DNA of 64,000 bases from Branchiostoma floridae. Its lineage: Eukaryota > Chordata > Leptocardii > Amphioxiformes > Branchiostomatidae. The notes below the pieces were generated by a model that made no database searches, had not been told where the DNA came from, and was given only the letters and a program-made list of their open reading frames with translations. The DNA is taken from assembly GCF_000003815.2 (NCBI RefSeq), contig NC_049980.1:19550348-19614347 (forward strand), read 5' to 3'. Positions within the stretch are counted from its first letter, which is position 1; each line of letters begins with the position of its first letter. Position numbers and translations under genes: made by a program. Of this stretch, positions 1-64,000 are shown in pieces.

Positions 1-398
1 AGCGAGTGAGTAAATTAGGTCTCACTTGTTTGTTTCTGTTACATGTTTCAAACCTCACTTCAGGGTTTCTCCACAGTTCCTAACAAAGGAGGGTGGTTTC
101 AGCTGTGTTTCCCTCACAGTACAAGATGGAGGTCTCACTTCAATCTTAACAGTTTAAAGCAGGGAGAAAGTTGCACTTCTTTGTCTCTTGAGCTCCTTGC
201 CAAAATTAGGTCTAGCTACCCACTTCTATCAAGTTTGCAGTCATGAAAGGTCTACATTTTTCTACAGTTCCAAGCCATGGCGTCCTCTCTATGTCTTTTC
301 ACACTTCCACCTGGGAGAGATGTCTTGCCTCTGCTTCTTCTGTAGCTCCAAATGTCATCTAAGGAAAAGTGTCACCCTGTATGTGTGTTTCTTATCAG
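1..398 (+). other. Intron upstream of Homer alternative exon
   Basis: Non-coding stretch before the first recognisable Homer exon. Bases 6-11 read GTGAGT, a good donor, so bases 1-5 may be the last bases of an upstream exon; the EVH1-coding part of the gene would lie to the left of the window. A pyrimidine-containing acceptor ends at 398. I see no other gene here. Confidence 0.5.
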
Positions 399-707
399 TT
401 TCTAGCCAAGTTCCAGGAAGCCAAAGAGTCAGCCAAGCAAGAGGTTGATCGCATCCGTGCCAGGAATAGCCCAGGCACGCCTAGATCATCCCGACAGAGC
501 CTGCAGCAGAAGGGAGAGAAGGCTAACGGTATCTCACCACCAGTGCAGCATGGTAGCACTGTGCCCAAGGCTCCAGGGACACCTCAAGAGACACGCAAGG
601 CAAAGGAAAAGCAGCAGAGTGACATCACATCTGTTCAGTCAGACGAAATCACTACAGAGCCTTCCAAACCTAAGGAATCCAATCAGGAAGAAGAGGTTGA
701 TAACTAG
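399..707 (+). CDS. HOMER: Homer alternative terminal exon (short isoform)
   Basis: This exon begins in phase 0 after the acceptor at 397-398 and runs to a TAG at 705-707 (102 residues). It opens with FLAKFQEAKESAKQEVDRIR, which resembles both the post-EVH1 helical segment of Homer proteins and the next exon (FIEKFQDAKQSARQEVERIR, from 1323). The remainder is a Ser/Pro/Lys/Glu-rich, probably disordered tail ending EEVDN. Homer proteins scaffold metabotropic glutamate receptors, IP3/ryanodine receptors and Shank; long forms multimerise through a C-terminal coiled coil, while vertebrate Homer1a stops before it and acts as an uncoupler. Splicing of the upstream EVH1 exons to this exon instead of 1323 would give such a coiled-coil-less form. 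That use is inferred. No canonical AATAAA is seen before the next exon, only variants such as AATACA near 912. Confidence 0.7.
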   Translation, partial: FLAKFQEAKESAKQEVDRIRARNSPGTPRSSRQSLQQKGEKANGISPPVQHGSTVPKAPGTPQETRKAKEKQQSDITSVQSDEITTEPSKPKESNQEEEVDN

Positions 708-1322
708 TACATTGACTAAGACCAGTACTACATTGTAGATATTCCTGAACTACTCACAACAGCAACTCTCGTGCTGAGTTAATATAATGGTTAAACTGTT
801 CTTCAATAATATGAACCTTTGTAGTTGGAGTCTTTTCCTGTTACCAATAAGGTTACCCTGTACTTTCATTTGTATGGTCACAAATTAAGACTAAATTTCT
901 GAATAGATATTCAATACACACATACAGTACATTTGTACATGTGAATGAAGAAACTTTGTACAATCAGATGAATATACAGGGTGGCCTTATAACTAGACTA
1001 ACATATCTGACTTTCCCATCTTCTGAGCTTTAGGTCTCATGTTGCAGTTCACTGCAGACACTGTGGTGATGGTGGTCTCTTTTTGCTCTGACTCAAACAT
1101 ACTCCTAATAGATTATTCAAAGTAGCTATGGCAGTTGCACTAACATTATTGATGAAATCACAGAAGTGTGGGCATATTTTCTAGTTACTATGATTACCAT
1201 GCAATGTGCTGACACTGTTACAATGTTTTGTTGCAGATAGTTAGTTCTTCCTTACATAGAAAGTGTCAGAGTTGATTAAAGAAACTCTATATCACATTAA
1301 CATGTGGGACTGTTCTCTCCAG

Positions 1323-4300
1323 TTCATTGAGAAGTTCCAGGATGCTAAGCAGTCTGCACGACAGGAGGTGGAGAGAATCCGCGCCCAGTCGGGAGGCAGT
1401 ACACCACAGACACCTCACACACCACAGAAAATACCAACTGTCAACGGTACAGCTACCTCACAGGGCTCAGGTAAGGGATACTGCAGCTGGACTGAGTTTT
1501 GTTGTGTGTAGAGGTGTTAAATTCATAAAGTCTGGGGGCAATTTAGCTAATTTTGCTTATAGCAGCCCGTGCAACATCCGCCGCCTTCGGCAGGGAGGGG
1601 CCAGTTACAACCCGGACAGCAGTGTTTGTTTCACACAGACTAGGGGGCACTGCACAACAGACAAAAAATTGGTATTGTTAGCAATAATGAGAGTTTACTT
1701 TGAAAATTGAGATCATAAAACCACTGCATTTATTAATTTACTGTGCTATAATGGATGTCATGATTACTGTTGCACTGTCAACAGATATGTTGTAATTTTA
1801 GTGAAAGGAGTCTTAAGGTTAGTCAATTTTTCCTGGACAGGTACATTTCCCCGTGACCATCGGAGTTCCCAGTCCCTCAACCTGCCTCCAGAGAACCCAG
1901 AGTCCTTCCAGGATAGATCAGATGCGAAGAGCGACAATGGGCCGCTGACTGCCGACTCCCAGCTGAAGTATGAGAATGATAGACTCAAGATAGCCCTGGC
2001 ACAGAGGTACATGTAACACAGCACTGTCGTAGTGTTGTTTTTTGTCTTGTTAAACCGTTTAAGTTTATACATTTGTACCAATCACATGTGCAGTCTGCTG
2101 TGCGGTTCGGTGGCATGCACTCAAACACACACATTCACACAGTGTACATACAAGTACATACCGTCACTCACTTTAAAAAGCCCTTGCCCAGGCTCTAGGC
2201 CATGTACGTACTCCATACACACACATTTCAACCTCCTTGCCCCTACATAACATGATCCCTTCTGTTTCTACCCTATTTTTCAGCAATAACACATTTCCAT
2301 TGTGATTTGCTGTAGCTCTGCCAATGCAAAGAAATGGGAGGTAGAACTGCAGACCCTGAAGAACAACAATACCCGCCTGACCACGGCCCTGCAGGAAAGC
2401 ACCGCTAATGTCGAGGAGTGGAAGAAACAGCTGGCTGCGTACAAGGAAGAGAATGAGAGTATGAAGAAAAAGGTATGGTCACTCTATGTGTCTGCATTCT
2501 GAATAACTTTCATACTGAAAGAAGTGGCAAGATTGGTTCGTTTAGTACCATTTTGTGCCATATTCCTGAGCTAGCCTGAACTACTTGGATATAGCATAAA
2601 TCAGCAGGAATGATGTCAGGAAAAAGCCTTCGTATTATAAAGTAAAACTTTTGAATATAAAATGTTATGTAATGTGCAACATTGCTAGTTATAGCTAGAC
2701 AGAAATATTAGCACCATACTGGGAATCACAGAGAAGCACACTCAAAGACAAACATATAGACACACATAGGCAAAGAGACAAGCCAAAGACAATACCTCAC
2801 CCTCACGACTGGGCAGAGTAATGAGATTGTTTGTATAGCTGGAGAGATTGAGTGCATGTCTGAAAATCACTGTTGCCTTTCATGCATGCATTGTTGTAAC
2901 TAATATTAGTCTCTCACTCTTGAAGCAAAATGCCATATGAAATTTGTCTGACGCCCACCCAGGGCAAACATTGTGCCACAAGGACTTGTACTTGAAGAAC
3001 AAACATAAAAAAACATCGCTCAGTTACTAGCCTGTCAGATCTGTTACTCCCCATCTTGTGAAGTTTGGATGACATGTGCTTGACAGCTATTAGTACTTCT
3101 GTCTTGTGGGTCCACACTACTGTGAATTGTGAAACATTAGTGGTACATGTAGTTTTAGTTTTAGCACTTCACAGCATATTCATCCCGAGTATGTGTTTTG
3201 ATAAATTACTACAGAATTTTACAACTGGAAATATCACGAACAAAACCACTGCAAAAGTAAACAGATTTGCAGTATGAAGGTTGAGGTACCAAATGTCTAC
3301 TATGATGTAGTCATCATATAGTTTGGCATCAGACAACCTAAGCCTCTTATGGCCCATTCTGTATTGACATACGTCAGTTTTTTATAGTTACAAGGAAGCT
3401 AGCAATACCATGCTAGTCCAGGGTACAGTTCCTGTAACAATACATGATATTAAAGCACTCATGCTGAGTGAAAAATGCCCCTTCTTGAATGGACATAGAT
3501 TTTTATCCATATGAAGTGCAATGTACTTACATTTTCATGGGGTCTAGTGATTTTTCCCTTCAGTGCTGTAGGAAAATCTCTATTCCTTGAATATTCAGTG
3601 ACTTATCCATGTGCCCTCATTAATATGGACCATTTCCTGGGTTGTAGACCATTTTCTTTCCTGAAACTGTCAACAGAATATCTGCACATTCTACCACATT
3701 CTCTGTGTGAGGTGTTTTTGCCTAGATGTAAGTGTTCAAGGAAGTTTGAAGGCCTGCAAGTATCATAGATGACTGCTATCACATTTCAGTAATATTATTT
3801 GTTTGTCTTCCTTATATTTGCTGACGGTTGAAAATTGTACTTAGGTGTACATGTGCTAATAGGTCTGTATGTGTATGTTTGTGTCCTGGTTAATGAATAT
3901 TTATTACTAATGTTTTTATTTCATCTGGCTGATTTTATCAAAAGGGATAAAGCCAAACAATGAAGGAAAGCCTACTAGAGAAAGATTCAAAATGATGGAA
4001 ATAAGTGTAGAACAAGGCTGTTAAGATGTTACTTTGACTGCCTGTTGCATTTTTTCTTGCCGTAAGATGTATTTTGTTTGACTAAACACACCTGTGTGTT
4101 TTTTTGTAAATGATCTGCTACAACAGCACATGTTCCACATAAGTGTATGTAGGGCTTATATAATACTGTTTGGGTTATATTTTGACAAACTGCACCTTTG
4201 TATTGTATTTCAGTCTTGAGTATTTTTGCCGTGTTTGAACTGTTTTTCTTTAACAGGTTCTAAAGATGGAGGGAGCAGGTGTTCAGGATCAGATGGATGC

Positions 4301-6554
4301 AGTTCTGATAGAAAAGACTCAACTTGCTGAGGAGGTGGAGAGACTCAAGACTGCTGGTCAGGAGAAAGACAGGGTATTAAAGATGCTGTCAAATTTCTTC
4401 ATAATGATAATTTGCCGTAGGAATTTCACAGAAGTTACAACAGGACAGATGTTGACATGGATTTGCAATAACCCTTTCCATCACACAACTACCACTGTCA
4501 CAAGAATGTGTTGACATACTGATAGTCCTATTGTACCATTAATGTGACAATGCCTGTAAAGAACAAAGACTGTGTTTGAAAGATTGATATTATAAGCCTC
4601 TACGTGTAGGTCAATGGCTTCCTAGATGACTTTGTAGTTTACATGTTAGCTATGGATACAGGGAGGGATGGGATAAGACCAACTCAGCTTAGTGGGAAGA
4701 AAATTGAATATTTTTACAAAAAATAATATATATTTTACTCGATTATATAGATTTTTGTCTGAAAATCTGGAAAAGCATTTTAGAATTAGTATACAACTTT
4801 ACTAAAATAAAAAAAGGTTATTGTTTTATGGAAACAATCTTCTATTAAATTTTTTCCAGGTACTGCAGTACATTTGGTTTTGCAGAATTACCCTGCACAA
4901 TGTCATGTTGTGTGGGTATATTCTGTATACATAAGTGGGGAAACCTGACAAAGTGTTTTAGTTAAGGCTGTTTCAGAATGAATCTCTTAGAGTTTCCTTA
5001 TGTGTTTTCCTTCTTAGGAATTGGAAAGATTGCAAGAAGAAGTTGAAGCCCTGAAAATGAGAGATGCCAAGAACCAAGGAATCCAGCAAAGACTTCTGGT
5101 ATGTTAGCTCTGTTTTGTTTCCATGCCGTGTAGTGTTCTTTGAAGTACAAATGTACAATGATTTCACAGTTTGGTGTTCTGATATTCAAGTATCAGATAC
5201 CAAAACCGGAAGTTCCACTGCTGTATCATAACAAGCCACTAGGGGGTCCTGATCATTTCCAGATCTCCAGACCTACTCACCTACAAAATATCAATACAAT
5301 CCTTCCAGGCATTCTCAAGTTATGTTGTTTATCCACCAAAACACAACCTTCTTGGCGAAGGTAAGAATACAGCAAAACACACAAAACGTAAGAAAAAGTA
5401 GTCACAAGCACAATCTGTGTACATTATTGATGTACATTTTGTTCTGCAAACAGCCCAATAGGGCCCTGTTTGAGAATGTTGCCCTAGCATAAACAAGAGT
5501 CCGACTACATGTTTTTGGCAAGGAAGGGATGATAAGCTTATTTTACTTGATGGGAAAGAAATTTTTGTAGACAGTCTTTCAGTCTGTCTGGTTGATATGC
5601 TTTGTTGTAATATTATCTAAAATTGTCAATGTTTTTCACTGATCTGTCTGAAACTATTAAAAAATTCATGCCATTTTTAAGACAGACATGATTATTAAGT
5701 TCAGAATTGTTAACTAGAGAACTGCCATCAGTGTTGCCCTCGTATCCAACAACTGTAATTCTAACGGTACAGAGGCTAAGATGTTGCTCTTTGACGCCCC
5801 CATGCAGCCTGGGATTGTGGTGCAAGAGTCCCCTGTCGTTGGTGACGTAAGTTGTTCTCCTCCATGAACAACAAGTCATTTCAACATGAACTCACCATAC
5901 CACCCCTGTTTTTCTCCCTCAATGAATGTTAAGTTATTACAGCACAATACTCAACCACCCCCCTGCATTCCAGCAGTATTGGTATCTCCCAAGGGCATAG
6001 ACTTCTTTATGGATTCAGTTGCATGCTGGGTAAGGGTGGCAGAGGGGCAAACAGCATCATCATGGTGACAACATAGACCCATGCATGCACCACATACTAG
6101 TATGCACTGTCATGGTGTAGTTTAGTTTGCCCCTTGCATTATCCATAATGCCCACATCTCCCAGCAGGCAATAGGATTCATAAAAAGTTACTCTCTTTCT
6201 TCCTCAGTTTTTTCAAAGTGACCAGGCTCAGGCTTACTTTATTATCTACCCTCTCACAAACTTAATCTGGTCTAGATGAATGGTGTATATTGAGTTTTCA
6301 TGTACAGTACCCGCTCACAATTGTTGTTCTCCCGTCAGACTTGTGAGCAGGACAAGCGTGACCTACAGCAGAGAGTGTCCACTCTGGAGGGCCAGCTGGA
6401 CACGGTCCTGTGCGACCACAGGCGAGACGCGCAGCGCGTACGCGACCTGGAGCAGCAGATCGGAGACAAGCTCCACGAGCTGACCGTCCTCCACCAGCAG
6501 CTGGTCACCGTCACCGCCAGCAACAACAGCGAGGAGACGGAGTTTGATGCCTGA
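1323..6554 (+). CDS. HOMER: Homer scaffold protein, C-terminal part (long isoform)
   Basis: Exons by splice sites and phase: 1323-1470, 1841-2006, 2316-2472, 4257-4373, 5018-5098 and 6339-6554, giving 294 residues plus TGA, all joined in frame. The diagnostic block is KWEVELQTLKNNNTRLTTAL, then QESTANVEEWKKQLAAYKEE, almost the same as the vertebrate Homer segment just before and into the coiled coil. Following exons are heptad-rich coiled coil (ELERLQEEVEALKMR; DLQQRVSTLEGQLDTVL; LEQQIGDKLHELTVLHQQL), matching the C-terminal tetramerisation region. The EVH1 ligand-binding domain is not in the window, so the CDS is partial at its 5' end. Long Homers link mGluR, Shank and intracellular calcium channels at synapses. 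The long 3' UTR is AT-rich; the first canonical AATAAA I noticed is at 8462-8467. An optional exon at 5775-5846 is listed separately. Confidence 0.9.
1551..1646 (+). repeat. Interspersed repeat, copy 1
   Basis: About 95 bp, containing CTTATAGCAGCCCG, AACATCCGCCG and GGGAGGGGCCAGTTACA, is repeated in the same orientation at 19481-19575 with scattered substitutions. It lies in a Homer intron. Class unknown. Confidence 0.6.
5775..5846 (+). CDS. Possible 24-aa cassette exon of Homer
   Basis: Between the last two Homer exons lies a 72-nt open segment flanked by AG (5773-5774) and a strong GTAAGT donor (5847). It would insert AKMLLFDAPMQPGIVVQESP plus VVGD in phase 0 without a stop. The prolines would interrupt the coiled coil, and the polypyrimidine tract is weak, so it may be a rare cassette or a chance open segment. 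Vertebrate Homers do have small in-frame inserts, but I see no resemblance to them. Confidence 0.25.
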
Positions 6555-9500
6555 GGGATTCCTCTGTTGCCTAGCAACAGACAACATTGAGAAACATGGG
6601 ATAACAGCTTACTTGTAAACATTCATTCAATATATTGGCAAATCAGTTGTTGTATCCCACAGCTTGCACCATTAGTTCTTGCCATTTGTGAAGGAAAGAG
6701 GACAAAGTTGGAGCATATAACTGCACAATAGGGCTATTGCAGATATACAAGAAGATAACTAAATGTGTTTGAGTGTAGAGGTAGGGTGTGGATAAAGAAT
6801 ATTGCATTAATCAGACTTAAGCATGGAAATCTCATTAACCAATTTCTGGACTAAAATTTGTGCAAATTCAGGCAGGAAAACATGCACCATAGAAAAAGTG
6901 AACATCATTACATGGTGCCCCTATAGTCACCAAGACAGTCATTTGTTGACACCACCTATTCCTCCCATTATACTTGGATGACATGGATGTCATGGATGAC
7001 AGATGAGAAAATATATACTTAAAGCAAAGATGTAAGTTTTTTCCAGTATTTCAGCTATAAGTATGCCATATAAAAGGTTCTGAAACAGTTGTGAAAAGTT
7101 GAAGACATCAAACTTTTGAAAAACTATTTGTACAAATCACATGATATACCTAGTGCAAAATTACATGGATATAGTCTGGAAATTAATTCTTCTACTAGTT
7201 GAAAAGAATATATAGTACGTGTAGTAAGTGTTAGATTACTAACAAATCACAAGTGAACACCCACCTAAGCTGTATACTATAGGTGTTGCTACAACAGCTG
7301 AAATAACCATATTTTTAAAACTTTTGTTTGGTAACATCTTGCTTTTATGTTTTAACAAGTTGCAGAGTGAAATTGTTCTCTATGTGCAGTGTTATTAATG
7401 TCAGTTATGTGAATAGTATAACACTTTATGATGTTTAAATGACTTTATATATTTATATACAATCTTAAGTGGAAGTGGTAAGTGTACGAGATCTGTGGAA
7501 GCTTTTAAAAAGTGTTTTCCATTTTTTGTTGTTGTTTTGTTGTTTTCATGAGGGATCTCATGTGACTAACAAATTACTCATATTGATCTGTATCAAAGCC
7601 TGTGCACAATATAAGTGATCCTGATATTGCCAGATATGTTATGGGCCTTGAGAATGTATTTTTGGATGGTACCCATCAGCACTATCATGTAATTTGAGTT
7701 GAAAATGATAGACTAGACTTCAGGCATAAGATTCAACAGACTGTATTTGTATCTTATACCCATTTTTACACTCCTCCTACCTATTCTGGCTTGACCCAAT
7801 GAGGATATACTAGTACAGTTTGTAGACTGAACCCATAGCAATGGCCAACTCTGTCAACATGTAGAAATGCAAGATAAAAGTTCAAACATAGAGATGCCAA
7901 CATTTGAAGGACATGCAGCTGCTCTCTTTCATTAATTCTACCACTAATTGCCATTCTCTTATTGGTTGACCTGGTAATTATAATGGAAGTCAGATTGGTG
8001 CATCATTTGTCCTATAAGTAATTCAGTGGACAGCAAAAATTGCCACGGTTGAGGTATTCAAACATGTCCAAACATGCTAGATATATGTTACAGGCAGTGA
8101 ATGCAGTGAATTTACATTGTTGGAATACATTTAAATGTTTCCAAACATGATGCATGTGACCCAATGATGCTGCTGATGTAATTGGAAGTTGATCTATTGA
8201 TATTGAGCTGCCAACAAAATTGATGCATTTGCAAATCTGAGTCTTAACATTACTGTCATTAGAATATTCCCCCTTGTAGTAAGACATGCATACTATTATT
8301 GCTTTCTGGATGGAATCCCCTACTTCTGATTCCCTTATAGTACTACATATAAAAATACTCTGCATCAAAAAGCATCAACATCATGGTTGTGAAATTCCCC
8401 ATGTGCAGAGACGCCAGTAGTCTAATTGTGCCTTGTGGGAACTGTGAAGGAACTACTACATAATAAACTTCCCTAGTAGTATATCAAATAATATATGTAC
8501 ATGTAATAAGTCATTAAGTAAGCAGTTCCAAGTGCACATGTGCATGCATGAGCCATTGTGGTATATGGTCAAAGTATAAGGTTTGTAAACAGTTCCTTGT
8601 CTAGACGTGTTTTCCACCTCAAGCTAACATTTGAGCGGTCTTAACTTCTGACCTCACCCACAATCTCATGTGAGATGGCTTATAAAATGATGCTATCAGT
8701 AAAACTGCAGCTTTCAGGACTTCCATCAAAAGATGCCAAACTCAGTTATTGCCAAAAGAAGAGGCTGTTGGGCTTCCTGAATATTGTTTAAGAATTGCAT
8801 TCTTCTAATTTTAAGTGCCAGTGACAAGCAGTCAAACCTTTTTGATGGGATGGTGTTATTATTATGTTGTCAAGTGGGAAGTTTATGTTTCTAATCAAAA
8901 TATGCTTTAGAACAGCGAAGCTGAAGTTGGCAGATATTCCAATTCTGTTAATATTAGCAGATATTCTGTTAATTATTCTGATAATTTATAGTGTCAAATG
9001 GAATTTTTGGCCATATTGTCTTTTGCAGTGCATGCTGCTTAACAAGGTGGAAACTTTATTTTATCCAGGGAGATATTTTGTTTTTAAATTAACATTGATA
9101 AGAGTTTGTTTTAATGATGTTAACATTGAAGTTTATGGTTCTTGTATTCATTAAGTTTTGTCTAATTTTGTGTTTGCCCACTGATGGTCATCATAAAATA
9201 TTAGCTGAAAATTAATATACTGAGAAATAATGCGATACTGTAACAACATATAACATAGTGGGAATGTCATCATGTATGTTACTGACAAAAGGAACATTGA
9301 ACGGTTTGGGATGTTTAAAGTTTATGCAGTGAATATAACAAGATATGGTAACAAATTGCTTAAAAGACTGCAGCTTTTCTTACCTTTATACATCCTCTGA
9401 TACATTTTTGTGTGATTATTTTCAAATGTCGAAAGCTAGAACCGTTGTTTTCGTATGGGATTTGGAGTTAACAAGTGAGAACACCTCTAAGAACGTCGCT

Positions 9501-10497
9501 TGTTCTGTAGAAAACTACTATTTTATTATACAAAAGATGTTGAGCAAGATCTGTGTTACCTACCCACCATTGTTATATTGTGTTGATTACTGTTTTCAGC
9601 AGGCCTAGATCTGAAATGGTTCCATGTGCGTGGAACCCAACAGCTGTAAAATACTTGTATAGCACATCAGGAAGTATGTGTGAAGAAAAAGCCATATTGG
9701 GACATGATGCACAGCTTCTTTTATGGAAAATATAGATTTACACTCACTTTCCATATGGTAGTAAAAAGGGCTGATATATCATATCTGAAACAAGGAAAGG
9801 AAAAGCCACCTCAACTTCTACATGCAGTCAGAAACAGGGTAAAAGATCATATGCTATCATGTTACTAAACTTTAGTCCAAACAAATATATAAATGTATAA
9901 CTGCGTGTTTGTCTTTGTGAGTGTTGTCAGTCATTTACACAGAAATGTACAGGTGTAGACAATAAGAATTAAGAGTGCAATGTCAATTTTTGCAAATCGG
10001 ACGTACACTGTTATGCCAGCTGCTAAGGTGTCGCCAAGTCAAGTGTATGTACAGCTTCAATCGGCAACGTAGCAGTGGTTGATAACTGAAGTCGAGCTTT
10101 TGAAAATGTACTGAAGTCCTGGTATCCTTTCACCAAATTAAACTTGTATAGCTGACAATTTTATATATCCAGCAATGGGACGAAATACCCTGGTAAAATT
10201 ATAGTATGTAGAAGACTGGAACAGCCCGTAACAATTCGAGTAGGCTTTCAGTACCAAGGACAGCACCTCTGCAAAAAAAGGTGGTTTATGCGGTTTATTT
10301 ACCTTGTTTTATTTGGTTTGGTTTGTGCATCATTTCTACCCAGGCAGATATTTTACCTTGAAGGATCGACTTTCAGTACCAAGGACATCACCTATAACGT
10401 TATAGTTTTGTAATTTATGGGGGTCCGGGACAAACCTTTAGGAACGCGGCTTTCCGGACGACAGCAATGTTACGCCGATGAGGCAGACTTACTTTAG

Positions 10498-10735
10498 CAA
10501 TGACTATGACGGTACTGAAGCATGGCACAGTGACGGGTGACGGTACTCCACTCGGGTAACTTCTTGCTTGGAGCGCTGGTAAGTATTGTGTGTATATCAG
10601 TGAGAGCTTTGTTGTTGACACGATAAAATAAAGAAAGCTGATAAATTAACATGCTTGACGCTGCCAGATTGGAGTACCATCGTCCATCACTGGACGGCGC
10701 TTCAGTACCGTTATTGTCATAGTCTGTCTGACCAC
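10498..10735. repeat. Imperfect inverted repeat
   Basis: The arms at about 10498-10555 and 10665-10735 are reverse complements with mismatches; each carries CGGTACTGAAGC and GGTACTCCA-type blocks. The separation is about 110 bp. It may be a decayed foldback element. No target duplication was identified. Confidence 0.45.
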
Positions 10736-11597
10736 AAGTAAAAGTGACAGCCTGTAAAGATAGCATATAACATTTGCAGGAGACAAACTCGACAAGCCCT
10801 CTAATCCCTAAGGGGACATTCTCCAAGCAAAGGTTTCCGTTGGGAGGAATATCAGTGGTCGGGCATTCTTTAATACGTTTAAGTACTATTCCCTCCGACT
10901 GAAACCTCGTTGGAGAATATCTCACTGGGTCGCCTCTGTTGACTTTTGTCAAAATTGGTTGCAAGCGGGCGGCAATCGGCCACGAACAAGCGCCACTGAA
11001 CGCCGACATTACAAGCGCTTACTACATTCACGTATATAGTAAACATCATTTCCGAAGACGTGTTGCAGGCGGTTCAAACTGTCCGTAAATACCCTGTTGT
11101 TTTTCTCAGGGATTCTGCTACCCCACCCACTGTTATTAGCGGATAATGAACTGACAACATGATCAATCAAATTGTCAGTTACTTGATTGATCATCTTGTG
11201 TGACCACTTATCCCAACAAAGCAGTCACATTTACCCTCTGGACAAACAAGCATAATCTAATCAACTGTATCTTCTTGTATTTTTATTGATATGCCTTCCA
11301 ATTACATGCCATGTTACTCTGCACTGTACATAAAGTGGGCATAGGTACGGATGAGCCGATATATTGTGACGATTGACAGTCTTGGAAGTAGTCTGACTGA
11401 AACTGAAACATGTTTATGTTGAAAGGAACTTTTTTGTTGCTTCAGCTCTGTGTAAAGAGTATGGTATAACATAGGAATATAGTATAGCCTAATCAAAAAC
11501 CGCCCAACTAGCTGCCGTTTCCACGTTAGAACTAGGAGATATCAATGTTTGATATACATGTATATTACTGTTAGAGTGCACTAGAGATATCACGTGG

Positions 11598-11603
11598 TTT
11601 ATT
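11598..11603 (-). promoter_or_regulatory. Candidate polyadenylation signal (AATAAA) for the ASMT-like gene
   Basis: Minus-strand AATAAA lies about 140 nt past the TAG of the methyltransferase gene; a second one is at 11282-11287. Which is used cannot be told from sequence. Confidence 0.4.
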
Positions 11604-11744
11604 GGTATAGCTCATACGATCTTTAGACGGAGCTTCAGAGATTCTTTTCTACTTCAGACACCCTTATTCTCTTGTAGATAATTTTTCAACCAGTACATCA
11701 GTACTTGTTGTTTTCTGGACGCGCTGTTATTAGGTACAGACTCC

Positions 11745-14700
11745 CTAAATACGTGGTTTGCGCCCGAGAACGTGGCCAAATGGATAGCCGTTGCTGTTGA
11801 TGGTGACCTCGGTGAAACCAGCCTTATTCAGCAGCCGTCTGAGCTCCTGTCCGGAGCGCTCCCGACTCCCGGCAGCAAGCATCATGTGCAGGTCGTACTT
11901 GTTGCTCACCTCTGGCCCAGTCTTGTCATCTGCCAGTATTGTATCAGCGACCAACACCCCTCCTCCTGTAGGAAGAGAATAAAGCCGTCAGCCCAGACCC
12001 AATGTGTACAGGGTGTCACACGGCCTGCTCGATTCCTACAACCACCGAATTAACCATCGAGCGAGCCACGACTGTTGGCTTCAAAATCAAAAATCATTGG
12101 ACAATCCCTTCTGCAGATTTCAGTGTCAGTAAACAAGGTCCATGTTATCTATTGTACCTATAATATCTACCATGCCTTGATTCATGCCTATCAATTATCT
12201 TGCTGCGGTGTTGTATTTCAAAGACTGTACAAGTAGCAATGCCATGTATCAGGCGACATTAAATGCAATAAAGTCTTTAAAAGACAAGGTCCAGAACACA
12301 CCCTATAATCGACGTAAGACATGGACATACCCGGAGGAAGACTTTGATGTATCTTGTTCAGTATCTTGAGAGCCTTATCATCATTCCAGTCGTGAATTAT
12401 GCGGCACAACACGTACAGATCTGCCGCCGGGAGGGGTGCATCTCCGAAAAAGTCGCCTGTTGATGACAGAAAGGTTGCTTTATGAGGAGTGAAAGTGGAG
12501 CAATATATAATTTAGATTGATTATTAAAAACACAAAAAGCTGTAAGCAATAAAAACACGTCACGATTGAGATAATGTTAATGAGGTTACATATCCTGTAC
12601 GTGATTGGTCATTCAAACTTAAAAGGCAGTAGAAGAGATGTAGAAATGCTCGTGTTATTTTGCCATCGAAAATGTAAGCAATAAAAGATATAAGTTAGAC
12701 TTTTATGTCATTTTTGGTGAAAACGTACTTGAAACAGCTACGAAAACACTAAGTCTAGAGGCAAAAATTATATCTCAAATTGCAAAATATTCTTCAAATT
12801 TGGGTGTACCTGCAATGAAAGATACCCGCTCGGCGTGGTCACCAGCTGGGCGTTTCTCCTCCGCCAGCTTGACCACGAGAGGCAGATCATACACCGAGAC
12901 AGATGCTTGGGGATAGGCAGCAGCAAGGTGGTAGGCAAGAGGTCCAGTGCAGCCTATAAAGCCATGGATACAACCTTACGTTCATTCCTACATCTATCGT
13001 TTGAACGTGAAGTCAATGAATGATAACTCGGGCATATTTTGGACATTTAAAGATTTTTCTTTAGATAAGGCCTATTAGATAATTTGAATGTCTAGCTATA
13101 AGACGAGCACGCTAGAAGAATATTTAAAAACCCAGCACCAGCTTCCTGCACACTTCACTGGTGAGTGAAAAAGCTCCCTACTACTACTACTAGTATTCGC
13201 AGCAACTGGCTTCTTCATGCAGACACCTGCACCCAATGGGCCAACAATTACATGTATGGTGCGTTCCATCATTTGAAAATATTTTATTCGTAACTGCGTA
13301 TGATTCGTTTTGAGGAACGAAGTTAACATCTAAAACATCTACGCAGATGCCAAGTAGCCTGACTAAAATCGCGCCCCTAGCGGCCGGCCCTACAATTGCC
13401 GGAGGGGGGCATTAAGCCCAGCCAGCGAGAGCTGGTGTAAACACAAGCTAGACGCCAAGGAATTATGAATGAATTTCTTATTATGCTATATCACCTCCGA
13501 CATCACAAATGCTTTGGAACTCCGAAAGGTCGAAAGCAGAAGCAGTCTTCGCACCAAACACGGCCGGCACTGCCGCCATGGCTCCCGTAAAGTTTGGTTC
13601 ATCCCTGGTATACATATGCACAAATATATTATGAAAACAAGTAAAGGTTACAAAACTATTTTCAGTGCTATTTCAATCTGTTAAAAAGTAACAACGTGGG
13701 TCTTATCAGTCAAGTTTTATAAGTATGGATTTCTGTGAACTGGATTTGGAACTTTAAAGAAGTCGTCTGTTTCGCTTTGTTGGCGCTTTTAAATATACAT
13801 GTTTGATGATAGAATTGTCAAGGATTACGATTCATTTGTCTCAGTGAATATGTGGCAAAGGCTAAAGAAACTCCTAAAAAACCAGTTGGGGACTTTATTC
13901 AATTGACTTCTTTGTACAAATAGTACCTGTAAACATCTTCGAACGTTTTGTCCACTGCTAGTCCGTGGCGAGCGGAGAAAGCTGCCCCTTCCTTCACGGC
14001 CTGAGCCAGGTCTTGCCATGGAGACCTGTAGTAGTCGCCCAGAATCCCTACAAATTCCGTCAGCGCTGTCGGGCTCGACGCCGTCAGGTAGGTCCTGCTG
14101 CCTGCTGACAGCTGGTACTCTCCATCGCCTGTGGTCAGCAACATACATTAGAATCAAGGTGTGGAGATCAATATGTACCTTATGACCTCCATGAAATGTC
14201 ATGGAGGTTATATTTTCAGTTGCGTTTGTCTGTCTGTGTACAAGATAACCCAAACGGCTGGATGTATTGATTTCATACTTGGTGTGTTGGTGGGGTGTGA
14301 TGAAAGCTGGAAGTAATTAGATTTTGCCCCCCTAGCGACTTCCCTTGGTACTGCAGCGCAACTTCCTGTTTTGCTATCTCGTGCTCTGAAAAAGCTATGG
14401 TCACAAATTTTGAGTATTAGATAGCTCTTGTGCTCAGGAATAAGTGCCATAAGTTTGGGTCCCCTAGCGACTAGTTTTGGGATAACAGAGGCATTTTTAT
14501 CAAAAACTTGTGGATTACTCAAGGAGGGAACAACGAATTTTCATGATGTTTGGTATGTAGGTACCTTAGACAATGTTGTACAAAATGAAATACTAATTAT
14601 GCAAAATAGGAGTACATTTGCATAATTAATGAGAATAATCTATCATAGCAGTTTTTTTCGATGTATCTCTTGTCCCGGACATGAAATGATCATGACATTT

Positions 14701-17700
14701 GGGTAGTAGATTGCATTCAGCGTCATGACAGAGTGGAGCAAGTTTCCGCCCCCTAATACGTAATTTTGGAACTTTAGGGGCGTTTTTGTCAAGACATTCC
14801 AAAGAGGCTAATTTCCGAAAGGAAATACACAGTGGCATCGCTTTTAGCACACAGGTAGCTTAGACAAAGATGTGCAGAATGAATGATTATTGACATACAT
14901 GTTATGCAAATTGGACTTAATTGCATAATTAATTAGGATCTTTTTATATATTGTTATCCAACGGTTTGTGTGTTGAGTGTTCGCGCCTATATCTCTATGT
15001 TCCGTTTGCCGCTTGCGTATGAGGTTTGGCACGTCGCCTGTAGTCAGTAGTGAAATGATGCACGTTCCTTTCTTTTCGCCGTATCTGTTGGTTGTTATAA
15101 TCGATGTAATAATATCAGAAATCACCCCTATATCTGCGATATTTTGGAACAGGCATCGTGGTTTCACTGTTTGTTAATCACCTTATCTCCAAGCAGATAG
15201 TGAGGTTATTTATTTCCCCAGTGATAGCCTTGAACAGATGTCTTTTCTTTCTGGAACAGTTGGCATCGTAGAGCAACTGTTTGGGGGAACCCGGACAATT
15301 TTGAATATGATAATCAATTGTATTTATGTACTTCTGCGTTTGGGGACATGGTGTGTTATATTTCGTTTGTGCTGTTAGATGTTTCGTGCTCCGCCTTGCG
15401 TTGCGCTGAAGTTGTGTTGGTATGTACTTGGTTTTATTATACAATGTATGTCTATTATCTGGATGTGTTTGGTAATCCCTTATCTGAACAGTTGACGTCG
15501 TATGGCAACTGTTTAGGGTATCTGGAACGGTTGACTCCTTAGAGGAACTGTTTGCGGTATACCGACAGATAGTGAGGTTATTTGTTTAGCCTTGAACAGA
15601 TGTCTTTTCTATCTGGAACAGTTGACATCGTAGAGCAACTGTTTGCGGTACCCCGGACAATTTTGAATGTGATAATTAACTTTGTATTTATCCACTTGTG
15701 CCTTTGGGGACCTGGTGTGTTATACTTCGTTTGTGCTGTTAGGTGTTTCGTGCTCCGCGTGGCGTTACTCTGATGTTGTGTTGGTATGTACTTGCTTTAT
15801 TATATATCTGGCATCAACTTGTCCCCGTAACCTACATGTAGGTATTGGTTGATGGACATTTTGTGTCTTATTGCTTGTGTTGAAGATGTGTTTGTATCCT
15901 GTATTGTATTGCTTGTATTGCATTGTTGAATTCCTTGTATCTTGACAAAGCATACAGTTGCGATTTTACCTGGTACGTATTACATAATGTCTGTGCTAGA
16001 AAATCAATTACATACAAGTGATCATCAACAAACATAAAATCTACACACTGGAAGCGTTGCAGGCCGCAGGATACTAGTACTAGTATCGCGAATCAAAATG
16101 GCGCATATTTCCGCCTTCCAACAGGTCAAACCTAAATACCGTGTATGTTTTTAATATTTACTAGCCGCATTTTCCTTCGTATGAGACGTAACAAAGAGGA
16201 TGAGGCACATGTACAGAGCGGACGGGCAATATCCACTGGTGCATGGCAGTGCAACCCGGGCATGTTGATAGGGTTCATAGGAAGACACCGCCTGAAGCAG
16301 TAACCGGTGGCAGGCCATTCCACTTGGAAAATTCGACGACTTTCAAGTTTCATTGTCTCAAACGATTAGAATGAGGCAAAACTTGTTTCCATTGCAACGG
16401 GGTCGTTAGCATATCATTAGCATATGATCCATGACCTCCTTTACACACGTGAGAAACCGTCACGGGCCCCCCGCTGAACCGACCCAGGACCAGGTCCGGG
16501 GGTGGCTCAGGTCGGTTCGCGGAAATACCTTCATACGCCCATTATTTTCTCTTTAGACCGGTGGCGGTTAAGCGTCATATGCCCCCCGAAATTACCGTAC
16601 TTAAATTGTGCCCATGGAGGCAACACCTCTGGTAGTTATCTGTGCACAGAGTACATTGTATTCCCTACCTACTGGCAAACGAAAAGCCTCACCGCACCCA
16701 CCTGTTAACGATGGGCATTTCAAGACGGTATCAAGTTACTTTTGCTATAGATCTAAGCCAGGGAAAGTCCTATTTTGAATGTGAGAGAACATTACTTCGG
16801 GTACTAAAGATGCACTCTCACTGCACTTGCGTCAAGCTTGCGTCACTGCGGGGTTCGAAAGATAATTCAGAGATAATTTCAGAGAATTTCAGAGATAAAG
16901 AACAATTTTTCTTCCTTTTTGTGTATTTTGTCGTCTTCTAAGTCATACTTTTACGTATTACGCAATATCTAAATTATAAAAAAATCGTAGAAAATAACAA
17001 AACAATGACGCAAGCTTGACGCAAGTGCAGAGAGAGTGCACCTTAAGTAAACCTCTAAATCATAAGACTACCCCTTGAACACTGACAGTATGGCCAGCAA
17101 TGAGCATCCTCAAACTATCAGCGACAGCTACGGTCACAGAGAGTACCGTACAACTTAGCCTTACCTGTTTCCTGGTCCACGTTTACCTTCTCAAGCAGAC
17201 GTTGGCCGGTGCATGCATTAAGCAGCCTTTTTGTCGCATCGGCATCAGTTCCGATAGCTTCAGATATCTCTCCAGCAGTCATAGGAGAATCAGATGTCTC
17301 CAAAAGGTTAAAAATGCCCAGTTTCACGCTGCTAAACAAAATCTGACGGCGAAGAAGAGTGAGTAGTTCTAAGAATATGACAAAGACAGTCGGTGAAGCG
17401 TACGAAGGCTGTTCATAAACTTCGCGACGTCGCCAATCAATTAATCAATTACTCAACCATACAATCCATAAACCAATTAACAGAACCAAGGCTCAAGTTT
17501 CGGAGCACAAATATCTTGCTTAGCCCCCCTACCTATGTCCACCAAACCTCAAGTCAATGTTGATTTCTTTAGTACAGACCACGCCCTTTTGAAGTCATCA
17601 TCGCCCGGTTGGAACAAACATCGATACTTCAACTGCAACAAGAGCTAGATAGTTCAGGTGCAAAAAGAGCTAGACAGTTCAGCTGCAACCGATAACCAGA

Positions 17701-18320
17701 GCTAGATAATTCAGCTGTATTAAATCAGAGCTAGACAGTTCAGCTGCAACCAGAGCTAGATAGTTCAGCTGCAACCGGTAACCAGAGCTAGATAGTTCAG
17801 CTGCAATCAGAGCTAGATAGTTAAGCTGCAACCAGAGCTAGATAGTTCATCTGCAACTAGAGCTAGAGGGTATGCGGGTCAATTTAGGTCTATTTATTCT
17901 CTAGCGGCACACTCCTCACCTCACAATTTCTAGCTTACAGGTCGTTTCGCTACCGATTGATACTTTGACATTAGATTCCACGGCATGGACAGTAACGTTT
18001 TTACTAGAATAGACATTAGACAAGCACATTTCGCTTTTCTCCTTACCCTCGTCTCGATCGTTAAAAAAGCGTTGTTTGCAAAGGCATCTACTGATCAGTT
18101 TAAAAAAGGGACGTTGAAGCTTTTCAAACATTCTTATAAGTTTGAAAAGTCATCACAATGATTCGAGATTTCATGGATGTTGCTATAATGCTTACCAATG
18201 CCTTATGTCCCGAACTTTAACTTTCGGAACGCCCCTCGTAATTGTAAACAAACTCACCTGTGACTTCATAAAACCCTCGGCAATGTCAAGAATACGGCGA
18301 CCCTCGTGCTCTGCATCCAT
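11745..18320 (-). CDS. ASMT: Acetylserotonin O-methyltransferase-like protein
   Basis: Seven exons on the minus strand: 18258-18320, 17165-17342, 13927-14128, 13495-13604, 12810-12953, 12331-12456 and 11745-11965. They join in frame to 347 residues, close to the 345 of vertebrate ASMT. The start MDAEHEGRRILDIAEGFMKS matches the family N-terminus; the winged-helix dimerisation region follows (exon 2, SVKLGIFNLLE). The SAM motif DVGGCTGPLAYHLAAAYPQA (about 181-200) fits the GGxxG Rossmann loop and is followed by VSVYDLP. RIIHDWNDDKA places the catalytic His-Asp at 254-255, as in plant and animal small-molecule O-methyltransferases. ASMT methylates N-acetylserotonin to melatonin in the cytosol; amphioxus-type genomes may hold several paralogues, so the true substrate is uncertain. 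Introns carry a MITE (16804-17047), a minisatellite (17640-17868) and a large repeat (14185-15960). A palindrome lies upstream. Confidence 0.9.
14185..15960 (+). repeat. Long copy of octamer-containing interspersed repeat family
   Basis: This begins with a perfect hairpin (14185-14208: 10-bp stem CCTCCATGA-type, 4-nt loop) and continues with TTATATTTTC and GATGAAAGCTGGAA. It contains several TTATGCAAAT / ATTTGCATAATTAATGAG blocks (about 14585-14635 and 14895-14935). Near 15095-15330 and again near 15550-15700 come repeats of AACAGTTG...GAGCAACTGTTTG type, with ATCGATGTAATAATATCAG at about 15100. The 53781 and 54143 copies share both ends but lack about 770 internal bases, so they are deletion derivatives. 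It lies in ASMT intron 2. The right boundary is uncertain. Confidence 0.6.
16440..16520. repeat. GC-rich imperfect palindrome
   Basis: GAACCGACC ... GGTCGGTTC flank a central GGACCAGGTCC in an intron of the ASMT-like gene. It could form a hairpin. Function unknown. Confidence 0.4.
16804..17047. mobile_element. MITE, TA target site, ~35-bp TIRs (244 bp)
   Basis: The ends are near-perfect inverted repeats: the left end reads CTAAAGATGCACTCTC, then CTGCACTTGCGTCAAGCTTG; the right end, reversed, reads CTTAAGGTGCACTCTC, then the same block. TA lies directly outside both ends (16802-16803 and 17048-17049), as expected for Tc1/mariner-type insertion. The interior is AT-rich and non-coding. It lies in ASMT intron 2. 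Confidence 0.85.
17640..17868. repeat. Minisatellite, ~25-bp unit, ~8 copies
   Basis: The unit is GAGCTAGATAGTTCAGCTG followed by CAACCA. About eight imperfect copies occur; some carry a 7-bp extension (GGTAACC or GATAACC). Almost every copy holds a CAGCTG E-box-like palindrome and GAGCTAG. It lies in ASMT intron 1. Confidence 0.85.
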
Positions 18321-18507
18321 CCTCACACGCCGTACTGTGCTGACACTCTGAATGAAATGTAATTAACGTAAACAAAACACAAGATCCAAACTGAAAACGC
18401 TATTAAACTTTAGCGTTTAACTCATGTGTTTTTACATGGTTGTTATTCTACCCGGAAATAGGTCAAGCTCAAGCGACACTCTTGCACCCTTAAACTCTCG
18501 CGACAAT

Positions 18508-18583
18508 CCCACACAGGGTTGACTCTCGCGACAATGCCTTACGTAAGGTATTTCCACGAGAGTCAACCCTGCCTGCGTGGGAC
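18508..18583. repeat. Long palindrome upstream of the ASMT-like gene
   Basis: The centre is the perfect palindrome CCTTACGTAAGG (18537-18548). The arms pair as CCCAC..CAGGGTTGACTCTCG and CGAGAGTCAACCCTG..GCGTGGG with a small indel. CTCTCGCGACAAT is also directly repeated just left of the centre. It starts about 190 bp upstream of the ATG on the transcribed side, so it may overlap the promoter or 5' UTR, or be a small foldback element. Confidence 0.7.
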
Positions 18584-18746
18584 TGGGTGGACTCACACTT
18601 TGTAAACACGAAGCCAAATTAAGCCGGTTCCGAAATCCCTATGTAAATGGTTCCTTGTAAATGTTTCGGCACACTGCGGCGGCAGGGCTGCGAACGTAGG
18701 GAGTGGACCAAAAGCGAACAAGACTGGGCAAACAAGACCGGTGTAC

Positions 18747-18880
18747 CGAAAGTGCGAAAAGGAACGAAAAGGAACGAAAAGAAACGAAAAGGAACGAAAA
18801 GGAACGAAAAGGAACGAAAAGGAACGAAAAGGAATGGAGTATGAAGCAAACTTAAATAAAATCAATGAGAATATAAGGAA
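18747..18880 (+). repeat. GGAACGAAAA tandem array, plus orientation
   Basis: After ACCGAAAGTGCGAAAA, about seven 10-bp GGAACGAAAA units run to 18832, followed by a unique tail (GAGTATGAAGCAAACTTAAA). The same tail occurs inverted at 20150-20190, so the array is part of a larger repeat with defined flanks. Long open frames read through it only because the unit lacks stops in some frames. Confidence 0.85.
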
Positions 18881-19480
18881 TCGGTACTGCGGGCGTTAGA
18901 AGCCTATGAAACGTGTTTTATTTTACCGAGAATTTGACATTATCAAATTTTTACAGCGCTGTTTCAGGCTGTTGTTTTTGTGTGGCTAAATTATTCTTTG
19001 AAGATCTGCGAAATACAAAGAAACGGAACTGAGATAAGAAAGTAAGGACTAAAATTCAGTGGGTGGTAGATGAATATCGATTATTATACATTTTCAGGAT
19101 GAGGCAAGATTGTAACGTTGTTGTTGTATTTGGGTGGCTTTTATTCTCCCTAGAGGGGAGCGCCGCATGCAAATGACCCGCGAAATCCGGTCAGGAAAGA
19201 TATGCTAATAAACTGCTGCCCCACGAGCATGACAGCTCCTTTCAACAGGGCCAACAACATGGTTTTCTGGAGACTGGAGACATATCTTCTCGCTCGTTCA
19301 CAACGAAAGAAAAGCTGTAAAAGGAGAGACATATATACATTGTACCAAAGAGATTTCATCAAGTTGTACAATGAGTATTCATCATTTTGGCGGGAAGAAA
19401 GGTGCCAACGTGAGGAATTTGTGCAAAGGATATTGGGAAATACAATTTCTGTCAACAATTTTCCGTCTAGCCTGATTAAA

Positions 19481-19575
19481 TCTCGCTTATAGCAGCCCGC
19501 CCAACATCCGCCGACCAACTATGCGGGGAGGGGCCAGTTACAGCCCTGGACAGCGGAGTTTGTGTTACACAGACT
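19481..19575 (+). repeat. Interspersed repeat, copy 2
   Basis: Second copy of the ~95-bp repeat found at 1551-1646 (GCTTATAGCAGCCCG ... GGGAGGGGCCAGTTACA). Same orientation, about 80% similar by eye. Confidence 0.6.
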
Positions 19576-20149
19576 ATTTTCCGTCATATTCAATACAAAT
19601 AAATTTCTGCCTCTTGCGACCGACATCAGGCCCTCGCTGATGATAAAAAAATCCCAATGCCGGGTTTAGATGTCCTGGTTGCAAAACAAATTTAAGGCGT
19701 TGTATTGATATTAATGAAAGTGTGAAAAAAAGGAAGGAAGAATAATTCCCAACATGCTGGGCTCGAACTTCCGATCGTCGACTTCCCTGGGTTCGAACAT
19801 TCGACCTATATTTCTCTAAGGTCAAGTTCTTACAAATTGTGCAATACATATACTTGTAACTTTGCTATCATTGCATTTTTTAAACAACTATATCCACATA
19901 GCATGGCTTTTTATGATAAAATATGCGCAATCGTTCTCAACATAATCCATTTCTTCTTGTGAAATTTTATAATATAAATGTAATATGGATATTCTAAGGA
20001 ATGTTATAACCACATTAACACGTACATGAACATAGATATGCATAGATAGGTCTCATCAATATTCATTCCTCCATTGAACCATTGCTATAGGAATTTCGTG
20101 GAACAAGCCGCAAAATGCATTTGCCGATCACAGTTTACCTTTTCCTAAT

Positions 20150-20458
20150 ATTACCATCGATTTTATTTGAATTTGCTTCATACTTCGTTCCTTTTCGTTC
20201 CTTTTCGCACTTTCGGTAGCCAAAGCGCGAATACGAACGAAAAGGAACGAAAAGGAAAGTACCGAAAGTGCGAAAAGGAACGAAAAGGAACGAAAAGGAA
20301 AGTACCGAAAGTGCGAAAAGGAACGAAAAGGAACATTTGCTCCTTTTCGTTCCTTTTCGTTCCTTTTCGTTCCTTTTCGCACTTTCGGTACTTTCATTTT
20401 TGTTCCTTTTCGTTCCTTTTCGTTCCTTTTCGTTCCTTTTCGCACTTTCGGTAGACCC
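20150..20458. repeat. GGAACGAAAA arrays with alternating orientation
   Basis: Three blocks of the same decamer and its ACCGAAAGTGCG header follow one another in minus, plus and minus orientation (about 20182-20218, 20228-20332 and 20340-20452). Adjacent blocks are inverted relative to each other and could fold into long hairpins. The left flank matches the tail of the 18747 copy in inverse orientation. Confidence 0.85.
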
Positions 20459-20598
20459 AACAAGACTACCCGGCGTTACCGAGAAGTTCATTTGCAAGTT
20501 CGTGCCCGCGGGGGCTAATTGCAAGTACATGGTATACACATTGTGACAATGGACAGCCATGCTTTGGTGTTACCGAATATCTCGTGTGCCTATGTGGC

Positions 20599-20712
20599 AC
20601 GGTCCATTGCGGCGCAAAACTATTCTTCTTTTGTGGCATTTGCGAGGTCCGAACTTAACACGGTCCATGGCGGTGTAAAAATATTCTTCTGCGGCATTTG
20701 GGAGGTCCGAAC
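20599..20712. repeat. Tandem duplication of ~60 bp
   Basis: Two adjacent imperfect copies, each starting CACGGTCCAT(T/G)GCGG and ending GCGAGGTCCGAACT or GGGAGGTCCGAACT. Between them lies ATTCTTCT...GGCATTTG. No coding signal. Confidence 0.6.
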
Positions 20713-21539
20713 TGCTCGCGAATTTTTGACGAATTTCACCAGGCCTGAACACGCATCATTTGCTTGCCGGATTTGACGTAAAAATTACGTTTGCAATACG
20801 TAAATCAAAGTTGACGATTTTCGATGGTCTTTTTAGCGAGCGCCCAGCAAAAAAAAAGTCTTTTTAGCGAATGCCCATTATATCCACTAAAATATCGGCC
20901 GTCGCGCAATGGCACCTAAACCTACCACCACAAGCAAGAAGGTGTCCCGTTGATGTGTACGAACTTTCCGTGCTTTACAAGCTTTTTAAGTCCCTTTTTT
21001 GTCAACACCTGTTGCTGGTCATGAGGCATTTAGTAAGTGCATGGTAAAATGCATCATCCATCATTGTGTAATGAGATAGTGTATTCCAAGACAGGCAATC
21101 ATCATGTACCAGTGTGAGATTCTCAAGGGTTGTGTTTTGTCCCATGCCCATGTCCATGACCATGACCATGGCCAGTATTCGACCCTTCCCTTCTTTACCG
21201 TCACCCCAGCACGGTCCGTACTGTGCTTATTTATGTAAACATAACAAGACACAAAAGCAGAACTGAGTGGTATGCAGGTCCCAAATAATTACTGTTTTGT
21301 CCCATGACCATGACTATTGTCGTGCCTGTAACGGCCTGTGCACAAATATTCATGGGAGGAATCTTTGTTTAACAGATCATTATCAGTGTCGAAGAAGTCA
21401 CGCACAGGCATATCTGTTAGATCTGGACGCTAAAAGCCATGCTTTGGTGTTACGCATTGTATACTATCTCGTTTCGAAGAAATAAAGACGATCTTACACT
21501 TAAAACAACCGCTAGTTTATAATCAATATCATAAGCATA

Positions 21540-22046
21540 TGAGGGGTGATCAATATGTCCTCGGCCTCACCCAGAAATAACAAGCACAACTCAGATTTCT
21601 AAGCATAGATGTACTGTATAAAGTCTTATATGAATGTGTACCAAAATTCAAATTAGTGTGATCATTATTTTGCAGGCGACACCCAGTAACGTTAGGTAAA
21701 GGAGAAGAACAAAAAACTTGGACAATAGAGCTGCGACCTGAGGTGTGTAGGTCAACTTGCGCTTCTGGAAGTCAGGCACCTACTTATTTCTGTTTGAAAT
21801 AGGAAGAGAATCATTATCAAACATTTTGACAAAGTTTTTGATAATGACAAAGAATTTACGGCATGGGGAACTCGACCCACACACGTCTGATCACAATTCA
21901 CTCTTGTTTTTCTCACCACTTACCTTCTAATTAGCAAAAAACGAATGCCTGGAAAGTAATGACTTCATACTATGATGTTGTGTTTCGAACTCTGAGTTGT
22001 GCTTATTATTTCTGGGTGAGGCAGAGGACTTATTGATCACCCCTCG
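21540..22046. mobile_element. Tc1/mariner-type MITE, 507 bp
   Basis: Terminal inverted repeats of about 55 bp: the left begins TGAGGGGTGATCAATATGTC and the right end, reversed, begins CGAGGGGTGATCAATAAGTC; both continue with CCTCACCCAGAAATAA and AGCACAACTCAG. TA lies outside each end (21538-21539 and 22047-22048). The GAGGGGTG..CAATA start is of the kind seen in mariner-like elements. The interior has no transposase frame, so it is non-autonomous. A small ATTATCAAA/TTTGATAAT hairpin sits at about 21812-21845. Confidence 0.88.
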
Positions 22047-22339
22047 TAACTAAGTTTGATGAATATATTGTTAGAACTGAATCAGAAGCAGGTCCTTTAA
22101 GTTCCGTTTGAGACGTGATAAAAACTTCGAGGTCATGTACCATCATGGTTTACGACTTGTGGTCAGTGGCCATGAAGATGGGCGCCACCGATGAGTGATT
22201 AGCGGAGGACTTACTGACAACAATAGCCATTGTCTGTGAACGATGAGGTGAGGTAGACAATAGTATTTCTGAATTGAAGTTCAAAGATCCTTGAATAGTT
22301 TCCTCATGTTGGTATGTGTACGTCACTGAATAAAGATAC

Positions 22340-22430
22340 TTTTTTCACAACCCTTGTTTTATTTTCACCGACGTTTCGGTGATCGTCTGTCACCATCCTT
22401 AGGGCAATTCTGAATGGTGCACATTTTGAT
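22340..22430 (-). repeat. Possible retroelement 3'-end fragment
   Basis: Contains CACCGACGTTTCGGTG, a short palindrome, next to GATCGTCTGTCACCATCC. Similar ACCGAAACGTCGGT strings are familiar near the 3' ends of some invertebrate retroelements. That link is from memory and is weak. Confidence 0.3.
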
Positions 22431-22804
22431 TTTTGATTATACCTAACCTAAGTTTGATCATGATTGTTTCTGAATCAACAAAAGTTGCAGAAATGTTTGT
22501 CCCTTCTTCTTGAATAGATTGCCACAAAATCTACAGCATCTGCTCACACAAAAGAAGGGCTTCTTCAGGATTGCAAGTTCTTCCAACATATCAGATATCA
22601 TTGGCAACCAGGTAAAACCCTTGTCTACAAATAGCCACTAAACTATCCCTACATCAGAGAGGTGACAGCTTCAAAAAGACTGCTAACATTAACTAAGTAA
22701 ATCAAACCAGCGTAATGTACAAAGTAGCTCTTCCCATTAAAACATTTTCAAACTATATCCAATAAAGGCTCAAAGGCTCTGCAATTAAGGCATTGCCAAA
22801 ATGC

Positions 22805-22810
22805 TTTATT
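22805..22810 (-). promoter_or_regulatory. Candidate polyadenylation signal for the POLR3G-like gene
   Basis: Minus-strand AATAAA about 330 nt beyond the TAA at 23137. It is the first canonical signal I found downstream. Confidence 0.45.
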
Positions 22811-23136
22811 TGGTCTTTGAGAGGCAGAAGATGGCAAATTGCATTCTGCAACTGCTCCCCTGAATTTCTCCATGCAGCTGTGATAAATACATGTTGCATC
22901 CACATGTCCAAAATTAAATACTTCAGAAACTGCTTCAGACAGCAGTACATGTATCAGCTGCAGAATCATTTTTTACTTCATTGTTCTTTTTCTTTCATAT
23001 CTGGTCGTCAAATTCTGTACAACTCAAATCAGAACCGTCATTCTCAGACCTTCACCTCAATACAAAGTCAAAGGCCTTTCTATGTCCCAAAAATTCGATC
23101 AACACCGTGTGCCCATATCTGCACTGGAGTCAGTTG

Positions 23137-24424
23137 TTAATATACTGGACCATCTTCCAGAGCATCATCATCAGCATCCAGGTAGTCCTCTCCATTGTCA
23201 AAGTATGACAAGGCATAGTCAGTCCCCTGGAAGGACAACAACAGCATACTGTTACACAATTATGTGTCCAATAAAGTTCATCCAGTAACTACATCCTGTG
23301 TGCAAAACTAATTATGTGTCATATACATGTATTTCTCCATGTAAGGTCACATACAAGAACTGGGTCCTCATCACAAAGTCAATACTGATGGTCAGGAGTA
23401 AATGTGCTTCTAGATCTTTACAGTGACCATGTCTTACTACAAGCAGTATAATAAATAGTACTACTTGAATTGGCAGAAATAAAAGTATATCAGTAAGACT
23501 TCTTGCCTCCTCGATGTCTTCCTCATCATACAACTCCTCCTCTTCCTCCTCCTCACCCTCAGCCTCCTTCTTCTTCTTTTCCTCCTCCTCATCATCTTCA
23601 TCATCATCATCCTCTCCATCCTCCTCAGCCTGCAGGATTTGCTGAAGAATATAATGTCCATGAAAGTCTGTAGAACATTTAACAGATACATTTTGTAAGC
23701 TGGGAAGGACAGAAAAGTCTGGGTAATGTCACTACCATGACAATATAGACCAGACATCCTTGCACTGCACAGAAGACCCACAAAATTCATGCCCTGCATA
23801 AGCAACATTCACCTTGCCATGGCGTTATGGCATAGTGTTATTTGCTCCTGTCTTGTCCACAGTACAGTGATCTGTAAAGGAGTCTTTAAGGAACAAACAG
23901 TTGTTTCAGCAGTTGTTAGGATCTCAAGGATTGGTGTATTTCATGTCGAACAATCCTCTGTATTCTTATGTTACATGATTTTTTTTCTGGAAGTCAAGCA
24001 AAATATGGATAAAGTATGACCAGGTATCAGTGTCTGTTCAAAGTACCTTTAATTTGTTCTCTGCCTCCTTTGCATCACCTTTTTGTCCTTTGACCTTGAG
24101 CTTGGTCCCTGACAATGAAGGTTTTACGGAGAGCTCTGAAATGAGAATCACAGTATTAATTGATAATGATTGTTAGGATCTCACAACATTTTGAGGCTTT
24201 AAACATATTCTCCAGCTACAAATACTGTTATAGTTTATAACTGTGAATTATGATATCACTGTAGATGCTCCGTATAAGAACATATTGGGCATTCTCTACA
24301 ATGAGTTGTGTAAGATGGCAAATATTACCATATGGTAAAATTTGACTGCATAGTACAACTGTATAGCTGTACAGTGCAAAAGGTAATTGTAGACTACTAC
24401 AGACCCAAAGTATCAAGAATCATT

Positions 24425-24456
<32 letters not shown>

Positions 24457-26853
24457 GAATATGTGAGAACACATGTCACTTACTTAATCTCTTGGGTTTC
24501 TTCTCTCTAATTCTCAGCTCCTTGGGAAAAGTGTTCCAATCTGCACATTGGTTCAAAAGACAAGCAATGAGTGTTCCTAATTCCAATCCAATATCATGCA
24601 ATGGACACAAACTTTGACATGAAACAAAAACTGATGGGTTCCATCAGGTCTCACATCAAGGCTCAAGATAAACACTTTTCTGGAGTATTGGAAAATGGCA
24701 TCCAGTCTACCATGGATTGACCATTCTCTATTTGCAGTAGAAGACACTTTCCTCTGCTGGGGTTATCTTTGACTGGTGGTAGTTTTACGTGGAAACCATG
24801 GTGGCCAATTAACTTCTACTGCACAGAACTACAAACAGATGCCAAAGAATAATTACTCTGTGGGCAGAAAGCCCTTTCTAGCCCCAATAGAGCCTGGCCA
24901 AGATAGACTGAATGCCAGGATTTGAAGATTGAGAGCTTCTGGTAACAGTGAAAAAACACTCCAATGCCTTTAGATGTTCAGGGGCCCGTCTCCATTTCTA
25001 AAGCCCTTTCAAGAGCCAAATAGGGCCACTACAGCAAGAAACCAGTCCACTGTTCGAGGTGGGCAGTGCTGAGTGCTAGGCAGAGAAAGCAGTATGCACC
25101 ATTGACTGGTTTCAATTGGCAACCTCCCAAATGAAAAGCAAACACTATACCCACAAGGCTATTGCACAGTAAAAGAATAGATATTAATTCATAATGATCC
25201 ATTACTAACCTGGTGTCCAGCCGAGGCCCTGCCTTTTGTTCTGTCCATTTAGCTGGTACTTGTCTGAGTACCGTTCAATATCTGCAAGGCAGGTAGAAAA
25301 TCTATTGGTGCTCAATATGACACATTGACACAACACAGAATATATCACAATCACGATTTTTTGTTGCTAAGACAGTAGCCAAATTAGAATGGTTGGTCTA
25401 GTTAGGGTTGAGTCAAACACCCTCTGGACCTGGAGGGTGATAATGTGAATCTGACCATTTCTATTGCTCACTCAACTTGCATGCTACTGGAAAGGATTTC
25501 AGTCCTTTGGATTTGATGTGGAGGTCCTAGTGTATCATGCCTTGCAGTAGTGTATCTATGCCAAATAGTATTTACTCAAGCAACTGGATATGATTTTAGA
25601 CAGGTAAGATGTTTCAGACAGTATCCACCACCTTTTGTTAGTGTCAGTTATGACAGACAGTGAATGCTATCCGACATTTCTACCTGGACTCATCAAAGTA
25701 GTGTACTTGTCATGTCTGTATGTGATCAAAAAATGAAGTTGATGAATGAAATCTAAAACTTAAATCTACCTTTCTTGGCACTCTGAGGTTTGATGAAGTA
25801 CGGAGACTCCCTCATGGATCCACGGAACTCCTGTTTGAGTGCCAGCAGGTAGTTAGCCTCCTCCCCTTCCTGTAGGGGGACAGGCTTGAACTCCAGGGGC
25901 TGGGAAAATACAAAATCATTAAAACTTTTATACTGCAGTAACTATAGGTTGGGGTACTTTGAACAGCTGGCAAGGTGGTCTTGTGGTTAGGGTTGTTGAC
26001 TTAGAACCTTAATTATAAGGTTCTGCAAGGACCTTTGGTTTGGGGCTTGAATCGCGCTGCCCCCTAGAGAAAGGCACTTTACACCTACTTCACTCAGGTG
26101 AAAATGAGTACCTAGCTTTGGTTAGGAATGTCCTCTCAGTGATGTCATGAAGCTTTGGTGATGTCTTTGTCAAACTTTTGGGCTAATACAGACATGCATG
26201 CTTAACGACGAAGTCAGGATTACAAATAACGCGCTACAAAACGCAACAGAGGGCTCTTTGAGTTCTATCAACATACGGGATAGATCGGCGGTGGCTGCAG
26301 GGTGGGAGGGGGGAGACCCTCTCCTCTGCCAAACCCTAACGCGCCGGGGTCGAACGACAGTCCGCGGTGGCCCCCTCTGCCCCGACCTCGGCCCGCCATC
26401 CTGTCTTATACGTCTCTCAGTTAAATCTAGATCATCAAAACTGTGTGATCACTAAACACGGTCCAACAAAGTTTGTAAACATTCATCCGTCCGTCATCTG
26501 CTAGTGGGCGCCGCCATTTTGAATCACGAATGATGGGAATGGAATAGTCCACTTCGCTTTTAGGGTCCCTAACAGAGGTTAATAGTAATTCACACAAAAT
26601 TGTAATCTTTTACTACGTCTTTTTAGCAAAAAAAGTCTTATATTGCCATCAGCCACATTTAAAATCGTTGCCTACAGCTATACGAATATAGATCTCACAA
26701 TAAAGATCATGGAAAAACTTTCCAACTTACGGGATACAGGGGCGGAGGTTCTTCCTTGCTTTTCGGTAGCTCCTTTTTATTTTGGAACCCTAAAGACTCA
26801 ATATCAAACGACAATGGCTTCCCTCTACCTCTGCCTCTTCCCCTGCCCCCCAT
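23137..26853 (-). CDS. POLR3G: DNA-directed RNA polymerase III subunit RPC7 family (POLR3G/POLR3GL)
   Basis: Seven minus-strand exons: 26731-26853, 25770-25899, 25210-25281, 24484-24540, 24047-24135, 23507-23629 and 23137-23226. They join in frame to 227 residues (human paralogues are about 220). The N-terminus is MGGRGRGRGRGKPLSFDIES followed by LGF, as in RPC7. Then come EPPPLYP, FKPVPLQEGEEANYLLALKQ, SPYFIKP, DIERYSDKY and DWNTFPKELRIREKKPKRL, all in family order. A Glu/Asp-rich stretch (about 158-198) and the tail DYALSYFDNGEDY (about 201-213) finish it. The subunit belongs to the Pol III-specific RPC3-RPC6-RPC7 subcomplex that helps initiation at tRNA and other small RNA promoters. The vertebrate POLR3G/POLR3GL split cannot be assumed here. 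The donor after 23507 must be GC to keep frame. Confidence 0.93.
24960..25175 (-). mobile_element. Probable tRNA-derived SINE, minus strand
   Basis: Read on the minus strand it begins TGCAATAGCCTTGTGGGTAT and, about 35 nt on, has GGAGGTTGCCAATTGAAACC, resembling a degenerate A box and B box. A tail unrelated to tRNA follows. It lies in a POLR3G intron. Boundaries are approximate. Confidence 0.45.
25966..26170 (+). mobile_element. tRNA-derived SINE
   Basis: The head GGCAAGGTGGTCTTGTGGTT, then AGGGTTGTTGACTTAGAACC, resembles a tRNA 5' half with a box-A-like segment. GGTTTGGGGCTTGAATC, about 50 nt later, is a degenerate box B. The body AAGGCACTTTACACCTACTT, then GAAAATGAGTACCTAGCTTT, is the kind of conserved central region seen in invertebrate SINEs. 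It sits in intron 1 of the Pol III subunit gene. Confidence 0.65.
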
Positions 26854-28873
26854 TTCTGACTTTCACAGCTCTTTCCAGGCCAAGTTCAGCGGTGACCGAC
26901 AGTGTCCGTGTGCCGCATCTGTCACGAGGACTCGAAAAATGTTTCAATCCATACACGACCTTTGATATGTAATGCTCAACCTGTCGTCCAATCAGCTACG
27001 CTCTATTTGATAGCATTAGCTTCATATGATGGTCGTTGGATAAATTTTTTCCTCACACAGTTCTACCAAACCATGGTTCTACTGAGAGAGTCATCTCGAG
27101 GTTATCAATAATACCATTCATCACATAACGTCACTCCCAAATACTGAATGATTGTAGTGATAACGTTTAACGCGTTAACGTTAAATGTTTTTCTTACATG
27201 TCTTACTCCACAGTGCCCATCGTAATTACATTGTAGTAGTATCTAAATCACTGAGGGAGGGGAATTACGACTTGCGCTTCAACCGCTCAATGCCCAATTA
27301 TTAAAAATTTGTATTCATGTTTCTGTCTTTCTTGTCAATTATCTGCCATTTTTATTTTGTTTTAATAACGGTGCCAATATAATTTGCTTCAACATTAGTG
27401 TGCCGCTATCTGTATTTTGCTTATGTTTGTTTGTTCAATAAAAATGTTTTATACATTAATTTCACGTCATCACCTGAAATTTTTTTTTTTACGAAAGTAC
27501 TTCCACTTGTCCTGTAACATCTCGTAGGAACGCAGACCACTTAGCGATGCGAAAACAAACCTTTATGATGCATTTCAAGTTGTATGATATTGGTATTAAA
27601 AACGGGTACTTAATATTTACGACGGGGAACTTGACAGAATTCTAGACTCACCTAACACTAGAGTGTGGACCACTGATAAACTCCAGGCGACAGTTTTGCG
27701 ATCATTCCATTTTATACACCCAGTACGACATGAATGACGATGGATAATCGTGAGCACCATTTGGCATTTCCGACCCATAATTTACGGTCTTCGTATTTCA
27801 ATACGTATTACCGTTATGCCGCACCAGACATACAAATCGAATCTAAAACGTGTGACATCTTTGCTTTTTTTACACATTTTACTGCGATCTGAGAACGTTT
27901 AGGCTGTCATTGAACAAATACAAAAATAAAAACAAAACAATACAATGTTCAGTATTGGAAATTTCAATACATTTAATACATTTTTGAACCCATCTAAAAT
28001 CTAACAACATGCTAAGTAATATGGTTCTTACTTCTATCTACAAGTTGGCCAAAAAAAAGTAACAATCAATAATAATACATATTTGGTTCACTTTATCAGC
28101 TCCGTAACAGAGAAAAGAACGCGTTGTTTTATATGAACAATAGAAGCTTTCGGGGCAATTATCGGGTGTAGTGGTCATGTATCGCCTTATTACAACATTT
28201 TATATTCCATCCAAATGATAGCCTGGATACCAGACCCAAGCCCTATCTCAAAAATATCTATCCACACGAGTCTGGTATCGAGGCTACCCAATTGATTACT
28301 TCTTTCAAATTGTTTCCCTATGCATTATAGTCAAATGTATTTCTATATCATCAATAATCCCTTATTGGTAGAACTGGCTTATGCACGCTGAAAGCGAATG
28401 TGGCGAGGGAATCGTTATGTGGGGTTTTCTTAGCAATGACTTAGTAAAAGCAGAAGGTAGGAGGTAGTTGTTTGTCAGCTGTTAAACGATACTGTTAAAA
28501 GAAATGTGTGACCCTCTCTAACTTTCCTCACCCAAATAAATAAATGTATTAAAAAATTATGTAAGGACAAAATCATTTGGCTTAGTTAGAATGAATATAC
28601 TTCCTAGCTATCATATGACTATACATGTTAACATAACTTAGATACTAGGCTCTATGTTAGAATGGCTGTATGGTATCTACAAAGACATTGATAATAGTAA
28701 AACCAAAACTTAAAACTCCATTCAGATACACGACAAAAGTCTGTTTTGCTTATATCTGTAGGTTAAAATGACTAGCCCCCTGTTTAAGTGTGCTTTCGAA
28801 TCTCAACAGCTCAAGGCAAGGTTTGCATGGACGTGTATACTTGCTGTCTTAACTTTTGCGCACAGGTGTGTCA
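26854..28873. other. Intergenic DNA between POLR3G and aquaglyceroporin
   Basis: The first bases should hold the POLR3G promoter and 5' UTR (minus strand). The rest is AT-rich without supported genes. GTTTAACGCGTTAACGTT near 27166 is a short palindrome. A foldback at 28222-28287 is listed separately. No canonical minus-strand AATAAA was found close to the aquaporin stop. Confidence 0.5.
28222..28287. repeat. Short foldback repeat
   Basis: The arms TAGCCTGGATACCAGAC and GTCTGGTATCGAGGCTA pair with one mismatch around a ~30-nt loop. It looks like a small inverted-repeat element. No target duplication is clear. Confidence 0.7.
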
Positions 28874-31800
28874 CTACACGATAGTGTTGCTTGGTAAGTC
28901 TTCCATAGCAGCGTTAGCAACGCCACCTTCTGGAACCTTTACGTCCTGCAGCTCCGGTGATCCGTGTACTGGCTCGTCATCCTCTTCCTCCGGATGATGC
29001 AGCGCCACCATAAGCGTGTAGACCAGACCTCCAACCAGCCCGCCGATCAACGGTCCGACTATCGGCACCCACCACCAATGATTTCCCGCCCTGAGAAGAT
29101 GAGCAATTATTCATTAGTTCATAGTGAGACACTATGACTCTACCTGGAAAAACAACAGGTGGTTTTCACAGAACGTTGACAAGATTTAGCTAGACGGAAG
29201 TTTCCACCTCTCCAAATTGCGAAATTTTGTATAGACTAGTTTATTCTATATGTGATACTGAATTTTTGCGTAATAGCTTACTTCAAGCCGTGTACAGATC
29301 CTGTCCGTTGAAGGAAACAACTACATGCATATGATGATGATGTAACATGATAAGTTCAATATGATAAGTTCAACCTCAAACGATTGCTACCCATATGTTC
29401 CATCATTTTTGTTACATACAAGAACACGCACACAGGCGCGCGCAGGCACAGAATTTTCTTTTACCTGAAGACTTCTATGCCCCAACCTGCCATTGCCGTG
29501 AAGATTCTCGGGCCCAGGTCTCGGGCTGGGTTGATGGCGTAGCCGCAGTTAAACCCGAAGGACGTGCCGATAGCGAGCACCAGCAGGCCGACAAGCAGCG
29601 GCTCCATCCCCGCCGTTACCTTGTTGTTCCTGGAGTCAGTCAGGGCCAGAACACCGCAGAGTAACAGGCCAGTGCCCACCACCTGTCAGAGGAAGCGAAG
29701 TATATTATATTACATTACATTACATTACATTACGTCACGTCACGTCACGTCACGTCACATGACATCACATCACATGACATCACATCACATGACATCACAT
29801 CACATCACATCACATCACATCACATCACATCACATCACATCACATCACATTACATTACATTACATTATATTATATTATATTATATTATATTATATTATAT
29901 TATATTATATTATATTATATTATATCATATTATATTATATTATATTATATTATATTATATATTAAGGCTTAGTCAAATTGGTCGCACGATGTCTTTGTCA
30001 TACGATTTTCAGAGAAGCTGTGACAGCGGCCCAGCTATCTCATTCCGTTGTAGGAAGGACAAACAAAAAAAGTGATGGGGAAAAACAAGGTTAAATCAGT
30101 AAGATTATCGTGATAATACCGCCACTCCCAAAAACCTTACCTGGTCCAGGACTCCACTGCCAATAGACAGGTAGTCTTGCGGGTACGTACTGAAGATTCC
30201 TCCGGTCCCGTTCACACCTAAAACTGCCCGGGTCCCGCCGTCAAAGTTTGCTAATGCATCTGTGTAGAACGTTTAGTGTCATCAACTTTAGCAAAGTTCA
30301 TTAATCTACATCATTGATATTGAATTTAACAAAAGATATCTTTGCAAAGTCATTTCTCTTCATTTGCATATTCGTAGGCAGGCTCGTTCTCATTTAAATG
30401 TCGAAAATGCTGTCGCCTGTCTTTAAGACTTGATATAGAGCAAATCGCAGGCAACATCACTGTTTTTTTATTTTTCCAGAACCCCTGTAATGTTTTACAA
30501 AAGATGCACCACAACATTCGTATTGGTTGATGTCTTGTAAGAAATTACAGCCACGAGTAGGATTCCAACTCCTAAAAAACGGCTGTCGCCTGAGAAGACA
30601 CAGAGAGTTCAAACAGAAGCCAAAAATGTAGTAATGATATCTAATACCCAGACTGAATGTTTGACAGGTGAAGCCAGGCGGCCTGTCGCCAAATTCTGTA
30701 ACAAACGTTACCACCTCTAGTTAGACGCGGTTGCGGCATTTTTGTTAGCCACGTATAAAACAAGAAATGACCATTTTTGTGACGCTGTACAGTTTTTCTG
30801 GCTTTCTAAAGAAACAAGAAAGGGTTGTTGACTGTCATTTGTATCCCACTTTGCTTAACAAAATGTTGTACAGAAATGACTGTAACAAACGTTACCCTTG
30901 TATGATGCTGTCTAAGCTTTCTATTTGACCTGATGTAAAAAAAACTTGCCCACTTTTTAAATGTCCCTATTGACGTCCACTTATAGCTAAATGATGTAGT
31001 CAATAAGGTAAGTCTTTTCGAAGAAAACAGGGTAAAGTCTACTGTTGTAATAAACGTTACCGGTAACGTTTGTTACCTGCCCTGTAATGCATTACTAATG
31101 GGACCGAAAATAATAAGTTGCCATTTTTTGGCTATGGTTAAAAGAGGAATTTTTCTAAACAACCAGGTAGTTTTCACCGAAAATAAAGCCGATTTATTTT
31201 TCGACCAAAAAAGGCCATTTTCGACATTTCAATGAGAACGAGTGAGGCAACATATTTGATTCCTTATGTTAGATTTAGTACTAAACACCGTACAGTTTAC
31301 TAGTACATATTTTCAAAATAACCGAGGCAATTGTTGCTGTGTTGTCATTTCTTTCTCTTCATTTTCACAATCGTAGACAACATGTTTGATTCTTTATACA
31401 GTATTAGATTTAGTACAAAACACCGCACAGTTTTACATTTTTCAAAATAACCGAGGCAATTGTACTATTGCTTTGGCAATTTCCACACAGCCCAAGCAGC
31501 TCATTGAATCTTCGTGCAAGAAAAGTGGTGTAACACTAAACTATGAAGTTCTCACCATAGTACACTATGTACACACAAACTGCTGACAAGAAGGCCCCTA
31601 ACATCTGCGCCAAGACGTAACAAGGCAGATAGACCCAGCGCAGCTTCCCCAGGACTGCCATGGTTAAGGATACCGCAGGGTTTAGATGGGCTCCTGTGAA
31701 AATAAAAACATTTATACAATTTAAAGACTTCTGTGACACAGTAGAAGTTGGCTTGTTTTAAAAGATCAGATATGAAAGAGATCTTAGAGCCATTCTGATA

Positions 31801-34800
31801 TAGATTTGTTTATCAGAAGTCAAAACATTCCGCTCGTTTTAAGAATCAGTAAATGTAATCGTATATATACATGAATCATCGGAATAGATGAGTAATCAAC
31901 CGTATGGAAAAAAACGTGAAAAGTCTTGCTATCCATAAATGGAAGGTTATATCTAGACTTGTCTGAAGCTGCAGTTCACCTGAGACACCCCAGGAGGCGT
32001 AGACTCCGATGACTACCCCGATGCCGTACCCCCAGTTAATGGATAAAAACGTTCCTTTGTCCTCCCGACTCAGCACGACCTGCGCCACGGATCCGTTTCC
32101 CATCGTCTGGAACAAACGGATTTATTTTAATATTGTTGCAAAAAACTATGGAGTGGACAACGATTCACCGGTTGTAATATCGCAGCTAATCTTCAGGACA
32201 ATTCGCTCACTCGGTTGTACACAATTGTATCAACCTGGCAGAGGAAAGGGAGGTGCAACTGTAGCGGGGGGTGGGGGTGGGGGGGGTGGGGGTGGTAAGA
32301 CAAGGAAGAGGAACAACATTTAGAGTCCAGAAAAGGTTATCTTCATCGACTGCCATGTAGCCTGGGCAGAGACAGACCAGCTTTTTCTTACACCCCAGAT
32401 GTTAGATCTCAGTCGGGAATGCAGTCTCTAATTGGACATTTTCTCACGACTCTTTAAGTTAGCATTCTTATTTGGACATGTTCCCGTTTCGAAATTGATG
32501 ACCTTGCTTCAAGTTCACGATCCCAGCTGGCACAAAAAATAGTATGATGATGGATGATTTGAACAAGACGTAACGTAACTATCAGGTACTTCTGGTCCGT
32601 GCCATCTACTCTTGCACATTTTTGGCAATCAATTACGTTACTTTCAAGGATGATACTGCTTACTCATCATCATCGATCATCATCATAGGATCTCATCGTA
32701 CTGCTGCGGAGCGTTTCAGACGACCTTCACGGGCCCGTTGCGTTTTCCAAACCTGGGCCCGGCCGGGCAGTATGTGCGAACGACAAGCAGGATACCAAAG
32801 AGAACGAAACAGGTAAAACGTAAAAATGAAATAAGTCAAGAGCAAAATTTGTGCATGTTTCTTGACACAAAATCTCATTTTTCATTTCGGTGAACAGCCC
32901 GGCCGGGCCCCGGGTTGGAAATGTGACCTAAAGCATAACCAGGCCTGTCGATTTGATGCCATCCCACTATCGTTTCGCGTTTACTACTAGATTTTGTTAC
33001 CACTACATCCAAAACTCGGGCATCCACGCTTTATGTACTAAATTGCCAGTATGAAGATATCTGTGTACTTTCAGATATCGAAAACCGTAAACGGTACCTG
33101 ATCCGAACGGGACTGCAAGTAATACATCATACAAGTGGTCGACCGGTCACTATGTATATGAGATAATGATTGCTTTCCTATGGCTTGGCAGACAACGGTA
33201 ACAGTTGGCATCCTCTTCAGTAGACACCAGATGTCTATAAAAGACACTTTTTCTCGCGTGACTCTGTGGTATCATGCGATGTAGAGACGTGAGCACGGCA
33301 GAGTGAGCTGATGGCATCGGCTGGTGAACTCTTTACCTCTCTCTCTCTCTCTGTACGAGAGATCTCTAGAATCTGAAACATCTGGCTTACCGCCAGGCCA
33401 CCGACAGGACCGGTGACGCTAACGTTGATGAGGAGCAGGCTTCGGCAGCTAGTCCCGAACCCAGACTGCTTCCAAGGCCTGAACGGGCTAGCTTCAGTCG
33501 GCTTCCGGGTGAACTTCCAGACTACGAATTGTAGACTCAATGTGTGAGTTAAAGTATGGCGAATACGAATACTAGACTTCTGTCGTCATAGTAGAAGACC
33601 AGCATAACTCGATAACTCGAGAATGCCAATCGGATGGATTGTTTTGATATTTGGTATGTGGGTAGGTGATGAGACCTGAAAATGACTAGATTTTGGCATC
33701 CCTAGGGGCTTGTTACGGTATTGCAGCAGAACGTATGTCGAGTCCTGAACATGATATCTATGGTCGTGACTTTTCTTAGCTCTTGGGACCGAGAGTAAGT
33801 GGTGTAGGTTTTGGCCCCTAGCGTCTTTTTTTCGGAACTGCGGGGCCGGTTTAGTGTCAGACATTGAAAGATGTAGATAGCTTAAGTGATGCTTCATTTA
33901 GCTTGATGTTGATTATGCAAATCGGAATCTAATTTGTATAATCAATGAAAGTTCACGAAGTTGACATGTTCCAACATTTGACATTTGTAACTGAGAAAAA
34001 GAAGATCATTGATAGATAAACATTATGCAAATGAACACGCAATTTGCACAATTAATGAGAAAATGCTGTAATCCCATACTGATAAAAGACGGGAACTTCG
34101 TACTTGTGGCATTTGGAAGTTGTATACAGGAGAACGTCACAAAGCATGGATTATGCAAATGAGGATTCATTTGCATGAATTATCAGAAAGTGCTAATATA
34201 GACTGTCTATCTCTCTTATTTGGGTGGAGATGATCAACTAATATAATTCATGCAAGTGAGGACTTTATTTGCATAGTTAATAATGAGAAACACACATAAT
34301 ACATCAGTTATGAAGGTTAAAATCATTTGGTGAAGATATGGGGTTGTGGAACTCTAGGTTTGTTCTGTTATGACCTATACTAAGCCCAATAGGGCAAACA
34401 AATATTAAGAAAGTAAAGGTATTTTAATGAATACCGACGTCGCTTGGGTAGAGTGGCCTTATTATTTACATATGCTATCAAACTTGCAGAAACTGTAGTC
34501 ATTATGACGCTCTTCCTGGATACCGGGGCCTACAAATGTAATTTGGCTTAGGCCACCAAGGACCAAATTTTCTCCACCGGGCCATGTTTGCCCTCCCGAG
34601 TAGCTGCCCTGTGTGGGCCATGGAAATTATTTCTTTCATGCCTGGACATTGTTCTGCAAGTTATGCCAAGTTCAAAATGAAGTTGGAATTTCTTTCGGGA
34701 AATGTGGAAACGCCGGTCTATCGTGAAATATTGGCTATACGATCAAGACTAGTAGAAAGCAACACGTGTACTGAACCTGGTATTGTGTAAATTGTTGTGT

Positions 34801-34862
34801 TTGAATGCCACAGTACACAGTTACCTTATATTAGATACCCCTCGTGTGTAAGCACGTCGACC

Positions 34863-34899
<37 letters not shown>

Positions 34900-35366
34900 A
34901 GATACCGACAACTAGTCAAGACTAGGCGATCCGTTGACGACAGCTAGGCGAGCCCAGCCCGGGCCACGATAGCATTACCTACCCTTGACTTAAGATGGGA
35001 CTAACATACGTGTCGTTGTATATATAGCTTGACATCGTCGTCTATTTTAGGATTTTCTTCTCCCACACGTTTTTGAGCAGCTATCTGTGCAAATCAGGAC
35101 AGTTTATGTTAGTTATAGTCCATCCAAACTCTTGAGGCTCCTCCGATCCATTGAAAAGATAACCTACGAAGTACTGTATCGCTGCAAAACTTTCGCGCTA
35201 TCGCGCCAGCACTGGCAAGGTTTCAGAACCTTCAATCCATTTCATTCTGAAAACAACTCACCACCAGCAGAAATGTGCCGAGTAGTTCAGCCAGCGCCGC
35301 CCGGAATACGAACCTCCTCACCCGAAGAGCGCCTACAACTCGCTCCGTCCACGATGGTTTACCCAT
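28874..35366 (-). CDS. Aquaglyceroporin (AQP3/7/9/10 class)
   Basis: Six minus-strand exons: 35262-35366, 31980-32106, 31556-31693, 30141-30259, 29465-29682 and 28874-29090, joined in frame to 307 residues (family usually about 290-340). Both pore signatures are intact: [10 protein letters not shown] (NPA at 82-84) and [13 protein letters not shown] (NPA at 214-216). The Asp after NPAR marks the glycerol-conducting branch, as in GlpF and AQP3. [14 protein letters not shown] is the sixth membrane segment. By eye, the selectivity-filter positions carry Tyr (TM2), Tyr (loop E) and Arg, similar to AQP3. It should move glycerol, water and perhaps urea across the plasma membrane. The start [10 protein letters not shown] was chosen because it gives a family-like N-terminus; the frame stays open upstream to 35513, so a longer N-terminus is possible. 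The acidic C-tail (PEEEDDEP) is cytosolic. Confidence 0.93.
29701..29960. repeat. Pentanucleotide microsatellite with changing unit
   Basis: A continuous 5-bp-period array whose unit shifts in blocks: TACAT, then CACGT, then CACAT (with some GACAT), then TACAT, then TATAT. It lies in an aquaglyceroporin intron. Open frames across it are artefacts. Confidence 0.95.
30381..31244. mobile_element. 864-bp TIR element in aquaglyceroporin intron
   Basis: Ends are inverted repeats of 27 bp with one mismatch (CTCGTTCTCATT then AAATGTCGAAAATG on the left; the reverse complement at 31216-31242). AGGCA flanks both ends (30376-30380 and 31245-31249), a likely 5-bp target duplication. Inside, TGTAACAAACGTTACC occurs at least twice, with a variant fused into a palindrome AACGTTACCGGTAACGTT near 31055. 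No transposase frame is present. A neighbouring direct repeat shows the empty site. Confidence 0.82.
31250..31465. repeat. Tandem duplication carrying the empty site
   Basis: 31250-31335 and about 31379-31465 are direct copies (TTAGATTTAGTAC..AACACCG ... CAAAATAACCGAGGCAATTG). The second copy is preceded by TCTTCATTTTCACAATCGTA, matching 30355-30377 (TCTTCATTTGCATATTCGTA), which is now separated from the first copy by the inserted 864-bp element. Confidence 0.8.
32265..32296 (+). other. G-rich tract, potential G-quadruplex
   Basis: Runs of four to eight G separated by single T occur (GGGGGGTGGGGGTGG then GGGGGGTGGGGGTGG). It lies on the non-template side of an aquaglyceroporin intron. Structure is predicted only from the pattern. 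Confidence 0.7.
33590..34371 (+). repeat. Octamer-containing interspersed repeat, copy
   Basis: Same family as 14185-15960: AACTCGAGAATG...GGATGGATTG, then ACTAGATTTTGGC, followed by several TTATGCAAAT and ATTTGCATGAATTAT blocks near 33914, 34022 and 34151, ending near GTGGAACTCTAGG. It lies in aquaglyceroporin intron 1. The left hairpin is not intact here. Confidence 0.5.
34862..34899. repeat. (GAT)n microsatellite
   Basis: About twelve GAT units in aquaglyceroporin intron 1. Confidence 0.9.
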
Positions 35367-38359
35367 GATGTTCTTTCTACCTTCTATAGTTCGCGTTGAC
35401 TTTGCTGATGTTTTGTTCCAAGTCTTTACAGTTGGTATTTTTCCTGTCAAAGCTCTGACACGCAGTCCGGTGAAAGGGCAGAAAGGGGGAGTTGTCTGGT
35501 TAATGTTTAACATAATGTCAAGGAGTTTCCGTCAAACTCAAACAGAAGGTTGTGATTAGTTACGTGATGGGAGACTTGGGAGAGGCAAGGGCGATTACAT
35601 TTTGCAGTTTTGGGGGGCGAGTAGGCCTGAATGATGACATCAACAAAAATGTTCTAAATCTGTACGGTCGGGTGTGCGCATGCATGTCGTATTTCTTGAC
35701 TTTCTTGACCTTGCCCCAAAATCTATGCTGCGTCCCCTGTCGACTAATTTTGTTATTGACAGTCATCAGTAACTTATTAGAATATATGAAATGATATGGC
35801 GAGTTTTGAAATATCTTGTATTAAAGCCTTGGCCTATGGAAAAGCTACTAGCTGTGACTGGTGCTGAAGCCGGTTGTTAACTCGTTTATTTGTGAACTTG
35901 TACAAAAGCTGAAGAGCGACTGTTTTAACCGCGGAAGAGCAATGCTATATTGGTAAATGGGAGTAGTTATGTTTGGTATGAAGATAGCTAAGAGAATCTA
36001 TAATGATTGACATATAGTAAGATGCTAATCATTGAAAGCAGGGTCTAATATCTTGATTATGATTTGATGAAATTGTATAAAATTGTTTCCAAAATCTCTC
36101 CAGTTCCTTGAGTTTTATTGTGTATTTTATTACATGGATGTCTAACAGCCATCAACGTTCCATGATAGGACTTTCAAACATGTATTGTAGTATGTCACTG
36201 GAAAATGGGATTATCGATAAGGGTCATTTGCAAACGAAGACTTAATCTGACTGATTTATGAGAAAATGCTATAAAATTATGATTATACCATATTATCATA
36301 TAGCCAGGGGACGTGGACCAGTCAGAAGGCCCCATATCATGCTAGTTATGACGCCGTAACAGACGGAAAATCATCAACAGCCGTACATGAATCGTTTCAG
36401 TAATGCACACGTGCATTAATGACTTTTGAAAGTTTGAACCAATCAAAAGGGACAAGAGACATTGCAGGGGGTGGTGGCTCCTTCTATCAACATCGATAGC
36501 GCGTTTCTTTCTTCAGAGAAAAACTTTACCGTCTTTAAATAACACAAATAAACGTAAAATATATGAAAAGATAAAATTTATTTTAATTTAAGTCGAACAT
36601 AAACAGAACGACCGAAAACAGAATGTTTCACACCCGGCCCCCACTGACTGTAAGTGGAACAATCCACAATATGACAGCCATATTTTTCACGCTTCGCCCT
36701 CCATGTTACAACTCCGTACCGAAATTCTGCAGCAGTTTTACAACCAAAAATCTCAGAGGCAGATTAGAGTTATTGATCGAGTGACGGGAATCTTGGGGAG
36801 ACACACAGGAACCAGCGGAAGTTGAATACCAGGGGAGAACCTGTGGCGGCAAAGGAAAACAGAAAGCGATCCCAACAAGTTTATCTTGAGGATGCCTTTG
36901 TTATCATAGCGAATCGGCTTTGCTGCTAAGCTGCATTAGTGGTTCGTTTGTTTCTAGAAATACTTTGCAATTCTGTAACTTGTTGAATTATTGTTTTAGT
37001 TTTGTAAAACCTTGCGACAGAAATACAGTTATGTACATACACAGTTCAAATTCGACAAATGAAGTATTCCGTTATATAATATAAATTAAAATTAACACAG
37101 ACGTCAGAGTATGTCTTTGATCTGAGAAGTCAAGTTGTTACCTACAATTCTCATGGATATGTACGACATAGTATGGAACATATATGACATATTATCGAAT
37201 AAAGGACGTATATGTTGTAACAAGGAATTTGTCTCTTTTGTATGGGTCAGTTTGGATGGACCAGGATGGGCTTTATGATAATAGCGTTAATGACCCGACT
37301 GTTCCTCGGTGTATATGGTGTCATAACGCCTGGTCCTTTGCTATAACTACCGAATAAAACCACCGAGTGCGGGTCATTAACCTTTAATTATCATATAGCT
37401 GCGGACCAATCAGAAGGCCCCATTCCATGTTGGTTATGACGCCGCAACACATAGATTCCGGCCGGCCCAGTGTGTATCGATCGCTCCTTCTGATTGGTCA
37501 GATTTTGTATCCGTGGAAATTTTGGCTTCAAAATGCAATATGTAATCTCCCTATGTACCAAAGAACAAATGTGAATTTCTAGAAATTCTACAAAGGAATT
37601 CACACGTATAGTACCAAGGGATCTATGCGTCATACAGGAGTTTGCAAGTTTTGTAGGCTATATGATAATAATGTTAATGACCCGCCTGTTCCTCGGTGTA
37701 TATGATGTGAATGCTTTAATTTTTTGCTCACTCGGTGGTTTCATTCGGTGGTTATAGCAAAGGACCAAGCACACCATATACACCTCGGCCATGTCGGGGT
37801 TGATCATTAACCCTCAATTGGTAAATGGCGGGGATTCGATACTTGCATCAGTCGTTATGGTCAATAATATTGTATGGTGAAGGTCGTGGAACTCTAGAAT
37901 CTAATGAACTATATGTCGATGCCGTAGACTGCGATTACCTATGATAGTCCAATGGTTTTATTTTTCCACACTCTTAGTGACATGGAAGCTTTGGCAAGCA
38001 CACATAATTCGTGGAGTGAATTGCGCACTTACATTAAACGTGAAGTTTACACGGCTTTGCTATGTGTGCTACAAGAGAGACATGCTATATGTGCGAAGAC
38101 ACTTGAAAAACACTCAGACTGAACCAGGTCTATTTGGCGATTATCAATAGCAACATATTATCGTATTCATTCATGTATTTACATACGCATGTGCGTTCTT
38201 TGTTACAGTTGATCGGTAGCTAGTTCGACTTCACCCCACGCTACGACGAACAAACATACATGTTAGTTTACTCTTGGTACTTTAGACTTTTCCAAACTTA
38301 AACACAATATTCACAAGGAAGGAAGAAGTTGACCGACGCTGTAGCAACTTGTTGTTGAT
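35367..38359. other. Intergenic spacer with foldback repeats
   Basis: The aquaglyceroporin promoter should start here (minus strand), and the promoter of the TSP1/EGF gene at the right end. The middle holds related repeats: ATATAGC..GGACCA(A/G)TCAGAAGGCCCCAT occurs at about 36297-36365 and 37393-37450, and the inverted-repeat cluster at 37265-37815. No gene is supported. Confidence 0.5.
37265..37815. repeat. Cluster of foldback elements
   Basis: TTAATGACCCG...CGGTGTATATG and its inverted partner ACCACCGAGTGCGGGTCATTAA bracket 37288-37382. The same blocks recur at 37672-37815 in inverted arrangement (CTCGGTGGTTTCATTCGGTGG). A longer inverted pair AATTATCATATAGC / GCTATATGATAATAA joins the two. 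This looks like an inverted duplication of a small foldback element. Confidence 0.65.
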
Positions 38360-41300
38360 ATGGAGCGATTTTTGCTGTTTCTGCTTTTGTTGGCGACTAT
38401 GTTCAACAGCTCCATCCAAGGAGGTATGTAGGACCTTCATGTAGGCTAACGTTGTATCATCACAGGCTTCAACTGATTACTGAACAGCAAAAACGCTCGT
38501 TAATATGCTTCATCTGCTATATCTGCATCTTTGAACACTTACAGGGCGTTGTTTGAACATTCTCTTATTAATGGCATTCTAAGATACCACTGAATCATTT
38601 TCTGATGGTAGAGGAGCATGGGATGCTAAGATAACGTTATCTTTAGTGCTACATTGTCCTCGTCTGTCCAAAAGCAAATAGCAAAATGTGACGTCGGCTT
38701 AAAAGTGAACTTCCACAAAAAAGCATAACATCTAATTTCTTGAACTGCACTCTCATTTGGTAATAGTATCTGAGACTGAGATGGGTTCGCGTTTCACAAG
38801 ATCTACCTAATTGCGTCATAGCTTTATACCTGCTATCAGTGCGTGCTTCGTGGCACGTTTGTATGTGGATGGACAGCATAACTTTCAAAAAGCCTTGAGG
38901 GATTGTATTGATATCTGATATGTGATTAGGTCTTCATGAGACCTTGAAACGATAAGATTTTGCGCCCCCTAAAAAATTCAGATTTGATTTCTGGAGTTCT
39001 GGACATGCTACGGTCGTGATTCTTTAATGGTAGATTGGCCTTGGGGCAGAGAGTAAGTGGTGTAGATTTGGGAATTGGGCCCCTTGTGTGTAATTGTAGG
39101 AGCTTTATTAGTTTCAGATTTTGAAGGAGAATAACTAAAAAATGGATAGATGAATCATCATGGTCTATGATATGCGGATAGCTTAAGTAATTCTTGATAT
39201 GATTGCATAGCAATTCTGTTAATTGAGAACCTAATTTGCACAATTAATGGAGAAATTTCATATACCCGCTCCATTAAATGATATGACTATTTGAACATGG
39301 ACAATAGACAAGTACATTTTTTTTACAAATGATTCAATCAATGAATAACTAACATGAGAACATTTCAATCAACCTCTGGGGTCAGATACCTGCACCTACC
39401 ACAGCTGTATTATGTTTGTGTCTGTCAACGTGCTAAGATTAGGCTTCATTCTGCCAATTAACCCCCTTGGTCAGATCCATGCACAGCGCGCGCAATAGCA
39501 GGTCTAGCAGGACTACCAGAACCGTGCTGAGAGTATTGTACACCCACCGGTAGGGCTGTTTTAATTCTTAAAGGACATATTGGGTGTCTTTTGGGGCAAT
39601 ATCATAAAGGTTAATACAGTTGAGCGAAGGCATGTTTGAAGCGGAAAGGGCAATGGGGCTTCGGCGGGAACTCTTTAGGTTTTTTGGGTTCTTTTTTTCA
39701 AAATTTAGTTTTGAGATCAAAAAGTGCATTGGACTGCAGCGGATTCAGAACTAGAACGTTTCACTCAAGTCCTTGGTTTCAAGTTAAATAAACATCAGAC
39801 AGGTGTTTTAACAATATCTTTTTTTTATTATCTAGTGAAGTTACCTTGACAGCTTAATCAATTTTGAGAAACATTGGGGTTTGTGATTTTGCTTATCTCA
39901 TACACACAACTCTAAAAGCAGCCAAACGTAATACCTAAATATAAACTTGAACTATGAGCTCGATGTTATTGACAATGGTCCGAGCTTTTTGGCGATACCT
40001 TAGAGGCAGAGCTTTCTTCACAAGATCCAAAACAGTAAGGAGACTTATTTTTGGTCACTCATATCTGCACTGATACTCAACAGTTCGTCGTTTTACATAT
40101 TATTGGAAAACGAGAAGTGTCACTTGACGATACTTTTGTCCATATATATTGAGACGATTATAGGCACTGAATATGGGACTGGGCCGTAAAAAGCGAAGTT
40201 CCCACATAGTGTTTGGCATTGGCAGGGACAGCTAGCTTCCGGCGTATGAGAAAATAATTTGAGCACGATTACAACTGGTTCTTTGTTGTGTGTGATACAG
40301 ATAATGTATTGGGGTCATTGTGGTGAGCAGAATTGTCGTTTGGAGTTGTCATTGGAAGTTTTGTGACATATATCTAATGAATAAAGTTGTTATTCTTTTT
40401 CTTAATAAAACCATGATTAAGTCAGTTTCTAGTCACAAGCATATTGGGGTTATTTTTAGCTCCAATATGTCTTGACATCAACACATTGAAAGCATTGTCA
40501 CCAAAGCCTCTAAAAGTGTCCAATTATTTAGTGTTTTAAAATTCAAATTATCCCGTCAGGTTCTAGAAAAAATATACAAGTCCTTTATACGTTCATTGTT
40601 AGAATATGCTGACATTGTTTGGCACGGGTGCACAATTGAGGAATCAAATCTCGTCGAAAGAATTCAGTATCACTGCTCCCTCATTGTAACCGGTGCAATA
40701 AAAGGGTCATCATATTCTGCCACTCGTAAAGAACTCGACTGGGAGTCATTGTCCGACAGGCGTCATATTCACCGCCTATTACTATTTCACAATATTGTTA
40801 ACGGACTGACTCGTGAATACCTTACCACTTTACTTCCTTATGCAATTACGGTGATATGTAATTATGATTTGAGAAACAGCAGAAACTTGAGACCTATTAA
40901 ATTTTCGACTGACCGCTTTGGAAAGTCCTTTACTCCATATTCCATCACTGCTTGGAACAACTTGGACTTAACTCTTCGTGCACTCGATTTCTCGAAATTT
41001 CGAGAACATCTTTTTAAAACGATACGCCCTCCCAAAATCAGCCATTTCAGCTTCGGGTCTCGACACTCTTGCATTCTCATTTCACGACTTCGTATGGGCA
41101 CCTGCAGCTTGAATTATAGTCTTTTCACGCGGGGTCTTGTGTCAAGCCCAGCCTGCAGCTGTGGGTGTCCATTCGAAACTATTTCACACTACCTTTTGCA
41201 CTGCCCTACCTATGATTACCAGCGCTCAGTTCTCATCGGCAAACTCTCTGGGTTACTTGTACATATACTTGATTTCCACAGTCTTGCAAATAATGCCAAA

Positions 41301-44300
41301 GAAATGTTGATTTTACAAGGTAGTTCTTTCTGCTCCTTCAATGTCAATTGCAGAATTATAGAAGCAACACATGCGTACATTGCAACAACAAATCGTTTTT
41401 AGATTCAAGTATAATTCTTTGTTTTTGTTTTCTACTCCAGTAAGGGAGATCGACTCACGCACACTGTTCATACATATGTAATTATCTATTTATTATTGTC
41501 CTGTATAATTTCTTATTTTCAATTCTTGTATAAGTGGCGGCGTTAATATAAGTTGAATGTAACTTGAGTCCGCCGTCACTTAGTCCTCGTCCGTTTATTT
41601 GTATTCTTACACGTATTTCAATAAAGAAAGAAAAAAAAAAGTTGTTATTGTTACAGGTTGCCCGACAGTCCGTATTTCCGGGTATATCTACTCCACGCGC
41701 CAGTCTTCATGGGTGACAACCTACACCATGAACAGACAGCTTCACGATGATCGCCCGGTGTACAGATCCTCAGGTGGAAACTACCTGTACTTCGATCGAT
41801 CAGACATCACTTGGAATGTCGGTCGTCGTGTGGGGAGTCAAGTAGTGGGGCTGTACGTGGTCGACTTCAGCACGTATGCAGACAGCATATCCGGGACCTG
41901 GTATCAGGCCTTCTCCTATGGCCTCGGTCACATTCCGAACCGTTATATAAGAGCCAGTTGCGACAGTAGGTATCACGTTTTCTTGTTTTTTTTGGCACCC
42001 TGTGACGCCCTCAATTTGAAAAAAAAAAACAGATATAAGAAATCAGCCAAACATTAGAGAAAAACATGACTAAAAGACATACATTTGAACCTACCAAAGA
42101 ATATCATATGATTCTAAGCGATTTACAAATGTAACGTTATATGCTTATAGCCTATCAAAATTCAGGCATGTGATGGGGGATTGATGCCGATCTTTTCTCC
42201 TGTGACCATACCCTAGCTTTGTTTGCGACATTTCCTAAAAATAACACTACGCCAACTTTCATAGTTCTGAGGTCTTCTGACAGTTATCCTTATAAGGTTC
42301 CGGTTCGGAATCCCTAAGAATAAGACGCAAATCAGAGGTTGTCTGCATAGTTTTGGCTCTAGATTTTTCGGCTATCGCTTTAGAAGTCTATAATCTTTTA
42401 TACTTCTCCAAATGCTTGTTGTTCGTAGCGTTTTATGGTGTCGGAGATTTGATCGTGCGGCGAACACTTCCTGGTATTAATAGTGCGCGCGATAGCGGTA
42501 AAGCGTTTCGTCGCCTGATTACCCAGATCGTGCGTTCTATGTGCGTTTTGGGTGTTTTAGCGCCATCGGAGCTCGCGGAAAACGTATCGGATAACTTTCT
42601 TTTTCATTTTTACTCAGTATACAGAAGAAATCTTGACCTTCATTGCCATATCAGTCATTATCCCAGGAAAACTCATTTTTTTCCGTGTAGCGGCCTGTAA
42701 AAAATGGCCCCAAATTAGCAATTTTTGGATGAAAAGCTTATATTTTTGATGTTTTTTACCAAAAATAACATTTCTACAGAAAATGTCCAATGAGTCTGTC
42801 GGTCAGCGACAACACACACTTTTTTTATCGGAAACATTGAATTATCCGAAAAACGATGTTTTGAGAAGCGCTAGTGCTTTTCTCAGAGACAGTCAAATCG
42901 GCCCCAAATCCTAAAAAAAACTCCGAACCGGAACCTAAAACTAAGGACGTTGTATAAACAGAAAACAAGGAAAATCTACTACAGTAATTGTAGCAGCCGA
43001 AATCCCCGAGATATGCACGGTTCGCATATCCATGTGTTCAACACATTCTTGGGAAATCCTGGATACCATTTTATAAAAGTACATGGTGGAATCACATGAA
43101 TTGACATTACACACTATTTTTTTTAAAATACAGATCCAAGTGCAAGAGTCAACGGACAATGGTCCAATTGGGGTAGCTGGTCCTCGTGCACGAGATACTG
43201 CATCTGTGGCAACGAAACCTGCGTGGCGGAGACTGTCACCCGACATCGCCGATGTATCACTCCGCCTCCCCGGAACGGCGGCCGAACCTGCACAGGGAGC
43301 TCCTCGAGCACGCGGGATTGTGACTGTCGGGGTGAGAAGCATCATACTAGCGTGATGGATCATTATAAGCTACCGGTAGATAGCTACCGGTACGAAGATA
43401 CCGGTACAATAGTCTAGCGGTAGAGTGCACTGATCGATTAATAAATAAATAGAGAAATACAAATGATCACAACGCTTCTCCATCCACGAGTCTAGCATTG
43501 CATTCGGAGGGTCACGGGTTCAGAACCGAGTCATGTGCCAATAAGGTCTCATTACACAATTTCGCCGTCCCATAGGAATACAGCATAAATATCACACAAC
43601 TTCTATGCCCGCAAATCCAATTGAAAAACAGTATTTTGGGAGATTTTGACGACGCCTCAGGGGAGTCGTCAAGTGGTATATATTGCATTCAGTCTGCAAA
43701 AATTCTAGGAATTGCACAGGCATTTCCACAGGAATGCAGTATGCTGGGTATGCAAGCCCTCCCCCCAAATCTGTTCCAGATGTATCTCTGGTATGCAATG
43801 GTGGAATGTAGGTCACATTTGCTCCCTGGAGGATTGTCCTTTGAAACTAGACAGGGGACTCTGCACAATGGATCACGTTGTCTTGGTTGTTATGTTATGT
43901 TATGAAGGATACATTTTCTTTCCTAGAGCTTGTTTCAGGCATACGCACAGGCAGACAGGAAATACTTCTGTAGTGCTTAGCTGTAGGTTAGATCACTGGT
44001 AGACCATTGTGCTGTACCGGGGATAGTACATTTCTGCTGGCTGTAGGTTTATGTTACAGGTGGGATAGTATATTGTGCCAGGGATAGTGCGACAGGGAAG
44101 TTCCAGTCTATTTCTGATTTGAGCTTTATTGTTGTACCCTCAATCGTCGTCATGGCAATAATACATTTTTATTGCCAGTCTTGTTTTGCTTTCTATTGCA
44201 AGTGCACTAGTTCGTTGGGCAATAAAAAAAAGTGACACCCAAATCTAGCCGACTCAACTATAGTTATCGGATTTCAAACTGCGAGTACCTGATAGCCGCC

Positions 44301-46705
44301 CGAGGGCCTTTTGGGCAGAGAAAGGCCTGGTCGCAGCACTCTGACAGGAACTCTGTCAAAGCTAAAGGCTCTGTTAACATCTTAGGTGGCTTCACCTTTG
44401 ACATATTACCCAGAATTACTCTCGCCCGCGCATGCGTAGTCGAATCTGCAAAAGGGCTTAAAATGGTATATTGATTTATTTGCTTAACACTTGTTACTTT
44501 CGAGAAAGTATGGTAACGTTAGCTGAACACATACCAATATCAGTAGACTAGAGCACATGGACAACTCACCCCTTGCTTTAATTGGAAATAATCTATTTAT
44601 ATATCGCTACAAGCGGTAGCCGAGATTAATAAAATGCCCCTGCAAACGTCATGCACATCAATCGAATTCATTTTTGCAGATATTGACGAGTGTTTGGACG
44701 ACGCGCTCAACAACTGCGACCTGGACAACGGCGGTTCGTGTGTGAATACGCAAGGATCGTTCCACTGCGCATGTGACGATGGGTACAACCTACAGGCGGA
44801 TAGGAGGACTTGCCAAGGTCAGTTATTTGTTGGAAGTATATCTTTAAATGTACTTTGAATGTCAGTGAAATATGGCCGTAATAACGTAAAATGTTTATTT
44901 TCTATCATTATCATTTTTACATTTTCATTCTGATCCTATTGAATTTCCTTTCATCTGTTTGTAGACATTGATGAATGTGTAGATAACAGCACATGTGTGA
45001 ACGGCGTGTGTACAAACTCTGTCGGGAGCTACAACTGTACCTGCAACACGGGTTACATGAAGAACCCGACGGCCACACAGACCTGTGAAGGTCAGATACA
45101 ATAACAATGTTCCATCATGTTCACCCCGATAAATGAACTATGAAATAGATAAAATGATCATAATGTTTCTACAATTGAACGTTGCGATGATCCAAGAATG
45201 AGTCTTTTTTTATTTACTTTATATATTTTTCATTCTCTTCTGAAACTTTTCACTTCTTTGAGGGTGAACTGAACTGAACATAGGAGTTCATTGTTTTTTT
45301 CTACTTCCTTTTAACGGAACCACTGCAGCAATCACAATGGTTAAGGAAGACGAATGAGGTGGGGTGACAACTATCCATTATTCAAGACATGAACTGGCCT
45401 TAGCTTAGCACAAGTAAATATCTTAGTAAAACTTTTAAAAGAATGAGTATTTGAATTACATTTATTGACCTTGATGATTATCCTTCTTGTTCCGTATGCA
45501 GATATTGACGAGTGTGCAGATAGTAGTACGTGTGTGAACGGCAGGTGTACAAATGTTCCAGGGAACTACACATGTACCTGCAACACTGGTTACAGGATGA
45601 ATCCGACCACTCAGAGCTGTGAAGGTGAGATATAATTAATGCACAACTAATCAATTGTCGTGGTTACTCCGGAAGGTAAATATATTGCAAAAAAATCACT
45701 TACCAACCAATTGCGTGATGACACTCAATTCCTCATTCAGATCCTTCTTCTTCAAATCAAACACATCTTGTATAGAGTTTTTTGCCTTTACATGTGATAT
45801 TTTGGCGATGATTTGTCGTTCGGTCAGGCGAGAACTAATATGGTTTGGCAGATCTGGTTTTTAAGTGATTTTCCAAAGAAATAAAATGTGATAAAGCGGC
45901 ACATAGCCGAACGAATGTTGGCCGTGTAGGCTCTTGCAAGTATGTTTCAATACGTCGTACCAAGTTTAAAGTCACTCACTTGTCTGAACTACTAGTATGT
46001 GTAGAAATTGACTTTTTGACTATTTTACCCTTATACATACATGTAGAGGCTATGTTGCATTAGAGAAATAACAATACCAAGCAGGACCGATTGCTCTTGT
46101 GTGGATTGTTGTTTATTCTGATGATTTCTATTGCTATGCAATGGTCTATACAAGTCTATACAAAATGGTTCAGGTACAGTTACAGATAGTTACAGAAATA
46201 CGGCTATACTACAATGTCTACACTGCTACCACTACAAGAGAACTACACAACGTTTCTACCAACTTCTTGATCATGGTTCAAATCTGGCTCCAACCCTAAC
46301 TGCTCTCAGATCATCAGCTAGTCTACCATTGGCTCCTGTATCCAAGCAACATCCTTAAATGGCTTTGTCACGCGACTAATGTCGGAATACGATGCGATTC
46401 TGGTTACCTAAGGCACATCCACATATAATTTACATAAAATGCGCTATCTATATCATATCTATGGTGCCTAGTCCATCATGGCTGTTACATATGCTTCTGT
46501 GGTGCTTGAAATGTTAGATGGCTTATACTCTGGTATGGCTACTCATTGTCTTTCAGGACTGTCCATGGGCATCGGAGCGATCGTTGGCATCTCTCTGGGG
46601 GCTGCTGCGGCTGTGCTGTTCACTGCAGCCGGTTTATACTGCTGTTGCTGTAAGAAGAGTGGAGGCTGTAGCGACTGCGGAACATACCCGGCCTGCCAAC
46701 GGTGA
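38360..46705 (+). CDS. Single-pass membrane protein: signal peptide, novel module, TSP1, 3x EGF-CA, TM
   Basis: Seven exons, all phase-1 junctions: 38360-38423, 41657-41965, 43134-43331, 44680-44817, 44965-45090, 45502-45624 and 46557-46705, giving 368 residues. Residues 1-21 are a signal peptide ([20 protein letters not shown]). Residues 22-124 form an extracellular module bounded by cysteines that I cannot name (VGLYVVD...[10 protein letters not shown]). A thrombospondin type-1 repeat follows (about 125-190, [10 protein letters not shown], with the WxxW C-mannosylation pattern). Three EGF domains each start DIDEC, the calcium-binding signature, and carry CxNxxxxFxCxC-type hydroxylation motifs. 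[20 protein letters not shown] and following (about 322-347) is the membrane helix; the short tail is Cys-rich. The architecture suggests an adhesion or receptor role at the cell surface; no specific orthologue was recognised. The reading frame at the C-terminus is doubtful (see findings). Confidence 0.8.
38890..39262 (+). repeat. Octamer-family repeat, diverged copy
   Basis: Resembles the 33590 copy: ATGAGACCTTGAAACGATAAGATTTTG, later GAGAGTAAGTGGTGTAGATTTGG, and CTAATTTGCACAATTAATGG. It lies in the first intron of the TSP1/EGF gene. Boundaries are approximate. Confidence 0.45.
40395..41637 (+). mobile_element. 5'-truncated non-LTR retrotransposon (LINE)
   Basis: The open frame 40476-41402 encodes the C-terminal part of a LINE reverse transcriptase [23 protein letters not shown], then [21 protein letters not shown], and a Cys/His motif [17 protein letters not shown] near the end. 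In-frame sequence continues upstream ([13 protein letters not shown]) across a TGA at 40473 in the place where such proteins usually have Trp. The catalytic domain itself is missing. The 3' end is A-rich (AATAAAGAAAGA10). A 12-bp duplication AAAGTTGTTATT flanks it (40383-40394 and 41638-41649). It is a dead copy; the clade (CR1/Jockey-like) is not resolved. Confidence 0.9.
42295..42936. mobile_element. 642-bp element with perfect 15-bp TIRs
   Basis: Starts AGGTTCCGGTTCGGA and ends with its exact reverse complement, TCCGAACCGGAACCT. No matching target duplication is obvious and no transposase is encoded; an open stretch at 42353-42700 shows no domain. It lies in intron 2 of the TSP1/EGF gene. 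Confidence 0.75.
43409..43580 (+). repeat. Possible tRNA-like SINE remnant
   Basis: TAGTCTAGCGGTAGAGTGC resembles a box A and GGGTTCAGAACCGAG a box B, but they are about 90 nt apart with an AT-rich insert between. It may be a SINE with an insertion. Confidence 0.35.
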
Positions 46706-48445
46706 CAGCAACCTCCGGGCTGCACCTGTACCAGCCACACCACCGCCGATGTATTATCCTCCTACGCGGGCAGAGCCAGACGGCTCGCTGTTCGTCCGTG
46801 TGGTTCGCACCAAGTAATACTGAAACGTACGGCATATGAGATACAGGTCATGGGTACAACTCATAAAGCTGTGATCTGGTCAGTTATTAGCAGCATAATT
46901 TGTATGGCACCCAACCCCGAATGTACCCTGGAGTTTATCAGATGCGTCCCTTTGTAAATCATCCAGAAGCTTAGGGGTACATCAGCTTTTAATGTATGTA
47001 TCGCAAACTGTACATGCAAAATGCAACTTTAAATTCTATCCCATGAGGGTTAATTTAAACTTAATGGTTAGTTAATCCGAGGCTTAACATGTATTAGGAA
47101 AGTTCGAACTAAACTACAGTGTTTGTTTCTTCACATTAACTATAATGGATGATGATATTATGATACTATCGGTGCTATAAACATAAAAAATCGAAATGCA
47201 CAAAAAAGAGGGAGTAGGGCCTTGCATCCGGGTTGTCCGCAATAATCAACAGCAAAGTGTAAAGGACATATCTAGTTTCCTTCAAGTATTTCATTCAAGT
47301 CTAATGGATTGTTCAACGTTTTTCTATCAAAAGTAGTAGTTGGAAATTGGGACTCAATTGCAAATCCATTTCGACATTTTCTGTAAAACATGCACATGAA
47401 ATTTTATGAGCCATGGCGCTTAGGTTTAATTAATGTTGATCTTCCTTGCACTACCAGCTTCCATCCAAACTGCACATGTAAGTCTAATGGAGGGAACAAG
47501 ACGGACTGGCGATTAGCTAAAGCTTACCGTCGGCACGGTCATATTCCCCGTATGCAGTCGCACGCCGATGTTGTAGAGTTTTCAATTTTCAAGTAGGCTG
47601 TAACAAACGTAACCACCGAATTTTCCGCTTTTCTACGTATAGAATTTTACCTTTTTTAGGTTATATTTTTACTAGCGTTTGTCTGTTGGTCGACAAGATA
47701 ACTCGAGAACGACTAAATAGATGACATGAGTTCCTAGCGGCTACTTCTGGAATTGCATTTTGCCATTTTGACAAAAACACAAAATCCTTTTACGATTAGA
47801 CAAAGTTGTAAAAGAATGAAAAACAAATAATACAAGATAAGAGAGCATTTGAATAATCAATGAATATTCTACATTACGTTTAGAATTTACTTGCTTCTAT
47901 TGGCAGCTTTCAACTCAATACTCTCTATCAAAACTTTTTTTATCTCTCTCTCTCAGTTAAAACGTTTTCTTAAATTGTTATCCAAACTATTCAGGCTACT
48001 TGCAGATGGTGTTTGGCTTGTTTGTCGGATAAATGGCCATTGCGGCTTCGGAGAACGTGTTTCAAAATACCAAAGCGTGTTTCGCCGATACCCTGGATAC
48101 TTATCCTTCTGTTATCCTTTCTCAAGCCAAGGCGGGAATACAGCATCTGTCATTGTGTACAATACAAAGTGTTTCGTCCTCTATATGCGCTTACAACCTA
48201 AAGCCCCGCATAAGCAGTGAGCTAAGAAAGTCTTAGTTAAAGAGACTCCGTCCATTGGACACAAATGAGGTCGATGTAATTAAATCTAGCCGGCTGTTTG
48301 ACTTCATACGTGACGTCACTAAATAACGGGTCATATAACCCCGCGGTTCCCTTGGTTGTATTACTATTGTTGTTGTGTGATGGCAGACGTTGTGTTGTTG
48401 AGTGGTGCTGTACTATGAAGCTAGGTCACTTCTGACGGCAGAATT
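46706..48445. other. Spacer after the TSP1/EGF gene
   Basis: 46706-46817 reads on in another frame as a Pro-rich tail (see findings). A TGTAACAAACGTAACC motif near 47599 matches the interior of the 864-bp element. 47665-47770 resembles the octamer-family repeat (GTTTGTCTGTTGGTCGACAAGATAACTCGAGAACG). The last ~150 bp should include the promoter of the next gene. Nothing else is supported. Confidence 0.5.
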
Positions 48446-51400
48446 ATGCAAAGCCGGCCGCAATCCTATTACTGTGCGCCGGAGGAGTCTGACTCGGTAC
48501 GGTGTGCCTCCTGCGGGCAGGAAGCTTGGTGCTCGGCGGAGTCAGAGGATATGCTGTCTCGGTGCAAGACAGCTCCGACGTTAGAAGAGCAGGCCACGGC
48601 TGACATCGTGGCGGTCTGGGAGGTTGAAGACGCCGCCACCACGGTATGTTTTCTGTGCGGCGGACCGGGAGAGACTATCGGGCTGGTTTCAACCGGGCTC
48701 CTGCAGTCACCAGTCAGTTCCCGGCGGCGTTCTCACGGGAGAGGCCGCCAACCTGTCCCCGAACGTGTCCCGCAGGCCACCCAGGATTCCGCGAAGAACC
48801 GATCCCGACCCCACGGACCTGTACGAGTTTCGGCACCACTCGGACATACGGAAATACATCGAGGATTACCGAGACAGGGCGAACAACAAAAAGCGTAGAA
48901 ACGAACAGCTGGTTTCCTGTCTTCATAAGGCTATGATCAAAGCCAAACAAGCACACGAACAGAGCGAAATCCAGTCTACTAACAACAAATACAGGTAAAA
49001 CTCCACCTTACACTGTCTGGTTATAAAGACGAACGTAAACTTGCTGTGAAAGTGATAAGCTTTCTCCTTAGCAATTCAATGAACTATATATTAGCACATG
49101 AAACGGAATACTGACGAAACCTCCGATTTCCTCATCTGTCTTCATAGATTTATAATCTTGATAAAATCGACTGCCATGTTAGTTGTTTTTTCCAATATTA
49201 ACGTTAGAGATCCATCACTTGTCAGCATCCCTCGAAGAATATGCTAGATCGAATTCTGTATCCCTATAGTGTGATTTTAGTGTCTTGTATTGGGCAGAGA
49301 AGTTTGCAAAAATAACGGCTCTTCAGCAACAGAGCATTACTTAAGGGTTACACAAGGAAATGTCAGGTATGGCACCACTACAAAAAGCCGCCAGTCTGCA
49401 TAGAGTTATAGTGTAGTCTGGCATTTTAATGGTTTGTTGTCAGAAATCACACAATAGCCTAAAGTCCTGTAACGGACCAGCCATAATAACATTGATTACC
49501 CTAAAACAGGTCTGCCATACGTTCATAAAAGCTGTTCACAAAATATTGATTGACAGTCATGTCGGTGGTTTTTTTATGAGACGTCAATTCTGCTATTAGC
49601 AAGTGTTTTGTAAGCAGGTGCAAATTCATATGTAGGTCCGCCATGTTGACACATGCCGACTTCACTCCGCTATAGCGCAGCTCGAGTCGCCTTAGGATAG
49701 ATAAACACAGCCGGTTTAATATATCTGTCACAGCGTTCCAAAATCACGTGTGTACCTAGCTATTGTACCCTCAAATACTATAAATGTAAAGTGTGACGCA
49801 TGTGGCAAACAAGGTACGCACAACTCAAATTGGGCCTTTTCAGTAATGCCACACCTAACATACTGTACGCCTGATAGCTTGTACCGTAACGTTCTAAGTG
49901 TGTACCGATTCTAAACAAATTTATCAACCGCTGTAAATGCATAAAGCACTGTTTGCCGACGGTCTATTGGATCGTTAGTCATGGGGACTAGCTAGCAAGA
50001 GGTTTTGTGAACAAAACAACTCATGACAACCACACGAAAACTGCTACGTAACACGGCAAATCCTTGAATAACATTTGTCGATTTTTTTTGCAAATTCGTC
50101 ATCAAAGTTCTTAAGCGATTCTTTGTGTTTTAAAGACGAACTGTCAGATTGTATGTTTGTCAGTGGATGGCGACGTTTATGATTAAAGACTGAGCAAGCA
50201 TACAAATTTCATACAAAGCTAGCGGCGTCTTAACAAGTTAACGTCCACATTCCAGTAGTTTGTGTCATGTTGACATGTTTACAAACTTGCAATGGGGGGT
50301 AATAACTGTCCAGATACATCACAGAGAGCTACCGGTTTTAGCGTATTTACGTACAAAGCTGGGAGGGTCCAGAAGTAGGACACTTACATGTAGTGTCAAC
50401 ATCGGTCTTACCAAAGGTGGATTGTTTACTCCATGTTTACAGTACACGGTAAGCCATGAGATCGCTTTCGCCGCAAGATAATACCTCTAACTGTAACCCT
50501 GTACCCTGTCTCGCACGGCCGCACATGAATGTTCTATTCACCAGGTCTGGCTGTATAAGTGAACGTGGGGAGAAATTTTAGAGAGTTGGCTGTGACCTTT
50601 TCTTACCCCCTACCTCGTAAGGCTACACTGTTTCTAACGAGCAAAGCTGTATCATATAGTCTCATGGACATGTGACGTTACTTAAGTGACCTATAAACAG
50701 GCGTCATGCTCTAAAATGTCGCTAACCGTTCACTAAATTATTCGGATAACTTAACGATTAGGTAGAAAACAGCCTAACAAAAGTGAACCACGCTGGAATA
50801 CCAAGCTGTGAGGGAGGGAGTAATATGAACCCCTTCGTTCAGGGTCCTTAAGAACTTCATTCAGACTTCTTAAACGCTTTTCTCGTTTTCAACGAAGTGT
50901 GTCATGTCCATGGAAACAAAGACCCGCGGGCGAACTTAAAAGTTTACAAAACTCAGTAACCCAGTATTGGTCTGCTAAACTTCATTATGCTAAAAATGTG
51001 CCCGGGACGCAGCGGCCAGAATTAGATTATCTTGAGTTTCTCACGGGAACTTTGTTTGTAGTGATCATTACATGGAAACATTTGTGAGCCTAGACAACGT
51101 TACGGGTTAGTATAAACAACGTCTAACACACGCAGTGAACGTAACCTTGGCGGATATTGAGTTTACATGTTTGGTGGGTCTTGTTTCTAGAGGAAAGAAA
51201 AATATACTATAGAAAAATGCAGCACTGTTATGTCGTCGTTGTTATCCGAAAAAAGCTTGGTCAAAGCTATTCCGGTACAAAGACCACGGCCATTGTGTAC
51301 AAGTAGGGAAGGATTCGCTTGGTTAAGTGTCAAATGTAAGAAAACATTTGTTATCCACAAACGTACTATTGATTGTCATTTTTGGAACGCTGTACTGAAC

Positions 51401-51670
51401 GACTGAGTGTCCCACAGTAAAATCTATACATATTTATGTTGTCAAAACCACCATCCACGTTTTCAACGTTTCCAGAACAACAAGACCGCAATATGCCAAG
51501 AATAGACGATATAAAGTCACAGAAACAGGAAAGTTCAATCGGCTGCAAAACCTATGAAAGCCGCTCGGAGACCGTAAATCGACCTTCGCCTTCGTCTTTT
51601 CCATATACTAAATATAATCACAATCGTACACATCCATAGATTCCTGGGTTATGTTTGCGGACAGGTCTGA

Positions 51671-51703
<33 letters not shown>

Positions 51704-52789
51704 CACACACACACACACACACGCACACACGCAAACACAGACACACACAAACACAAATACACACACATACGCACACACACACACACATTCACTCAAACAC
51801 AGACAAACAACAGTCATCTCCTGCACAAAGCTACTTGCCAGATTGGTGATGATTTGGGAGAAGTCAGACTGGCAACTGGCAAGTGTCATGTACTACATGT
51901 ATGTTTAACATCTTTTTTTTCTCGTCTTTTCAGAACGTTTCATCCATCTATAGACAGCGACCACGGTGACCATAGTGATCACGGTGACCATGGCGACCAC
52001 AATCACAGGCCAGAGGCGGACTTCCTCCTAGCGCCTGAAGCTAACGTTCACAGTCCTATGGAAGACAGTACATGTATAAATTTGCCGAAATTAACGAGTA
52101 GAAAAGCCGGCGTGTCAACGAGACATTCCATGCAGCCGACACGCTATGGTTTCCCTCACTTTCAGGAGGTTGAACCCCTCCCCATTCTCACCAACGGCAT
52201 GCCGTACCCGTTCAAAGTCGTCCAAGAATATACTGGAGGAGGAAAGAAGGTTCTGCGGTACGACCTTGCGGATGTCGTGAGGACTAGAAAGATCCCCACG
52301 GGTCGGCTGGTCCCGCACCCCTTCTCCTGGTCTGCCTGGGACCTGGGAAGCTCGTCTTCCTTCAGCCCGAGCTCGGGCAGCAGTGGTGGCGGCGGAGGGA
52401 CATCGGACTTGGACGGTAGCTCTGTGAACTTCCCTCGGCTGAGGTACACTAAAGGCACCGAGGTCACCCACGAAACGTTCGGCATCGACGGCAGAGGCAA
52501 CGTCATCTGGCAAGCAGATAGGAGAGACCCCTCCAAAACCCTGGTCATGCAAAGGATGTTCAGAAGAAAACCAAATTTTGGCGCTCTGACTTCTAATAAG
52601 GGTAAATTTACGGGGGACTCCTTACAGAAGAATGGGACTAACTTTTCCCATGGTATAAACGGAAGACCTTACCGAACCACCGAACAGCATCAGAAATATT
52701 TCCAACAGATCGCGCGTTCCTTACATGAGAGAAAGCAACACACAGCAAGGCAGAACATTGCATTCAACTCCGTCGAAAATGATACATAG
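48446..52789 (+). CDS. Unrecognised 444-aa protein with His-rich segment
   Basis: Model: 48446-48643, 48714-48994, 51934-52789 (TAG). The start ATG gives MQSRPQSYYCAPEESDSVRC. A 70-nt intron (GTATGT...CAG, 48644-48713) is proposed because the good coding sequence after it (LYEFRHHSDIRKYIEDYRDR, then a Lys/Gln-rich helix) is in another frame without its own ATG. The second junction (phase 2) is consistent. Exon 3 starts TFHPSIDSDHGDHSDHGDHG, a His/Asp-rich repeat, then FPHFQEVEPLPILTNGMPYP, a Ser/Gly-rich linker, TKGTEVTHETFGIDGRGNVI and a basic tail (QQIARSLHERKQH). No signal peptide or TM segment. I recognise no family; the conserved-looking blocks suggest a real cytosolic or nuclear protein. 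A possible polyA signal AATAAA is at 53533-53538. Confidence 0.6.
51218..51460 (+). repeat. Interspersed repeat, copy A
   Basis: Shares with 58612-58850 the blocks TTGGTCAAAGCTATTCCGGT, ATTGTGTACAAGTAGG, AAGGATTCGCTTGGT and GATTGTCATTTTTGGAACG, in the same orientation. It lies in the long intron of the 444-aa gene. Confidence 0.75.
51667..51800. repeat. (ACAG)n then (AC)n microsatellite
   Basis: Tetranucleotide ACAG units pass into an imperfect AC dinucleotide run. It ends about 130 bp before the last exon of the 444-aa gene. Confidence 0.95.
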
Positions 52790-53780
52790 ACGGACTTGGC
52801 TGTAGCAGTACACTGGTTATAGCCAGTGTCTTATCATAGCCTGAAAGTTTACTTTGAGAGGGTTCGACTGTACTTCGACACAAGGCAATGTGTCCCTCTA
52901 TACTGGTGGTATAGCTACAATAAGCTTCTTACGTTAGATAGCTCTACTCTCCAAGTAGAGGTTGAGTCGCGAAGATATAGTGGAAGTCAGGAAATTTACT
53001 GGTTCGCTCCTCTCAGAGGTTAAGCTAGAAAGTTATTATAGAACGTTAGTAGTCAAATCCAAACTGTGCACCGAGGAGATTACATTTTATCGTCGGACGC
53101 GAAGATGTGACTACAACTAAATAGAATATTGCTTGTCCAGCTTGATATTTTGTACCAACGATTTGCCATTTAAGATGTTGTAAGGAAACAACATGTTGTC
53201 GACGGTTCCGATCTGTATTCGTCCTTTTTGTTACCTCAAATCGTATATATCATAGTATATTTGTATATCATCCATGTATCCATGTATATATCCAGTTCGC
53301 TGCTGTTTCGCCCATTGCAATAGTATCAACTGGTTTGTTCTTGATATGCAATACTGCGTAACGCCGCAAAAGGTACCAATCGAATGCAGTTGCGCTTTCA
53401 GACCTTTACATAAGATAGACCATGCAGCCTGAATTGTTTACCTTCAATATGCATTAAAAGGAAAATACAGTGTGACGTTTAATTATAAATTGCACGGTCC
53501 TTTTTTACCTTGACTGTCACGAATGATCCACCAATAAAACATAGTCTTATATTTCCTGAGCAGGACTACCAACTACCACTAGATAGTGTACATTGGATAC
53601 TGAGTTGTACATAAGTGGATGTACATGTCACCGACCAGTTGCAAATTTAAACAGTTCAAAACAAACCCAGTCTTCTCAAATGTATCCCGGGAACAATCTT
53701 TCGTTTGTTGGCAGGGATATTTTCGGCCTTTCTGCAATGTATACTAGTACAGACAAAGTCATCATTTATTTATTTTCATT

Positions 53781-54135
53781 ACCTCCATGAAATGTCATGG
53801 AATGGAGGTTATATTTTCTGTTATGTGTCTCTGTCTGTGTAGATGATTACTCAAGAACGGCTGGATGGATTGGTTTCATACTTGTTGTGTTGGTGGGGTG
53901 TGATGAAAGCTCGAATCGATGAGATCTTGGGAGCCGTATCTGTCGTTATAATCGATGTAATAATATCAGAAATCACCCCTATATTTGAGATATATTGGTA
54001 CAGGCATCGTGCTGTATGTGTTTGTTAATGGGCTTAGCTGCAAGCAGATAGTGAGGTGACAGCTGTTTGGGGAACCCCCAGTAGTTTTATTTATGTCTGC
54101 TTAGGACTGTTTGAAATATTTGTAACAGCTGGCAC
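53781..54135 (+). repeat. Octamer-family repeat, short copy
   Basis: Starts with ACCTCCATGAAATGTCATGG (hairpin with a 5-bp insertion in the right arm) and continues with TTACTCAAGAACGGCTGGATGG, GATGAAAGCTCGAATCGATG and ATCGATGTAATAATATCAG. Relative to the 14185 copy about 770 bp are missing after GAAAGCT. Confidence 0.7.
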
Positions 54136-54142
54136 AGTAGTT

Positions 54143-55240
54143 ACCTCCATGAAATGTCATGGAGGTTATATTTTCTGTTATGTGTCTCTGTCTGTGTACA
54201 AGATTACTCAAGAACGGCTGGATGGATTGGTTTCATACTTGTTGTGTTGGTGGGGTGTGATGAAAGCTCGAATCGATGTGATTTTGGGCGCTGTATCTGT
54301 CGTTATAATCGATGTAATAATATCAGAAATCCCCCATATATCTGCGATATATTGGAACAGGCATCGTGCTTTAAGTGTTTGTTAATGGGCTTAGCTCCAA
54401 GCAGATAGTGAGGTGATTTGTATGACAGCTGTTTGGGGAACCCCGAGTTTTTTTAATATGATAATTAGTTTGATTTCTGTCTGCTTAGGATATCATGGAG
54501 ATGTGAAGCGTAAGTATAATTGTAAGAAGTTGAGGTACATTTAACGGTAATGCTTAACAGGTATGGATGTCTCACATACTGTACTGCTGATTTGAGTGAC
54601 ATGGTGATTAGAATGCCATTAGGTCCTCTCATCTTAGATGGGTTGGGTGTCAGAAGTTTTATGGGCGATACAGATGTTCTGATTTCGTTACGATAAGGGA
54701 CAGTTGTTAGTTGTCTCTTTCGTAGCCAATGGTACTTGTTTTTTAGCAGACTGGGTTGGTGCCAAGTATTCATCTTACAGTTGATGTAGGGCTATCAGAG
54801 GAAAGTGTGCATCTCATTTTTGTACCCTGTGAACAGCTGATGTTATGACATATTGGTGGAAAATCAAATCACCATCTGACTAAAGTTGGCCACATCCCTT
54901 CTTCTTTCTGAGGTTCCCAACTTCCTCCCACCACACCGCTCTGAGGCACATAGTCGAACCTCAATAATGCTGACAACCTTAGACAGTTTAAATGCCAAAC
55001 ATCAAGCTTAAGGAACACCACGCTACCATATGCCGTCGACCTCTTAAACGCACATTACACAATTAAGTGTCACATTTTAATAATTACTAATCAGATGGAC
55101 ATCCTCTGTGTCATTAAATAAATACACCACTACTTTCCCATAACATTTATAACCATTACTCTCAAATACAACCGACTATAAGCATACATACCATCCACAA
55201 AAAAGCAATAAATATTTCATGGAGGTATGAGGTCCCCGAA
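54143..55240 (+). repeat. Octamer-family repeat, second tandem copy
   Basis: Same start hairpin (54143-54166, intact) and the same internal deletion as the copy before it, so the two probably share a recent subfamily. The end TTTCATGGAGGTATGAGG (about 55214-55231) is inverted relative to the start hairpin arm, suggesting an inverted-repeat terminus. Confidence 0.65.
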
Positions 55241-56278
55241 CTCTAGTTTATTGTATGTTTTTCTCAATACTCTTGTTGAACATTACCAAAACAAGCAGTT
55301 GTTCATGTGAGGACGTCTTGCTAAATCATATTCACAAAATAATTCAGACCTGGAATACAAGTGATTTTATATCCAAGCACAAGTTTATTTTTCTGCAACC
55401 GCATTACAGGACTGACGGTAAGAACAATCAATGTTTATAACACACGTAAAGGCAAATGAGATACCACTATAGATACTAGCAAAAGGAAATCTAAGATTTA
55501 TAACTCAGAGTTGCCATCTATCATTCATGAAATCATTGCTCATGTTGTGTATTTCAGTCTCAGTGGATATACAATGCTGGCTGCAAAGGAACTATGCATA
55601 CATACATGTACACTTTGAATGGTCCCTAAAACGTTACATAATGACACAATGCCAATGCTTACGCTGCCTCTACAATACACGTGATGTCAACATTATCATA
55701 ATTCAGCCAGGTACGCTAAGGCCACCACATGAGGTGCTAATGTGTAACTAGTAATCCCAGAGGTATGCACACGTCAGATATCGAGGTGTTTAAGGCATTT
55801 TTGAAAAAGGCTCAATAACACCGTGTTCTGAGCTACATCCAAAGCAAGCCAACTACCAGTCAGCAACTGCACTTATAAATCAATAAAATTAGGCAAATGT
55901 GTCCTCTACTTTACACATAATATTGTAAGTTGCATTCATGCTCTACTAGTATACTCCGTTCATGCTATGTCATAACATAGCCAATGGCTTGCCCTGTGTG
56001 AACTTCACCCCTATGCAAGCATAGCCCTGAAGTCTGGGTTTCCAAGGATTAGATCAACACAGATCAAACCAACTCGCTGTCAAGCGAAACGGAGGGTCAC
56101 ATTGCTTGTAAGTTCCGTAATAAAGATGATCACAATAGAAACGGATACCCTCATTATATCATGTCAATTTTGTCGAACGATGATTTGCAACTTTGATAAA
56201 TCCGACTGAATAAGGCCCCCAAACCGTTGGCCCTAAACAGAACAGACATCACATCCAATCACCCATTTCAAGATGATT

Positions 56279-57646
56279 TCAAGGCCACATCCCCATCATG
56301 CCCGCATTTACCATAGCCCCAGCAGGCCCCCCAATCACGCCCCCATTTACCACAGCCCCAACGGGCCCCCCGACCACACCCATACCTCCAACAGCTCCTC
56401 CAAACATACCCACACCCATACCTCCAACAGGCACACCCATACCCCCAACAGGCACACCCATACCCCCAACAGGCATACCCATACCCCCAACAGGCACCCC
56501 AACCACACCCATACCCCCAACAGGCATACCCATACCCCCAACAGGCATACCCATACCCCCAACAGGCATCCCAACCACACCTATACCCCCAACAGGCCCT
56601 CCAACAACACCCATACCCCCAACGGGTCCTCCAATCGCACCCATAACCCCAACAGGCCCTCCAACCAATCCTACAGCCCCAACAGGCCCAACAACTGCGC
56701 CACCCAGAGTGTGTGCGCCACCCAACGCTGGCTTTGGGCTGGCAAGCCGTTTGTCCCCTTGGCCACTAGTAGGCCTATGAGGTATGTCACAAGAGCCTCC
56801 CATAAGAGTCAAGCTTCTGTGTACATCGGCAGCTTTGGGTCTGCCGCGGTAGTTGACACTGAGCATAGACAGACACAGCTTTTTAAACGCCCCGTTCTTT
56901 TGGCTGGTTAGAAGGTGGGCAGAGAGATTGGGAGGAGGGTTGTTAAGCAGTGCTCTACCGATGGAGACTGTGGCTCCCATTCTGCCCTCAATGAATGCAG
57001 CTATCGACCTTCCCACTCGGCGCATGTCAATCATGGCCACAAAAATCACGCCCATTGAGAACACGTCACAATACATTTTGTAACCCAATGATGTAAATAC
57101 TTCAGGTGCCATAAAGAACTCAGTACCACACTGCGAGGCTAACATGTACTTTGACAGGGAAACGTCTCCAACCCCACAAACTTTAGCCAATCCAAAATCA
57201 GCTACCTTAACAACTGGGTTGCCATTGCTTCCAGTAAGCAGTATGTTATCTGGCTTGAGATCTCTGTGGACGATGTGGTTAGCGTGCAGAAAGCTGACTG
57301 CGTCTGCAATCTGTGTCATAAGTCGCAATTTCACTGAGGCTGCCATGCGAAGCTGCCTCAAGAGAAAATCATTCAGCGTCCCCATTGAACAATATTCTAA
57401 CACCAGCCACAGACTGCCATCCATCACTTTACCCTGGAAGCACTTAACAATGTGCTCATGAGACTTATCTTTCAGTGCAATCAATGGCTCCACTTCGTTT
57501 TGAGCACATGCTAGCTGTCTGTAACTCCCCAGTTTCAACTGCTTCATAGCCACAGTGCCCCCGGTGGTGACGTGCTTGCCTTTGTAGACCTTGCCAAACG
57601 CTCCTTCTCCTAGCAACGTCCCGACTTCATACTGCCCCACTCTCAT
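56279..57646 (-). CDS. Protein kinase, PDIK1L/STK35-like, with Pro-Val-Gly-Met repeat tail
   Basis: One coding exon, 455 residues from the ATG at 57646. All kinase motifs are present: glycine loop GEGAFGKV (13-20), VAMK Lys35, HRDLKPDN (HRD 127-129), DFG at 150-152 and MAPEV near 179-183. KVADFGLAKVCG, then YMLASQCGTEFFMAPEV, closely resembles the PDIK1L/STK35 group; an active Ser/Thr kinase is expected. From about residue 305 a low-complexity tail is built of GGPVGGMGVVG- and PVGGMGM-type units, ending GMMGMWP. A minus-strand acceptor at 57664-57665 (TTTACAG) and a donor at 58262 suggest a 5' UTR exon; in that joined frame a stop precedes the ATG, supporting this start. The opposite strand of the tail gives a spurious Pro/Thr-rich frame. 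Confidence 0.85.
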   Translation of the reverse strand: MRVGQYEVGTLLGEGAFGKVYKGKHVTTGGTVAMKQLKLGSYRQLACAQNEVEPLIALKDKSHEHIVKCFQGKVMDGSLWLVLEYCSMGTLNDFLLRQLRMAASVKLRLMTQIADAVSFLHANHIVHRDLKPDNILLTGSNGNPVVKVADFGLAKVCGVGDVSLSKYMLASQCGTEFFMAPEVFTSLGYKMYCDVFSMGVIFVAMIDMRRVGRSIAAFIEGRMGATVSIGRALLNNPPPNLSAHLLTSQKNGAFKKLCLSMLSVNYRGRPKAADVHRSLTLMGGSCDIPHRPTSGQGDKRLASPKPALGGAHTLGGAVVGPVGAVGLVGGPVGVMGAIGGPVGGMGVVGGPVGGIGVVGMPVGGMGMPVGGMGMPVGGMGVVGVPVGGMGMPVGGMGVPVGGMGVPVGGMGVGMFGGAVGGMGVVGGPVGAVVNGGVIGGPAGAMVNAGMMGMWP

Positions 57647-58159
57647 CTTGCAATTGGATGGCACTGTAAAGAGAACAACTGTCAGTTGTTACCATTATCT
57701 AGACAAGAAACTTGTGTTTTCGGTGCTGTTTCTGTGGTTAAATTTGTTCTTTCGTTCGTTTGTTTGTATGTTGACAAGGTAACTCAAAGGTTCTACATTG
57801 CAGATCCTGTTTCATCTCATTCTTGTCCGGTACAAAGCCAGTGTCACTGAATGTCCCACTAGAGGACACGGACATGTTAATAGATATAAGTACCAAACCT
57901 AGACTCTTAGTCAAATTTATTAGGCAGCAAAATCTTTATTCCTACAGTAACGTCGGGCAGTCTTATTGCAATTGTGTTCCATATCTACTGTAGTCGAAAA
58001 TGAAAGTAGTTTTTAGATTTCAAACTCACATGTGAATTTTATCCTAACTCTTATTACTAGAAACATGACAGGGACGTGGACCGTGTATCAAGATATGTAG
58101 TTCAATCCGAAACTGGCGCATGATTATCGCAATTATGCACCAGCCAGGTGTGCGTGACC

Positions 58160-58265
58160 AAACTGGACGACGAGGCTTAACTAAATGCACTTGAAAAAGT
58201 TAGTCCTTGATCTCACGTTCTATATAAAAATCAACTACAACTCTACGGGTTCGAATGCTTACCTT
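58160..58265. repeat. Duplicated segment containing the kinase 5' donor, copy 1
   Basis: TTAGTCCTTGATCTCACGTT through GGGTTCGAATGCTTACCT is repeated in the same orientation at 59355-59458, about 85-90% alike by eye. Both contain the minus-strand GTAAGC donor. Confidence 0.75.
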
Positions 58266-58611
58266 CTTTTTATTTTTCCAGACAATGACTCTAGACCGAG
58301 CCGTCTACTTTGTCGCGTCCGTACCTGTTTCAGTCACGCGGCGCACAAATAGAAAGTTTCGGAGCTCTTCTACCAAATATGGAAAGGGACCAATCATTAT
58401 TGCACGCAGTCGAACCCGCCGTGCGTTCCCATAGAGTTTCAACTTGTTTTGTAAAAAAAAAAACGTTTTTGTTCTTGGGCAGATTTGGTTCAGAAATGTT
58501 CGGTTTTCCAAATCTGGCAAAAATTGGTGACCTTTCAATATGCATATGACTAGGTCAGGGGTCAGGTAATAAAATCCATGGCCCTCCCCGTTCATTTTTC
58601 TCACACAGAAA

Positions 58612-58850
58612 AATGCAGGCCTGTTATATTATGCCGTCGTACGTCGTTGTTATCTGAACAATGCTTGGTCAAAGCTATTCCGGTAAGAAGACCAAGGCTA
58701 TTGTGTACAAGTAGGAAAGGATTCGCTTGGTAAGAAATATTTGTTGTCCACAGACATACTACTGATTGTCATTTTTGGAACGTTGTACTGAATTGCTGAG
58801 TGACCCACGGTAGATAACGTTATATATGTTTATGTTGTTAACTATTCTCC
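58612..58850 (+). repeat. Interspersed repeat, copy B
   Basis: Second copy of the repeat at 51218-51460, with several small indels. Confidence 0.75.
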
Positions 58851-59097
58851 ACGTATCTACAACAAGGCCGTAGGACGGCGCTCTCGTCGCGCTCTCTCTG
58901 TGATCTAAAATTTGATCGCTCAACGAATTGCATAGAAAAGAAACGAATCTTTTTATACTTTTTTGCCAAGTTGTCTTCTCAGACGTCACACTTTTACGTT
59001 TTGTATGATATACCCAGTGTAAAAGCGAAGGTTACACACGTCCATTTTAGGTCGCAGTGAGAGCGCTACACGATCGCCGTTTAGTGGAAAGGGGGCT

Positions 59098-59337
59098 TAA
59101 TACCCCTGTCACATTTGGCGAAAATCGATCGGACGACGATTCTGCGGCAATCGCCCGAGCCTCGCTTATGATCATAACTTTATTGCACAACAATTGTACA
59201 CGGTACAAAGTATGGCTTATATGTGACAGGGACGGTTTTCAGATGAGAAATACGCGCAACCCTCTGCCGATCTTAAATATGGCCGATTTTCCATCCATAC
59301 GCCCGAAGATCGTGGATAATGTGACAGCGGGGTATTA
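59098..59337. mobile_element. 240-bp TIR element
   Basis: The left end TAATACCCCTGTCACATT and the right end AATGTGACAGCGGGGTATTA are inverted repeats with a 2-bp indel. An extra TGTGACAG copy lies inside at about 59221. Non-coding. Confidence 0.65.
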
Positions 59338-59354
59338 GGAAAGTACATGTTAGC

Positions 59355-59458
59355 AATCTGGACGACGAAGCCGTACCTATTGCACCCGAAGTTAGTCCTT
59401 GATCTCACGTTCTAGATAAAAATCAAGTACAACTCTATGGGTTCGAATGCTTACCTCC
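59355..59458. repeat. Duplicated segment, copy 2
   Basis: Partner of 58160-58265; keeps the minus-strand donor (GGAG then GTAAGC). It could act as an alternative first exon end for the kinase gene; this is inference. Confidence 0.7.
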
Positions 59459-60247
59459 ACGTGTCCCAAATAATATTTCGATGACACTCCCGTCCCAAAT
59501 TTTTCCAAGCCTTTTGCTTTTCCATTTCTATGTCTGTTTATATACACTTAATAGCGGAAATGTTGTATGAACGTGAACAGGACAGTGGTTGTAAATCGAG
59601 GTAGCAAAGACGTGCAAATGAGTCCTGCTGGGGCAGCTACATATCTACAATCTTGCCGCAGACCGTAAGCTAAGTTCAATGACATTTCTATGAAAAGTGC
59701 ACAAGGATTTCAGCTTGTTTCTGAGGGCGGCGCCCAGACAGTATAGGGAGATCCGGGGAAATGTTGAAATCTTCACCCTCTAAAGTGCCATTTCCTGCAT
59801 CTCAATGCTGACGTCACACTATCTCACGCTCACATCACCTATCACACTATCTACCACCAAAAATAAGACCATAACATGTCAAATGCAAAAGTTATATGCA
59901 AAAACTTGCAGAGTAGAATTTACGCGTTGATTAAGTCTAATTTTATGTTCAGGACAAAAGATACCAATACCGGGAGTTCCGTTAACTACCAAAGAAAGCC
60001 GCCTTTCGATCGGCTATCAAGACCTAGCCAAGCTCTGTGAAAATTCATTCTTAGCTTCTTGAATCATACATGCACAAGTAAGGTCAACCAGGTTACTCGG
60101 CCTTTTTGTAAGAGCAAATTCATCACGCTACGCATCGTGCCAAATATATCGCTAGTTTCTATCTCGTGAACACAGAATCGTCTGCCACCGAATGATCTGC
60201 TCACTTTCCATCTGAATTCTTTGTGGCATTCTGCACATAACAACATC

Positions 60248-63224
60248 ATGGCGGCCCAACCCCTTCCCCCTGGATGGGAGGCCAAATATGACGCCGGGAC
60301 AGGACGATAGTAAGTTATTTTGAAGAAAAATGTATATGTGAGAAGTAGTCAAGACGATGTAGCATCTAGTGGTATAAATGTCAGCCTTTCTGTGCCCGTG
60401 TGTACTTAGGAACATGTCTGTTTGCCCACACCCCGCCCGTCTCTCTCGACATGACAGCCTGTCGTCTGCATGTTAATGTGTTGTTGATGACCTCTCGTTC
60501 GCTATTTTCAAACATTGTAGTTTGAGAGTGATGAAGTGGGAAAACGCTTAGGCTAGCATAGGGAACCTTTATCAGGACCTGTTAGTTACCGCCAATCCTG
60601 TCCTTTTGGCCACAAGAACAACGTGTCATGTTGAATTTAAAATTGGATGACAAATTCTTTAGGAGCCCCCCCCCCCCCCCGGCCCCCCCCACACACACTC
60701 AAAAGCATCACAGTATGGGCAATTTGATCATCTTAATGTAACGGGAGGGGGCCATACTTCGACAGGGGTCCAAAGTTCGACAGGTTTTAAAAATCATTGT
60801 TGCGGAGAAATGCATAGATGACTGCACATGAGAAGTACACTAGCTGTAGACTAAACCTTGTTGTAAATAACTACAAAGGCGGGGTATGTGTCGAAGTTAG
60901 CAAGTCCCACAGATAACGATTGAAAAACTTGCACAAGTTTGACGCCTTCCGTGCAAGTTGACGAGCGAACGTATTGAGACCATGGCCCGGGAAACTCTTG
61001 AATTATTCTTCGCAAAATACGACGTGTGAAAAAATATCACCACACATAGAATGATGTTTATTAGCCTTCCGAAAAATAATACCTGTGTTCTGTTCTGCCT
61101 TTAACTGGCTTGGATAAACGGAGCTAAAATGATGCCACAATGTTCACCCAGTCGGGGCCCCGCCATTTTACTATCACGCACGCAGGCGGGCGAGCGATGG
61201 CTCAACACGTTGAACTCAGTCAACCCGTTCGTAGAGCGACAAACATTCAAGAAAAATCGATCTCTACCGACTAAAAAATCCTGTAGCCGTTGCTGCTGCC
61301 AAAAGACAGGATGAAATGGCAATCAAGGAAGCCGAAAAGCGAAAATGCCGTCACAGTCCAACGTAACAATGCGCTGCCGTTTTGCGGCAAGTTGGTCTCA
61401 CCGTGAGAGGTAAACGTTTTAACACACCGTATTCGAATAAGTCGCGTAATACAAAATATGACCCATCTTTGGTACAAACAAAATATACTGAAGACTTTTA
61501 GTGCTATTCTATTTGCATAAGTTGTTTAAAAATGCACGGCGATGGTCTAATTGTTACTATGTCGGAGTTTGGACCCCTTTTTTGTGTTGGAACGTTCTGC
61601 TAGGACGCAAGCCGAAAACCTGCCGTAAGTTTCGTGCGCTGTCAAAGTACAGTGCGGAACGCTACTGTTAAATGAAATATATATCTGTACAGCTTCAATA
61701 ACAGTTATATGGATGCATACAAGATCTTAACTTGTTTTTGATGAGTTCACTGTAAAATGTACATTGACAAAAGCCATGCGCATCCACTTAGAACGGGTGT
61801 CGAAGTATGGCCCCCTCCCGTTAACGTTAATTTGCAGACTGGTATTTAACTAGAGTGGACCTGGTCCGGGCTGATGATGATTTGTAACTTATGGGAGAAA
61901 TTCTCTAACGTTATATGCATGTAGACAAATGTAACATACTTTGCATTTCTATGTTTCCATGTAATAATTTGTATTTCATCAGTTATGATTATGTTCCTCT
62001 GATAATCTATGTTACTACCAGTACACTGCAACAACAACTGTCATATGTTCTCATTTAGCTTTTTCATCGACCATATCAACAAGAAGACAAGCTGGACTGA
62101 CCCACGCATCACCATGCAGGTGCCGCAGCCGCAGCCAGCTGCACAGAGGTCACCTGCCAGGGTAGGTACAGGTGCATCTGGTACTGTAAATGCAGAAATG
62201 TTCGCGGTGGATTAATGTTTTCTCGGTGACCACTTCACCGCGAACTTAAAACCACCGCGAACATTTTTCTATTGTGGTATTACACTGCAGTCTATGGTGT
62301 TACCGCGAAATTAAAACCACCGCGAAAAGTCCTTTTTCCCACTAGCGCGAAATTAAATCCCCGCGAACTTAAATACACTTACAGTATTAGATAGATGCTG
62401 ATTGCTATATACTTAAATAAGCCTGTTCACGAAGGTCAGAACGCATGTGCGGCGACAGGTGATACATTGTACATGTGTATGGCAATGGGTAAGCCCTGAC
62501 ATTGTAAACAAAACTCGTCTGGACATTGTTATGCAAATCGAAACAATGGTCCAGAGAAGGACTGTTTATAATTTTGGGTCCTTACCCTTTGACATATTAC
62601 CTAGAATTTCTGTCGCTGCACATGAGTTCTGATCTCTGTGAAAGGGCTAATATAGACCCAGGTGATCACAAATTTGCAGTGATTTGCAATCTATTATTCA
62701 TGTAGAGACTTATACTTAAATTTGAACATGCCGTTTGCAACAGAGCCCTCGCCAAGAAACCATCCAGATGACTCCTGTTGCTAAACCCAAGTGTAAGACC
62801 TGCAATGTCATGGAGGTGAGTCTTGTTTGTTTCTTTTGGTAAGTCGCCTTAAGGTATAACATACCAGTTTAGTATGTATCAAGGCAAGGAGAATTTAATG
62901 ATTTTATTAAAACCTTCTTGATCAAGGTTAAGGATGCGCTGCCTATAGATAGATTGATGAAAAAAAGTTAAACATCCCATAGCCTTTTTGAGTCTATAGG
63001 GACAGTGGGATGTTTGCCACCATTTCTTGACCTGAGTTGGGTTTTGGAGCCCATCCTTATTTTTTTTTCACCTTTTGCCTCTCCAACCAAAGTCAGGTAC
63101 CCACCCCAGACAAAGTAACATTAGGCAATGGTATGTTTGTATCAATTGATATGTTGTATTGACTCCTTTTACAGGTAAGTCTTTCAGGGTGGGAATGCTG
63201 GAGCTGCCAGCAGAATAGGCGTTC

Positions 63225-63266
<42 letters not shown>

Positions 63267-63954
63267 GGCAAGAGAACAGGAACAGGTTAGCACAGTGTTT
63301 GGTTTAGTCAGGATAATTGTGCAGGATGATGTTTTATGTTGCTATGTGCACATTGCCTTGTAGGCTTAAACAGTATACTACAATGTATATTCTCAGTGTA
63401 TAACATATTTGTATTGCAATACTTCAACTCTTTGTGTATATAGCATACAATCCTTTCTGCTGTGTTTTCCTATAGGTTATGTTCTATACATTAGTTAAAC
63501 ATATAGTTGCTGTAGAAATAGTAGCAATGTTTGTTACTACATGAAAGATAGATCTCAGAATGGTTTTTCAGTAGGCTATATAGATTATCCCTCAAATCCC
63601 ACACTTGATACTAGTATAAGCTGTCTATATATAGAAGTTTGTGCTCTATGTACATGTATGCTGCTAGATATAAGCAACCATATCATATTAACTCGAGTTA
63701 CACTAATTAAAGATTAGATGAAGAGTTTACAATATGTGGTCTAATAAAGGTAAACATTTTCATTGTCAAACTGTTACCTTTGGAAGGATTCCACTTGTAC
63801 TCATTGATCATTAAGTACAGGGAGTTAACTTTAAAAGCAGTCTGTTAAGTTTGAAGAGATGTTGACATGTCTACAGTTGGAAGACTTGCCTCCCCGTCCC
63901 CGTACTGCTGCCGGCAGGGAGCTCCATCATCTCCTACAGGAGGGGTTTATGGCT
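60248..63954 (+). CDS. WW-domain protein with CxxC pair and polyQ (5' part)
   Basis: Exons in the window: 60248-60309, 62059-62161, 62744-62815, 63175-63285, 63877-63954; all junction phases agree and 142 residues are encoded before the window ends. The N-terminus is a complete WW domain: LPPGWEAKYDAGTGRYFFID, then HINKKTSWTDPR, with the two signature tryptophans at 10 and 33 and Pro36, so it should bind a Pro-rich ligand. C72-x2-C75-x11-C87-x2-C90 (KCKTCNVMEV ... ECWSC) looks like a small zinc ribbon; 14 glutamines encoded by CAA follow (97-110), then LEDLPPRPRTAAGRELHHLL. Intron 1 holds a ~1.1-kb TIR element and intron 2 a 206-bp repeat. I do not recognise the family; the rest of the gene is off the right edge. 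The ATG sits in ATCATGG, a good start context. Confidence 0.75.
60664..60691. repeat. Poly-C tract
   Basis: About 14 C, GG, then 8 C. It lies in intron 1 of the WW gene, about 45 bp left of the TIR element. Confidence 0.9.
60737..61826. mobile_element. piggyBac-type MITE candidate, ~1.09 kb
   Basis: The inverted ends share TAACGGGAGGGGGCCATACT and continue TCGACA. TTAA flanks both sides (60733-60736 and 61827-61830), the target site of piggyBac elements. Subterminal GGTCCAAAG...TTCGACA / TTTGGACC blocks are also inverted (about 60768 and 61568). No transposase frame. It lies in intron 1 of the WW gene. Confidence 0.75.
62182..62387. mobile_element. 206-bp TACTGTAA...TTACAGTA element
   Basis: The ends are inverted: TACTGTAAATGCAGAAATGT then TCGCGG on the left, and CCGCGAACTTAAATACAC then TTACAGTA on the right. 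Inside, ACCGCGAAnTTAAAACCACCG-type units repeat about three times in both orientations. Probably a MITE of a type common in marine invertebrates (from memory). It lies in intron 2 of the WW gene. Confidence 0.7.
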
Positions 63955-64000
63955 GTAAGGCTCTGCTGTGAGGGGTGCACACCTTTTGCTGTGTGCTCTC

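Follow-up and report, generated by a model that had tools for sequence, protein, structure and literature searches.

The Homer exons and the domain they encode

The DNA analyzed here is a window of 64,000 nucleotides (C2:19550348-19614347, on the genome's own contig); short coordinates are window positions throughout and those with the prefix C2 are contig positions. Near its start, on the + strand, the window carries the 3' part of a Homer gene, which codes for a synaptic scaffold, and among its exons are two that are adjacent, homologous and both entered in phase 0, which is the arrangement of tandemly duplicated exons. The first, copy 1 (399-707), follows the acceptor ...TTATCAG|TTT and comprises 102 codons, for 102 amino acids, and an in-frame TAG at 705-707. 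It opens with a helix (FLAKFQEAKESAKQEVDRIRA, 399-461) that closes the EVH1 domain and then runs for a further 81 residues up to the stop in a tail (462-704) that is rich in Ser, Pro, Thr, Lys, Glu and Gln, has a coding-like composition, and contains neither phenylalanine nor coiled-coil-coding sequence ahead of the stop. The second, copy 2 (1323-1470), is the exon of the long form; it follows the acceptor ...TCTCCAG|TTC and reads FIEKFQDAKQSARQEVERIRA plus a short linker. On a simple human-type matrix, which was not fitted to lancelets and from which all splice-site scores given here derive, the acceptor of copy 1 scores higher than that of copy 2 (6.4 versus 4.8), and copy 2 ends in a strong donor, CAG|GTAAGG (11.5), which it leaves in phase 1.

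From copy 2 the long form continues through five further exons on the + strand: a linker exon at 1841-2006, across which the frame of the joined exons is maintained, an exon at 2316-2472 in which the putative coiled-coil-coding part begins (SSANAKKWEVELQTLK...), two more exons of that part at 4257-4373 and 5018-5098, and a final coding exon at 6339-6554 that ends in the stop TGA. The six exons form one open frame of 294 residues without an internal stop, and this contains SSANAKKWEVELQTLKNNNTRLTTALQESTANVEEWKKQLAAY, which appears to resemble a segment of Homer1. Scans of the long form against Pfam and the PDB gave no match to a Homer coiled coil, and the same scans of exon-only pieces returned nothing useful. 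Two further open stretches were seen along the long form. In the coiled-coil part, 5775-5846 is open (AKMLLFDAPMQPGIVVQESPVVGD), has phase 0 at both ends and is followed by a donor-like GAC|GTAAGT (6.9), and it is possibly an optional exon, with an acceptor that scores -0.9. If copy 2 were read past its donor at 1470, 13 more codons (GKGYCSWTEFCCV) would be added before the open frame ends at 1511, so that a read-through form of the Homer1a kind, additional to the form from copy 1, is possible.

The EVH1 exons themselves lie upstream of the window. Residues 1-116 of Homer1, from a sequence confirmed against PDB 1i2h over residues 1-163, were used to search the genome from which the window derives, and three matches were obtained. 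Two are on the same strand as the gene in the window and upstream of it: a first EVH1 exon at C2:19545280-19545447, which ends ...VDGSK|gtgaga, and a second at C2:19547590-19547727, which runs from GCC (AIINST...) to ...ELAK|gtagtg and ends in phase 0. The third, at C2:10951924-10952061, is a second version of the second EVH1 exon. A start-codon exon was not found among the matches to Homer1 1-116 in the genome. Since the second EVH1 exon ends in phase 0, either copy can follow it in frame. The window opens immediately past an assembly gap of 1877 N (C2:19548472-19550348, window -1876 to 0), which separates copy 1 from the second EVH1 exon and which a second version of this locus, at C2:10950385-10957973, bridges without N.

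When the two EVH1 exons were joined to copy 1, the product matched the Pfam WH1 model at 8.6e-30. The match covers residues 3-105 of the product, extends to position 110 of the 111 in the model, and takes its last eight residues (98-105) from copy 1. The same product matched Homer1 (1i2h) at 5.1e-51 versus 8.1e-08 for the best Ena/VASP-type chain, and with copy 2 in place of copy 1 the values were 5.8e-51 and 1.5e-07, respectively. The N-terminal EVH1 (WH1) domain is thus of the Homer type. Because the WH1 match ends inside copy 1, the intron before the two copies cuts the EVH1 domain shortly ahead of its end.

Elsewhere in the window, the - strand has an open frame of 469 amino acids at 56282-57688, of which residues 20-289 form a protein kinase domain (Pfam Pkinase, 4.9e-49); the frame runs on into sequence that, read on the opposite strand, is a simple repeat. 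On the + strand, 40476-41399 is an open frame of 308 amino acids with a weak match, under the curated cut-off, to zf-RVT (reverse transcriptases), and it is probably a piece of a retroelement.

Homology, age and constraint of the two copies

Across the six reading frames of the window, the pattern F..KFQ.A is found twice, once in copy 1 and once in copy 2. The local alignment of the copies has a BLOSUM62 score of 95, which none of 5000 shuffles reached (the best shuffle scored 62), and within the helix 43 of the 63 bases and 15 of the 21 residues are identical. The initial annotation had described two Homer exons that share an entry phase and a helix motif, the first with a stop of its own and the second leading in frame into the exons for the coiled coil, and on each of these points it proved correct. 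A third copy was not found in the window by the six-frame pattern search; in the stretch that separates the second EVH1 exon from copy 1, read from the second version of the locus, no six-frame match to either helix scored above 22.

Of the 20 differences between the helices, 4 are at first, 2 at second and 14 at third codon positions; silent change is saturated (pS 0.889), as against a pN of 0.162 for amino-acid change. In neutral simulations in which 20 random changes were placed on copy 2, at least 15 of the 21 residues were retained in one of 20000 runs, the mean being 8.5. Saturated silent change together with retained residues indicates that both helices were long held at the protein level. 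The flanks of the two copies are unlike: for the 150 bases upstream 231 of 500 shuffles scored as high, and downstream 94 of 500 did. The duplication is accordingly old, and a recent segmental duplication is ruled out by the same comparison. Against rat Homer1, the helices of the copies match at 8 and 9 of 21 residues, compared with the 15 that they share with each other; although few residues are involved, this suggests that the duplication postdates the split from vertebrates.

In the genome we found one full Homer locus and one partial second version, the latter being a 7.6 kb piece (C2:10950385-10957973) that lies 8.6 Mb away with a gap of exactly 100 N on each side. It is 98.6% identical to the locus over window positions 1-3609 and 94.0% identical over -4344 to -1886. 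This piece is probably a stray haplotype contig or, less probably, a partial duplication. Its version of the EVH1 exon carries a change from F to S in the conserved GLGF stretch, which is one of the two amino-acid changes in the long form mentioned below.

The second version bears on whether copy 1 is a remnant, that is, a once functional duplicate that is now decaying or unused. All four differences in copy 1 between the two versions are in the tail and change the amino acid (A-S, A-T, R-C and P-H), with none silent, as would suit a remnant; across 201 codons of the long form there are two amino-acid changes and eight silent ones (Fisher P 0.015 versus the 4:0 of copy 1). This ratio counts against a strong constraint on the tail at that scale. 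The absence of a recognisable strong poly(A) signal, described below, would also be in keeping with disuse. However, if one change in four is silent, four changes without a silent one have a probability of about 0.32; such a pattern is not unusual in a disordered tail under loose constraint and does not alone demonstrate decay. Moreover, copy 1 is open over 103 of 103 codons in the second version as well, with no frameshift or new stop (in a frame of 114 residues), its helix is identical at 63 of 63 bases between the versions, and constraint on the helix lasted long enough for its silent sites to become saturated. We therefore regard it as quite improbable that copy 1 is a remnant.

Coding content of the copy 1 tail and the end of the exon

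The tail of copy 1 was scored with a codon model trained on 392 codons from other exons of the same gene. Over 462-704, frame 0 scored 0.566 per codon and the remaining two forward frames 0.086 and -0.155, and the frame 0 score was reached by none of 1032 intron windows, which overlap and so are not independent tests. Composition-preserving shuffles gave a weaker result, with 9 of 5000 reaching the score of 462-704 and 45 of 5000 that of 531-704. The G+C content of copy 1 (0.52) is close to that of copy 2 (0.54), as against 0.36 for the region past the stop (708-1322), a candidate 3' UTR and/or intron, and 0.37 for the introns used. The composition of copy 1 is thus coding-like right up to the stop. 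The tails of copy 1 and copy 2 resemble each other weakly, at a level that 51 of 5000 shuffles attain. A relationship of the copy 1 tail to the linker or tail of Homer1 was considered and is unsupported, given that 2413 of 5000 shuffles reach the similarity. The sequence SPGTP in copy 1 is reminiscent of SPLTP, the 'P-motif' of Homer1, but the match is not significant.

These results also bear on where copy 1 ends. Copy 1 could be an ordinary mutually exclusive exon that is left at 528 and joined to 1841, in which case both forms would be long and what distinguished them would be the EVH1 end and the linker; use of the exon in both ways is also possible. A weak donor-like site is present at the required place (ACG|GTATCT, 526-534, last exon base 528), its exit phase of 1 is the one needed for in-frame joining to 1841 and is like that of copy 2, and the homology of the copies by local alignment extends to 528 (KANG versus TVNG). 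Yet this site scores 3.3, a value equalled or exceeded by 73 GT sites in 1-9000, and a leftover ancestral donor would look no different; at the corresponding position copy 2 has a GT as well (score 2.5). The coding-like composition, furthermore, does not stop at 528: the segment beyond it (531-704) scores 0.432 per codon, which none of 1229 overlapping intron windows reached (40 of the 1229 were open), and the G+C content stays raised to the stop. Exit at 528 in place of termination at the TAG is for these reasons an unlikely account of copy 1.

Alternatively, copy 1 could act as a poison exon: past its stop, a donor in 708-1322 would be joined to copy 2 and the RNA would decay, so that less Homer would be made. 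Donor-like sites occur at 940 (5.4) and 1303 (4.9), and there is no AATAAA past the stop. An exon read just for its stop would not be expected to conserve the residues of its helix while its silent sites became saturated, and the coding-like composition of copy 1 reaches exactly to that stop. We consider this role distinctly unlikely.

Signals for RNA ends and splicing were searched for in the same region. AATAAA is absent from 708-1322 (0.23 expected by chance), and ATTAAA occurs once (0.28 expected), at 1275-1280, 43 bases upstream of copy 2, as the sole hexamer of either kind between the stop and copy 2. Common hexamer variants number eight in 708-1322 versus two to six in nine equal-length pieces of intron or 3' flank from the same gene. 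Since these counts are near background, a poly(A) signal was dropped as support for a terminal exon. It is a matter of speculation that cleavage at the ATTAAA at 1275 would fall within copy 2's acceptor region, making the choice between the copies exclusive. No donor in 399-1322 scores above 5.4; the lack of a strong donor was likewise dropped as support for a terminal exon, because the donors accepted for this gene include sites with scores of only 2.0 and 5.0, so that the lack says little.

A candidate short Homer and its relation to known systems

We consider that copy 1 is a tandem-duplicated alternative terminal exon, from which an EVH1-only, probably dominant-negative candidate Homer would be made, and we give this reading a probability of roughly two in three. 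The claim of the initial annotation that an alternative exon yields a short form stands as far as the Homer identity, the duplication, the stop and the apparent nature of copy 1 as a retained coding exon rather than debris are concerned; the use of the exon for a short form is probable. Tandem duplication of the Homer exon encoding the end of EVH1 would have produced copy 1, and splicing would join the preceding EVH1 exon to one copy or the other. With copy 2 the product would be the multimerising long form. With copy 1 it would end in 102 residues from that exon, lack the coiled coil and amount to some 200 residues (199 without the start exon). In the genomic sequence, the stop at 705-707 lies ahead of 1841-6554, and EVH1 without a coiled coil is thereby encoded by the gene of the long form itself. 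Inclusion of both copies in one transcript would be useless for the long form, as copy 1 has a stop. By analogy with the short Homers of vertebrates, the lancelet candidate would bind the ligands of long Homer and be unable to cross-link them, and it would consequently compete with the long form and uncouple Homer complexes. It may already be present in existing lancelet gene models.

Homer1a is a textbook brake on glutamate-receptor scaffolds, commonly described as an activity-induced device of vertebrates. We suggest, tentatively and at somewhat less than an even chance, that a dedicated EVH1-only Homer evolved in lancelets independently of vertebrates, by exon duplication and not by intron read-through, so that the switch between monomer and multimer would have arisen twice in chordates and would perhaps be activity-regulated in both. 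The helix identities (15 of 21 between the copies versus 8 and 9 of 21 with rat Homer1) fit such a convergent origin and weakly favor it. If true, an uncoupling Homer would be a solution found more than once, by way of different gene architecture, and whether it arose together with vertebrate-type synapses or serves older calcium-signalling tasks could be put to the test in an animal that has a single Homer gene. The partnership of EVH1 with PPxxF predates bilaterians (PMC1876816).

The contrast drawn in the initial annotation with vertebrate Homer1a, which arises by reading into an intron and not by exon duplication, agrees with two sources (PMC7656758, PMC2663561). There, the terminal exon of Homer1a is described as an internal exon elongated at its 3' end, into the intron and after the linker, and that of Ania-3 as an elongated version of the next internal exon (PMC7656758), the choice between the two being made by poly(A) sites at the ends of the elongated exons; Homer1a is reported to have 186 amino acids, of which 175 are shared (PMC2663561). 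Homer1a is dominant negative and cannot multimerise (PMC4376867, PMC7235277), and vertebrate short Homers in general lack the coiled coil, form no multimers and keep the ligand binding of EVH1 (PMC4376867, PMC7235277, PMC11237882). Judged against these accounts, Homer1a (Vesl-1S) and the lancelet candidate are alike in having EVH1 without a coiled coil and in coming from the gene of the long form. They differ in that Homer1a uses an internal exon elongated into the intron, whereas in the lancelet candidate this part would fall to a distinct exon, a duplicate that has an acceptor of its own and is placed at the end of EVH1. Activity-dependent induction is a feature of Homer1a; the lancelet form is a candidate from genomic sequence. 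Ania-3 (Vesl-1M), on the same accounts, resembles the lancelet candidate as a short form with a terminal exon of its own; that exon is, however, an elongated internal exon, whereas copy 1 is a duplicate of the exon for the EVH1 helix.

The position of the intron suggests concretely why lancelet Homer would have come to a terminal exon by duplication. As the intron lies inside EVH1, a terminal exon within it would have to re-encode the end of the domain, and this need to rebuild the EVH1 end would explain the use of a duplicated exon rather than a few read-through codons. In the open-licence literature searched we met no duplicated domain-completing exon with a stop that switches a multimeric scaffold to a monomer, and no paper on the Homer EVH1 domain in amphioxus; among papers on Branchiostoma, Homer or the postsynaptic density, none was on this gene by title.

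Alternative C-termini from duplicated exons are well represented in other genes. Among human events involving tandem duplicated exons, 77 of 236 swap C-terminal regions (PMC9741552), and in Drosophila pip homologous terminal exons that are used in a mutually exclusive way occur in clusters (PMC9013439). Going by such accounts, the lancelet pair is like tropomyosin (TPM1/Tm1/lev-11) and Drosophila pip in that adjacent homologous exons lead to alternative C-termini. It is unlike them in that one of the copies would end the protein ahead of a whole domain, the coiled coil, and the swap of one exon for the other would therefore switch the protein from multimer to monomer.
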